Origin: Macrotrachela quadricornifera | Taxonomy: Eukaryota > Rotifera > Eurotatoria > Philodinida > Philodinidae | Direction of reading: 5' to 3' | Assembly (NCBI GenBank): GCA_022393335.1 | Contig: JAJEKB010020892.1 | Span: 1-64,000, forward strand | DNA: 64,000 nucleotides | Part shown: one piece after another, positions 1-64,000 of the stretch | Layout of the letters: each line of letters begins with the position of its first letter | How positions within the stretch are numbered: position 1 is the first letter of the stretch | Position numbers and translations under genes: made by a program | The notes under the pieces: model-generated | What the model saw: the letters and a program-made list of their open reading frames with translations, nothing else | Databases searched by the model: none | Told to the model about the DNA's origin: nothing

Positions 1-1386
1 TTTAAATCATACTAGTTCAGATTAAAATTTTAATTCATCCTAGTTTTATTGAAATTTCAATCTGTACTAGTTCGATTTCAAACTGAACTGGATTTTAATT
101 ATTACTGCGACATATATATGGGCAATTTCATTTGTTATGGACGTGACGTCGCAAAATTAAAATGCTTATATCTCTGGATAACAAACTTCTTTAGAGCTAG
201 TTTTTTTATGGTATAAGCATACTAAATTATCCTATGTAGCTTGAAAAATTCAACCATATAACTCTTCGTTTAGAGAAGTTATCAGCAAAAAGTAGTGTTA
301 GGGACGTGGTCAAATAAAAGATATCAACTTTCACTGCGCGTCCTTCAGCTTAAAAAAACGACGAATTGAGATAGTATTCTAGAAAAGTAAATGGTACATG
401 CTGTATGTGACATTCAATAGTACCAAACTTCTATCTAAAGTTTTTTCTCAGTATGCTTAGATTTTTCAGGAACTCTAATTTATATTTCGTTAAGGACGTG
501 ACAAAGTGCGAATAGACTATTTTTAATCCTTTTATATGTCTGCAGATACTTTCTAATTTATCGCCAAACTTAGGTTCCCTATTCTTCAAAGTGTACTCTT
601 TCATAAATCACATTAAGAAGCTATTATACATTTTGTTAACGTTTCCAACAAATTTGATAACGAGGAGGGGATCTTAACGATTCTTTTATGATTTTTTAAG
701 AAAAAGACAAGTAAATTTACGTAATGTGCTCACAATTTTATTAAATCAGGTTCAGTGGTTTTTTAAAACTACGGAAAGGAAAAACAAACATAATTTTTTA
801 TAAACCAGAAAGCACAATTTGCAAATATGCTAAACTTTTCGAATAGAGCTTCATCTTTCACAAAAAATGCATATGTTCTATTTAAAGCATTACTTCATTG
901 TGAAATATTGTACTTATATGAAAGTCACTAAGTAAACTGGAAATTTAATAGAGAACAATGAAATATTATGCTGTTTCCAAGAAAACATCGTTTTTCAAGT
1001 AGTTTTTTCAAACCAGTCCTTTTCTTTTAGAAAAAAATTGCGTACCCTAACGGTATACCCCATTCGAAAAAAATTTGTATCTCAACTGCACCCATTTGAA
1101 ATCTGATGTACTACATTTGAGAATTAGCACTCGGCATGTCTGAAAGCTCCTCAATCTGTAGTTCAAAAAGGGATTCTGCTTGACTTTTTGAAGTTAAAGC
1201 ATTTCTGCCCGAAGTGGAACAATTTCTTGCTGTGGTAGGGAAATGGTCCAGCCCTCATTCGACAGGGATTTGAAGATACTTTCATAAGCTGTGGAAGGAA
1301 GCTGACAGAATTACCCAGGTATATAATAAAACAAGAAAAAGAAGTTTCATAGAAATGTATTTGATTTATTCAAATCTAAGACAAAA
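1..1386. other. AT-rich span without recognised genes
   Basis: I see no convincing coding exon on either strand. The sequence is AT-rich with homopolymer runs. The last part lies downstream of the EF-hand gene and may include its 3' untranslated region. Confidence 0.5.
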
Positions 1387-2010
1387 TTAAATTCGTCCAA
1401 TGATAATATCTCGACCAATACCAGATAAAATAAAATTTTCAAACTCTTGATAATTAAGTTTATAATCTTGATTAAGATCATTCTTTTGTAAATAATGAAG
1501 AATAAGATGAGAACTAGCATCTGGTCGAACTAATGGAATAAACAATGATAATTCATACAAATCAATATGACCGGATTTATCATGATCTAAGAATGTAAAT
1601 GCTTGAGGAATATCTTGAATGGCATATTTTCCCATCATAAATGGTCGAAATATTCGAATGAATATTTCAAATGGAAAGACATATTTTTGAGAAGATTTAG
1701 CCATTTGATAATATTCATCAGATTTTAAAATAGCATGATATCGTTTGATCTCATTGGTTTGTTCTTCACGTTCTTCATAAATATATTCAACGCCATTAAT
1801 TTCTCCATTTTGATTATATTGAATATTTTCATTGATACCGATTTCTGTATATCCTTGATTTGCTAGATGATTTATAAAGAATTAAAAAACAACACATGAA
1901 ATCTATGACATACATAAAACTCGTTCGTAGTTTCGTTGTTGATACGATATAGGAGATTTAGATTGATCAGTATCCATTGATTGATTATTTTCATAATCTG
2001 ATGAAGACAT
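1387..2010 (-). CDS. EF-hand calcium-binding protein, two exons
   Basis: I read this as two exons, 2010-1914 and 1862-1387, joined across a 51-nt intron with a GTATGT donor and a CTAG acceptor. The splice keeps frame and gives 190 residues. Two canonical EF-hand loops are visible: DHDKSGHIDLYE at about residues 125-136 and DLNQDYKLNYQE at about 161-172, with acidic or amide ligands at positions 1, 3, 5 and 9 and Glu at 12. The N-terminal half is polar and has no recognised domain. The protein should be a cytosolic Ca2+ sensor or buffer; its target is unknown. I chose the ATG at 2010 because the open frame upstream of it, to 2187, is low-complexity Phe/Lys-rich and looks non-coding. The exon structure is firm; the exact start is less so. 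Confidence 0.8.
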
Positions 2011-2682
2011 TTCTTTATGAAAAAAAAAAACGTTTTTTAATGTAGATGCTTTAACGATAAGAGAAGAGAGTGTTGTCAAGATTGACAAAGAGCGAAAGAA
2101 AAAACTTCGTTCTTTTCTATTGAAAAAGGCAAACAGCTTGAAATTGAAAAATTTCTTTCTTTTCTTTCGATTCACGTTTCGAAACATATAACTGTTTTAT
2201 ATGAATTCGTTGCATGATTAATTTTGTTTTTTGTGACATAAATTTCTAGTGTCTTTTATTGTCCTATCGCTATAGAATACAAATTAATGCGATGTAAAGC
2301 ACAGCATTTACGTAGTCTTTCGCGAGTTTTTTTTTCTTTCTTTCTAGATGTACGCATTTAGTCTCCATACTTTGTGTGTTTTTCACTGTAACAAAATCTG
2401 CATTTTGTATCGCAGTGATTGAGCACGCTTGAAAACACTTTTAATGAACTTTGTAGAGGCTAATTAGTCGAGTTAAGTCAATAGATGAGGGGAGAGGGTG
2501 GATCAATAAGTGTATTTGTTCCTTGTCATATTACTATGGGATTAATTTTGATGTTATGAATCAAAAATTTTATACATCTGAATATTCTGGACAGATGATT
2601 GATCCATGTCGCCACAACGTCGGTCATCATCATCATTATTATCGAAATTGAATACATTGTCTCTAATACAATAGACTATCAG
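2011..2682. other. Intergenic, nothing recognised
   Basis: The span is AT-rich with pyrimidine runs near 2325-2345. It separates the EF-hand gene start from the GPCR relic, so any EF-hand promoter should lie here. I see no coding sequence. Confidence 0.4.
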
Positions 2683-3258
2683 CTACCATTCACTTTTGTC
2701 ACAGTTCAATGTGAACATAGAAAAAGATACTGAGAAAAAGAAAAGAAATTGAGAAAAATTGAATGGCGAGTTTACGAGTAGTGCGCTAAGTACGATCATG
2801 TTGCATTTTATATTTTTGATAAATTCTCCTCGTAGAACGAGGAGAATATTGAATATCATAGTAAGTATAACAGGAATAAATGAACTAAGTATTGTATCAA
2901 CTATCTAAATTACTCCTTCAAATATATAACACGAACCCATACACCATAATTGACTATAATCAAATTGTTGTTGACATGGATAGAAAAAAATAAGTACAAT
3001 GAACCAAATGAAAAGAAAAGTAGATGATAGAAAAATAGGTAGATAATGTTTCAGATGAGAATTGAAAAGAGGTCTATGAAAAATTAGAATATATCGCTGG
3101 ATTGAACCTATTGCCATTAACCACACACTAGATGTAAAAAGGAAATAAATGGCAAAGATCCAATAGAGACAAAGTGAATAAGTTGACCATAGTGAAGATA
3201 AACGAGAGTCATTGATAATTCTATTGATGTAATGAGAAAATTGCAGACCAATAAACAT
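2683..3258 (-). pseudogene. Rhodopsin-family GPCR relic
   Basis: The reading frame encodes hydrophobic helices typical of bdelloid class-A GPCRs. A segment with SIQRYILIFH, an (E/D)RY-like end of TM3, is followed by TM4 (about 3060-2990). After an in-frame TAG at 2905-2907 the same frame continues into a clear TM5-like helix ending LVLRGEF near 2825. No TM1-TM2 is recognisable upstream, although an acceptor-like CAG..TAG precedes the ATG at 3258. The stop inside the domain and the missing N-terminal helices make this a pseudogene or fragment. The ligand is unknown. Confidence 0.6.
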
Positions 3259-4761
3259 ACTACGCTGAAATGAAATTCATATATCAATTATGAAGTTCTA
3301 ATAAGACAATAAGGAAGTACTTGGTTATCTTAAACTCTACATTCGCATTGGAAGATTTTCTGTTACAGCGACTATGAAAAACTAATAATAATCGACAAAG
3401 AAAAATCAATAGATATCTAATACTAGACACATACATTGACTATCTCATTAGCATATTCAATCGTCTTAATGGTTTATCGAGTATTGTGGCAAAAGAAGCT
3501 TTAACTTTTCGATGATGAAAATTTTATTTGACTAATCCACTTATTATGTCTGTCATTTATTTATCAAGAAAATGGATCAAACTTTGTATTTCACTTTTCA
3601 ATATTTTGACTATGAAATGTTTTGAAAATTCACTAGTGTATTAGAGTTTATACCAAAATGATCAGAACGAAAAGCTCTATCAGCTGTAAAAGTTTCATCA
3701 AATTTAGAGAAGGTCGATGTAATGGCTGGAGATTTCTGGTGGACACACCCATATTTGTTCAAGTTCAATTGACCTATTATAACATACTGTTTCCTATTCT
3801 TACATATATGAGCTAATTTTCAATGACATATTAGAAAGAGTCAACAATAACCGTCACGAATACTAATTGGTAGTTCTCTATTAGATGATTTAGTACCAAG
3901 TGCTATCTACGGTGAACAATATATTCGAACGGTATTATTGATATTTATAGAAAAAAAATAAATCTTGTTCGAGGAGTGAGGATGAACTGGGTGTTTTCTA
4001 ACTTTCTGATCGATTTTTTTGGACACTATCGAATTATCACTTATTTTTTGAGCTATGAAAACAAAAAATACAAATTCATACTATATACAAACCGATGATA
4101 CATATGTCAATAGCAAACAGTGTTTTTATACGACATCTCTCGACACTTTTTCTACCATCGTTCTCACTGCTTCAATGATCAGGTCATATTAACTGACTGA
4201 ATTTTTTCTTTCTTTCTGTCAATCGTTTATATGCTAAATACATTGATTGGAACGGGGTACGTATTGCAGAATTAATGAAGTGCAGCGCGTCCTTGAGAGC
4301 AAAAACAACCATTAGATTTTTTTCTTCTCCTTCCAGTATAAAAAAACCGTGCCTATACGAATTGTTAGTTAAAAGCGCACAGTAGTCTACCATCGTCACC
4401 CTCAAAATTATTCTTTCTTTTCATTATACACAATTCCTACATATGGCACTAGGTAATGTTATAAATCTTTTATGATGGATCAGAAAAAGCCTTATAAAAC
4501 TCTAACGCCTTTCGGAGAGTATTTGAAAAATCTTTAGTATCATTGGAAGACGCTGTTACTGGGATTAAAACAAGCTCGGTAATTTTTGTATCTAAGCAAA
4601 AAAAAAGAAACGGTAACGTCACTTTGGTTACAATCATCAAAATCCGTGAGAAAAATATAGCTGAGGAATAGAAAAGCATATTCAATTGCTCAGATTGTCG
4701 GTCAATATGATACATTATGCTGTACCCTAAAGATATTTTATTTTCAAGTTCATTTCTTTAG
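3259..4761. other. Intergenic or 5' part of the LRR gene
   Basis: No recognisable protein is encoded. Short minus-strand frames at 4184-4405 and 4470-4715 have no family resemblance. The missing first exon or exons of the LRR gene must lie here if that gene is complete, because its first visible exon starts with a split codon at 4762. Confidence 0.4.
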
Positions 4762-7700
4762 AGTCAAACTACACAAATGAAAAGCTTCAGCAACAGATTG
4801 ATGCAAGACAAGGTCTTAGCCTTCTAAACTTGGATGACCAAGGTTTGAATGATAATGATATGGAATTAATTGCACAATATCTATTGCAAGATGATACTGT
4901 AAGTCAAATTGTTTTGATTTTTGCTTATTGTTAAAAACAAAATTTCATTTATTCATCCTCAATCATTTTCTTCTAAATTGCTAAAATGAAATTCTTTAAA
5001 GAATCGATGAATAATCAAGATAAGATCAGTAGTGTCAAACTTGAAAGTTGAATTCAAGTATTCAAGTATTTGCCTATTCAACTATTCAATCAACCTAAGC
5101 TGCTCCAATGTGGCGCTGCGACGCCCTCACCCTCACCCTCACCTTCAAGATATATGGATAAGATTTATAATTGTGAGCGATCATGAAATATGTAAAATAT
5201 AAATTCAGTCCGATTGACAAAACGAAAATGTATAGCAAAAGTGTTTTCTTCTTTATCTGTCTTGTTTTTATGCAGTTGATCTTTGCGACACTTATCTTTC
5301 TTATTTATTACAGAGTGTGCGTTTTCTCATGCTGAATAACAATCATGTTGAAGCTCGTGGTGTGCAAACTATTGCTAAAGCATTACAAACGAATAAAGTG
5401 AGAAATAGATATTGTAACTACGCTTCTTACATTTCTTTTGCTCATTTTATACAGACTATAAACGTTCTCCATCTGAAAAACAATCAGATTGGAAATGAAG
5501 GTGCACAAGCTTTGGCTGAAGTATTACAACAAAATACAGTAAGAGAAAAACATTCTTTTCATCACGATCATATTTATCCTTCTTGTTCCATGTAGACATT
5601 AATAAGTCTCTATCTCGAGAACAATGGATTTGATGATGAAGGTGTACAAACTCTTGCTCAAGCATTAGAAAATAATCAAGTTACAGAAAAAAAACTGTTC
5701 TGTTTCTATCCTGTTTATCTTTCTTCTTTCACACAGACATTGATCAGCTTCCAGCTCGATAAAAATGGTGTTGAAGAACAAGGTGCACAAGTTCTTGCTC
5801 AAGCATTACTAAAAAATAAAGTAAAAGGAAAACGTTCCTGGCATTTTCATCCTATTTATCTTTCTCCTTTCATACAGACACTGATCGAACTCATGCTGAA
5901 TGAAAATGAAATTCGAGATCAAGGTGCACAAGCTCTTGCTGAATTATTACAAAAAAATACAGTGACAAAAAAAACAATCTTTTCATTTTCACCATATCTA
6001 TCTTTCTTCTTACATGCAGACACTCACCGATCTCTCTCTCGTCAACAATCAAATTCGAGATCAAGGTGCATCAGCTCTTGGTGATGCATTACAAAAGAAT
6101 AAAGTGAAGGAAAACACATTTCTCATCTCTATCCTATTCATTTGTCTTATTTCATACAGTCACTGACAACTTTCTGTTTCACAAACAACCAAATTAAAGG
6201 ACAAGGTGCACAAGCTTTTGCTAAAGCATTAGAAAAGAATACAGTAAGAAGAAAAGCATTATTTTCGTCTCTTTTGATATTTATGTACTTTACTTCATAC
6301 AGACTCTCATCAATCTCAATCTCGATAATAATCAAATTGAAGATCAAGATGCACAACATATTGGTAACGCTTTGACCAAAAATACAGTGAGACGAAACAC
6401 ATAGGCTTTTAGTCTTTCCTATATTCATCTTGTTTGTTTCATTCAGACACTCAGAGGTCTGCATATGAAACTCAATCAAATCGGCGACAAAAGTGTGCAG
6501 AATCTTGTTGAAGCATTACAAAATAATACAGTGAGAGAAAAACATTCTGTCACATTCATCCTTTATATTTCATCTAGACACTCACACGTCTCATCATCGG
6601 TAACAATCAAATTACAGAGCAAGGTGCACAAGCTCTTGCTGAACTATTACAACACAATAACGTGAGAAAAGAAACACTTTATTCATTTCCATGACATTTA
6701 TTTTTCGTATTTCATCCAGACACTCGATGATCTCCATCTCGAAAACAATCAAATTGGCGAACAAGGTGCACAGGCATTTGGTAAGGCATTAGAAAAAAAT
6801 ACAGTAAGAGAGAAACACTCTTTTTTATTGTTCGTACATTGATTGTTTTCATTTTACACAGAAACTTACTACTCTCCATCTCGAGAACAATCAAATTGGA
6901 GATGGAGGTGCACAAGCTCTTACTGAAGGATTAAAAAAGAATACAGTGAACAGAAAACATTCTTTTTCATCTTTATCCTATTGATTTTTCTTCCTTCCTA
7001 CAGACACTGACAGATCTTTATCTCGACAGCAATCAGATTGGATATCAAGGTGCGCAAGCTGTAGGTGAAGCCTTAGAAAACAACATAGTGAGAGAAAAGT
7101 GTTGTCTTTATTTTTCTCACATTTATCTCTATCATTCCATGCAGGCAGTCATTAGTCTTCATCTTGATAACAATCAAATTGGAAATCAAGGTGCACAAGC
7201 TCTAAATAAAGGATTAGAAAAGAATACGGTACGAAGTAGACAACAACGTTTTCGCCTTTGTCATATTCATCGTTCGTATTTCTTGTAGTGTCTCAAGTTG
7301 TTGTACCTCAAAAACACTCAACTTGGAGATGAGGGTGTAGCATTACTTGTTAAACTATTAGACAAGAATACAGTGAGAGAAAACTCATTGTTTTCACTTG
7401 TATTATATGTACATTTCTTATTTCATATAGACACTTACAGATCTCTGCCTCGAAAACAATCAAATCGGAGATGAAGGTGCACAAGCTCTTGCTCAAGCAT
7501 TAGAAAAGAATACAGTGACCGAAAAACACTCTTCCTCTGTATGATATTGATCTTTCTTATTTCGTACAGGGACTTTCCAATCTCAATCTCGAGAATAATC
7601 AAATTGGAGATCGAGGTGCTCAAGCTCTTGCAGAAGCATTACAGAAGAATACAGTGAGAAGAAGAGTGTTTTTTTTTGTCTTGACCATATTGATCTTTTG

Positions 7701-8031
7701 TATATCATACAGACACTCACTGGTCTCTATCTCGAGAATAATCAAATTGGAGATCGAGGTGCTCAAGCTCTTGCTCAAGCATTACAAAAGAATACAGTGA
7801 GAAGAAAACACTGATTTCGTCTCTATTATATTACACTCTTTTGTATTTCATTTAGAGACTCATATACCTTAAAATTGGAAACAATCAAATGGGAGATCAG
7901 AGTACACAAGCACTTGTTGAACTCTTAGAAAAGAATATGGTAAGAGAAAAAATACTCATTTCATTTTTATCATTTGCATCTTTTTTCTTTATTTCATACA
8001 GAACCTGCCAGACGCGTCACTTGAAGATTAA
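4762..8031 (+). CDS. RNI-type leucine-rich repeat protein, one repeat per exon (5' partial)
   Basis: Twenty-one exons can be read. The first is 4762-4898, acceptor CTTTAG and donor GTAAGT, with LRR-like LLNLDDQGLNDNDMELIA. A 415-nt intron follows. Then come 19 exons of exactly 84 nt: 5314-5397, 5455-5538, 5596-5679, 5737-5820, 5878-5961, 6020-6103, 6160-6243, 6303-6386, 6447-6530, 6578-6661, 6720-6803, 6862-6945, 7004-7087, 7145-7228, 7289-7372, 7431-7514, 7570-7653, 7713-7796 and 7856-7939. The last exon, 8002-8031, encodes NLPDASLED and a stop. Each 84-nt exon is phase 0 and encodes one 28-residue repeat, TLxxLxLxNNQIGDxGAQAL then AxALxKNT, of the ribonuclease-inhibitor/NLRC3 class. Introns between them are 47-62 nt. 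No NACHT or other effector domain is seen. About 586 residues are visible; the start codon and 5' exon were not found. The role is probably protein-protein recognition. Confidence 0.88.
4899..5313 (+). repeat. Long first LRR intron with simple-repeat insert
   Basis: This 415-nt intron is seven times longer than the other introns of the gene. It carries ATTCAA-type repeats at about 5045-5090 and a short CCCTCA (TGAGGG on the other strand) array at about 5124-5144. The ATTCAA part resembles the ends of the small element at 10718-11012. Confidence 0.55.
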
Positions 8032-8222
8032 CTTTCTCGAAACATTAAAGAGGAAAAAAATATATATACGTAGTTTTGAAGAGGCTCAAGAATTCTGATT
8101 CACACTCAAAAGAACAGACTTATCAGCCTCATTTATATTTAGTTATAAGTTTTATTTTGCAAAGAAAACGGATGAGAGACGATGAACATAAATAATGTTC
8201 TTGCATCGAATCTGTTGTATCT

Positions 8223-9070
8223 TTAGTATCGCAAGAATTTTTGTATGCGATTATTACTAGAATCAGCTACGTACAAATTACCCATCGAATCGAATGTCAA
8301 GGCAACAGGATTGTAAAGCATCGTGGATAAAATGCCTGTTCCTCCAATGGGATTACCAGCAATCAATGTCCATGTGCCGGCACCTATCACCCAGCGTACT
8401 ATATTATGTCCCAAATAGTTGACAATATAAAGACTGTTTGACAATGTATCAAGATAGACGCCCGTCGACATAGTCAGTTGAGTGTTAAGGATCCCTGAGC
8501 CAGTCCTACCGGCTACAACAGTACCGTTTATTGCATCAGATAGATAACGCATAATTCTATGATTGTATGAGCCTGCTATGTATAGTGAACTCGTACTAGA
8601 ATCATGAGCCCGACCTCGTGGACTGTATAGTTGATTGAATAAAGAACCCGCAGTACATAAAAAGTCAATATTGAAAGTGCTATTCTATTGAACTGTTCTG
8701 AAAAACTTACCAGTACCAGCAATCGTTGTTCCTGAAATTATACCATTAGCGAAATATTGAACACGATGATTTCCTGCGTCCGAAACATAGAGGTTGCCAC
8801 TTGAGTCAACTAGAACACACATAGGTTGGTTCAAATAAAGGGCAGTGGAACCTAGGGTTCCATCTCCTTGGCCAGCGACTGTGGTGCCAAGCGTTAAAGA
8901 GGCAGAGAATTTTTGTACTCGGTGATAGCCAGAGTCGGTGACATAAAGTGCGTTGGATGAATCGATTACAATATGGTATGGGCTAGAAAGGCGGTCGAGC
9001 GTAGCACCTAATGATCCTGTGTCAGCTACAGTAGTGCCCACTGTGTTCCAACGTAGGTCCGTCGTATAAC
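8223..9070 (-). CDS. NHL-repeat protein, 3' part
   Basis: Two coding blocks encode five NHL-type beta-propeller blades: LYVTDSGYHRVQKF, LYVSDAGNHRVQYF, LYIAGSYNHRIMRY, LYIVNYLGHNIVRW and LYVADSSNNRIQKF. The upstream exon is 9070-8711, with acceptor TTTTTAG and donor GTAAGT. The downstream block runs from 8656 to the stop at 8223. The best join, giving AGTGTAGSLFNQL, implies a 54-nt intron (8710-8657) whose last two bases are AT rather than AG. Upstream exons that would start the protein were not found before 9566. NHL propellers bind proteins, RNA or sugars and are very numerous in bdelloids. The gene is either 5' truncated or a decaying copy. Confidence 0.7.
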
Positions 9071-9138
9071 CTAAAAATACAGCATGATCAGATCATCTCT
9101 GAATCATGATAATTAACATAAAATACTCTGTAAAACTT

Positions 9139-9158
9139 TGAGGGTGAGGGTGAGAGGG
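9139..9158 (+). repeat. Short TGAGGG tandem array
   Basis: The stretch is made of GAGGGT units, the same hexamer as the minus strand of 5124-5144. It lies just upstream of the visible NHL exons. Isolated GAGGGTGAG motifs also occur near 20660 and 24800. Confidence 0.6.
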
Positions 9159-9340
9159 TATGTGAGTTTAGATTTTAAAATAACTAGTCGAAAGAGAAAG
9201 CATATATAAATGGGTTCCGTAGAACCTTCTATAATCATTTTACTTGTCCACAAGTGTTTCTATTTCATACGATTAGCTTAAATACATCCACTTGATATGC
9301 TTGATTTAACACGTATGATTGAATCAAAAGAATCACAAAA

Positions 9341-9392
9341 GCAGAATGGGAATCGAACCCATATCTTCCAATTTTCGGGCGGATATTCTGGC
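9341..9392 (-). other. B-box-like hairpin, possible Pol III element
   Basis: Read on the minus strand, the 5' end GCCAGAAT pairs with the 3' end ATTCTGC (one bulge), followed by a TTTT run. Inside is GGGTTCGATTCCC, which matches the tRNA T-arm and RNA polymerase III B box. There is no good A box, D arm or anticodon arm, so it is not a normal tRNA. It may be a tRNA-derived SINE end or tRNA relic. It sits in a more GC-rich pocket, about 9341-9495, that is unusual for the window. Confidence 0.3.
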
Positions 9393-9566
9393 TTCGAACT
9401 ATTCGAGATTCACCCTACTGTTGCATATTGCGGAACATGCGACGCTCTTTTAGCACATTCAACGCGACGGGTCCCACGGGTGGCACCCGCTATATTTTAG
9501 GAAGGAAATGATTAGAAACGCACTTTTTTTTTGCTTTTTTCATTCGGTTTAAAGGTTGTGTTTGAT

Positions 9567-10702
9567 TTATCGTATATTTTTCTCGTAGTAGCCAGCACAG
9601 CATCTCCGGACATCGTGAGAAGATTCTTCTCTCTCTTCCAGCTTGTGATCAGCAAATTTGCACTTGCTTTGACTTGTTGACCATTGTCTCGCTCTAGGCT
9701 TCAGATTCTCAAATGGTATACCGAGCAGTAAAGATCTCACAAGATTTTCACGAAACTTCAGGATGGTCATATTATTTATTGAATAGTTTTCCCTGTATAC
9801 CAAATAAATATTCACTATAGCCATCCCAAAAATCAATTCAAATGTCACATTACGGTATCATTTTAAAGATCGTCTGAGGCATTTATAATAGGCTCATAGT
9901 TGATCAGATAAATCAGTGCCTTGGCTTCATTATTGACTCATTTTGAAAATTTGTTTTCCCAATGTGAACTACATCTGCGGAATGCGAAGACCTTGTAGAA
10001 ATCATTAAAACATCTTTTTTGTCTTTCCATATGATCAGTTTTATGCCTTTCATGATTTGATGGCCTTACGCTTCGCCACGCTTGAGCTTTTTTTGAAGAA
10101 ATTCTTTTCTGGATGCGGCACGATTTCTTCTCAATGTTGCAATAAGGCATGTATTGTGTATCAACAAAGTTTTTGCTAGGGAAATACTAGTAAAGAAGTT
10201 ATCGCCTACCACAGTCCGATAGCATCCCGAAAGACCACCTAATGAATTCATCACTATTGTCTCAGTATGTCCAAGACCTGCCATTGGATCTTGCTCACCA
10301 GTATAGATCAAATAATTCCACGTATATCCGTTAGTAGCCGCTAGCTTGTACATGTTTATTCCATATTTGTGCGCTTTGCCAGGTATATATTGTTTGAACA
10401 AAAGTATGTCTCGGCATGGTATCATTGTTTCGTCGATTGTGACAACTCCATCAGGAATATATACAGACAAAAATCTGGCTTTAAGTAAATCCAAAAGTGG
10501 TTTCAACTTGAGCAGTCTATCTTGATTCGAATAGTACTTATTGTTATCCGAAAAATGTCAGAATTTAAGGAGTAATTCAAACCTATCTCTTGCCATTGTA
10601 TTTCGAATGATCTTAGATCCATATAGATGACTGTTACTCCAGTAGTATTCTAATTTCGGCATTTGCACTAGTCCCATCTCGATAATAATTCCAAGAAACT
10701 CA
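9567..10702 (-). pseudogene. piggyBac-type transposase, decayed (copy 1)
   Basis: This is a broken DDE_Tnp_1_7 (piggyBac) transposase. The N-proximal part, including ARDRFELLLKF, is read from about 10702 and has an in-frame TGA. The main block, 10506-10066, carries TIDETMIPC (first catalytic Asp), a KLAATNGYTWNYLIYTG strand and VVGDNFFTS (second Asp). After frameshifts, TDLSDQL near 9915 supplies the third acidic pair. The C-terminal block, 9848-9567, has FGMAIVNIYLVY, LVRSLLLGIPFENLKP and a His/Cys-rich end. At least one further TGA replaces an expected Trp. All the catalytic aspartates can still be read, but frameshifts and stops make it inactive. The 5' end is missing and I found no terminal repeats. 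Confidence 0.85.
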
Positions 10703-12098
10703 AAAGTGTAGAACTCGTTAATTCGATTCGACTATTCAACCATTCAACCATTCAACTATTACTATATGATAGATTAAGAATGCTACTATAGCATACTGCC
10801 TAAAGGATGTTGAAAGTAATCCACGGAGGAAAGATGCTGTCCGTTGCATTTGGCAGCAATCTATAAGTAGCGGTTCCTTGATAACCTCATCTCTCATGCT
10901 CTCACCGCCAACATTATATGTTTTAGTTTTAGCATCCTGTAGTTAGCGTCCTTAATCTTTCATGCAACAATAGTCGAATAGTTGAATATTCGAATTTGAA
11001 ACTTGAATAATTGAAGCGCCTTGTCGGCTTTTACATGTATGGGAAGAAGATAATGCAATGACAAATAGGTGCATTTATTATAAGTAGGTTCTCGAACAGA
11101 CTCAGTATTTTGGAGAAAACTGAATCGCGTTGAATGTGTTAATATTCTGCTCCTTTTGTTAGTGTCGGAACCACTCTGGGAAAAGTTAGCTTCTAACGAT
11201 TTCTAGCGAAGAAGTAAGATTGTACTAGCAAAAGTCTTGACCTACAAGTATACAGTTCGTAATGCTGCCCTTGGTTCAAGTGTAAGCTTCTCCTATTATA
11301 ACTTTGCGATGCCGTGCTCGTTCATCCTGTAAACATTAGCAAGCATAGATACACAAGGAATCTCTGCTTGGTTCCATCTTTTAGCCAAAACTCTGTAGTC
11401 ATCATTATTCAAAATTGTCAAAATCAACATGGATAAACGTAGGCTTCCTTTAACCCTTCGAGGATAGCAGGATACACCTTGTCTCACCTATTTTTCAGTA
11501 GGGAAAAAAGTGTTTAGTTCACATTAAAATATTAAATATATAAGATCATTAAGGTCATAAACAACCGTATCTGTCATCTTATACTTTTCTTTTCCTTCTT
11601 TCCTTCTTTCATATAAATTCTTTTCAAATATCCATTGTCCTTATTGCTAAGGTACAGTAACGTCATAATTTTTCTCGTCTCTTCTGATCTTATTTTTCGA
11701 GAATATTCTCGTTCTCTATTGAGTATATACATCTCCTGCTTTTCTCATTAATAAATTTACGTCGTTTGTTGCAATATCAAAGCATATAATTTCCTTTTCG
11801 TATTGAACTCTTTACTTCTTTATAATGTTTTTACAACTAAAACTAAACAAAGAGAATTCTATGGAAATAATGAAGTCGATGAGGAGACCTGTGATTTATA
11901 TGCCAGTGATGATACCAGCGAGAGTGACTTCAATTTCGAATACGGCGAATTAGCCGATAACTCACACAAGCTTTACTTGAAAATTATCATTTTGTTTAAA
12001 AGGTAGAAATTTTTTTTCTGATTATCATAAAATTTTTATATAGCCATTTTGAGTTAAAATAAAATAAAAAGATTGAAAAAATTGCTGTCGTCAAAGGG
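10703..12098. other. Intergenic with small repeat element
   Basis: Apart from the element at 10718-11012 I see no supported gene. The frames at 11296-11487 (-) and 11803-12006 (+, acidic) have no family resemblance. Confidence 0.4.
10718..11012. mobile_element. Small non-autonomous element with ATTCAAC-rich inverted ends
   Basis: The left end has three ATTCAAC units and GATTCGACTATTC. The right end has their reverse complement, AATAGTCGAATAGTTGAATA. The interior of about 200 bp is non-coding and contains a GC-richer segment. A half-copy of the same end type lies in the LRR gene's first intron. It abuts the truncated 5' end of piggyBac copy 1. No target-site duplication is evident. Confidence 0.45.
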
Positions 12099-15000
12099 TT
12101 AAAGTGAACGAAGTCTTTCAACAAGCTCAGTTGCGTCTTTCAAGGCGATATGGTTTGCAGACAATTTTGCTTGATAAATGGTAAGTGCAGTTTGGGCATA
12201 CTCAAGTGCTATTTGCTCATCACCTGTTTCCATGTATACGCGTGCCAAAGCGTAGTAAGAATGTGCAACAGAAGGATGATCGTTAGCAAATAATTGTCTT
12301 CTCAGTTCAAGTGCTTCCTGAAGAAAACGGATCGCATCTTCTCGCTGATTCAGTGCATATTTCACTAGCCCCATAGTATGTTTCGTTATAGAAATGCCTG
12401 AAAAATTGGAACGTTTGTCCTCCTTGTGTATTGCTAATGCAGCCAAAAGTAGATCGTGTGCATCCTCATATCGTTTTGCCTGCCAATAGGCGTATGCCAA
12501 CTGAGTATAATACAAAGGCATATCTGCATCATTTTTTCCTAAAATTCTGCGGAAAATGGCTACAGCTTGTTCATGAAGTCGGATAGCCTTTGACGTATCG
12601 TTCAGTTGTGAATAAGTGGCGGCGAGATCTGAAAGCGTATCAGCATAGACATAGCTAAACTGCAAGGATGATCGTTTTCGCAGCAACATAGCACGACGAA
12701 AATATTCGATAGCGTGTTGATATTTGCTCATCAAACGATATACTCGCGCCGTACAGTAGTAAACTCCTGCACGATTCGGGTCATCAAATCTCATTTGACG
12801 CAGATATCGATGAAAATGCTTTAATCCGCTTGAATAATCACTCGACATTTCGCTTAAGTATATACCAAACAGTGTAGTCGGATCAGAATAAGTAAGACTT
12901 TTCTCCACCTGTTGCGTATATTCTTGTTTTAATTCACACATTTCGGAAGATACAATCATCCCAACATACCAGACATTGTGTTGATCATCATGAATAATTT
13001 TCGTTATTACAAAAGTAGTGCCAAGACCAAAGAGTATTTCTTTCTCCTCTGGATAATTGCTTTCCGCGGATACATCGGCCACAATAAGCCCTGATGTTTG
13101 ATTCAGATCAACATCAATCTCGAATAAAACTAATTCTTGGCCATCCACCAGATGCCGACAGTCTGGGACACCTGTAGCCGGATCGATGCTAATAAACATC
13201 TTGGCAACTTCAGGGCGAAGCGATGAGGAGAAAAATCCATTCGTTCCAACCAGCATACCGATACGTAGTTTCTCAACTTCACATCGATCTATAGTAGCAC
13301 CTCGATAAACGCAAAATGGTGACTTTTGGTGGACCTTAGTAACCAAAGTAGCGTCTTCTAAACGTTTGCACAGATCCATGATATAGAAACGGTAAATATA
13401 TAGAAGCCATGGATCTTCGGTGCGCAAAGCTTCGTTAATAACGGTATGTATAAAAGATTCCTGTGTATACCAACGGGTAGCATCTTGTGGACAATAGTCG
13501 CGCTCAAATTTAGAGACTTTTGCTAACTGAGCAGCGTTATTATAATAAGCTGGATGTTTCCGACATTCGGCGATCATTTGTTTCTTAGCTCCACGTGTAT
13601 TGCAAGGCATGTAGGTAAGAAGAACTAAAACATATATAAGAAACAATAATATATGTAGTATCTTAATCGGCGACGAAGTCCTATGATATAAACTAGAATA
13701 AGTTCAAATAATACACACATACACATGTGTCATGAACCATTTTCATTTAGGAAAATTCATTTTGAGAACCTTCATCCAGAAAGTTCGTTGTTCAGGAAAA
13801 AACGAACAAATACTACCCATTATGCATAAGATTCTCTCATGCATTTTATGATTTCTTAAAACTAACTAACAACATATAATAGTTTGTAAATCACAAGCTA
13901 ATTGGATTCGTCACTTATTTTCAGTGCTATCATGATCATAGTGAGGGATGAGGAGGAAAATAGATGATTTTTCTAGCTCCATTTGTATTCAATACATGGG
14001 TAAGGATTAAGACAAAAGTCTAAAACATGAACGAAACTAGAGAGGCACTTACGAGGAAACCTCCCCAAATGACACCCTCCGTTTGAGCTCATATTTTGCC
14101 TATAGATAGGACTCATAGCGTAGATAAGAGTCCTAAAAGGATTTATTTCCATAGCCTGTTGTTGTTGGGATACTGCGTTTTTGAGGTATTAGAATAACTC
14201 ACTGTCGTGATCCCTCTCAGGGACATGAGAAAAACTCATTTTTGAATTTCAACTTCAAACTTTGTATAGAGTGAGTTCTCAATGAGAGTGGTTTTTTGTG
14301 AAAGTTTCAGTTTTCCTGAATGCTTCTAATGGCAAATAAGAACATCAAAATTTGCCTCTGCAATTGACAATAGGTTACCTCAGCGGTATCTTAGGATAGG
14401 AACAAGGAAGAGATCCCAAACTTTCACAATAAACCACTCTCATTGAGAACTCACTCTGTACAAAGTTTAAAGTCGAAATTCAAAAACGAGTTTTTCTCAT
14501 GTTCCTGAGGGGGACCACGACAGTGAGTTATTTCAATATCTCAAAAACACAGTATTGCAAGAACAACAGGCTATGGAGACAAACCCTTTTAGGGCTCTTA
14601 TCTACGCTATAAGACCTACCTATAAGCAAAAAATATGAGCCCAAATGGAGGGTGTCATCTGGGGAGGTTTCCTCGTTAGTCGGTGAATATCCCCTCGTAT
14701 TTTAGTCATAAAATGCGTCGGTCCTTCGTTAGGAAGAATAGAAGACTCATTCTGGACAAATCAATATGAATTCTGGTTCAGCCAAGTCTGTTTAGAAGAA
14801 ATAAATATTTGATGTCAGTAACAGGCTAAGCATAATAAATCCAATATTTCAAGACATACCAGTATAGGAATGACTCCATACAAATGGACCAATGTCTTCG
14901 CGCACATCTCGAAGAGACCTTCCATTTGGATGAAATGTCTTGAGTGTAGCATTAGTTGGTGGTTTTTGATCCTTTTTCAATAATTCCTGGAATTTTACGA

Positions 15001-15379
15001 ACAGCGTTTCGTAGTTATCAAAAACATCGGCTGCCTTGATGTTTTCACTTGCAGCAGCATCGTTTACATTGTTTCCGAGTGACATGACGAGAACCGACTG
15101 TACTTGAGGATACTTTTGGAATTCAGAAATGTGTAACGTGGTTATTTTGTCAGTGACCACGATAATTATTATTTTTTCGTATCTTCGCGCCCATTTTAAA
15201 TATCGAATACATTTGGACCTACTTCGGTAAATAATTGTATGACATTTTTGCAGACCATCTATACGAGTAATCAATTCTTTAGATTGTTCAGACGGCGATG
15301 TGTCGCAGCAAGACTCTTCGATCCAGAAAAGTAATATCCCATTACGCATAGCTGGTAGGCGACGTGAGAATCTACCCAT
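12099..15379 (-). CDS. ADP-ribosyltransferase (R-S-E class) with C-terminal TPR repeats, two exons
   Basis: Exons 15379-14860 and 13624-12099 join in phase (donor GTATGT, acceptor GTTTTAG), giving 681 residues. The N-terminal part, about 1-170, resembles the module that precedes the ART fold in other bdelloid ART-TPR proteins. The ART domain shows the mono-ADP-ribosyltransferase signature: Arg in VYRGA (about residue 281), Ser in FFSSS (about 306-308) and the E-x-E in PEEKEILFG (about 367/369). The region from about 430 to the end holds TPR-type helical pairs, for example YYTQLAYAYWQAKRYEDA and SYYALARVYMETGDEQ. Such enzymes transfer ADP-ribose from NAD+ to arginine, and the TPR part should bind partners. 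The substrate is unknown. The gene looks intact; its intron carries a fold-back element. No signal peptide exists once spliced. Confidence 0.88.
14051..14676. mobile_element. Fold-back element in the ART gene intron
   Basis: Two imperfect inverted arms of about 259 nt (14051-14309 and 14417-14676) flank a loop of about 107 nt. Outer ends read ACGAGGAAACCTCCCC and its complement GGGGAGGTTTCCTCGT. Differences between the arms are scattered substitutions and small indels. There is no coding capacity, consistent with a MITE or fold-back transposon. No clear target duplication is visible. It accounts for half of the intron at 13625-14859. Confidence 0.88.
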
Positions 15380-18300
15380 ATGTTGATGAACTATTGGAGA
15401 TAAATTAAACGAGAAAGATAAATTACTTTACTGTTTAACAAAATCAAGTAACGTTTAGTGACATACATGCTATACTCGTTTTAGAATACAACTCAAGGTA
15501 CCTTGTAATACAAAAATACACTGTTGGATGTTTCCTTCGATTGACTTATGCAAAAACTAAGAATCAAGTATATGGTTCATTTGAAATTGAATGCTACAAG
15601 TATGGCACCATCCGGTGCTCTTCTTTCGTGTATCGTTCATACCCAACTAGTGTTGCGAGTGTTATTTGGACGCATCAATGTTTTTCTGTTGCTGCCTCTT
15701 AAAATATCCATCGCCGAGCTCTCGATTTGAACTTTCGATGGGTACATTCTGTATTCGGAATAATACCTTGGTAAATGTTTCAAAGCTTCGATTTCGTGCT
15801 TCTGCTAATTGTCAAGATACTCGTCAACAAGTCCTAGGCCCATCGAAATTTCAAATCGAGATCTCTAAATGACATTTTTCGATAGACTGAAGCTGATTGC
15901 ACTCCTTACATGTCTTTTTCACCTCATTTGGGTAGTATAAAGACTATGCTAAATATTTTTGATTTAGGTGTCGCAGCTCACAAGAAGAAAATGCTTCTAT
16001 ACATGTAATAAAGATAGAGAGTTAGCTGATTGTAACGCAAATGAATATGGAGTATTTTCATTCACAAAGAGTTCGTGCAACAAATGAGTCTAGGAAAATA
16101 ATACAACTCCTTAACCTTCTCATGAAGTTATCTACAGTATTTAAACGATTCTAGAAAGGTGTTTTGTGTGTTGGAGCGTTTTTGAAGGCGTCCTTATCAA
16201 TAAAATATATAGCGGTGAAGTACGTTCATGCAACGCATAAGAATGTAGAAACGTGCAAGTCAATGTACAATTACTTTTTAAGATACTACGTCGACAATAG
16301 AATGTATTACTGCAGTTTGATACATTTAGTATTGTGCTCTCATCTACAGCAGAAGGATGTATTTATATTCTTTGACCTCCTTCTCCATTAGAGTAGACAG
16401 CCGTAATGGCATCATTACGGTTCACTCTACGTAGGTACTGTGAACATGCGTGAACGATCATGGTCTCCGGTTGAACCTTCGTAAGCTCCTTTAACAACAC
16501 GGGTATTACTCTCTTCGAAAAAGTTATCTTCTTGGTAAATGTAAATAGTGTAAGTCTTAGCAATCGCCATCGGCTCATAGGAAAAGCCGAAGAGCTATAA
16601 AAGCAGACTAAAAACATTCTTTGCCATAGTGTCGAATTGAAACATCGAAGTTTAAATTAATCGATTGTCATGAATTCTGTGAAATACGACCGTGAAAAGG
16701 TGTACACCTGCGGTAATGTAAAGGACCTGATATTTGAGCTAAAACTCGCGTAATACAATGACATTTTAGCCATGGTATTTTTAGGTTTTCTAGATAGTGA
16801 GGCCGTCGAGTAGCCTCGATGTTTCGTCTGAATATATCTTTTCATGGCTCTCACAAATCATAAAAATATGAGATCAATTTGTATGAACTCTTGGAAATGT
16901 ATGGTGAAAATAAAAGGCGTAACAAAATGACAAAAAAAGGATAAAGAAATGAGATTAGTGTGGTCATTGACTGCTTTCCTGCAGATTTTTGTAGAATGCG
17001 AAGAAAATGGTATGAACACTTTTTAGGAGACACTCTCAAGTATCCCGATGGAAATAGAAAATTTCTCAGATTAGCTTCTTACTGGAATGAGAGATCGATT
17101 TGACCAATGTAACACAATGACGCTTTATTTTTGACTAGGTTTTGTTCTTCACTTTCGCTTAGGATTTCTCTTGCTGTGTAACGCGAACTCACATTACTTT
17201 CTTGTGCATTCCCATGAGAAGTATTGATTATTGTAGAATTACTTAGTGCTAGTCAAGTCTCTGTCCATATAGTTACTTGTTAAGAGTCATAGAAACTGCA
17301 TGATCAAGATACTGAGACTTTGGTGTCTACTTGTGAAAATTCTGATAAACCTAGCAGGGATATTTTGTTTTCGATTATCAAGTGCAATCAGATATATGTA
17401 TAAGCACAAAGCAATGGATTTAGATACATTCTGCATTACAATTAACATATTCCAAGCTGTGGATTTTGAAAACGATCGATCTAAACTAAAAAACTTAGAA
17501 GAGACTCATTATGCGTTTTAGCTGATATGCCAATCATTGTTAGGCTCTATACCCTCACGCTTTCACCGACGTTGTCAATCGAATTATTTGAGTTGAACGC
17601 AAATGTTGCGTCTTTTTACAGGGAAATTCAAGAATTCTAGTGTTGTTTGGAGGTTGTTTTCGTTCTTTTCTACATCAACTTTGAAAACTGAACCGACCCT
17701 CTCCTAAAAAGAATTGGGGTTTTTTAAAGAGACCTCCTCAATTTTTCATTTTTTATCGCAAATTGTCCAGAAAATGGTGATTCTTCAGTCAAAAATTATA
17801 CAAATCTTCGAAACTTCATTAAGTAACTGTAAAATTTTCGGTCTGTCAGGTCAGAAGCATATGAGCATCATTTATTAAGTATAAATAGTGAGCAACAATT
17901 TAAGTGGTTTCGTAGTAGACTATTGTACTATGAAAAGATTATTTTGATAAGGTGAATCGATCGAAAGGTCTGAAATATATAGAGAAGTGAAATTTTGACG
18001 CTAGAATATTCAGTTACAACTTGAATATATCGTATGATAACACTAGAATGAAACTCTTTTGCCATACTCCGTCAAGTATAAAACTGCAAAAGCCTCGTTA
18101 TAAGTACGATAAAATCTCAGCTTCTACACAGCGCTCTTAAGTTATGTACCTGTCACATTGAATATCGCTGATCCTCCAGGCAAATTTTTGATGGTTTTGA
18201 ATCCTTCGTAGATGACCACCTTTTGATTCTCAAGTGAAAAGTATTTTTGGACCCAATTCCATTATTTTTCACCTCACCCTCAGCGCGACGATGAATATAA

Positions 18301-21300
18301 TTGGTAGAAAATTTAATTATCAAGAGAGAAATTGAAATGCTTAGAATTGGAACACTTCATATGATACTTGATTCTTGAGGAAAGTGCTTTTCCCACACCT
18401 AGGTTGATTATACATGCATTTTGACAGTTAACCTTTTCGTGAAATACAAACTAAAAGGAGTGCTGAAGCATATATAGAGCAAGAAAATGAGACCCTTCGA
18501 TCTATCCTAAGGATCGTGACAGAAGACATAGCAACCGGCCATTTTTTGTCACAGATTGTGACGCATACCTTAGCAACAAAATTTGGTTCAAAATATTTGT
18601 CATTGATGCTCTTATATATTAGATGAGTAGTATTCATTTTAGCATTTCCACTGTTATTCTCTTATTCTCTCTTGATTGCTGTTTTTCGCACCTTCTCCGT
18701 TTCGTTTAAAAACATGCCCGTGAGTGCTAGATATTAAAGAAACAAAGATTGTAGGAGCATAAAATGTTTCCCTCAGTGTCCATCTGACAAAGTGTGATTG
18801 AATAGAAATAAACTGACTAAACAGGATCATCAGTGTAGCTGTAAACTAGAATAAAATCGATAATCGGATATTCGCTGGTAGAGGATTTTGTGGTTGATCA
18901 ATATTTTCTTCGACTTGCATGGCTTATTGGTATTCTCCGATTGAATCCTGGAAGAATCACACTAACACGGCTTTTCTTTCTGAATCTTAACGATACAGAT
19001 TGTAGTGAAAAGTGACTAACAGTTCTCCGACGAATCCACAATTGGTCTTTCGTTTTAGCTCACAATATTTTTTTTATTTTAGAGCATTTATCATAGCATC
19101 ACGTCAGAAAGTGCACAAGAAACTTTTTGATCGTATCCAGACTTAAATGTTTCAACCACTTATAATGTAATTATGACTGTTTTCTTCTCTCGTCCCTCTC
19201 TTTTTCCATTTCGATATGCTCTCATATTCCAATACGATAGTTATAGTTTCATATCAAAGTCTACTCTCATTTCCTGTGTCAAAAAATCATCCAATATTCA
19301 TGCGATTGTAATGCGGAGATGATCATAATAATACATATGATATACAGTGCGCATTTTTGGCTCACAGTTTCTATTTTCTTGAACCTAACATTCGATTTCC
19401 TAAAATATAAACAATTCTTAGGGTGTGATCTGCGAGCTAATTTCGAAAGATCAAAAACCGTCTTAATCCCGAAATCGACTGTATTTCTGTGCTAACGTGT
19501 TTGTCCGCAGGATGCCACTAATCGAGGGAAATTTTTTAATCCAGGCTTTTTCGACTATTGTCGGCATAAAACATGGCGTTATTCGCGTTGACTTAAGATG
19601 TTCAAGGGTGTTTTACAATCCGCTTCGATCAACATGGGATTTCCTCTGATCAACAGTCAAGAATGAGAGAAGGCTGAAATAAAGTGGAGGTAGCATGCTT
19701 TAGATGATGACTCGTACGCTATCGTACGGACGGAAGATATTGTTGCTCACGGCAGTTTGTGGAACATCGTTGAAAATCTTGAATCTATACAAACAGCACC
19801 ATGTTTCCTGCATACAATAATAGAGTAAATCCTGACCCAAAACTGATCGTCAATTCCAGCTCTCTCTCATTTTGTACTATTATGAACAGGTAAGTATGGG
19901 TTGCTTGAGACAGATTTCTGTGATTGAGAACCAAAAACCTAAATGGTAGAATATTTTGTACAGTCAGGGACCCACTGGATCGCCTCGATCCACGTTACTT
20001 GTTTCCTCAGATGTTGTTATAATGGGCATCTTAGCCTTAGGTGAAATACTTTTTCGTTACAGGTAAATTTCTGACGAGGAAACACAATTTTAGGGAAGAC
20101 AGTTGTCTAAGTTTGTTTTCACGATTGCAATGAAGAAATCTCGGGATTGATATGTTTTTTATCAAGTTAACTTTAGTGTTAAACATGTTTTTAGTTCGAT
20201 CTGACAGTGGTGTTTAGATATCACTCATAATCATCACCTTACAGTCGTTACACATCATTCCATAAATTCGTTTATTGTACGAGTGGGATTTCGTACAGGT
20301 GTTCTTAGTTTTACAGTCGTAAAACTGTGTGCGTCGTCATCATATGTATGCCTTTTCTAACCTAGTGTCTGATTGGTATAAAAAGAAAGTTAAAGAAAAA
20401 AGAACGGTAAAAATAAATGCCGAAATCATGGCATCGAACAAAATATACACACAAAAGCATCGAAAATGCATGAAGAAACAACCTTGGGTGGAGAACCATC
20501 ATGTTGTTGATACAGCAATGAAAATATATAGTAGGTGGCCATATAATAGCTGCGTTTTTTTCATCTACTATACTTTTCATGAGGATTAGGGTGAATAAGA
20601 GTATGAGAGACAAGAGTGATTGTAATTCAATGGAAGAAAGCTCGGCTACAATATTTGAACAATGAGGGTGAGTTTAGATATTGCTGCCTAAAAATTTAGT
20701 CAGAATAAATGACATTTTCAATGTTTAGTAATATATTCGTCGATTTCAGTTTTTATTTTGACTTTTCTGAAGGATTCGTTTTTCGATGCCCCACAGAACA
20801 GTGTACTTTTTATTCACGAAGAAAGAAACTCTATTCGTTGAATACGCTACGATCGGTTGCTACAAAATTAAAAAATTTCAAACATGACTTCTGTTCGAAT
20901 TTTTGTAACAGCTTTCGCCAATTCTTCAATCAAGGTATTCTTAAATATCTCCTTTTCGTCCTGAATAGCATGCAAAAATTCCACCGATATTGAGTAGTCG
21001 AATGGCTTTAGATCATGATTGTTTAGACGCTAGTGATTCTTGTCAGTCAACTATCAATAATTTTCTTGAGGCTAATGCCCCATGTGGATGTCTATTCACT
21101 ACCCCCATACTCTGCCTAACTTGCAGCATGATGTTCACAATAAAACCTATACCTTCTTATATTTCGTTGATGCACTGTGGATATACGAACTTGATTTTCA
21201 AAGAAGTAAGATATTTTTCGATTTATTGTAGCTTGATATGTTCCTAAACAGAATGACTAATGTCTGCAGAACGATAAATGAAGCGTTTGCTTGTCAATTT

Positions 21301-21840
21301 GGCTGTCCTTCTGCAACATATTCTTAACATCGTGGTAACACTGTTTAGTTTGCTGAAAATCTGATTTTTTTATTCTTTGAATTAAAATTCTTTCTCTCTT
21401 CATAGCTTATTTTCGCGTCGTTCACTTCTTTTTTCTTTTTATCTTGAGTGAAGTGAGCAGGATAATACTGATCAACTTTCGATTCATTCAGTCCTAGACT
21501 GAAGTCTTATTAAAATTGCTCTGAAAATAATCACTACTCTTCTGAATGTAAATGAAGCACAAGGCTCCAAACACAATATGTTATCGTCAGAATAATTAGT
21601 TCATTTTATTAGAGCTATTCTGATCCTTAGGTCTTTATTTGAGCCTCTTGTTTAGTCACTTACAGAAAAGGATAGATAGCATCATGTGTTGAGGAGTATC
21701 TCCTCATCGATCGCCGATGGTCCTTCGAAATGACATTCTCGGTTCGTCATTTTCACATTCAATTCTTCCATTTTCATATCGCTAGGAGTGTTAATTTATA
21801 TGTATTTTTAATTTATTTATGCATAAAACTAAATTATTCT
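15380..21840. other. Gene-poor span, no family recognised
   Basis: Many short frames occur, the longest being 20709-20993 and 20990-21247 (+), but none shows a domain, a plausible exon series or repeat structure. The ART promoter must lie just above 15379. A 23-nt segment near 19979 (GATCGCCTCGATCCACGTTAC) recurs with two changes near 22923, suggesting dispersed repeat remnants. Confidence 0.4.
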
Positions 21841-22830
21841 ATCAATTTGAATCTTTATGACTTTTCAAGGAATATTTGGAAGTGATTCTGCTAAATTTTT
21901 GAAGGACAGCTAGAGATAAGCGGTATAACTTTTCAAGGATTATTTGGACGTATTTCAAAATATTTTCAAGCAACTCTTATAACTGCCGTCAATTGAATCC
22001 CTTTATTTTAGCCTGAATTGAGTGAAATAACGTAAAATTATTAACTATTCTAAATTAGAGGTAGCACTCTAACTTCACTTTAAACCTTAAAGTTAAAGTC
22101 AAACGTTAAATTTAACTTTAAAAAATCATAGTTAAAGTAGATCGTTTGTTTAGGAGTATCCGTTTAATAATTTTCCAGGTACCATTTCGGATACTCTAAG
22201 TAACTTCTCCAGCGCTATCTGCGAATATCGTAATTAACTTAACTTTTCAGGAGCTACTCGAGGATGCTCTGCGTAATTTTTAAGGGTTATTTCGAAATAC
22301 CTATTGCAACGTTTCAAAGACTATCTACGAGTATCTTTTGTAACTTTTGAGGAATTATTTGGGAACAGTCTTAGGCTATCCCCTACTATTTATTAGGGGC
22401 ACCCTTGAGACCTTAAGCAATGTAGATTAGCGGTATCCTTAATTCTCCTAATACTATATATTGGACGTACCCTTACGCACTTAAGTAGTATGTATTAAGT
22501 CTACGCTTGGTTCCTTGAGTAATATATATTGAAGATGTATTTAGGCCCTCAGATACTATATATTAGGAGTAACTTTAGATCCTTGTATGCGATATTATGA
22601 GAGTAGCTTAAGATAATTAAATACTCAATTTTGGAAATGCCTTTAGATCTTTATGTACTGCATCATGGAAGTATCTGTAGGACCTCAAGTACTATATTAT
22701 TGGGATATCGTCAAGTTCTGAAGTGATGTATCATGGTGGTATTGAATATGCCCTCCATTGATATATTGTGGGAGTGGCCGTATATCCTCAAAAGCTAAAT
22801 TATAGGATACTTTTTGGTGCCCATGAGACA
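21840..22830 (+). repeat. Degenerate tandem repeats, left side of an inverted pair
   Basis: Two repeat kinds alternate with periods near 45-50 nt. One contains ACTTTTCAAGGATTATTTGGA (about 21860-21990 and 22150-22370). The other contains ACTATATATTAGGGGTACC followed by a TTAGGTCCTCAAGT-like stretch (about 22380-22830). An AACTTTAAA-rich patch lies at 22060-22140. All are strongly diverged and non-coding. Confidence 0.6.
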
Positions 22831-23989
22831 TTCGCTTGCGCATGGTCAAATTTATAGTCCTGAGACTGACTATATCTGTCCATCGGGTAACAGATAAAAC
22901 TTACGATGAAGAAATATAGTAGATCACCTCGATCCACGCTACTGATTTATAAGGATGATAAGAATTAGAATTTCGAGCAAATAATATCTCCCAAACTATG
23001 GAATGATATCCCAATAAAATTCAAACCTAATTTTATTATTCTCAGAATAAGTATTGGGTCATGATTATTTTCTACAAATTTAGTTGGAACTTTGCCGAAG
23101 CTTAACTTTTTTCATATTGGGGATTCTCACTTTCTGAGGGATCAAAGCAATGCTTTGCCGGTTTTCTATTTGATATTTTTCCAGTTGTATGATACTTAGT
23201 ATGCTGATTTCATATATTATAGTTTTTTATGAAAATTAATTGAGAAGTAAAAAGATTTGATGCATTTTTTGACAGTTCTAAAATCGCTTCTAGATTTGAA
23301 GAAAAATCAAAATCCGGCTTATAGCCGACAACAGTAGGTTTATTTGACAAAGAATTCTTTCCCAAGCCAAATCTTAAGAAACGCCCAGCATATTCTAACC
23401 TTTTTCTATCTGTACATACCGAACGACATCCTGATTGAGTCTTATTGTTACGAAGTCTTTTTTCTTTAAGGAATTTATCGTTTATATCGGCGTACCAGAA
23501 AGATAAATATACTTAAGAGCAAAGTCAACGTTCACTTTCTATGATACAACGTTTATCGTCAAATTCAACATCTCAGAGAACACTTTTCCTCTCATGACTA
23601 CCATTGACACTCAATTTGCGTCTATTTTAATTGAAATTCAGCGCTTTTCCAACACAATACTTGGTCTTTCACATCAAATAAATATCATATTTAGAACCAT
23701 CACATTCAATTGTACGTAATAATAAAGACATCAAATAGCAAAACAACAAAATATTTGTTTCGATTTCTCGAGGATAGGAGAGATCAGTGCTACAAAAAAC
23801 GACTCTGATAAACTGCAAAATAAAATTCTGGAAAACAATTAGGAATTAATCCTAGTCCTCAGGAAAGTCAGTAGTGCACATCAAAGCGATCCTTTAACTC
23901 ATGTTTGTACATCAAATCCAATACCCTATTCATAAATATACAAATTTATACTTAGTTTTGGAATTAAGATCTTCACTATAGTTATGGGT

Positions 23990-24540
23990 GTAAACAATTC
24001 GAAACTAAGGTGCCCCTACAGTATACCACTTGAGAACGTAACTTCAATCTCACCATAAAATACTTGCGAGTCTGAGTATACCCCTAATAAACAGTACTTG
24101 AAGACTCAAGAGCACACTTAGTATACAGTACTTGAGGACCTAAGGATACTCCCAAGATATATTACTTGAGAGACTGAGGATGTCTCTAAATAGTCCCCAA
24201 GAAGTTACTAATGGTATCCCGAGATAGTTTTTGCAAATCACAAGGAGTATGTTATAGTCATATGATCAATCTCTCGATTTTGATTCTGAAGAATTGGATT
24301 AACAGTTCAATTTAATTTCGGAAAATCAGAATCAAAGTTTGAAAGTGTGGCACTTTAATTTTGACAAAGTGTTTTCTAAGTTAAAGTACCATGCCTGCTT
24401 CCAAATATTTCTTAAAAAGCTATAAGGACTCAAGTAACTAGAATAGTTTATTTTAAATTTAACTTACTCACAATTTAATTTATTTTTAAGTTTAACTTAT
24501 GAAAAAAATAAGTTAAATTTATTTTAAATTTATCTAATTT
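23990..24540 (-). repeat. Degenerate tandem repeats, right side of an inverted pair
   Basis: The same motifs as at 21840-22830 recur in reverse complement and mirrored order. The AGTACTTGAGGACCTAAGG type is at 24010-24200, the CCAAATATTTCTTAAAAAG type near 24195-24250 and 24400-24430, and the AAGTTAAATTTA patch at 24360-24540. Confidence 0.55.
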
Positions 24541-24946
24541 TAACAGAAAAATGACACTCCTAATGAGCAGCTACCGAGATTTACTGGTATTTTTAAATAA
24601 ATCCTCATACATGTTTCAATAGGTCCCACATAATTCTTGATCACGAGAGCTTAGTGAGGGTGGAGGTGAAGACCTACTGAGGGCGAGCGCAGGGACAAGG
24701 CCAAGGATGAGGGTATGCTGAAATACTAGTATACATATTAAGTTCCAATGAATCTTCAGTAAATAAATAAATCCCGATAGCCCCTCAGAGTACAGATGCA
24801 ACTGAGGGTGAGTGTTGATAAGGCTGGGAGAAGCTCAAATGTCGGGGACTCAACTGACAATGTATCCTCATTTACGATTACCTTTAGTCAAGTTTTAGCA
24901 GAAACCATGTTCTTTGCTTTCATCTTAACTTTCTACCAATCGTTGA

Positions 24947-25022
24947 TGTGCGAACACACAACCAAGCAAACAAACAAACAAATTATTCGTATTGGACTCT
25001 TCTCTACAAGAAAGAGAATAAT
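24947..25022 (-). repeat. Dispersed repeat with GTAGAGAAGAGTCC hairpin motif, copy 1
   Basis: On the minus strand it reads TTTCTTGTAGAGAAGAGTCC, then an AT-rich spacer, a TTGTTTGTTTGCTTG run and GTTCGCACATCAACGATTG. Two related copies lie at 34217-34293 and 35036-35108 on the plus strand. It is non-coding. Confidence 0.6.
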
Positions 25023-25079
25023 TAGATATACTCACGGTTAAAATCGGCACTTGAATATACTGAAGTTGTTTTTATGCAT

Positions 25080-26310
25080 CTTGGAAGCAAGTTATTTTAC
25101 GTATTTATATTCAATGGAATTGGCTGGTTTTTTCCAAGTAATAGTGGTGATACTTTCATTTTCTTTGTGCTTTCTGAAAGGAAAGAAAAAAAAACTGTCG
25201 CTTATACATTCGCCTCCGCTCTATTTCTTTCCTTTTAATTATTTTTTTGTTTGGACTCATATGAGGATACAAAAGCACAAAATCATTCTGTGAATCTTTC
25301 ACTCTTAGCCAAAAAATTAATGTTTTAGGTGAAGAATTATCATAAATGGATATTTACTTCCTTATTATATCAAAACCAATATTTCATCCATAGTTGCATA
25401 AATAATAACCAAATTTTTACTATAAATACAACTAAAGGTTCTTTGCAAAATAAAACCAAAATCATTTTTTTCAACGACTATACTGACGACCACTACCTAT
25501 GATAAACTTTTTTTTTTTAATATTTAGTTTTTAATGTATGACATACATTGTTTAATCTATAACTTGAGAAAGATTCTTAGCTAAAAAGTGGAACTTTCAT
25601 CATAGATGCAGCTTTATAAAATCTATTAAATAAAAAAAAGGAAAGCAAAAAACTATGTCAATCTTTATTAGTAGGATTGAAACTTCTGAAGAGACAGAGT
25701 TTATAAGGCAAAACATATGAGAAAGTAGCTAGTTTTTCAAGATTTTGGTCGTTAAAATTTGCGTTTTATGAAAAATAAATAACATATTCAGAATCAGCAC
25801 ATGAAAATAAACCAAAAATTTTAATTTTTATAGCGAAATATTTTTCATCAAAGTTTGTTCACGTAAGGGGTACAGGTAAAGATTATCAAGTAAAAAGGCT
25901 GAGGAGGAGTACGGGGAAAATTTTGATGGAAATATTTCATACAAAAAATAAAGTTTGCAGTAGATTTTGGTGTGCTGATCCTGAATATCATATTTATTTT
26001 CCACCAAAAGCAATTTTTAATAACTAAAATCTCAAAATATTAGCTGTTTTTGCTAACAGTAAAAAGTCTATCGAATGATTTCGTGTTTCTGTATTCCCAC
26101 ATCAATCTCAATAAAAAAATAATTAATAGGAAAGAAATCGAGAGGGAGATATAGTTCATTGAAAAAGCACCACTTCATTTGAACTTTCTTTTGCCTACTT
26201 TTCGTTTCTCTCAGTATTTTGTTTTTCTTACTTTCCCTTCTAAAGAAGAAAGGAAGAAAGAGTTTACTGACTTCACAAATGGAGGGTAAAAATTTCATAA
26301 TAGATCTGTA
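25080..26310. mobile_element. Diverged inverted-repeat (fold-back) structure
   Basis: The segment 25080-25340 recurs in reverse complement at 26020-26310. Both arms read TTTCTTTCC, TTAATTATTTTTTT, then GATACAAAAGCACAAAATCATTC-type sequence and a CTTTCACTCTTAGC-type tail. Translated shadows of the two arms share NYFF and IQKHKII, which is how the match shows up; I do not think it is a real protein. The interior, 25345-26015, is AT-rich and unmatched. Confidence 0.6.
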
Positions 26311-27501
26311 TATGAAATGACAAACTTTTTATAATAGTACTGCGATCACTTGGTTATGTTTAGTGATCCATGTCGTTATATTTCGGCTTTTTGAAGCTAT
26401 TTGTGGAATCCCCTGGGGAAATTCGGATCACAATTATAAAATTTTAGAGTATTTTTTTTTCCTGGGCCTGGTTGTCTGATTGTTTGGCCTGGATAGAAAA
26501 GATTAGTCATCATGGTGAGAAAATCATCCATTTGATATGAATTATCTCGACTAGGATCATGCGAATCATTACGTCAAACTAGGTGACACAATTCATACCA
26601 CTCCCGCAAAAGTAACGACACCCAGTTTTCTCATCTCCCCATTCATTTTAATGCTTGAAACGACCTATCAAATTATACCATTCAATAGTTCATCATATCT
26701 ACCATGGGACTTGAAAATATCTTGACTGGCAATCTGAGCCATACTAATACAATATTCTTCGTATTATCATCTAGTTCTGACACCTGAAATTTTGGAGAAA
26801 TGAATTCTGGATAGTTCGGATCATTAAGCCAACTCAGATGGAATAATTCAGATCATTTCATCTATCTTAATTGGAGAAGTCTTAGGAAACTTTTGAAACC
26901 TCAGCAGTTCAATATATTTTCTATGTTTCGTAATAGAAACTATTGGTTTTCGTTCTCCTTGTTTGTTCACATCCGACTGAATCCATGCATACCTGAATCA
27001 ATCATACTATGTAATAAATTTTATCTGTACAAAGAACAAATAACAGTTTACATTTAAGTAAGAAAATATTGAACGTTGAAGTGGTATAAAATGACATGAC
27101 ATATCCAGCTGGGTAAACTGATCGATACTGTATATGTTCATTTCTCTTATGTTTTATTTACAAAATCCTGGAAAGATCCCATCAAGAACCTAATATCATC
27201 CTGAAGGACACTTAGTCAAATCCCAAAAAAAATGAGAACAGAAATATTTTATTTTTCCAATTTTTCTTAGAATATCTGCTAGAAGAAGATCAATTATACG
27301 TTCGCCGAAATTAGCAGCAGTTTGATAACGGTATTGGAGCTATTGAGAAACTGATAAACAGTCACTTTTTGATAGTATTTTACAGATTCAAAAATGATAA
27401 ATGAAAGATAAATATTTGGATTACTTTATTTGTAAAGAATATATGAATTAAATTTTTTTTAGAAGGAGTAAATCGATGTGAAAAGACTCTGTAGTTAACT
27501 T
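26311..27501. other. Intergenic, nothing recognised
   Basis: I see no exon series or repeat here. The part next to 27502 lies downstream of the mannosidase stop codon and should hold its polyadenylation site. Confidence 0.4.
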
Positions 27502-30500
27502 CTATTCTATAGTAATTTTAAATGTTCGAATTTGCATTGGATTAAGTGTAATCGTTGTCAATTTCGATGAATGTTGTTCTAAAAACATAATTACAATGTA
27601 AATTATATCATTCGAGACATTTTTTAATCAAATTTAACTTACGAAACGTATCAGTATGTGATGATTCTTGATCTTTTGTCATCCAGTCGAGTCGATTCAA
27701 ATCAGACAATGGTAAATTGGCACTTAATATTAATTCAACCGTATCAACAATAGTACCAATACTTTTAAACAATATTTGCAGATCGATAGTCACCGGTTGT
27801 GAATAGACTTCATCTTCATTCAATTCAAAATAATGTTCAACACGTACAAGATATTGTTTAGGACCTAATTGATCGAATGTTAATAGATGTACATTCAGTG
27901 GCATTGCATCAGACAGAGCCGACCAACTTTGACGATATATATCCGTATAATTGACATAATATGATGTATTGGGCAATGAATAGGTCGCTAGAGGATGCAT
28001 AAACAATTGTTGAGCACCAACTCGATGTAATCGAGCACTATCAGATGGTCGATCAATAAGAAGTATATGTTTACCGGAAACAACAAGACCCGTGCCATAA
28101 GCAGTCTCATTTAAAGCTTCACTAACACCTAGTGAATCATCATGCAATATTCGACGATGAACCATAATTTCGATTGAACCATCATACATACTTCCACCAC
28201 CTTCAGATCGATCTATATATGTCATTCAAAATAAAATTATTTTTTAATAATGAAAACAATTCATTTGAAAAATTTCTCTTACCCGTAAGAATAGTCAATT
28301 GACGATCATGATCTCGAATCCAAATTCGACTATTTATTGGATAATAATTACCACTAATTGGTTCATCAACAAAATAATCCCATGTTGGTCGATGATCCCG
28401 AATACGTTCGAGAACTTCACGTCCATTAGCATCAGTATAATATTTTTTTGCACTATCAATATTTGTATTATAACGAATAATAATTTCTTTGCCTACATTA
28501 TCATTGATTGGAATCGGTCCAACTGTCCATTCAAGTTCAATCGATGATGCTCCACGATAGAGACTAATCTCTTGACTTGCCCATCCGTTGAAAATAATCG
28601 ATGCTTTTTGTACCATATCTGTTTTTGTACAATTTCTATTATTATTTTTTCGAGATATATTAATCGTCACGAATATTTATTAAATAGAATTACTCACATA
28701 CTACGCACAAGACTAACAGGTAGTGCCTCTGAAAATACTGGTCGAAAGATGTAAGCACCTGAGGATGGTAATTCTGGAATAGTCGGATTATGAGTATAAC
28801 CTTCAATAAAAAGTTTAGAAAATTTCGATTATCGTTTCCTTAAAAATCTTCTAAAGTTAATCCAATACTTACTAGCATACCAATAGAAGCCCTGTTCATT
28901 AAATGATACTATCAAATCTTTGTCCAAATTGACAATCTGCTTCAAATGACCTAGATTATCGAATTCTACACGTAGATGCTACAAATAACGAATTATATAT
29001 TAGTATTAACGTTCAAAAATTCATCTCCTACTTCGTTCTGTAAAATACATGCTTCATTTGTCGTCGTCGTCGTCATCTTCATGGGCTCGATTTTTTTCCC
29101 ATCAACTATTATTAATCAAACAAATTTATTGATAATTTTAAAATTAAATAATCACAGTCAACTTTCTCTTGTTGAAAATACCTCTCGCTTCGAAATAATA
29201 AGTATTGTAACCAAGTGCTGGTAATGATGCTTGAAATAAATATTGATACTGAGCAGAACTCATTCGACCAGGAATATTTTTCACGGTGTTTGAAATTGGA
29301 AGATACTGTAAGAAACAAAAAAAAAGTCATGATTATTATTTTCGACATGCGTTATTGGATTGTATACTTCTGCTGTAACAAGATTTCCTATTGGATCATG
29401 AATTAAATATTCTCGAGTAACGGGTACACGAGGATGAATTGTTACCGGATGAATGGTTGGATTCCAGAGTGTCAGTGTAAACTACAAAGAGAAATGAGAC
29501 AGTCTTTCATTTCCTATCTGAAAAAAAACTCATCTCATACTTTATCTTGTCCTTCAATTGGAAGACATGCACTAATATTCGAGTATGGACAGAGAAATTG
29601 TCGAGGAATCGATGTTGTTTGACCTTCTTTAGGTAATAGTTTGGCATAAGCCTCATTAATCACTTCCTAATAAATACTTATTCAATTCTATCAATTCTAT
29701 CTGATGAGACATACCGTTGCTCTATCGATACCATCGGATAGTCGTTGAGCATAATCATTAGCTACATGTTGCTTCTCTGTTCCACTAACTGCATCATGAT
29801 GTTGAGCAATACCCATTGCTTCACCTATTTAATGTTATAATCGATCGGTAAATCAAACGAATATTATGTGCCTCTTACTCAAATCGAAAATGATATTTCG
29901 GAGATTCTTCTGTGAAAATCCGTTAAGTTGACGGATTACTTGAAGAATATTATTTGTATAACGTTCATAATACTTTAACGCTGGTCTTGAAGTATAATAT
30001 CCGGTCCAATATGAAAATGGAACACTGGCATATGGAAAGAAATCATCGCTTTTTGATGCCCATTCTTTTCCGGCTTTATTCAAAGCATATAAATAGCATG
30101 ACGGTGTTGAATAAAAGACATTGACATTGCTACCATTCTCTTGCTGATAATATCATCTTAGATAAACGAGATTAAACATGTGAAAATAACATACCTCAAG
30201 ATTAACATAATGAATTAATTTGTCCAAATTTTTGAACTTTACATCAGCATTTTGATCCTGAAAATCACTACCCATTGTCATAATAATATGATTGGTTGCG
30301 TAGATTTGAGCCTACAATGGGTATAAAAACAAAATTTCCAAGAAAATCATCTTTCAAGAATGTTTTTTAAGGCAAACTTGAACATTTGCCGCTATGATAA
30401 ACTCTCCAACACGGTCTGGTACATTATAGTCCTTCAAATTTTTATCATCCTAGAATCATTCAATTGACAGAGAGAATATAGAATTGATAAACAATGACGC

Positions 30501-31652
30501 ACCATAATCGGCGGATCTGAACATTGCATATCAAAACAAAATGAAGGTGGCGCACCGTATCCAGTTGGCAAGATACCCGTGAAGAGCCAACTCTGACGAC
30601 CTACGAATATACAAATGTTAGACTTTGAAAATTTGAATGAAAGTTCTTCGCTGATTTGCATTTTCCCGAAGAAATCTGATCGGATTGAAATTTTTGAAAA
30701 AAATACTAACCTAAATTAGCGCTTCCTTTCCAGACCATTTCCAAATTCTTTTTCAAAATTCGATATACTCGATCTTGATAATCAACACGTCCAAAAAATA
30801 GACCATCAAAGCCCATCTATGAAGAAATAATATCTATATCAAATATAAGATCTTCGAATAGATACAACCTGTGCAAAGAGTGAAGCAACTTCTCTCGAAT
30901 GACCGAATGGATCGATTTGCCAGCCAATTTTTGGTCGAGCACATTCACCAAATGTGTCATGCAAGAATTCTGCACCTAAACTATGTTGATCAATAATCGA
31001 ATTGTAATGTGTTGCTGCTTCATCATTCATAGACCAACCGCCTGAGATAAATTCCAAACGACCTAAACAAATTTGGATATATCTTTAAAATAAAAGCCGC
31101 ATAATGCAGTCTCTTTCGGTCTTGTGTTCCTACTCTCATGCTAGTTGTGTAATTAATACAAACCTTCGTTGACGAGTTGTTTCACTGTATTTCGCATGTC
31201 ATCCGATTGTTGATTCCACCAACGCCAGAAGAAAGCTATTTCGACATAAATATATCGACGATCAGAATTTTCCACTAATGCTTGTACAACTGAATCGAGA
31301 ATATATTGAACACCTCGATTAGCGATTTCATTATGTGCTAAAATATCAATTCATCAAATTATTCATAGTTATTGTATGAATTAAATTATAACTCACATCC
31401 ATAATAGTACTGATCGACTGTTTTTAACCAACCAACGTCATCATGTGTATGAGCTACGATATGAACATTCAGTTTATCAGGTTTACCCAAATTGCATGAC
31501 TAAAACATGACGATGTATTTAATTGAAATACTTTATATGGATGCATGCTTTCTTACATCATAACCACAACTAGTTGGTGACTTGTATGGCACTGCAACAC
31601 TTCCTCTCACAATGACGACTAGAAGGATTGCCCAAAACTTCACCGCATACAT
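27502..31652 (-). CDS. MAN2B1: Lysosomal alpha-mannosidase (GH38), 19 exons, complete
   Basis: I reconstructed 19 exons: 31652-31557, 31499-31397, 31337-31164, 31062-30869, 30816-30711, 30600-30503, 30449-30378, 30311-30195, 30143-29879, 29824-29715, 29666-29541, 29481-29368, 29305-29182, 29105-29032, 28978-28873, 28800-28702, 28618-28283, 28212-27643 and 27578-27502. They total 2961 nt, 986 residues, with every junction in phase and GT-AG; introns are 48-110 nt. The N-terminus is a signal peptide ([17 protein letters not shown]). GH38 landmarks are [11 protein letters not shown] (about 49-59, Zn2+ ligands), the nucleophile Asp in QIDPFGHS (about 175), [12 protein letters not shown], and [16 protein letters not shown]. 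The end, [14 protein letters not shown], is the typical C-terminal strand. The enzyme removes alpha-linked mannose from N-glycan fragments in lysosomes. The exon-12 donor (GTATAC at 29367) is the least certain junction. The gene appears intact. Confidence 0.95.
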
Positions 31653-32155
31653 GGTCTATAAATATTAGTTATATCATCATAATCAAAGTGACAATACCGA
31701 CCTTCTTACTTTCAGATGATTCTTTCGATAAAATACAATGTGTATGTATGCTTTGGTTTGATATCTAAAGATAAAAACGTTATTTATTAACTATTCACTT
31801 TTGTTATTCAAGGTAGGTGTGGAGTGATGATAAGAGATACACTTCTTTAGTTCTATCAACATTATTATCGTTATGCTACTAGTATGATGAAATAAACAAC
31901 AATATTTTGCTTATATTGTGTGTAGTCGTATTTTGGAATTGGTTAAATAGTTCTCTAATATTTATTTGCTCGACAAATTATCGAATGTCTAACAATAGGA
32001 TAAATCCATAGAGATCCAACTAGTTTTCGAAAAAGTCTTTTTTTTTTCAATTCTTTTCTCCATCAAAACGACTCATCCACTTGAGAAAATACTATTGATA
32101 AAGAAGAATGACAATGTCAAATATTGTTCCATAGCCAACTTTTCATGCCGAATCT
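31653..32155. other. Upstream region of the mannosidase gene
   Basis: Non-coding AT-rich DNA. The mannosidase promoter should lie here. I recognise no specific element. Confidence 0.4.
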
Positions 32156-32454
32156 TACCCAGGTCGAACATTACTACGGTCGTAAAGGACCATATACCGC
32201 CGTTTTCGATGACGTAAACGGTCGTAACCGGCAAAATTACGCCCTTAAACGGACCGTAAATCACCCGTTTGGTAGGGGCCGTATTACGGTCGTATGCTAC
32301 CGTGTCGTATACGGCGGAAAACGAACACCGTTTACGCAAAAATCTGTGCCGTAACACCACCGTATTCTGACGAACACGACAGTATACACTGACGTTTACG
32401 ACTGTATTTCGACGTAACCGACCGTCACAAGTCGCGGATTGCCGTAAAAGCACT

Positions 32455-32750
32455 AGGATTTCATAGGTTTCCAGTATGATTTCGCTATGATTTCATAGGA
32501 TTTGATTAGGATTTCACTATGATTTTCTTATGATTTCATAGGATTTTGCAGGATTTCATAGGACTTCAGTATGATCTCACAGGATTTCAGTATGATTTCA
32601 TAGGATTTCACTGTAATTTCATAGGATTTCACTATGATTTCACGATGATTTCATAAGATTTCACTATGATTTCATAGGATTTCACTATGATTTTGATAGA
32701 ATTTCGGTGTGATTTCAAAGGATTTCATTGGATTCGATTAGAATTCCATT
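32455..32750 (+). repeat. Tandem repeat, GATTTCATAG/GATTTCACTAT units
   Basis: About 25 imperfect copies of a 10-11-nt unit, GATTTCATAG alternating with GATTTCACTAT, often paired into a 21-nt period. No open frame or splice context suggests function. Confidence 0.85.
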
Positions 32751-32940
32751 AAGCATTCATTAATATTCTCCTTTAGAGGAAATTCATGTGTAACCTCGAG
32801 AAGAAGCCTAAAGAAATCTTGGGCAGAAGTCGAGTAAAATCCTAGGAAAATCCGAGAAATACTGTGTCTAACTGAAATGAAAACTTAGGAACAATGGCTA
32901 GAAGAGAGTTTGGAAGCAATCCTCGAACAAATACATAAAA

Positions 32941-33465
32941 TCACTTACTTTGGTTGAGTTTCGAAATGTATGTGAAAGGCAAAGTAGGTCCTTCTATATA
33001 TATAGTGTCTGTCAGCAAAATAAAACGGTGAATGAATACTTGACCGAAATCCTAGAAAGAAATTTTGATTTCCGGATTATGTATTTTGAGGAGAAGTAGC
33101 AAAAGGAAATGGGAACAAAGTGATTTCATGTTTTATGATGGTTTCCAAATATCCCAGGTATTCTCTGAACGAGTGAACGAACTGATTTCTTTGGTGGAAA
33201 CGAAAGAAATCATTAGAAATCAAGAAATTGGACTGTCTCCTCTTAACTTTTTGAAAGAGAACAAGAAATATATGAAATCACTTACTTTGGATGAGTTTTG
33301 AAATGTATGTGAAAGATAAAGTAGGTACTTCTATATATATAATGCCTTTCATCGAAACAAAACGGTGAATGAATACTTGGCCGAAATTCTATGAAGAAAT
33401 TTTAAATTCCAGATTGTGAATTTCTGAGGAGAACTAGCATAAGGGAATGGGAACAAACTGTTTTC
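32941..33465 (+). repeat. Two tandem copies of a ~337-nt unit
   Basis: The sequence beginning TCACTTACTTTGG at 32941 is repeated from 33278. Both include GAAATGTATGTGAAAG, a CTTCTATATATATA run, AAAACGGTGAATGAATACTTG and AATGGGAACAAA. Divergence is moderate, so the duplication is not recent. Non-coding. Confidence 0.85.
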
Positions 33466-34216
33466 CTGATTTGTGATGATTCCGAGTGATTTCCAATACA
33501 GAAATCGGTTTGCTTCCCGGTACCAAAAGCATAATTCTTATCAAGACACATTCATGAGAAAGAATTTACCCTGTTAGATGTTTATTACACTTCGGTAAAT
33601 ATATTCAAAACGATATTTGTATACTACGAACAAATAATTGGTAATGTAAACAAAGAAAAGGTGTTTTTAATAATAATTTTCAATAGTTATTGAACCAAGT
33701 AACAATTTTGGCAACAAAATACTTACGGCATATGCTTCTATTACAGAATTATATATCAATTGTTTTCGAAGAATACTCAGATTTATGGAACTTCGAAAAG
33801 TTTGCGTCAAATACAACTTACAACCGTCATTCGTAAGCAAATATTGTAATATATAGACATCTATCGATTTTTTTAAGGTACATCCCGTTTCTTTCTAGAT
33901 GAAAGAATATATTTTATATTAATATTAAATTAGTTTAATTAAAATGACACATCTTTTCGATCGTTAATTATATCTCTTTATCATCGTACTTCTCATCAAT
34001 AAATGGTGGCTCTCTCGAGATTACCGTTGATGTCCTCTATATCACCCAGTTTTCTTTCTAGAAAATCATTATTACGTTAAAATCGAAGGCATTAAGTACA
34101 CAAATAGTAATATCCATAGTTTCTTTTTCTCGTAATCAAGTAAAGATTAGTAGATAATTCTTACAGGATATCTTACAATTGTTTTGTTTATTTCAGGTTT
34201 GTTTGTTTGTACACTG

Positions 34217-34293
34217 TTATTCTCTTTCTCGTAGAGAAGAGTCTTAGAAACATAAATTGTTTGCTTGATTGATTGATTGTATGTCCGCAGGGT
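34217..34293 (+). repeat. Dispersed repeat with GTAGAGAAGAGTC hairpin motif, copy 2
   Basis: TCTTTCTCGTAGAGAAGAGTC is followed by an AT-rich spacer, TTGTTTGCTTGATTGATTG and TATGTCCGCAG. It matches 35036-35108 and the reverse complement of 24947-25022. Confidence 0.65.
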
Positions 34294-34319
34294 CAAAAGA
34301 ACATCCTATAAGATTTCAA

Positions 34320-34800
34320 GTCCGAAACAGGTGTTTTTCGACCTACTGATGACATCTCGGTGGTGGATATCAAATACCATCGTAAATGATGATGGTACAT
34401 GCATTGACAATGGATGTTAGGAATTGGTGAGGTTTGGTATTTTTCATCATAAATAGGTGTTTTTCGACTAACTGAGGACATCTCGGTGATGGATGATGAA
34501 TACCATTGTATATAATGATGGTACATGCATTGATCAATNNNNNNNNNNATAATGATGGTACATGCATTGATCAATGGATGTTAGGAATTGGTGAGGTTTG
34601 GTATTTTTCATCATAAATCGGTGTTTTTCGACCTACTGATGACATCTCGGTGATGGATGATGAATACCATTGTATATGATGATGATACATGCATTGTTCA
34701 ATGGATGTTAGGAATTGGTGAGGTTTGGTATTTTTCATCATAAATAGGTGTTTTTCGACTAACTGAGGACATCTCGGTGATGGATGATGACCACCATTGT
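34320..34800 (+). repeat. Minisatellite with ~127-nt unit, interrupted by an assembly gap
   Basis: Four copies carry GGTGTTTTTCGAC (at about 34330, 34456, 34620 and 34747), each followed by GACATCTCGGTGATGGATG, TGGTACATGCATTG and GGATGTTAGGAATTGG. Spacing is 126-127 nt except across the Ns. It ends in TCTC and poly-C simple sequence at about 34805-34840. Confidence 0.9.
34539..34548. other. Assembly gap of ten Ns
   Basis: Ten Ns lie inside the minisatellite. The 27 nt immediately left (34512-34538) and right (34549-34575) of the gap are identical, so the gap probably marks an unmerged overlap or collapsed array rather than missing unique sequence. Confidence 0.95.
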
Positions 34801-35035
34801 ATTCTCTATCTCTCTTTCTCTCTCTCTGCCCCCCCCCCCTCACAAGTCAAAGGAAGATCATTGTTCTCTTTTCCTCGGGGATCAAAGAACCATCGCCTCT
34901 GTTAATACCTTTTGTATGAAGTAGTAAAAGGCGCTAAGAATCCAGTATAAGTGCTGCTCATCCATACGTTCCCAAAGAAAAGGTTTTGTGAAGTCGAAAA
35001 CCTCTTTATAGTTTGAAATGAACGAAGTAAGTTTT

Positions 35036-35108
35036 TTTTCTTTCTCGTAGAGAAGAGTCCAATAAGCATTAATTCTCTGATTGGTGGCATGTCCGCACTT
35101 CAATGATT
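35036..35108 (+). repeat. Dispersed repeat with GTAGAGAAGAGTCC hairpin motif, copy 3
   Basis: TTTCTTTCTCGTAGAGAAGAG is followed by TCCAATAAGCATTAA, CTGATTGGTGGCATGTCCGCA and CTTCAATGATTAGT. It is the copy closest to 24947-25022 in overall arrangement. Confidence 0.65.
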
Positions 35109-35541
35109 AGTCGAAGAATAAGAAAAAATAAAGAGAAACATTTTCTATAAGCATAGAATGGAGAGTAATCAGAAGTGCAGAATCCAAATCCGACGTTAGT
35201 TTTAATCAATTATTAATTTTGTTAATAATTAGTTAATATAATTATAAAAAAACTTGACATAAGGGTGATTGAGGGTGGAGAACTGAAATATTATGTTAGT
35301 TTAACTAATTATTTTTTCGGATTGATTTTTTTACATAAAGGATCAGTTTTTTAAGAGAATTTTTTTATAAGAGTTGACTGAAAGGCAATCGAGGTTGAGG
35401 AACTCAAATTTGATGTTAGTTTTTTAAAATTTTATCGGGTGTCATTTGTTTAGAAATAGGTAATATAAATTGAGATAAATGATTCGTAGATCTTATCTTT
35501 AAAAGAAACTAAGTGAAAACCATCTATCGGATAATAAAACC

Positions 35542-36213
35542 GAGCTTCTTCCCGGTTTCTTACCCTTCGTACCAAACATGCCTGTGCTTCTCACCGATAA
35601 CATTGCCTGTGAACTAGGACTTTCAAACGGCACTCAAGGTATTTTTCGACAACTTGTATACGATGATCAGGAGGAGCTAGATGCTTTCAAGGTGAAGAGT
35701 GATGTATTTCCCTCAAATACCATATACATACGAAAACCATTATATGCGCTCATAGAAATCAAGACATCACAATTAGAAACAAATCTTGATGGTCTTCGTC
35801 CTAAACTAATTCCTATTCCGTTAATCAAAAAGCGATTTACGGTTCTTATGAAGCAACTTTTCGGACATCTGTTCGAACGAATGCAAGGTGGAAGAAAAAT
35901 TCCACAAATGATTCAAGTTACTAGAACACAACTGCCAATTGTACCTGCCTTCGCAATAACTACTTATAAGGCACAAGGACTAACAATGAACAAAATCGTG
36001 GTCGATCTTCAAGTTCCAGTTGGAACCTTGCAAGTCGCATCAATTTATGTACCACTCAGTAGAGTGAAGAGAGCGGAAGACATAGTCATTCTTCGACCTT
36101 TCGACATGAAGGTTCTACAAGTTCGACCTACTTCCGCCCAAGATGCCGAGCTGAAACGTTTAGATGAACTTGACAGAAAGACAAAGCGAGAATGTTCTTC
36201 TTTCACTTTCTGA
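35542..36213 (+). pseudogene. C-terminal fragment of a Pif1/Helitron-type helicase
   Basis: An open frame of about 224 codons encodes the end of a Pif1-like superfamily 1B helicase. It includes ELLPGFLPFVPNMPVLLTDN, NGTQGIF, the motif-V-like FAITTYKAQGLTMNKIVVDL and the motif-VI-like YVPLSRVKRAEDIVIL with its arginine. The coding frame extends upstream of the ATG at 35578 to at least 35542, so that ATG is internal. The Walker A and B half is absent. In eukaryotes such helicases occur as host PIF1 and as the helicase of Helitrons and other large DNA elements; no Rep domain is seen here. It is a truncated copy, probably from a mobile element. Confidence 0.75.
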
Positions 36214-36941
36214 AGGTGTTTAGATAGATACTTTGCTATGAGTATAATGTTATGGCAAGTATACAAGATGTGTCATAAGATAAAATTTTCATCAGATAAT
36301 TTTTCATCTATATTCATTTTCTTTATTTACATCTATGTTAATTATCATAGCTGTCACTTTACTTTCGTTGTCTGATATTTTCTATAGTATATTTTCGCGC
36401 TTTCTTTTCTTACTGTTTTTTCTTTTTAATGTAATTACTTCGATCTTGCCAACTAATGTTATTTGAAAAATGTAATCTTCTATCATAAACTTTGTAAAAC
36501 ATTTGCTATTCTACATGCAAAAGTATATAATTTGAATCAGAAATAAACTAATATATACAATACTGTACTAAAAATCTATTATCTGAAAGGAGCCTATCTA
36601 CGAGAAAGAGCTGAGCGAGTGCCCGCACGAGCGTTACTTGTTTCTTGACGCAGACAAAAGATTAACGTTCTAACTCTAGTATTTATCTGTGGTAGACTAA
36701 AAAAAGAATGTTAAAGACAATGAAAAAAGATCTAAATCTTAAGCGACATAGTGTGTTCACTTAAAAAACAATTCTTTAGCCAAGAGTTTAAAACGATATG
36801 AATAAAATGAATTTGCGTAAATGGAATGTCTTTATTGACGATTTTATCGTGTCTATCAAGAAATCTCGTGGACAAAGTAGTAAAATAAACATGATCTAAT
36901 ATCAGTTATTCTGATTACGTCCATTATTAGTTATTTCTTCT
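36214..36941. other. Non-coding, possible transposon 3' end
   Basis: Mostly AT-rich. At 36600-36640 there is a GC-rich patch (CTACGAGAAAGAGCTGAGCG then AGTGCCCGCAC) that can form a short GTGC/GCAC hairpin. Its first part resembles the CTCGTAG core of the dispersed repeats at 34217 and 35036. Confidence 0.35.
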
Positions 36942-37245
36942 ACCCGTATAAAAAATTTTGACGAAAAATCAGATTAAAATTGATTATTTGATTTTTACTC
37001 AAATATTCATCTACTCAATTTTAACAATTGATTGAAATAAATCAAAAATAACTAAAATTAAATGGAATTTATCGTTGAAGTCGAGTAATCACATTGAAAT
37101 CAAATGAAATCTATTTTTAAAGTCGACAAATTATTTTGCAATCAAATGAGGATATTGCTCTTTTAATCGATTTTTAATCGATTTTTAATCGAATAATAAC
37201 TGATTTTAATCTGATTGTTTTGTCAAAATTCTTTTTTACACGTGT
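36942..37245. mobile_element. MITE, ~300 bp, with ~45-bp inverted ends
   Basis: The left end, ACCCGTATAAAAAATTTTGA then AAATCAGATTAAAATTGATT, is complemented on the right by AACTGATTTTAATCTGATT, then TTTTGTCAAAATTCTTTTTT and ACACGTGT. The interior contains three tandem TTTTTAATCGA units. There is no coding capacity, and target duplication is not obvious. Confidence 0.7.
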
Positions 37246-38365
37246 CGTAATGAACAGCTTGAATTCCTTGTTCCTATTTGATTATAGTTTAGTTCATGTA
37301 AGCGTAGTTCATTGTACAACATCATCTTCAAATAGAGAGCTTTCTTCAATTAGTCCTTCAGCAAAATTATGTCTAATTGATGTACATTGAACCAGCCAAA
37401 AGCCGCTTTCACAACCTATTTTACCAGTTTATTCAAGAGACAACGCCAACAGAACATCTCAGTTCGAATCTTACACAAACTCGCTTCAACTGGAAGACTC
37501 AGCAGCACAAGATTGAGCATTTTGTTACCACATTCGTCATTTCCCATACTTAATACAAAGTCGTGGAATAATCTTCATGTGGACAGAACATTTTTTTAAA
37601 GAAAATTCAAAATGACTAGTTTTTAGTTTTTGATTTGTCCTTAAAAAATCCAAAGAATGAATATGTGAGAAGAATTTTACAAAGCAAAATATGGTGTTGA
37701 TCTCAAAAGCTTCTGTGAAAACTTGCACTCTTTCTGACAGATTTGAAAAAAGTGCTAGGAAGCTCAACTCTTCTAGTAGCGAAGTTCTGATTTCGCCACT
37801 ATATTTAATAAAAGTAGTTCTTCATCGTGAACGAGTGTTTACGGCGAACATGTACGGTGATTGTTTACGATGAGCGTACTATACCGTAAAACGTCGTATA
37901 CGACTACCATAAACGATCACTGTGCACTGCTATCGTTTTTCGTCGTAAACCATTGGTACACGGCCGTTTACGGTCGTGCGTCATCGACCTGGGTATGTGG
38001 CATTCTGGTGGAAAATCGGATATATACTGCATTTCATCAGGGCAACTAATCACCGTTTGTTAATATCTTAAAACATCTTATTGATTCTCCATGTTTCTCT
38101 TCTCGTGTTGCATTCATTAGAGCAATTCTGGCAAATGCCTTTTTCCAAAGATGTTCTCATCAGGTAGCTGAACTGAATAGCGTTTCGATCACAATCTTAG
38201 ATTGTTTCTAATGAGACAAACGTGATCCTTACGTGATTAGCACTTTTATCTTGGCATTTGTCACAGCCCTCAAATTATAACTTTGAATAAAAACATTGAT
38301 ACTTTGTTCAATCAAACAAAACAAGAAGTAAGTGTGATAAAGCCAAAGATTCACGTACAGAATCA
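37246..38365. other. Non-coding span with GC-rich repeat at 37825-37995
   Basis: I see no supported gene. The segment 37825-37983 is the right subterminal part of the putative large element, rich in GTTTACGG/CCGTAAAC words, and contrasts with the AT-rich surroundings. Confidence 0.4.
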
Positions 38366-39326
38366 CCGGTGGACCAAAAGTTTTGGCACAAAAAAGAAAG
38401 TAAAATTTCTCGATCGTCTTTAATTTTTATTTTCTAAAATTTTTATCACAAATACAATTGTACATTGTGAACAAAACTATCGATTCACAAAATGGAAAAA
38501 AGTCCCTTATCTCTAATTTTTCGTAAATTTTTTCTTATTTCTTCCATCATCTCCTGAACGGTATCTAGGTCAATTTTTTTCAATTGTGATTTGATTCTGT
38601 TGACTAACTGTTCTTGATTCCTAGCCGTCCAATATCCACTGTCGGTCCTTTGGTTGTTCCAATGAATGATGTTGAAACGATTTTACGGGATAACGTCAAC
38701 CAAATTAATATTTTGGATTTGAATTAACATTATTCGGAGTGTTTTCATTGTCAGGCGTTTCTTCACCTGAGAAAGTCAAAAATATTGGAAGTTTCTTGAT
38801 CTGTAAATTTTAGACATTTTGCTGGAATTTGTTCGACCTGTTTTTGAGTGTATTTTGATGCACGCTGTCTCTTGTAATATTTCAAACCAATAGTTCTTTA
38901 AACTTCGTTGAATACATGGTTGTGAAACCTTAAATCTCTCTTGCCGGCTTTCTTTGACTGGTTGCAACATGATTTTCTGCACTATTTTTCAATTTGGCTG
39001 GACGACCTTGTCTTGGCTTGTCCTCACATGATAGACTAATTTCATAACGTTTCATAATGTTATAAATAGTTCTCCATGGCATACCTTCCGTTTGAAAATG
39101 TTTTACAACATCTGTTTTTTTCATTCGTCCAAGAAGGGAATAAACTCGTTTTCGAAGATCGACTTTTTTGAAAACAAAAGAATTCATTTTCAAAAAAATA
39201 ACTATATATCTAGAAAGAGAATTTAACGGGCTATAAAACTATGTAAAAAGAAATTTTTAGATCAAACATCTAATTCCCTTTTTTTTGGCTTGGATATTTT
39301 GTGTCAAAACTTTTGGTTCACCCGTT
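38366..39326 (-). mobile_element. Degraded Tc1/mariner-like transposon
   Basis: Inverted ends ACCGGTGGACC + AAAAGTTTTGGCACAAAA (left) and TTTTGTGTCAAAACTTTTGG + TTCACCCGT (right) bound a 960-bp element. On the minus strand, 39193-38930 encodes an N-terminal paired-like HTH region (KKTDVVKHF, WRTIYNIMKRYE, KPRQGRPAKL) typical of Tc1/mariner transposases. Downstream the frame is broken by a frameshift and stops, although pieces such as KFKVSQPCIQRSLK continue the DNA-binding part. The element is shorter than usual for an autonomous copy (about 1.3 kb) and the DDE/D catalytic core is not readable. It is inactive. Confidence 0.8.
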
Positions 39327-40972
39327 AAAGCTTTCGTCAATTGATTGAAATTTTTGCCTTTTCAGTTAGAGATTTTATCAAAAACAGTAAACATCGTATA
39401 TAAATTCATTAAAAAAGAAATTTCCATGAAAATCTTAAATAATTATCTTGGAGATGTTTAAAAATTTTTAAATTCTCTTGAGAAAATTTATTTTTTTTTA
39501 TTAAAATTTTCAAATAATAAAAATATTTTAAATACAATCTATAATAACTAAATGATTATTTGAAAAATGTGTATTTATACACTTAAAAACAATGATCATA
39601 TATTGTATTCTTTTTCATACAGAATAATCCTTTACGTTAAATATATCGTTATTTCATAGATATTTTTTTATTTTTTACAATAATTTTAACAAATTTTTTC
39701 TTCTGAAACGATAAAATGAAAATACAACTTATACAAAAAAGAATCATATTCTTTATTGATTAAGTTTATGAATCAACAAGTAATGCTGAAAACTGCGACT
39801 CACTTAACCGTTAATTGAATATGATCTATTCATTATCTATCGCTTCTCATCAAACTTAATATTGAGAACTCTCGCTGAACAAGCATACTATACATTATTA
39901 TTATAGACGATCTTCTTGTAAAAAGACCAATCCTTTGTATAATATGCAGTCAATGTTCCTAACAAGAACAGTTCATCTATTTACATGAAAAGAAGAAATC
40001 AATTTAGTAAATGAACTATTTTTAATCACAACTTAAGAATTTCGGTATACTCATGGAACAAAAAATGTAGTTTATCGTTCAAGAAGTTATAATCTTAAGG
40101 TTAAGATTTTTTTCAATCTAAAATAGAAAATTTATTAAATTTTTAAAAATCACTTTCCTGTTCTTAATAGAAGTAATCTAGCATAGAAAAATGAACCATT
40201 CTTTTCTCTATCGGCCTATATAGAGGTAAACATTCTTAAAGCTTACTAGATGATATAAAAGTGTCATTGCCACTACTTTTTGATACTCCTTTGTAATATG
40301 CCTTATATAGGGATGCACCAAATCCGAGATCAAACCGAGACTCTCGGTCTCAGTTCCAGAGATAGTCATAGTCAGTATCAGATATTGGCTATCTTAGTTC
40401 ATATTACACCCGATTAGTTTCAGTTTTTTTTTGAGGATATATTGATACGATAACTATGAAAATTGATCGTTTCCTGAAAGCTTTATATAACTGGGATATC
40501 TACACTTGTAACCGTTTTTACTAATCGAAGCTTATCTATCCAATAAAAGACGTAACATACATTATGAAAATTTCCTTATGAACCTATGACTCAGTTTCTC
40601 TGTTTCATCACTATCTATAATTCTTAAATTCTCTCAACTTCAATGTACAGTATATAATTAGATGTGAGGAAAGCACTGAGATCTAATATTAAATTGATAA
40701 ATGAATCGAAATGATCATAGAACTAACTCTGATGAAGAGAAATGACATGATTTAAAATGATCAATATATTACTAACAAAATGTTGTATTCATTCATTAAA
40801 TATACGAATTGCTTGAAAAATAGAACGGTTCAAATTGGAATTATTTCTTTTATTTCTAGTTATAGAAAGATACATTTTTATCAAAGTATATTTTCTGATA
40901 AAGTCATATTTTTATTTAAAAATTATTAAATTTGTTTTTTTTCTGATCTGACATAATATATGATAAATACAT
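39327..40972. other. AT-rich intergenic span
   Basis: No supported gene. A slightly GC-richer patch at 40311-40430 begins AGGGATGCACCAAATCCGA, which recalls hAT-type transposon ends, but no partner end was found. The last few hundred bases form the 3' flank of the VWA gene. Confidence 0.4.
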
Positions 40973-42353
40973 TTATTTACGATTTTGCCATTTTTGAACA
41001 ATACGTGCAGCTTGTTCCTCGCTTACTGCTTGATTTGCTAGTAAATCATAATTCATTTCATTTGTTGTACTAGATGTACTAGCGCTAGGAAAAATTTGAA
41101 GAGGTGCCTGTTGCATTTGTTGTAAATGTGGCGAAAGCATTGAAGATTGAAGAACAGGTGGAGCAAATGTCTTTTGCGCCTTTTGCATATGTGGTTGAAC
41201 CATTGGAGGTGGAAAAATGGACGAAGCGAGTGTCTGTTGAGCATACATTGATGATGGTGGCTGTTGTGCTTGAAATTGTTGCTGCATTTGAAACATATTA
41301 GTACATTTCGCATAGGATTCCTTGGCTAATGTTGAATGAGCACCAGCAAAATTGCTCATTTGTTGTACATGCATATTTTTAGAAGCAAATAAATGAGCTA
41401 TTCTTTTAGCTTTTTCTTTTTCATCAACTCCTTCAGCTTCAGCTTTTCGCATTTCACGAGCAATATCTTCTTGAGCATTTTGCATCAAACGATCAATTGA
41501 TATTTCTTCACGTACTCCACCTATAATTACTTTTGCTAATAATTTAGCATTAATCATTGGTACATATTGTCCACCAGTTATATATGCCAATGACATAAAA
41601 AAATCACGATAAGGCACTAAAAAAAAGACATTTGAAAATTATACATAACAATAATATAAATATTTAATTTACCAATAGGTGGTTCAACACCAACTGTATA
41701 AAGTGTTATATGTTTTTCAGTCATATCACGAACAATCTTAAGAGGATCAAGACCAGCTGGACATCCATTTGGAAAACCATCACCCATTGGATCAAGTCCA
41801 TGTGGTGGTGCATCAGATATAAGAATACAAATTTTAGTAGATTCAGCACGCCATGATAATTTAAGAACATCATGAAGAGCATCAGCTACTGCTTCAGGTC
41901 CATCACCACCACCAACTGCTTGACATCCTTCTAACCAAGTTTTCATTTCATTAACTTTATTAGTAAAATCATGTACACGTGTAACAAAAGTATGTTCCTA
42001 AATACATGAAAATTTATTTATTAAATTATTTCTTTTTTTTTGATAATTTTATACTAACTTGAGGTGGATGATCTCGATATTCGACAAGAGCTAAACGAAC
42101 ATCACTTTTTTCACTTACAACAATTTCTTCAACAATTGCACGAATATTATTTCTAGCACTTTCAATATATGATCCCATTGAACCAGTACAATCCATTGCA
42201 AATGCAAGATCTAAATACAAATATATTTATAAAAAAAGATTTATAGAAAAAAAAGTTTTTATTTTTCTCAATAAAATAACTACCAAGAATAGATGAATCA
42301 TGTTGAACTAATTCAGGTCGATCAGGTTTTGTAATTTGAAGCGATGAAGCCAT
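40973..42353 (-). CDS. VWA-domain protein with Gln/Pro-rich tail, four exons
   Basis: Exons 42353-42284, 42210-42059, 41997-41673 and 41616-40973 join in phase to give 396 residues; the introns are 55-73 nt. After a short leader, residues 24 to about 200 form a von Willebrand A domain. It has a MIDAS-type DCTGS at 30-34, followed by RLALVEYRDHPPQ, GGGDGPEAVADAL and ILISDAPPHGL. This pattern is closest to the VWA module seen in Dictyostelium-type alpha-kinase VWKA and related intracellular VWA proteins. There is no signal peptide and no kinase domain. Residues from about 265 are rich in Gln, Met and Pro (QQQFQAQQPPSS) and probably disordered; the end AARIVQKWQ is helical. It probably binds a partner through a divalent cation. 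Its cellular role is unknown. Confidence 0.88.
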
Positions 42354-44041
42354 GGATGAATATTGTGCTTGAAAAGTTTTCAACGAATAAAAATAAGAAA
42401 TGAATAAAATGAGAGGTATAACGTTGCTTTTATACATCGTTCTGTTCTCTTCTCTTACCAAGTAGTGATGAAATTTTACATTGTGATTCATCAAATAAAG
42501 TGACGTGGTGATGAGTCACTGTGAATCCTTGGTCGTAATGTAGTGCGACTATCAATAAGAGAAGAAGAACGAAACATAATATCGTATAAGATACGTGGCA
42601 TTCTTATTTTGATCTAGTTAATAATATGACATATGAAGATGAAAACATTTAAAAACAAAAGTGTATCCTACATTATGTGCCGATAGGTTATCAAACTTCT
42701 CTCCTTTCGTTACTCCCCTATATAACGGTATATTTTGTATGATATGAATACAAGTGGAATGATATAATGTATATTTAACATCATATGCCCAGGGTAGTAA
42801 TAACGTTACTCCTCCAGTTCATCATTGTGATTACAATAAAATAGATGGCTGCAGCAGTAACGAAATTATTAAGCGAGTGCCAATAAGATCGCCACCCAAA
42901 ATCATATAGTAATTTTCAGCTCTCTCAAGCATGTTTTTGTCGGATTTTGGCACCTCAAAAATTTCTTTCGCACGTCTCTCGCATAAAAATATGAAATTTC
43001 TTTTTAAATAGAGTAAACAAGGAGATATTATCGAGAAATGAATTCATGTTTTTCTTTCATTCACTTCTTATTCAGTTAATCTTTGTCTCATTGATATTAC
43101 AATATGACTATGATCGAAAGTGGCTGCTGTTAATATACGATCGAAGCCACGTATACACATGAATTCGTTCGACTATTGCGTTTTCGTCTTCTATCTTTTA
43201 TTTTGAACTTTCAACAACATTTAACATAATACTTTATTTCGAAAAAAAAATCGAATAAAAGCCGTTTTCGGCGGAGAATATTTTATGATATAAGTATTAA
43301 CTTGAGTATTATGAATTGGCAAAAAACCGGTTTTCGTCCGGTCTTTTTCGATTCGGTCCGACCGGAGCCGAACTGCTGAGCCGATTCCAACTCTGTTTAA
43401 TAATTATGTTAAGCGTACCATATTTCAAATCGCTTTCTAATTCATAAACTCTTTTGATAATTAATATGACATGTACATTATATATGAAAATCATTATATA
43501 TAATTTTTCTGTCGTGTAATCATTAGCATTGAAATTTTAATAGAAATTGATATTTAAAAAAAAATATTCAGATAGACTATTATAAAAATAAAAATAAAAC
43601 AAGTAGTTTTATTGAGATCAAAAATTATTTTTGTTGTATGGAGAAGTAATTATTGAAGCGCCAACATGATAAAAGTTATTCAGAGAATACTTCATTATAT
43701 TCTATGTTTTCTTTTAGTATTTTTTATTGATTCTCCGCTTTCTATCTTATTATATCTCTTTAACTATCATTATTTTTTAATGCTTCACAAAATATCCTGA
43801 CAATCTACAGGATGTCTGGAAAGTTATTAGAGTGAGGAAAATTTGAATATCTTCATTACAACTCGGCCTGAATGTACTCATTTTTTTGCCAAGGAAAGAG
43901 ATATATTCATACTGCAAACTCATATTGACAAGGATATTGAGAATCGTAGTTAAGTATTACTATTGAACTCAACAATAAAATTTTACTGTTTCAAAAATAA
44001 GAAAAGAAAAACAGTATACTTAACAAAGATTCTTAATATCC
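42354..44041. other. Intergenic, with a GC-rich palindromic patch
   Basis: No gene is supported. At 43318-43390 the words ACCGGTTTTCGTCCGGTC and GGTCCGACCGG form overlapping palindromes in an otherwise AT-rich region, as expected for a repeat fragment. Confidence 0.4.
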
Positions 44042-44117
44042 TTGTTCGTATGGATTTGGAGTGTAACTCTAATTTTAAATCATATTTTTATTTCTTTGGT
44101 TATTAATCAAAGTCCAA

Positions 44118-45000
44118 ATGTCTTTATCAATATTGTTGTATTCAATTCAACAGAACGTGTTTCGATTTGGTGGTCCAATAGTTATAACCACTGGAAGTAT
44201 CAGCTGTGTATTAAATGTAATGGTATTTGCAAACGGTAATCTACGAAAAAATCCATGTACAATCTGTTTAATAACTGTCAATATTATTAATTTCGTGTAT
44301 TTTTACTTGGGTCTTTTTTTGACAACACTTGCAGTCGGTTATAATATCGACCCTAGTACAAATGACATTGGCTTTTGTCGATTTCGTTATTATGTTGGCA
44401 ACCATCGTGTCTTATACACGCCGTCTGGTTCTAATCAGTATCAGTTTATTTTGGATATTGTTCAATGTTCATGCATTAATCTTCGTAGAGATTCTACAAA
44501 TCTCACCTAATTACTTTGTTTGCTTCTATCAACCAGGTTTATATACTACACTCATATCTTATTATTCAGTTGTAATCAATGGAACTCTTCCACCAGTAAC
44601 AATGGCAATATTTGGATTTTGGACAGTGAAGAATATTCACGGTATACATGGTGTAATCCATTATCCGAGAACAGCAAATGCTGTAGCTACTGTAGTTGGT
44701 AGACCATATGCTATCCAATCAAGAGATAAACAACTTATTCGAATATTACTTGTGGACATAATTTCATTTGTTATTTGTAAATATCTAACTACAATCTTTC
44801 TCATTTACCAACAAATTACACAATATAATGAGAAGACTGTAGAACAGACAATAATTGAAGAATCAATTTTACAGTTAACATTCTTTTGGTATTATATAGA
44901 CAATGCTATTAGCTTTTACACAAATATACTCGTATCAAAAACGTTCCGTACAGAATTCAAACGTATTATTTCAAATGTTTGTCTTTTCTGCTTTCATTAA
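44118..45000 (+). pseudogene. FMRFamide-receptor-like GPCR pseudogene
   Basis: The first frame (44118 to about 44400) encodes TM1-TM2 of a bdelloid peptide-receptor-like GPCR: FRFGGPIVITTGSISCVLNV, NLRKNPCTICLI, and GYNIDPSTNDIGFCRFRYYV. A second frame then takes over with TRRLVLISISLFWILFNVHA and continues through TM5-TM7 to a stop at 45000 (CFYQPGLYTTLISYYSVV, SRDKQLIRILLVD, FYTNILVSKTFR). Between YYV and TRRLV the usual TM3, the SIDR motif and intracellular loop 2, about 40 residues in this family, are missing and the frame shifts. The receptor therefore cannot be made in functional form. The rest is well preserved, so the loss is probably not ancient. An assembly error is an alternative. 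Confidence 0.8.
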
Positions 45001-45506
45001 TCAAAATAACTAGGGTATTAATGTCGCCAATAGCATCACTAGAACAAATAAATGTTGTAAATTCGTGTAAATCTATAAGTCATAATACTATTTCATAAAA
45101 ATTTAATTATATAACGTAATTTACATAGTGATTTTGTTTTGAATATTGATAAATATTCAACTTCACTTACTTTTATAATACGTCCTATACAACTGCATAC
45201 GACATTGACTTTGGCTTTTTAATTTTATATGTCCTCTAGAATTTCCAGAAAATATTAAAAAAAACAACAGGAGACTGGCGAAAAGAATAGCCATATATTC
45301 ATCATTGATTTTCATTTTTATTCACTATTAAAATTATGAATGTATTCATACATTAAAAGAAAATCTAAAATAATCGAAATTGTCAAAAACGTACCACATT
45401 TTAGCTCAACAAGGCGTGTCAATAATTACGGCAATATATTTTCAAATGTAAAGTTTTAAAAAAGAAGTATCATGTGCCACTAGTCACTAATCATAGGAAA
45501 TCTAAA
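45001..45506. other. Intergenic, AT-rich
   Basis: This short convergent spacer lies between the GPCR pseudogene and the hydrolase. Nothing is recognised in it. Confidence 0.4.
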
Positions 45507-47309
45507 TCAATTTTTCAAATAAACATGGAAAAAAATAAAAAATAGAAGTATGTATATATTGGCCACAAGTGCTGACTGCTCTGAATTGAGCACAGGATCC
45601 ACGACCAAGAGACGAATACGAGATGTTGGATAATAAATTGTCTGAGTGGCGACGATAGGATCTGCGATATCTGTAGCGATAAGATTTCCCGTATTCGGAT
45701 TGGCTGAAATCCAAGGAAAAAGAGTGCTCATCAAGGCCAATCGAATACGATGACCCTGTTGAAATGTGTGGCCAATTGCATGCAAGTTTATACGAATGAG
45801 ATAAGTCTCACCAGGCATCATAAGAACTTCTCTGTCAAAACTTTCTCGGTAACGAGTACGTAGCTGTCCAGCTGTTCTTGAGCCGATTTTGATAGAATGA
45901 CCATTTTCTGGTAGAACATCCATCAAAATGGCTATAAAATCTGTGTCCCGTGCTGTGCTCGATACATTCAGTTCAATGATAACGTCACCAATTACAGTCA
46001 ATGATTTGCTCAATGGTTGGCTCGTGTAAACTAGCATGTTTTCTTTATTCTGTGCAAGAAAGGCATTGGTATCAGCTGGAAGATCTATGGCTGGATCCAA
46101 TAAAATGGGTTTAGTAGGATCGGATATATAGCTGTCACTGGAGTAAGTTGTTGCAGATGTCCATTCTAGCGTGTTCTCATTTATTTGTCGATCACTTATT
46201 AAATACAATGATCGTTCAACAGCGTTCGATGGAGGAAAGGTAGATTCTGTCATCCATTTGTTACTTTCCATAACAAAAATCTTCGTGGCTTCCCAGTCAG
46301 GCCGAAGCCCATCCTTTAAGCACCAATCAAAAAAGGTATGTACCATTTCCTTTGCTGGCAGCATTGCGTCAGAAGTAACTGTAAATTCTCCCTGCGTCAA
46401 TTGTGGCTTTCCGCTAATAACATCATATCCTCCATGTGCACCATTTAGATGAGTATATGGCCCAACAACAAGAAAATGGTCTGCATTTTTCACTGAATGT
46501 TGTCGCGCACCATTAAATCGCCATATCGTACCTGTCATAGTAGGATCAAACCAACCTGTGAAGGCAAGAGAAGATACGTTAATACGAGTAAAGTCTTCCG
46601 CTTGAAAATCAAGTGCTTTCCAGTACGCGTCGTATGTAGGATGATCAAGAAATGTACGATAAAGTGGCAATTCTCTGCCGAGTACATATTGATCTAGAGT
46701 GCGAAGAGGACGATGTTTGAGCCACTCAGTCATATTTAATGGAGTTTGAATAGGAGGAGACGGTGGGAAGCTGCTAGTCCAGCTGAGCGCCCAGCTAACT
46801 GCAAAGGCCCCATCTAGATAAGGAGTATCCTGCATAGGCTTTCCGAGTGAAGCAGAAGGCGTTATACACGAGAGATGTGGCGGTTGTTCTTTAGCAATAT
46901 ACCATTGATTTGTTCCTGCGTAAGAATAACCTCGCATGCCTACACGACCATTAGACCAAGGTTGTTGAGCCACCCATTCGATCAGATCATAACCATCTCG
47001 TCCTTCGTGAGCAAGAAACTCCATCGTACCTTCAGAGTCTCCTGTACCTCGACTATCGGCAATAACGAACACATATCCATGTTGACTCCAATAACTTGCT
47101 TCATGACGAAAAGTTACTAGAGGACTACGACGACCATATGGAGTTAATTCAACGATTGCAGGAAAACGAAGTCCTTCTTGGTCGGATATGGAAAAGTAAT
47201 CAACAGCGAGTCTGATGTTATCCCGTAGACGAACACTCGTCGTAATGAAGTCTTGTTTTGTGATTGTGCAGTAAAAAAGAAAAATTAAAAGAAAAGAGCG
47301 TAATATCAT
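45507..47309 (-). CDS. CocE/NonD (X-Pro dipeptidyl-peptidase S15-type) hydrolase, secreted
   Basis: A single uninterrupted frame of 600 residues from the ATG at 47309. That start is chosen because it is followed by a signal-peptide-like MILRSFLLIFLFYC; an ATG at 47447 in the same frame would add 46 residues ahead of it. The S15-type alpha/beta-hydrolase domain has ADSRGTGDSEG, the nucleophile elbow GMRGYSYAG (Ser about 129), the acid residue in FTGWFDPTMTG and His in VVGPYTHLNGAHGG. The C-terminal jelly-roll X-Pro domain covers about residues 370-590 (KSLTVIGDVIIELNVSSTARDTD, HTFQQGHRIRLALMS). Such enzymes hydrolyse esters or amides of acyl substrates; the natural substrate here is unknown. 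The family is mainly bacterial and fungal. Having no intron, unlike the mannosidase, LRR and VWA genes, is consistent with horizontal origin. The gene looks intact. Confidence 0.9.
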   Translation of the reverse strand: MILRSFLLIFLFYCTITKQDFITTSVRLRDNIRLAVDYFSISDQEGLRFPAIVELTPYGRRSPLVTFRHEASYWSQHGYVFVIADSRGTGDSEGTMEFLAHEGRDGYDLIEWVAQQPWSNGRVGMRGYSYAGTNQWYIAKEQPPHLSCITPSASLGKPMQDTPYLDGAFAVSWALSWTSSFPPSPPIQTPLNMTEWLKHRPLRTLDQYVLGRELPLYRTFLDHPTYDAYWKALDFQAEDFTRINVSSLAFTGWFDPTMTGTIWRFNGARQHSVKNADHFLVVGPYTHLNGAHGGYDVISGKPQLTQGEFTVTSDAMLPAKEMVHTFFDWCLKDGLRPDWEATKIFVMESNKWMTESTFPPSNAVERSLYLISDRQINENTLEWTSATTYSSDSYISDPTKPILLDPAIDLPADTNAFLAQNKENMLVYTSQPLSKSLTVIGDVIIELNVSSTARDTDFIAILMDVLPENGHSIKIGSRTAGQLRTRYRESFDREVLMMPGETYLIRINLHAIGHTFQQGHRIRLALMSTLFPWISANPNTGNLIATDIADPIVATQTIYYPTSRIRLLVVDPVLNSEQSALVANIYILLFFIFFHVYLKN

Positions 47310-49931
47310 TGCGACAAACGAAGACAAATATGTTGTATAAATATCATATGCATGTCGATAAGAAGGAGATTTAAATAAATGACATGTGCTTGTTGATAAG
47401 AAGATTTGATAATAGGGAGAAATGATATACTCATACAACCTATGCAATGATAATTGATTATACGAGCTTATTTTTTATGAGAAAGAGAAGAAATAAGAAA
47501 TGCGATCTTTTTCATATAAAAAAAGTGGTGTCGAACGAAAAAATGCGCACCTCCATTGCACATGGACTCTTGTTAGACAAAGACAGAGGACAATATCGCA
47601 CGCTATCTCCAACAAATACACTTCAATCTCTCTCTAAAGACGATCATTTATCTGCAAAACAACATTTGTCCGTGGTAAAGATGTAGCGTATGATACTAAA
47701 ATGAGTAGAATCAGAGGTGAAGAATCTGCCACTAAAATTAAAAAATTCACTGGACACGCGCGCGCAGATTGCCATATTCTGCACATCTGAAAAATATATT
47801 GCACCGAAGGTATAACACAACAAGGCATTGAATGAGAAAGTAACCGTAACTTACATAGCGGTATCTCAATCTTCAAAAGAGAAATTTCAATTTCTCTAAA
47901 AGAAAAGGCTAATTATTCTTGTTGATGAGGAGTGCTCTGATACATTAATACTGAATCTACATGAATAAGCTAAAGGAAATTATACACAGTTGGTAGAAAA
48001 CATGTTGAGAAGGAAAGTATATGAATGGTATCGAAAAGGCAAAATGTTTGGAGAAATACCTGAAAATACAAGCAAGGAAAAGATATATGTACGTTGTATG
48101 CGTCGTGTATGCACGAAAATTAAAGCAACAGAAAGAAAAAGAAAATATAATATCAAATATTTCTCTGTTGTTTATAAATGGACAGCTTCTATTGAAATAA
48201 AGTATACAACGATGCAACAACTCAGATATGAATGTTACAGATTCCAAGAATGACCATGCAAGAAATTAGGTCTGTCTTTTCAATATTCCATTTGTTTCAA
48301 TTTTTTTCTCGGTAGACTTGTCGAAAGTTAAACGGTAAAGTGATAAAAAATAAATATTTATTAATTGGATCTAAAACTACTATTTAAATTAGTTTTCAAA
48401 AAGCATTCAGAAAACAGTTTGAGCTTTCGCCAATGCAAAATCAGTATCATATCAGAATGCTTCAGTCAATTAAAAACCAAAGATAAACGCTAGTACTTTC
48501 ACAAAAAATCTGAACAGTATCAACCATGGAAGTTGATAAAGCCCGATTCATTAGTCATCAGTCAATCCACGAAGGAACATTTCCAAGTATCGGAGCGCTT
48601 TTGAATAGGAACTTTATGTATCTTGTAGATCTTAGTAAGCTACACTTACCATGAGAATAGTTCGTGCCCATGACTTGTCTTGAGAAAAATATCGAGGTTT
48701 TAGTGAGTTTTCCCTATAGAACCCTGAACCTCGTAGCAAAGCCATAGTTGTGAATTTCGACCTGAAACTTTGTCCACATAAACACCTGGAAAGCACTATG
48801 AATATATTGATAATTACTACTTTTTTAATATTTTCTATACAACTAAAAAAGTAAGTCATTATTTCATTACTATTGGTGACTATAAAGAAAACTTATTTAA
48901 AGTATTTGTTGATAGTTTATGATAAGGATTGAGAAATGATTCAGATTGCTATTATACAATAACTAGTGAGATTTTTGGAAAAAGTTATAACCGTACAGGT
49001 CATGTTATTAACAGTTCGAACAGAATGTAGTATATTGCTTGAAGAATAAAAAAAAGTGTTGTACTAATGAATATGTCAAATAAATGTATATGTCCTGTGT
49101 TCGCTATATTTTTGTTCCTCTTCTGAAATTGTCTAGAAGCAAAACAAATGATAAATTAACATAGGTAAATCCACTAGGGTAGCAATCATTGTCAATCACA
49201 AAGACTAATAATTATTGAAGAAAAAGAAAAAAATTGGCTGGCAATTATTCGAGTTATGAATACTAACAAAATGGTAGTTACGCACAAAGCAACAAATGAT
49301 TTACTTCACATTTACATATAATATTTGGTGGCATGCTGACTGTTGAATCAAACAGAAAATGATTCTCCAATGACAGTATTCGTGTAGAGCATAATTGATA
49401 ACCTCGATCTGTATAATTCTTTCTTTACCTTAAAATGAAAATAGATTACCATATGCTCACTCAACTTCCTTTGCTTCAATTGCAAACTGATGACGAATGC
49501 AATGTATCTCTCATTGAAGGTGCTTCTCTTGTTGGATGTTATTTTTTCTTTATTACATTATATCACAACAACCTAAAAAGAATAATACAGTACATAAGCT
49601 ATATGAATCATGAATCATGCAATAAACATAGTCAATATCAATCCTTCTATCATAAAACACAATATTTAAATAATAAAATCCATTTCGAGTTTAATTCATC
49701 TAGAAATAACTGTTGCTCGGTTAACTAATAAAACATAAAAATCTCTTTTTGAATGCTTAGGATTTCGTCAATTTGCATTAGCGGTTTAGTAAGATGCAAT
49801 ACCCTTTCATATAACCTACCACACTTATGTGCCGTAAAAGTACAGGACGTGCGTTGTTTCAACCTTGAGCAACATGGGGTATAAAAGCACCAACAAACTG
49901 AGGAAAGAAAAAAATCACAAGTTTTCTTCCA
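47310..49931. other. Intergenic, no recognised gene
   Basis: Frames such as 47990-48253 (+), Lys/Arg-rich, and 49435-49728 (+) have no family resemblance and no exon context. The hydrolase promoter should lie just above 47309. Confidence 0.4.
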
Positions 49932-50985
49932 ATGATGTCGTTTCTAAATACTTTACTTGGATTTTTGAAAAAATTGGCCATATTTACTTTGATTGTGGCT
50001 ATTGCTATTCCTTTGCGATATGGTTCAACAGAACCAAAATATCTTTTTCTTCGTGTACTACACTCAATATTTTCATTGAAACACACCCTGATACCAAATC
50101 GAGCCCGACCAACGCTTAGTGCCAATTATCGAGCTTTTGAACATGATGGCCATTTTTTCAAACAGAAGATCAATGTTGTTTGATAATAACAAATACATGA
50201 GAAAATAGCCTGTGTGCAAATATTTTGAGATTAATTGATGTAAGGCAGTATCTAAGAGATTGTTTTATGCTTCAATAGGCTATAGTGGATATGTATGTCG
50301 TCTGTCTGAATTTTTTAATGTAACTATACTTCATTTGGAATATTGACTTTGTTCTCAACATCCATTACCAGCAGCCGTCGATGATACAGTTGCGATATAT
50401 CGTACTCTGTTTCATCAAAATATCTCGTCAGCTCAACTGATGGTTATGAGTGAGTCGGCTGGCGGTGGTCTTGCTCTGTTAACTGTTCAAACTCTAATCT
50501 CTCATCACTTACCTATTCCACGTGGTGTTATCGTTCTATCGCCGTTCACTGATCTTTCAATGTCTGGTGAGAGTTATATACGCAATGATTTTACTGATTT
50601 TTCACCTCGATTCGATAAGAATTGGTTTAAAGCACAGTTATTGGGTCCTAATCATGCTCAATTATCTGCTGAAGATCCTCGATTTAGTCCTTTGTTTGGT
50701 TCATTCGAGGGATTTCCACCAATGTATATCAATGTAGGTACGGCAGAAATTATGGAAGATGATTCATGACGAGTATGGCAAAAAGCTAAAGAAGCAGGTG
50801 TTAATGTGACATTTGAAGAAGGTTTACATATGATACATATATATCCTGTGTTTTTTCTTTATTATCCTGAAGCACGAAATACACTTGATAATATTAATAA
50901 ATGGACTCAAACGATCATATATATATTTTACATATCTTCGACTTTGATTAACAGTAGTATGATGTATTCTCGTCTTTTCTGTTAA
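49932..50985 (+). pseudogene. Alpha/beta-hydrolase (HSL-like) pseudogene
   Basis: The 5' piece (49932-50183) encodes a membrane-anchor-like start, FLKKLAIFTLIVAIAIPLRY followed by GSTEPKYLFLRVLHSIFSL. The usual region holding the HGGG oxyanion hole is largely deleted. Homology resumes at about 50274 with GYSGYVCRLSEFFNVTILHL, an in-frame TGA at 50345, then QHPLPAAVDDTVAIYR, the nucleophile elbow SESAGGGLAL (GxSxG with the first Gly changed), the acid-residue region NVGTAEIMEDD, another TGA at 50767, RVWQKAKEAGVNVTFEEG and HMIH. Both TGA codons sit where Arg (CGA) is expected, consistent with CpG decay. The gene once encoded a lipase/esterase of the hormone-sensitive-lipase family, and is now dead. 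Confidence 0.82.
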
Positions 50986-52713
50986 ATATTGATGACTACT
51001 AGTTTTTCTCTTCTGAACTTAAAACAAAAATTTATCGATTATTCGTTAAGAAAATACATGAAGTAATTGCCATGTCGACCATATACGGTACAATTTATGC
51101 AAGTCTTCGTTCAAAGATAAAAACAAGACATGAGAAAAATGAAGATGTCATATTATATAGTGTATATCCATGGAAAAAAATAGTTACAGTCTATATTACA
51201 AATGTATCATCACTGTAAAAGTTGATTCTTTTAACACTAATTACATAGTCTGAAAGCTCGTACCTCATCACCAGATTCCTCCCAACTTTGGCTTGATTTT
51301 TATACTGCCACGAAAATTAATTTTTTAAATTTCTTATGACTAGAAAAATACTTTTTAAAAAATAATTGGAGTACAACGAAAAGTTCATAATCGACCAGTG
51401 CAAAACAAAAAGGTAGACACAAAGACAACAGCACTTGCTGCTTTAAGAGTATCAAGAAGGAAAATAAACTTCTCTTCGCTAATTGTAAATGGCGGAACAA
51501 CGAATAGATGATTTCCGAGAATACTATCGTAGATGTTCTTCGAGTAAGGAACGATGATAATCGAAAAGTAAAAAACTTCATAAGCAAAATTTGAAGTAAA
51601 TAAATACTTACATCCACAATCTATGTACTCTTAAAAAATTGAATTTAAAATGTGAAGAACGACAACTTTATTTCATAATCAAACACGAATGCAAACAAAA
51701 AAAGAATATAAATCTATCATCGAAAAAGCACGTAGGAACGAAACAATATATGTCTGTTGCTTCCCACGTCTTCTCTCATGCGTGTATCATATTCCAACAC
51801 ATCCTTTCCTATTGAAAATCAGAGATGAACAACAATAAATGCGAGAGGAGTATGAATGAAATCAGATGAACATGAGAGAGAAAAGGATGTACCATAACTA
51901 ATGGTCATGACAATTCGCAATCTATGTACAATAGAGTTTAATCATAGATGGTATTGAACATACCGAGTTATATTATGCCACTATGTTGAACAACATGAGT
52001 TTTTGAAAAGAATTCTTTCCTGTTTTGGTGGCATTGGGAGAAGTACTGTTTTTGTGTTTTTTTATTTTTCGCTACTTATAAGTTTAAAACTTCTGTAAAA
52101 ACATTTGTAGACAAATACTTATCGATGAAAATTCTACAAATGAGTGGAAACTAAAAGCTTAAGTTAAAAATAGATCAATTCCAAAGAAGAATGAGATGAT
52201 GAGAAAAAGAAAGAAAAAGAACATCGTTAATTATTAAAAATGCTTTCAATGCAAGAAGAAAACCGATGCAACGAGTTTCATCATTTGGAAAATATCAGCA
52301 TCTAATATAAGTTCTTTTCTGTATGTGAATATTATAAATTGAAGCATTATACTTGTTTTCAAATTTGATATTTTTTCTCATATTAGACTAGTTTGTTGTT
52401 TTTGAAGATGGAGAAATAGTGCTAATGTGACATTGCCGACGCAAGGAAACAAAGTCATGTAACATATGATTGCAGAAAAATGTACAAAATTGTTTCTAGT
52501 CCAAGATAAACAAAGTGAGATATAAATGATAGCTTGTAGACGAATATTATTTTGTAGTGTTTTGCAAGAAATGCAGAGACATCATCACTTCACATTCGAT
52601 TATTATCATTCACCCTTTCACCACGATTCGATTTTTCAAGAAAAATAACTACAATATATCAATTTTCATGGATTCTCATGTTCGATAAATGTACTTATTG
52701 ATATTTTCGATGT
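50986..52713. other. Intergenic, no recognised gene
   Basis: AT-rich. The only frame of note (51300-51617, minus) is hydrophobic and has no family resemblance. Confidence 0.4.
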
Positions 52714-54040
52714 ATGGGAGGTATGCCTATAAATGCATATATAAATACACACATCATTCTAGTTCAGATAATGAAAACCAACAACACTCACATTTTTCAA
52801 AATTTGCAATTTAGATGCTATTTGAAGAAACGGATGCAGAATGATGTGAGCGGCTTGGATGATGAGTTGGATTCAGAAGTCTGGGGAGAAATAGAATCAG
52901 AATCGGATACTGAATTCTCGGAGGATTATGAAATGATGAAAGAAATACTAGCAAATTCGAAAGATAGTACGATAAATCCTATTGATTGCTACCGACATAT
53001 CATCACTAATGAGATTATTAGTTTCATGGTTCGTGAAACCAATTGATATGTAGAATAACATGTACAAAGACAGAAGCTTATCAAACGATTGAAAACTCTT
53101 CAATAGAAAACAAGCACTAATGAAGAAATGCTTAAATTTTTGGGCATTATTATTGAATTAGAATATTATTGAAACAAAAGCAAGCTCTTTAGTTCCGAAA
53201 TCGTTCAAAATAAGATGTCGAGAGATCGATTTGAATTACTTCTAAAATTCCATCATTTTTCGTTAAGTCAATTTATGTTCCTGGTTGACTTGTGTCTATT
53301 GACGAAACAATGGTACCATGAAAAGGAAGACTTTCATTCAAACAGTATATTCCTGGAAAAGCGCAGAAATATGGAGTCAAGATATATAAGCTGGCAGCTA
53401 CTAATGGATACACCTGGAATTTTATGGTTTATGCTGGCAAACAGGATCCAACGGCTGGCTTTGGGCATGCTCAAACTATCGTAATCGATATAATAGATGA
53501 TCTTTTTGGAATGTCATCGAACTGTAGTACTTGATAACTTCCTTGCAAATATGGCTTTAGCAAAAAGTTTATTATGGAATGGTACCTATCTGGCTGGGTC
53601 AGGATATGAAGTAGTTCAGAAAAAGCTCAAGCGTGGTGAAGTGTATGGACGCCAGAGTAATAATAGTATAAAACTAGTCAAGCGGAAAGATGTAAGATAT
53701 GTTTTGATGATATCCATAAAGTCATCGCATTCAATCACATTAGTGAAGACCGGAAAAACCAATAAATCAAATGAACACATCATGAAGTCACAAGTTATCG
53801 TCGATTACAATAAAGAAAAACATAAGCCATATGGCAATACTACAGTTTCTTGAAAGTCTTGTGCGATCGTTACTTCTTGATGTGCTATACGAGAATCTAA
53901 AACCTGGTTCGAGAGACCGTTCAACAAGCCAAACGGAACGCAAGCTTGAAGAAATGGAAGGATCTGCACGTAATGTCGTTTTAATGAAAAGCACCCCTCG
54001 AAATAATAAAACAGATCAACCAGTGGTAAAGATGGAGTAA
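52714..54040 (+). pseudogene. piggyBac-type transposase, decayed (copy 2)
   Basis: Frames in order carry an acidic N-terminal region (DDELDSEVWGEIESESDTEF, 52845-52915), SRDRFELLLKFHHFS (53215), YIPGKAQKYGVKIYKLAATN and GYTWNFMVYAGKQDPTAGFG (about 53345-53465), TVVLDNFLANMALAKSLL (53525, second catalytic Asp), KKLKRGEVYGRQS (53620) and LVRSLLLDVLYENLKP (53855). At least three frameshifts separate them, and the segment with the first catalytic Asp (DETM) has been lost by deletion. It is the same family as copy 1, sharing RDRFELLLKF, KLAATNGYTWN, KKLKRGE and LVRSLLL, but in the opposite orientation 42 kb away. Inactive. Confidence 0.83.
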
Positions 54041-55834
54041 CCCTATGTATCTCTTGTTATTTAAAAAAAATTAAATTTTCATCATTTTTCTAGTTAAAAT
54101 ATACCGTGAGCCATCGATGGTTTACATCGCTATGAGAGGATTGAATCTTGTTTCCTGTGCTTTTATAACTACCGGTCGAAGCCAAATTTTGAGAAATGAC
54201 TCGCAGATATCCATTCGTCAGAATCTTACGGTCTCAACAAAATTTTTTCCCGTTTGAAATGATGCTTTGTTGCAGAGAATAAGTGACTGACTTGAATCGT
54301 GACTCATGCATTGAGAAGAAGAAGAAGAAAAGAAAGAAGAATTTGTTATGGAAACGAAGCGAGTGAAAAGCAATAATGTAGCTATCAATTGCACTTTGTG
54401 CTGCCAACGACCTTAATAAAGAATAGCTGAAAGTTTTCTTATATGGTAATAGTTAATTCAAATTCACTATCTGTTGCTAATCAGCTGAGCCGATTTATCT
54501 GAATCCAATTGAAACTTGTTGTGATTTCTCCTATGCGAGTCCAAGTTTAGAAATAGAAGATGTCGTGTAGAGACATATTCAGATGCTTTTCAGGCTCTAC
54601 AGTCAGTCACCTTTTCTATTCGAAATCGATTGAAGCGAAGATCTAGTCGTTTATTTTCGTTCGAAGGCGCGTATAATTAAAGTAATAATAAATAAAGGAT
54701 CTGAAATTAAACTCGATGCTCCATCGTCAAATGAGTAATATTTCTCTAGATATTTTTCCTTTCTTTTCTTTTTCTTTACTTATTAATCTATTGAAATACC
54801 TTGCAATACAGAATGCTCTGTTGAGTGTTTAAATCTTAATAAAGAGCACAAAATGCGTCGACAATATGAACTTTGCATTTATTATTATTTCCAAACACAA
54901 TATACACACACAATTAAGGTCATTATGAGATAAGATGATTTGGTGAAAAACAAATGTTGAAACTAGCAGACTGAATATATCTTTTTATTGAGAGTTAGAT
55001 CGGTTTATTTTTCAATTCAATTGAATTACCTCCTTGACTAAGATTGAAAGATTAGGCATCACTCTTTTCTTTATTTTCTACCAATTCACTGAAAATGCAT
55101 GAGAAAAAAAAGTATACCATATGAATACCATCGTACATTATCAAATATTCATTTGAAAAGAAAAAAAGTCTAACAAAAATTTATTGACGCATTACATCTG
55201 CGTCACTCATTCTTGTAATTAAACTTAGAATGAAAGTTTTTCTCATATAGTTGTTTTATTACGCAGAAATTCTTCCACATATTCATATAGAAAGTATTTT
55301 ATCTGAGAGCTTTTATGTGGCAAATATCTAACAAAATATTTGTACATAATATTTTCCATGTGTTTGATCATAAGAAATGATGACAACTTCCATATTTTGT
55401 ACGAGACTTTTGTGTCGCATGTTCATATAAAAGATTTAGTTCTCTATGAAAATAGTCATTTTGATTTTGAAGTGAACATTTTTAATTAAAACAATCCATT
55501 TGTGCAATGCTCTGTTTGAAATAAAGTAAGAAAAATGATTAAATCATCGAGGTACCGTAAATTATAGCTTTCACTGAAAATGAAGCATAGACTCATGAAT
55601 AACTGTTTCCTCGTTGGAATGTAGAGAGAGAATACATAAAGTGTTTTTAATTTTATTAAAGACTTCTCTGCTTGAAAAAAGATCGTATATTTTCAGATGT
55701 TTTTTTTTTCTGTAATATTCAATTTTATTTCATAAAAAGACAGTTAATAATTCTATTAAATCTAAACCAGATGTCAACATTCTTTTTTATAATAATTTTA
55801 GTTATAATCCAGATTTGACTTTAATAAATCAGCA
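54041..55834. other. Intergenic and upstream region of the glutamate receptor
   Basis: AT-rich with no supported gene. The receptor's promoter should be near the 3' end of this span. Confidence 0.4.
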
Positions 55835-58417
55835 ATGTTATACATGATCAACTTTCGATGGTTATTTTTGCACTTTTTATTGTGGCAACTTCATTTAAAG
55901 TGTGCAGAGACAGCTTGGCCATCATCAAACGATTCAACTATACAACTATTAGGCCTTTTCCCAGATGCATCAAACACATCCACACCAACCACACTTTCTG
56001 TTCATTCTCGAGCTATGTTCAAAGCAGCAATACTTCTTTCCCAACAATACAATATCACAATAAATGGAAAATTCATTGGATGGAAAATAGTACAAACTGC
56101 TGGTAATATAATGGGTGGTCTTAGTAGTGCTTGTCGAGAAATATCTAATTCAAATATTGTTGGTATTGTGGGTCCTGCATACTCAAGAGAAGCAGAGATT
56201 ATTGCTGAATTTGGTGAAAGTATCAATATTCCTGTGATATCTTATGCTGCCACTAGTCCCGATTTATCGGACCGGAATACATATTCTACTTTTTATCGAA
56301 CCGTTTCATCCGACAAGGCAGCTGCATTAGCAATGGTAAACCTATTTATTCGATATAATTGGACATCATGTATAGTTATCTATCAAAATGATGCTTTTGG
56401 ATCTGGTGGTGCGAAAGTAATTAATGAAGCTTTTGATGATAATGATCTCAAAGTCAGTGAAATGATTATTTTCGATATTGTTTCATTAAGTGTTCGAGGT
56501 GATTTACAGACTACTTTACTTACTAGTACATCACGAGTTGTTATAGTATGGGCTGATGTCGATTATACAAATTTAATAATACAAACTGCACTGAACGCTG
56601 ATGTGCTTGGTCCACGGTTTTTATGGATATTAAGTAATAGTATTGCATTTTCTTCTTTTAATCTGACATTACAGGAAAAATTAATTGGAATATTGACTGT
56701 TGAACCCGTAACAGGAAGTGTGGTGAATGCACCTATAAATACGATATTGCGAAATGCAGCCTATAATATCTGGCAACAATATGAATCTGAATCATTGCCT
56801 GAAATAACACAGGTAGCTAATTATGCACTTTTTGCATTTGATGCAACGTGGTCATTTATCCAAGCATTACTACAATATTGTTCCACGATTTCAAATAATT
56901 CTTTGTCATGTATCTCAATTACTGATTCTGCATTTTGTTTTAATCGTTATTTAATTAATGGAGATGAATTTATCAATACTCTAAGTATGACTGCATTTCT
57001 CGGTGTATCTGGTCTTGTACAATTTTCTACTAATGTTACAGATCGAAAATATGGTAATTATTATGTGGCAAAAAACGTTCAATATGTTACTGATGGGATA
57101 GAAGCTATTCCAGTATTAGTATGGTCTGATTCTAATAGATGGGAAAAATATACATACTCGAGTGTTATTTTATGGCCTGGAAATACATTGACCTCTCCGA
57201 CTGGTTATCCATCAATATCAAATGTTAAGTTAAAAGTTGCTGTTTTTGAAGTACATCCATTTACAATGACACAAGATATTGTCGATAATTCTGGACAAAG
57301 TTATAGAAAATTAATTGGTTTTATTCCAGATCTTATTGATCTTTTAGTCAGTAGGATGAAATTTATTCCACAGATTACAGTGATATCAGCAAATAATTCT
57401 TATAATAGTTTAATTGATGCAGTAGCTAATGGTATATTTGATATAGTTGTAGCAGATGTAACAGTAACATCAGCACGAAGCGAAAGAGTCAGTTTTACAA
57501 GTTCAATATTTGATAATTCATTACGTGTTATTACTCGAAAAAGACTTGCAGAAAATACGGATTTGATGGCATTTTTAAAACCGCTATCACTGACACTTTG
57601 GGTAGTTCTCTTAGCAGCTGCTATTTGTACCGGTTTTTTAATCTGTTTATTTGAACGACAAGACAATGAAGCGTTACAAGATAGATCAATTATTGGTTCA
57701 ATTGCAATGAGCATTTGGTATTCTTTTGGTAATGTAGTCGGATATGGTGTAGATTTTGACGTAAGAACGGCTGCTGGACGTTTAGTGACGGTCAGTTTAT
57801 ATATGTTAAGTTTGGTTATAGTAGCAACATATACGGCAAATTTAGCATCTGATTTAACGGCTTTAAAAACAAAAGATATTATTTCAGGAGTTGATGATAT
57901 TAAAAATGGAAAATTATCATATAGTCGTGTTGGTATTGTTGTTAATTCATCAATTGAAGATTATTATTTACGAGAAATATCTGAAGGAATTCGAAATTTT
58001 CATCAATTAAAAACGGAACAGGATATATATACTAGTTTATTAAATAATATCATTGATGCGGCTATTATGGATGTTGGTGTTTTAGAATATGCAACGTCGA
58101 GTATTTATTGTAATTTAACTTTAGTTGGTACAGGTTTTGATCAAAGTATATTTGGTATTGTTATGCCTAAACAATGGTTATACGAAGAAGATTTAAATTT
58201 TAATATATTATCATTACGAGAATCAGGTGAACTTGATAATTTAAGAAAAAAATGGTTTCAAGGTAGTGTTTGTTCTAATTCACCTGATGTATCTACTAGT
58301 ATAGGTATTGAATCAACAAGTGGTTTATTTATCATATTTACAATTATTTTGATTCTATCATTATTATTATATATATGGGAAAAACAGCTTTACAGAAATA
58401 TTATGTTTGTACATTAG
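55835..58417 (+). CDS. Ionotropic glutamate receptor with GYG-type pore, intronless
   Basis: One frame of 860 residues. The signal peptide is at about 1-24 (FLHFLLWQLHLKCAETA). The amino-terminal periplasmic-binding-like domain covers about 35-440 (IVGIVGPAYSREAEII, NIPVISYAATSPDLSD). The ligand-binding S1 half starts near 466 (LKVAVFEVHPFTM) and contains ADVTVTSARSERVSF, in which the Arg after TSA aligns with the carboxylate-binding Arg of iGluRs. M1 is at about 580-605. The re-entrant pore loop reads SIWYSFGNVVGYGVDF, with Gly-Tyr-Gly at 636-638. M3 ends ATYTANLASDLT, the SYTANLAAFLT equivalent. S2 has AAIMDVGVLEYA, whose Asp fits the amino-group ligand. M4 is at about 828-850. It should be a plasma-membrane ligand-gated channel. 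The GYG filter suggests K+ selectivity, as reported for Adineta vaga AvGluR1. All expected parts are present. Confidence 0.93.
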   Translation: MLYMINFRWLFLHFLLWQLHLKCAETAWPSSNDSTIQLLGLFPDASNTSTPTTLSVHSRAMFKAAILLSQQYNITINGKFIGWKIVQTAGNIMGGLSSACREISNSNIVGIVGPAYSREAEIIAEFGESINIPVISYAATSPDLSDRNTYSTFYRTVSSDKAAALAMVNLFIRYNWTSCIVIYQNDAFGSGGAKVINEAFDDNDLKVSEMIIFDIVSLSVRGDLQTTLLTSTSRVVIVWADVDYTNLIIQTALNADVLGPRFLWILSNSIAFSSFNLTLQEKLIGILTVEPVTGSVVNAPINTILRNAAYNIWQQYESESLPEITQVANYALFAFDATWSFIQALLQYCSTISNNSLSCISITDSAFCFNRYLINGDEFINTLSMTAFLGVSGLVQFSTNVTDRKYGNYYVAKNVQYVTDGIEAIPVLVWSDSNRWEKYTYSSVILWPGNTLTSPTGYPSISNVKLKVAVFEVHPFTMTQDIVDNSGQSYRKLIGFIPDLIDLLVSRMKFIPQITVISANNSYNSLIDAVANGIFDIVVADVTVTSARSERVSFTSSIFDNSLRVITRKRLAENTDLMAFLKPLSLTLWVVLLAAAICTGFLICLFERQDNEALQDRSIIGSIAMSIWYSFGNVVGYGVDFDVRTAAGRLVTVSLYMLSLVIVATYTANLASDLTALKTKDIISGVDDIKNGKLSYSRVGIVVNSSIEDYYLREISEGIRNFHQLKTEQDIYTSLLNNIIDAAIMDVGVLEYATSSIYCNLTLVGTGFDQSIFGIVMPKQWLYEEDLNFNILSLRESGELDNLRKKWFQGSVCSNSPDVSTSIGIESTSGLFIIFTIILILSLLLYIWEKQLYRNIMFVH

Positions 58418-59570
58418 CATTTCGCATCATTGAATATATTTAGATATTTTTTTGTTATTCTTCTTTTTGTCAAAAGGAACTGTTCTTTGAACCACTTGTA
58501 GTATGGGTGTAAGTGTATGAGTACATTAATCATAATAAATAATAATTATTTTCTGCATAAAGTCAAATGCTAAACATTAAGTTTAATTATCCACAGATAT
58601 CAATACAAAATGAATCTAATTAGAATAGTATGAATTCCAAGCTGCTTACAACGCGTTTTGTTCCTTCTTAAGAGACTTGGCAGATAAATTTGGAATTTGT
58701 ATATTGATCTTAATTTGTCAGATCAAATCAAACACAATAGTTTAAAGAAAGTCATATAACATTTAACTGACCTATTTTACGATATGTTGAGAATTAAAAA
58801 TAGACTTTGATCAATCATATTTGAACAAAGGTGCTTTCTGCTACTATCTGGATGAAACATGAATATATTTGGATCATAAATCAAGCCCACCTCCTCATGG
58901 TGTTTTCTCGGTAATGCTTACGAGCCTCTACACGCTTCCCTCGACTTACACAATACACGATAATCATACTTCGCTCACAATCGAAAAAATCGTGCAGTTT
59001 GTACGGGATATAAATAGTATTTCATTATTATTGAAAATAGATTATTAAGTGATAGGTATCAGTATGATTGATCCATCAGAAACAAAACTTATGTCTATTT
59101 CAGAGATAAGTGGTCGTGCGCATTTTTTTGATTAACTTTTGATAGGAATAAGATAGAGATCTGCAGTTTTCACCGATGGAAAGAGGAGACGAAGAAGCAT
59201 CAAACCATATATGGTAAGATTGTTTAATCGCTTTCCTAGAGATTAATTTATCCATTTGGAAAAGTGCATTAGAACCGCCTGACAAAGATCTATAAAACTA
59301 TATCAAAATTCTATCCTTAGTCACTAACAGTAAGATATTCAAGCCATCGAAGCACAATTTATCACCTGATGTTTTATAGCAAAATAATCGAAAAATGAAA
59401 GTTTTTGTAATATTTTCATGATAAAAACCGAGAGAACAAAAGCATAAAAAGATTTTTAACTGTAAATATTAGTTGTAGCCCTAGGAAAAACTAAATTCTT
59501 TTTGATTTCATATTCTTTTGACACGACGGAAATATTGTTTAGTAGACGTCCTTCTTTTGTACAGGGTATT

Positions 59571-59700
59571 CCATAAGTAACACCCCGATAAGAAATTTAA
59601 ATATCTCCATTAGAAGTCGGCCCAACGAGCTGACATTTTTACCAGTGATAAAGGCTTACTTAAAGTTTTTTTTCCATACAAGGACCATGCACAAATCATT
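59571..59700 (+). repeat. Dispersed repeat, copy 1
   Basis: GTACAGGGTATTCCATAAGT then AACACCCCGATAAG, TTAAATATCTCCATT and TGACATTTTTACCAGTGAT match 62630-62760 at moderate identity in the same orientation. Non-coding; probably a transposon end. Confidence 0.5.
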
Positions 59701-60017
59701 GTTTTATGTATTAAGACTAACATATTTTACAAGACTTCTTTTCCAGATAATAACATGAGAAATCAACGAAAGTGAGCTTCACAGGTAAACTCCATTTTGA
59801 GAGCTCACTTTTCCATCTATGATTTACCATGAAATTTCGGTTCATGTTTTTTGATATGTACTAGAAACATTTCGTACATAGTAACTGTCCTTAGAGGAGT
59901 ACTTACTACCAGGAAGCATCATTCCGAAAAGAGAAGACACTTGTTCTGTTGTCGGAAAAGTATTCTCGCTTGGTAAGTGTTATTGTTCTTCTTTAGAAAA
60001 CAGTTTCTGCACGATGG

Positions 60018-60730
60018 TTATTTTGCAAGTATTATAATAAGGAGTCTATTTTGATCCTTCACTACTACACTAGGAGGTACTGTTAGGACCTCAGCTACTA
60101 TACTAGGTGGTACCCTGAGGTCCTGAACCACTCTCTTCTCGACAAAAAAAGTTCCTTTCTCTATGACATTTTTGCACCACTTAATACATTTTCTTTTAAA
60201 AACAAAATATACCAAAAGACGCAGCGTGTAAAGATCTACAATTTACATAGGACAGCTTTTCCGACAATTGCACTTTTTTGCTTTCAAAATCGGTGAAATT
60301 TAGAAAGATTAAATTTTGACTATGTGAAAACGATAGTTTTTCGGTAAAAAATGAATTCGTTTTTTCTTATTTCATCTTCTTATAATTGTCTTTTTGTAAA
60401 TTGTTGAGCTTTTCAAGCCGCACCTTTTGGTATATTTTGTTTATTTTTTAATAAAACATATCAGGTGGTAAATAAGAAAAAACATTCGTCGTGTGCTAAA
60501 AAAAGACTTTTTCGCAGCGTTGGAGTTTAGTCGCTCAAAATTTTGTCAATTTCGAAAGCAAAAAGTACAACTGTAATAAATGTTGTTCGGTGTCAATTGT
60601 AGAGCTTTTCATGCTGCATCTTTTGGTATATTTTCTTTTTAAAACAAAATGTGTGAAGTGGTGCAAAAATGCCATAGAAAAAGGAACTTTTTTTTGTCCA
60701 GGAGAGAGTGGAAATCTATTTTTACATGTC
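60018..60730. mobile_element. Fold-back repeat sharing a motif with the 22-kb arrays
   Basis: The segment 60600-60720 (CTTTTGGTATATTTTCTTTT, GAAGTGGTGCAAAAATG, GAAAAAGGAACTTTTTTT) recurs in reverse complement at 60145-60225, and a third weaker direct copy starts near 60420. The left arm also includes 60055-60130, built of TACTATACTAGGTGGTACC and GAGGTCCTGA words, the same repeat as at 22380-22830. Translated frames here (KWCKNAIEKGTFF and KWCKNVIEKGTFF) are shadows of the two arms. Confidence 0.6.
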
Positions 60731-62629
60731 ATTGAAAGGTTTTTGAGATATGAGGCAGTCTGCAGAGAAAGTATTCTGGATACTTATCACGAGGAACAGG
60801 ATCAACATTTTCGTGAGATCTCTGAAAATAGTATAGAAGTGATTTAGAATGTTCTTTCGAACTGCAGCTATTATACATTGGAGCCGTTTTTTATACGCAA
60901 TCAAGTATTTTTTTGTTGGGATCTCGTAACTTCAACTGAAGGCGTTTTCTAATTGTTTTTCAAGCATCTTTTCGAATTTTTGTTGAGACTTTTTCCAATT
61001 CTGATTCGAATGTGTTCCACAAATTATATCATGGATTCTTCGAGTTGTTTGAACCACATGCTGACTGATATCTGAGAAAAAATATTTCAATAATTCCTAG
61101 TAGCTGGAAGATAGATGACTCCTGCCAATTACAATAAATAAAGAAATGTTTGTTAGTTACAGTTACATTTCTAATGTTAAATCAGCCACGAAGATAAAAC
61201 ATAGCTGATTAAAATGTGAGTAGATAGCATTCTGAGTCAATGATCTTCATCTTAATTAGCGAGTTTCTTGATACGTTTTATGTTTGGTATTCTTCTTGAC
61301 AGATGAGAAGAACAATCTATAATCGATATTTGAATAATTTTATCGGCCTACTGTCACATAATCAATAATTTGATGCTAGATTGTTGGTTATCGCAACAAA
61401 GTGAGCATCGCTCCATAAAATTAGACTTTTGAAAAGGAGCATTGTAAATCTGGATCCTAATGAAAATTCTAGACGAAGTAGTAGTTTAACTTCATCGTTG
61501 TGTTCTTGTACACGTGCATACTCGATTCATAATCTGTCTGTAGTTCAAACTCTTCTGATTTTTTTCAATATCTTTTAACATTAAACAGATCATCTCAACT
61601 ACTTATAGAGAATCTTCTCTTCAATCATAAAAAGCAAGATGTCCGGAAAGCTTTTAACAAACATCAATCTATTCACTTAATTAAAGTTGCGTGTTGATTC
61701 CCATTATTAAGTACCTAGACATAAGACAAGATTTCATTCCATGAACTTCATAAATTTTCTCTTTTTTTGTCTTGTTGTGCAAGAGAAATTACTGAAAAGC
61801 AAACTATAGGCACTGTTCCAATATTTTTTATCATAAAATATTTAGAATTATAGTGTTTCCCATAAACGTTTCGTGCAATACATAAGAAAGTGATAATTTC
61901 TGAAGAAGAGTAAAATTTCCCCACTCTCCTAATCTCAGTCTAGTTATCATGTGCTTATGACAAATGAACAATCACTCGTTTTGTGTAAAGTTTTTCTTAT
62001 CGAAATTTTATCAGAAATCTGTTGCCTATTAATATTTCGCTTTTTCACAACTACTTCCTTAATGTTTAGCGAGATAAGAATTGCACTTTTTCCTTCCAAC
62101 TAAATTCTACATACATAGCTAAAAATCATGTTGAAATCAATTTTCTTATGTCGAAAAATCGATTAAAATGATGTGACTTCGATCTTTAATGAATTTAATC
62201 GACTTTTAGCGTTGCTACTCATTTTTATCTACGAAAATAAAAAATGTATTCAAAACGAGTCTCAATCCAGAAATCATACTTTTTTTATTACTATTTCGAA
62301 CACTTTTCTAGATATGTATTAATGATAATAATTAATTAACCTTTAATAAATGTATGCCACTGTGGGAGATAATAACAATCAGCAGATGAATATCATATGA
62401 AGATGGTGATTGAAAACTTTAAACAGCCTGTTATCATCCATTAAAATGATAAAAATTAACACAATCGATTGGAATCAATAGAACTTGATTGGAAAACAAT
62501 ACACCTATTCAAAATCTGGTCAGAATCTTATCATTTGAGTTGATTTTCATTTACAATAAATTTGATCTTAACTAGATTTCTTTTGTCGTTTTTTTACACA
62601 AATGTTTATTCTTCTTCAGTTTGATGTAC

Positions 62630-62760
62630 AGAATTAACCATAAGCAACATCGCGATAATAAATCCAAATGTTTCCATTCGATATTGACCAAACAAGTTGA
62701 TATTTTTACCGGTGATAGAGGCATGTTTACAGCTTTTTGTATGAGACATATCGAGGCATA
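62630..62760 (+). repeat. Dispersed repeat, copy 2
   Basis: CCATAAGCAACATCGCGATA, AATGTTTCCATT and TTGATATTTTTACCGGTGAT correspond to the copy at 59571-59700. Confidence 0.5.
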
Positions 62761-63127
62761 TCAATAAATCACTATTCCTATCTTGTCAGATCGCTATCAG
62801 TCAAAATTTCTATTTCTCATAGGTACAAGAAAATGTATTAGAGAGTATAATCGATCTTTCTCTAAATAAAGGTTTCAAAAAAATCTTACTTATTTGAATC
62901 AATTTTCTTACATAGATAAATATGTATGCTATCTGATAAGTCCCTTACGCAAGGACGAAATCGCGATCATGGTAGTTTATATCATCCTCATCCTCAGTTT
63001 TTGATCTTTATCATCTTCAGCTGCTTTTCTATTAATCAAGACATAAATATATTTTTCATTTGTTTTAATCACTTGAACTTTTATTGAAAGAGATAACTAA
63101 TTACATAAAACATTAGTAATATTCTGT

Positions 63128-64000
63128 CTATGAATCGTTTTTCTTCTGAAGTATATGGCTTAGATCCATGTCACAGGCATAACTTTGTGGTTTCTTATGT
63201 CCATCTTGATAGAATTCTCCATTTTCTAACTCATTGGCAGGAGCATTCACTGCATAAAGGATGGAATCTGCACCAAATTCCGCTGGACGTGCCCCAGGAC
63301 CATGATTATTCAAATCAGTTGCACAGTACCTTGGACAAACAGATAAGATGAGTACATTTTTTGCACCAGACGATTGGCGTGCTTCTATTTTTGTAAAAGC
63401 AATAAGAGCGGCTTTGGATACACCATATGTTAAAAATGGTGATTTATCATTGTATCCAAGTTCTTCAAGACGTTTTGATTCAATTGCTGATACAAATTCT
63501 TCTACAAGTGCATCAAGTTGTTCAACAGTTAATGAAGATGATTTGTATTTATTTTGAAGATCATTTGACATTTCATGTAATGTCCAAGCACCTACTTCAC
63601 TTGCAACATTTATTATACGTCCATTTTCTTTGATAAGCGGAGATAAATGTTCATTAATTGTTTTAATTCCATAATAATTAGTGGCAAGAATTTGTCGAGC
63701 AGCATCAACAGTCTTTTCTCTTATGGCGATCCCAGCATTGTTAATGAGAATATCTAATTTTCCTCCCCACTTTTGTTTAATTTCATCGGTAGCTTGTGCA
63801 ATACTACTGGATGACGATGTATCCAACTGAAGAAGATGTACATTGGATGGTGAACCTAATTGATTGATGGCATCTTGACCACGTTTCACATCACGACTAC
63901 CAAGTAGAATAACAGTATCGTTAGAAGAGGACGAGTCCTTCAGAAGTTTTTTAACAACTTCGAAGCCAATACCTTTATTGGCTCCAGTTATGAGAACGAC
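63128..64000 (-). CDS. Carbonyl reductase-like SDR (CBR1 type), 5' end cut by window
   Basis: The frame is open to the window edge, so the start codon lies outside; 290 residues are visible. NADP(H)-binding TGANKGIG lies near the edge, followed by LQLDTSSSSSI, the NNAG motif in LDILINNAGI, and INVASEVG (catalytic Ser). Then comes the extended helix before the active site that marks monomeric CBR1-like reductases (EEFVSAIESKRLEELGY), the catalytic YGVSK (Tyr, Lys) and SVCPRYCATDLNNHGPGARP. The enzyme should reduce carbonyls such as quinones and aldehydes with NADPH in the cytosol. No intron interrupts the visible part. It looks intact. Confidence 0.92.
   Translation of the reverse strand, partial: VVLITGANKGIGFEVVKKLLKDSSSSNDTVILLGSRDVKRGQDAINQLGSPSNVHLLQLDTSSSSSIAQATDEIKQKWGGKLDILINNAGIAIREKTVDAARQILATNYYGIKTINEHLSPLIKENGRIINVASEVGAWTLHEMSNDLQNKYKSSSLTVEQLDALVEEFVSAIESKRLEELGYNDKSPFLTYGVSKAALIAFTKIEARQSSGAKNVLILSVCPRYCATDLNNHGPGARPAEFGADSILYAVNAPANELENGEFYQDGHKKPQSYACDMDLSHILQKKNDS

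What the first reader, a model, noticed from the sequence alone, without database searches (positions are those of the whole stretch)
5314..7939. Nineteen consecutive 84-nt symmetric exons, each exactly one LRR
Every internal exon from 5314 to 7939 is 84 nt, phase 0 on both sides, and encodes one 28-residue RNI-type repeat. The introns are 47-62 nt. Exon borders coincide with repeat borders, so any subset of exons could be skipped or duplicated without breaking frame. That would let one locus produce many LRR solenoids of different length and surface, a splice-based recognition repertoire. The structure is seen directly; the diversification role is inference.
Basis: partly seen in the sequence, partly recalled or inferred. 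Interest (0 to 1): 0.87.

Follow-up and report, generated by a model that had tools for sequence, protein, structure and literature searches.

The report
Rotifer gene: one repeat per exon
In a likely bdelloid rotifer, nineteen consecutive predicted exons of exactly 84 bases each encode one leucine-rich repeat, and a near-identical second copy of the gene holds only fifteen, with two hybrid exons exactly where units are missing, so this repeat protein is likely varied by recombination in the DNA rather than by splicing.

Summary
In detail: 19 exons of exactly 84 nt (5314-7939), phase 0, AG/GT borders, one 28-residue RNI-type LRR each. With a tiny first exon, a linker-plus-LRR "cap" exon and a short last exon they predict a 590-aa LRR-only protein.
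The window's genome (450 Mb, likely a bdelloid related to Rotaria) holds a second copy, inverted on the same contig, with 15 such exons. Both deletions (423 and 143 bp) leave a clean hybrid exon (R2/R5, R17/R18), so the breakpoints lie inside exons, in register. That copy also has a 2.6-kb insertion and splice-site lesions. Shared exons show dN/dS 0.34.
Related caps occur at 34 (E<0.001) to 57 (E<0.5) places. Of 11 capped loci read, 6 carry 84-nt exon arrays (19, 15, 23, 9, 6, 3); 5 showed none in the DNA read.
One LRR per exon is known in vertebrate NOD/NLRC genes, Tetrahymena and brown algae. The splice-repertoire idea is untested and not favoured: the introns have ordinary bdelloid length, which favours intron definition. 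Germline unit recombination is the better-supported way this locus varies. No transcripts were available.

The parts
4337..4346 (+). TATA-like sequence about 100 nt before the start codon (possible promoter)
   Evidence: read; assignment from general knowledge, not tested
4443..4452 (+). predicted exon 1, ATGGCACTAG
   Evidence: joins in frame to exon 2; 9 of 10 bases, start codon and GT donor kept in copy B; no transcript evidence
4762..4898 (+). exon 2: linker plus N-terminal cap LRR (LTDxDMEIVAYYLL-type motif), ends in phase 0
5314..7939 (+). array of 19 exons of exactly 84 nt, one 28-residue RNI-type LRR each; starts at 5314, 5455, 5596, 5737, 5878, 6020, 6160, 6303, 6447, 6578, 6720, 6862, 7004, 7145, 7289, 7431, 7570, 7713, 7856
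   Evidence: Pfam LRR_6 E 4.1e-78 for the spliced protein; ribonuclease inhibitor structures matched by sequence
5455..5961 (+). exons R2 to R5: in copy B reduced to one hybrid exon R2/R5 (423 bp missing)
7570..7796 (+). exons R17 and R18: in copy B one hybrid exon R17/R18 (143 bp missing)
8002..8031 (+). last exon, NLPDASLED then TAA
   Evidence: 28 of 30 bases kept in copy B

Best explanation
The locus is predicted to encode an RNI-type leucine-rich-repeat protein, one 28-residue repeat per 84-nt exon, and it likely varies in repeat number and surface by unequal recombination between exon-intron units in the germline DNA, not by exon skipping. Shown: 19 in-register exons; homologous introns; a second copy (2.8% different in shared exons, 3.9% in introns) with 15 units and two single-switch hybrid exons where units are missing; purifying selection on the shared exons. 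Inferred: the protein would be a cytosolic horseshoe that binds partner proteins with its concave face, as an LRR-only member of a bdelloid family whose other members carry caspase-like, RING, B-box or ADP-ribosyltransferase domains in front of the same cap. Predicted: all exons are normally joined, because each tiny intron is recognised as a unit. The frame survives exchange because every unit has the same coding length and register. Exon borders at repeat borders are not needed for this, since both breakpoints lie inside exons.
For: Gene model and array. Units copied together with their introns. Copy B at C4385 ~625-630 kb, minus. Hybrid R2/R5: of 21 sites where R2 and R5 differ, the 17 up to nt 43 follow R2 (16) or neither (1) and the 4 from nt 58 follow R5. 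Hybrid R17/R18: of 11 sites, 8 up to nt 16 follow R17 and 3 from nt 63 follow R18; outer introns match accordingly. In copy A, R17 and R18 differ at 11 of 84 nt and R2 and R5 at 21 of 84, more than the 32 of 1,143 nt between copies A and B, so the extra units predate the split and copy B lost them. dN/dS 0.34 (bootstrap 0.17-0.65) over those 1,143 nt. Paralogues with 23, 9, 6 and 3 such exons. For 60 of 60 units from five genes the nearest relative is in the same gene, as expected from amplification within genes. Variability in this array peaks at concave positions 3, 4, 6, 8 (exact P 0.0004; 0.010 with position 9). Intron-length arguments.
Against: No transcript was seen, so neither constitutive nor alternative splicing is tested. 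Copy B looks damaged (2,600-bp insertion in R10, lost R8 acceptor, GC donor at R11, lost R12 donor), so its unit losses may be decay rather than useful variation. Only one pair of copies was resolved unit by unit. Copies A and B lie inverted on one contig and could be alleles joined by assembly error or a true duplication. Between units dN/dS at concave positions is 0.49 in the window, not above 1, and the concave excess in entropy is not significant in C4716 (P 0.64), C3734 (0.09) or C4559 (0.12). A role in immunity is by analogy only. Five of 11 capped loci read showed no 84-nt array. Short introns do not exclude skipping: three exceptional species are named in PMC6142364.
Confidence: 0.62

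Rival explanations
1. Splice-based repertoire: subsets of the 19 symmetric exons are skipped to give many solenoids from one locus.
For: All 19 exons are frame-preserving. LRR exon skipping is reported for human NLRP3 and other NLRs (PMC6642158, passages) and for brown algal ROCO genes (PMC11378527, passages). The donor of R3 is atypical, GTTACA.
Against: Introns of 47-62 nt throughout the array; such introns favour intron definition, and skipped exons go with long introns. Intron length is ordinary for bdelloids. Symmetry follows automatically from duplicating one exon-intron unit.
Confidence: 0.13
2. Ordinary tandem-repeat gene: the array is a by-product of unit duplication in an LRR gene with a fixed partner; neither splicing nor unit recombination has been selected to diversify it.
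For: Purifying selection on shared exons; no dN/dS above 1 at concave positions between units of this array; copy B is decaying; LRR-only proteins such as ribonuclease inhibitor have set partners (general knowledge; sequence match).
Against: Large family with related caps, several with the same exon unit in different number; concave positions are the most variable in this array; unit number differs between copies.
Confidence: 0.22
3. The array is a non-functional remnant (no protein made).
For: Copy B carries several lesions; no expression data.
Against: Copy A has a complete frame over 22 predicted exons with every AG/GT present; dN/dS 0.34 between copies.
Confidence: 0.03

Closest known systems
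Vertebrate NOD/NLRC LRR domains (PMC2747839, PMC6642158; passages seen)
   Same: One 28-residue RNI-type LRR per exon, frame-preserving; NLRC3 proteins are among the listed protein hits.
   Different: No NACHT here. The exon border lies five residues earlier in the repeat than in the NOD motif given in PMC2747839, so the introns are probably not at homologous positions. Introns here are 47-62 nt; those of NOD genes were not measured.
Tetrahymena 90-bp LRR exon arrays (PMC6564038; passages seen)
   Same: Tandem equal-length LRR exons, unit number variable between paralogues, unequal crossing-over proposed, introns amplified with exons.
   Different: 90 bp and phase 2 there, 84 nt and phase 0 here. 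Exchange between genes is reported there; here 60 of 60 units are closest to their own gene.
Brown algal ROCO LRR exons (PMC11378527; passages seen)
   Same: One LRR per exon, proposed diversification of a recognition surface.
   Different: 72 bp, phase 2, with ROC-COR domain and reported alternative splicing; diversifying selection reported there, not seen in the window array.
Bdelloid capped LRR proteins with effector domains (P0065 RING, P0085 caspase domain, P0111 B-box, P0011 ADP-ribosyltransferase)
   Same: Same N-terminal cap motif directly before RNI-type LRRs.
   Different: The window gene has only a four-residue lead before the linker and no effector domain. The exon structure of those genes was not seen.

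Membership tests
NOD/NLRC-type NLR | NACHT ATPase domain | tested here: not met
   three LRR models, plus SpoU_sub_bind (above its cut-off) and Succ_CoA_lig (below it) overlapping the repeats; no NACHT
NOD/NLRC-type NLR | one 28-aa LRR per exon | tested here: met
   for NOD/NLRC genes
NOD/NLRC-type NLR | exon border at the NOD position (motif XLaaNaL... starts the exon) | tested here: not met
   conserved L at exon residue 7 and N at 10; the NOD motif has them at 2 and 5
NOD/NLRC-type NLR | alternative splicing of LRR exons | not testable with these tools
   no transcripts held
Tetrahymena-type LRR exon array | 90-bp exons with phase 2 introns | tested here: not met
   84 nt, phase 0
Tetrahymena-type LRR exon array | unit number varies between related genes, with in-register recombination between units | tested here: met
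   19 vs 15 with two hybrid exons; 23, 9, 6, 3 in paralogues
Tetrahymena-type LRR exon array | exons exchanged between genes | tested here: not met
   nearest unit in own gene for 60 of 60 units; only five genes compared
Brown algal ROCO | ROC-COR domain | tested here: not met
Brown algal ROCO | diversifying selection at concave positions | tested here: inconclusive
   entropy highest there in the window array, but between-unit dN/dS 0.49; in other arrays 0.60 (C4716), 1.38 (C3734, 9 units), 0.90 (C4559, 6 units)
Bdelloid capped LRR family | cap motif joined directly to RNI-type LRRs | tested here: met
Bdelloid capped LRR family | effector domain before the cap | tested here: not met
   window gene model has MALE then linker; present in P0065, P0085, P0111, P0011

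The most novel reading that the evidence does not exclude
Bdelloid rotifers hold a large family of capped LRR receptors built from one-repeat exons, and break repair between the equal-length units deletes, fuses and re-registers repeats in frame. Each desiccation-and-repair cycle could thus mint new recognition surfaces in the germline of animals believed to lack ordinary sex.
Probability: 0.17. Interest if true: 0.85.

Novelty: new variant of a known kind. Interest (0 to 1): 0.5.

Why it matters
It adds an animal case, with a border position of its own, to the few known one-LRR-per-exon systems. It also shows at base level how such an array changes: by deletions that fuse two repeats inside their exons. 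In bdelloids, where how genomes recombine without ordinary sex is an old question, an array of equal units with a decaying sister copy would be a readout of unit loss per generation or per desiccation cycle. The capped family (34 matches at E below 0.001 and 57 up to 0.5 in this genome) offers further loci.

Tried and rejected
Splice repertoire: considered first, set aside for lack of transcripts and because of intron length. Positive selection between units: not found in the window array. In the small arrays single values exceed 1 (C3734 concave 1.38; C4559 loop and helix 4.12, all positions 1.37), but these rest on 9 and 6 units with little synonymous change, and I do not use them. Shuffling between genes: not seen in 60 units of five genes. 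Close orthologue in other species: a search with residues 5-105 gave 2 distant hits of 101 candidates. The first protein search scored only the 7,994 candidates sharing most words and listed 120 of 597 hits. I read 8 bdelloid proteins from that list; 5 of these 8 carry the cap motif, and no other protein held in the box did when one search scanned it (how many it held was not printed). A capped pair C3708/C3901 (96.7% identical over 2.7 kb around the cap) has 3 array exons in C3708 and none in the DNA read of C3901, but collinearity stops before the array, so I do not count it as a second case. At C3734 the first array exon lies almost 4 kb after the cap, so the three loci read for only about 4 kb (C4637, C4901, C4182) may have arrays further on. 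The 2,600-bp insertion in copy B has TA on both sides, 6 matching end bases and no Pfam match above threshold; its kind is unknown. Whole-genome DNA search with the gene did not complete, nor was the single-repeat search, so a genome-wide count of 84-nt arrays is missing. Two papers on bdelloid expression gave nothing on this family: one LRR protein in a table (PMC12220480, passage), and none of the LRR or NLR terms in PMC11258130, which says metazoan genes were not closely explored (passages). Structure prediction was not asked for, since the spliced protein is not one continuous frame of the window.

Full report
What is there. The 19 exons are in the sequence as described. A scan of both strands of the whole window for AG-84 nt-GT stretches that are open and carry the LRR motif gave 18 hits, all in this array. 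The 19th (7289-7372) differs at one motif residue and has proper borders. Every unit is 84 nt, phase 0, and encodes one repeat; the commonest residues are T-L-T at 1-3, L at 5 and 7, N at 10, I at 12, G-A-Q at 16-18, L at 24 and N at 27. Around the array I model exon 1 (4443-4452), a cap exon (4762-4898) and a last exon (8002-8031), which together predict 590 aa. The model is a prediction; no transcript was available. Pfam finds LRR_6 at E 4.1e-78 and no NACHT. Solved relatives by sequence include ribonuclease inhibitor and NLRPs (best 60 of 85 shown).

The array grew by copying exon plus intron. The intron cores resemble each other far more than shuffled ones (z = 29), exons are on average 68% identical, and neighbouring exons are slightly more alike than in random order (P 0.027). 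In LRR stretches of the same genome that run without introns, 0 of 180 scored units have AG..GT at their borders (loci overlap in part, rows with 3 units or fewer were not printed).

Organism. The best relative of the iGluR frame at 55835-58417 is from Rotaria sp. Silwood1, 84% identical over its full length; the next is from Adineta steineri at 66%. I take the source to be a bdelloid rotifer. The window is the start of contig C4385 in a 450-Mb assembly of 5,695 contigs.

Second copy. The cap peptide is found twice with 100% identity, both on C4385: the window and 630,008-630,121 on the minus strand; the six further matches are 39-45% identical. Much of the window is collinear with contig ~574-635 kb in inverted order, 88-97% identical outside the array, with long stretches that do not align. 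Collinearity goes on at 70.9-74 kb, but 300-310 kb did not match 322-342 kb. Homologous blocks in palindromic order on one scaffold were reported for the 2013 A. vaga assembly and not found in A. ricciae (PMC5916493, passages). Whether A and B are alleles joined in assembly or a real duplication I cannot tell.

How the copies differ. Copy B holds 15 units: R1, a hybrid R2/R5, R6-R16, a hybrid R17/R18 and R19. Each hybrid switches once: R2/R5 between nt 43 and 58, R17/R18 between nt 16 and 63 of the 84-nt exon; of the 32 informative sites, 31 fit and one (nt 4 of R2/R5) matches neither parent. Missing lengths are 423 and 143 bp, three units and one unit. Copy A's R17 and R18 differ at 11 of 84 nt and R2 and R5 at 21 of 84, while A and B differ at 32 of 1,143 nt of shared coding sequence, so the units were lost from B rather than gained in A. 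Copy B also has a 2,600-bp insertion flanked by TA near the end of R10, AT instead of AG before R8, GC instead of GT after R11, and TT instead of GT after R12; the 12 complete shared exons compared have no stop codon. It is probably losing function. Over shared coding sequence dN is 0.020, dS 0.060, ratio 0.34 (bootstrap 0.17-0.65), and eight shared introns differ by 3.9% over 463 aligned bases. The gene has therefore been under purifying selection for at least part of the time since the split.

Family. A cap peptide from C4716 finds 57 places at E up to 0.5, 34 of them below 0.001, the window and copy B being at 0.003 (73 candidates, all scored). I read DNA downstream of 11 capped loci. Six have 84-nt LRR exons in the same register: the window 19; copy B 15, of which R8 and R12 lack one splice site, R11 has a GC donor and R10 holds the insertion; C4716 23; C3734 9; C4559 6; C3708 3. 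Five (C3901, C974, C4637, C4901, C4182) show none within the 3.8 to 8.2 kb read. At C4716 the cap follows a TPR-containing frame; it also looks to me like an ADP-ribosyltransferase, but Pfam did not report that. Named bdelloid proteins put caspase, RING, B-box or ADP-ribosyltransferase domains before the same cap. For 60 of 60 units from five genes, copy B left out, the closest unit is in the same gene.

Surface. In the window array the most variable positions are 3, 4, 6 and 8 of the LxxLxLxx strand, the concave face (exact P 0.0004 among sets of non-core positions, 0.010 with position 9 added). This is not significant in the other three arrays tested (P 0.64, 0.09, 0.12). Between-unit dN/dS at the concave positions is 0.49 in the window, 0.60 in C4716, 1.38 in C3734 and 0.90 in C4559. 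That the protein recognises something is an inference.

Splicing. Exon skipping is possible in frame and reported for NLRP3 (PMC6642158) and brown algal ROCO genes (PMC11378527). Against it here: 47-62 nt introns, the normal size in bdelloids (PMC5916493); intron definition below about 250 nt (PMC9225289); and the general link between skipping and long introns (PMC6142364). PMC6142364 also names three species where skipping goes with short introns, one of them the brown alga Ectocarpus, so the argument is not decisive. If an intron were retained, only 4 of the 19 short introns would keep an open frame (translations).

Placing it. One 28-residue LRR per exon is described for NODs (PMC2747839, one passage) and for NLRC genes (PMC6642158, passages). 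The border differs by five residues, so I read the architecture as independently established or shifted, not as proof of NLR descent. Tetrahymena (90 bp, phase 2; PMC6564038) and brown algae (72 bp, phase 2; PMC11378527) are parallel cases. The listings of four searches for bdelloid, rotifer or one-LRR-per-exon papers in the held library showed no report of such arrays in rotifers; A. vaga LRR gene families are named as expanded (PMC3846280, passage). The library lacks most subscription papers.

Noticed in passing
window 112-64000 and G000:C4385 ~574-635 kb: Large inverted homologous blocks on one contig, 88-97% identical outside the LRR array; window 14.3-26.8 kb and the roughly 15 kb at the matching place do not align. 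Palindrome-like arrangement or assembly join.
   Followed up: partly
L017 5428-8027: 2,600-bp insertion with TA on both sides and 6 matching inverted end bases inside exon R10 of copy B, no Pfam match above threshold.
   Followed up: partly
L001, L002, L005, L008 (C4511, C3948, C4344, C1122): LRR frames of up to 2,716 codons without introns in the same genome, with a similar 28-residue repeat.
   Followed up: partly
window 12099-13646: Single open frame on the minus strand with TPR and ADP-ribosyltransferase matches, near the LRR gene.
   Followed up: no
G000:C3708 ~6.6 kb and G000:C3901 ~8.2 kb: Near-identical capped loci whose collinearity stops before the LRR exons; one has three array exons, the other none in the DNA read.
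   Followed up: partly
window 32451-32734: Degenerate tandem array of CACTATGATTT-like units.
   Followed up: no
window 45507-47447: Single open frame (minus strand) of an S15-type X-Pro dipeptidyl-peptidase; possibly of foreign origin, not tested.
   Followed up: no
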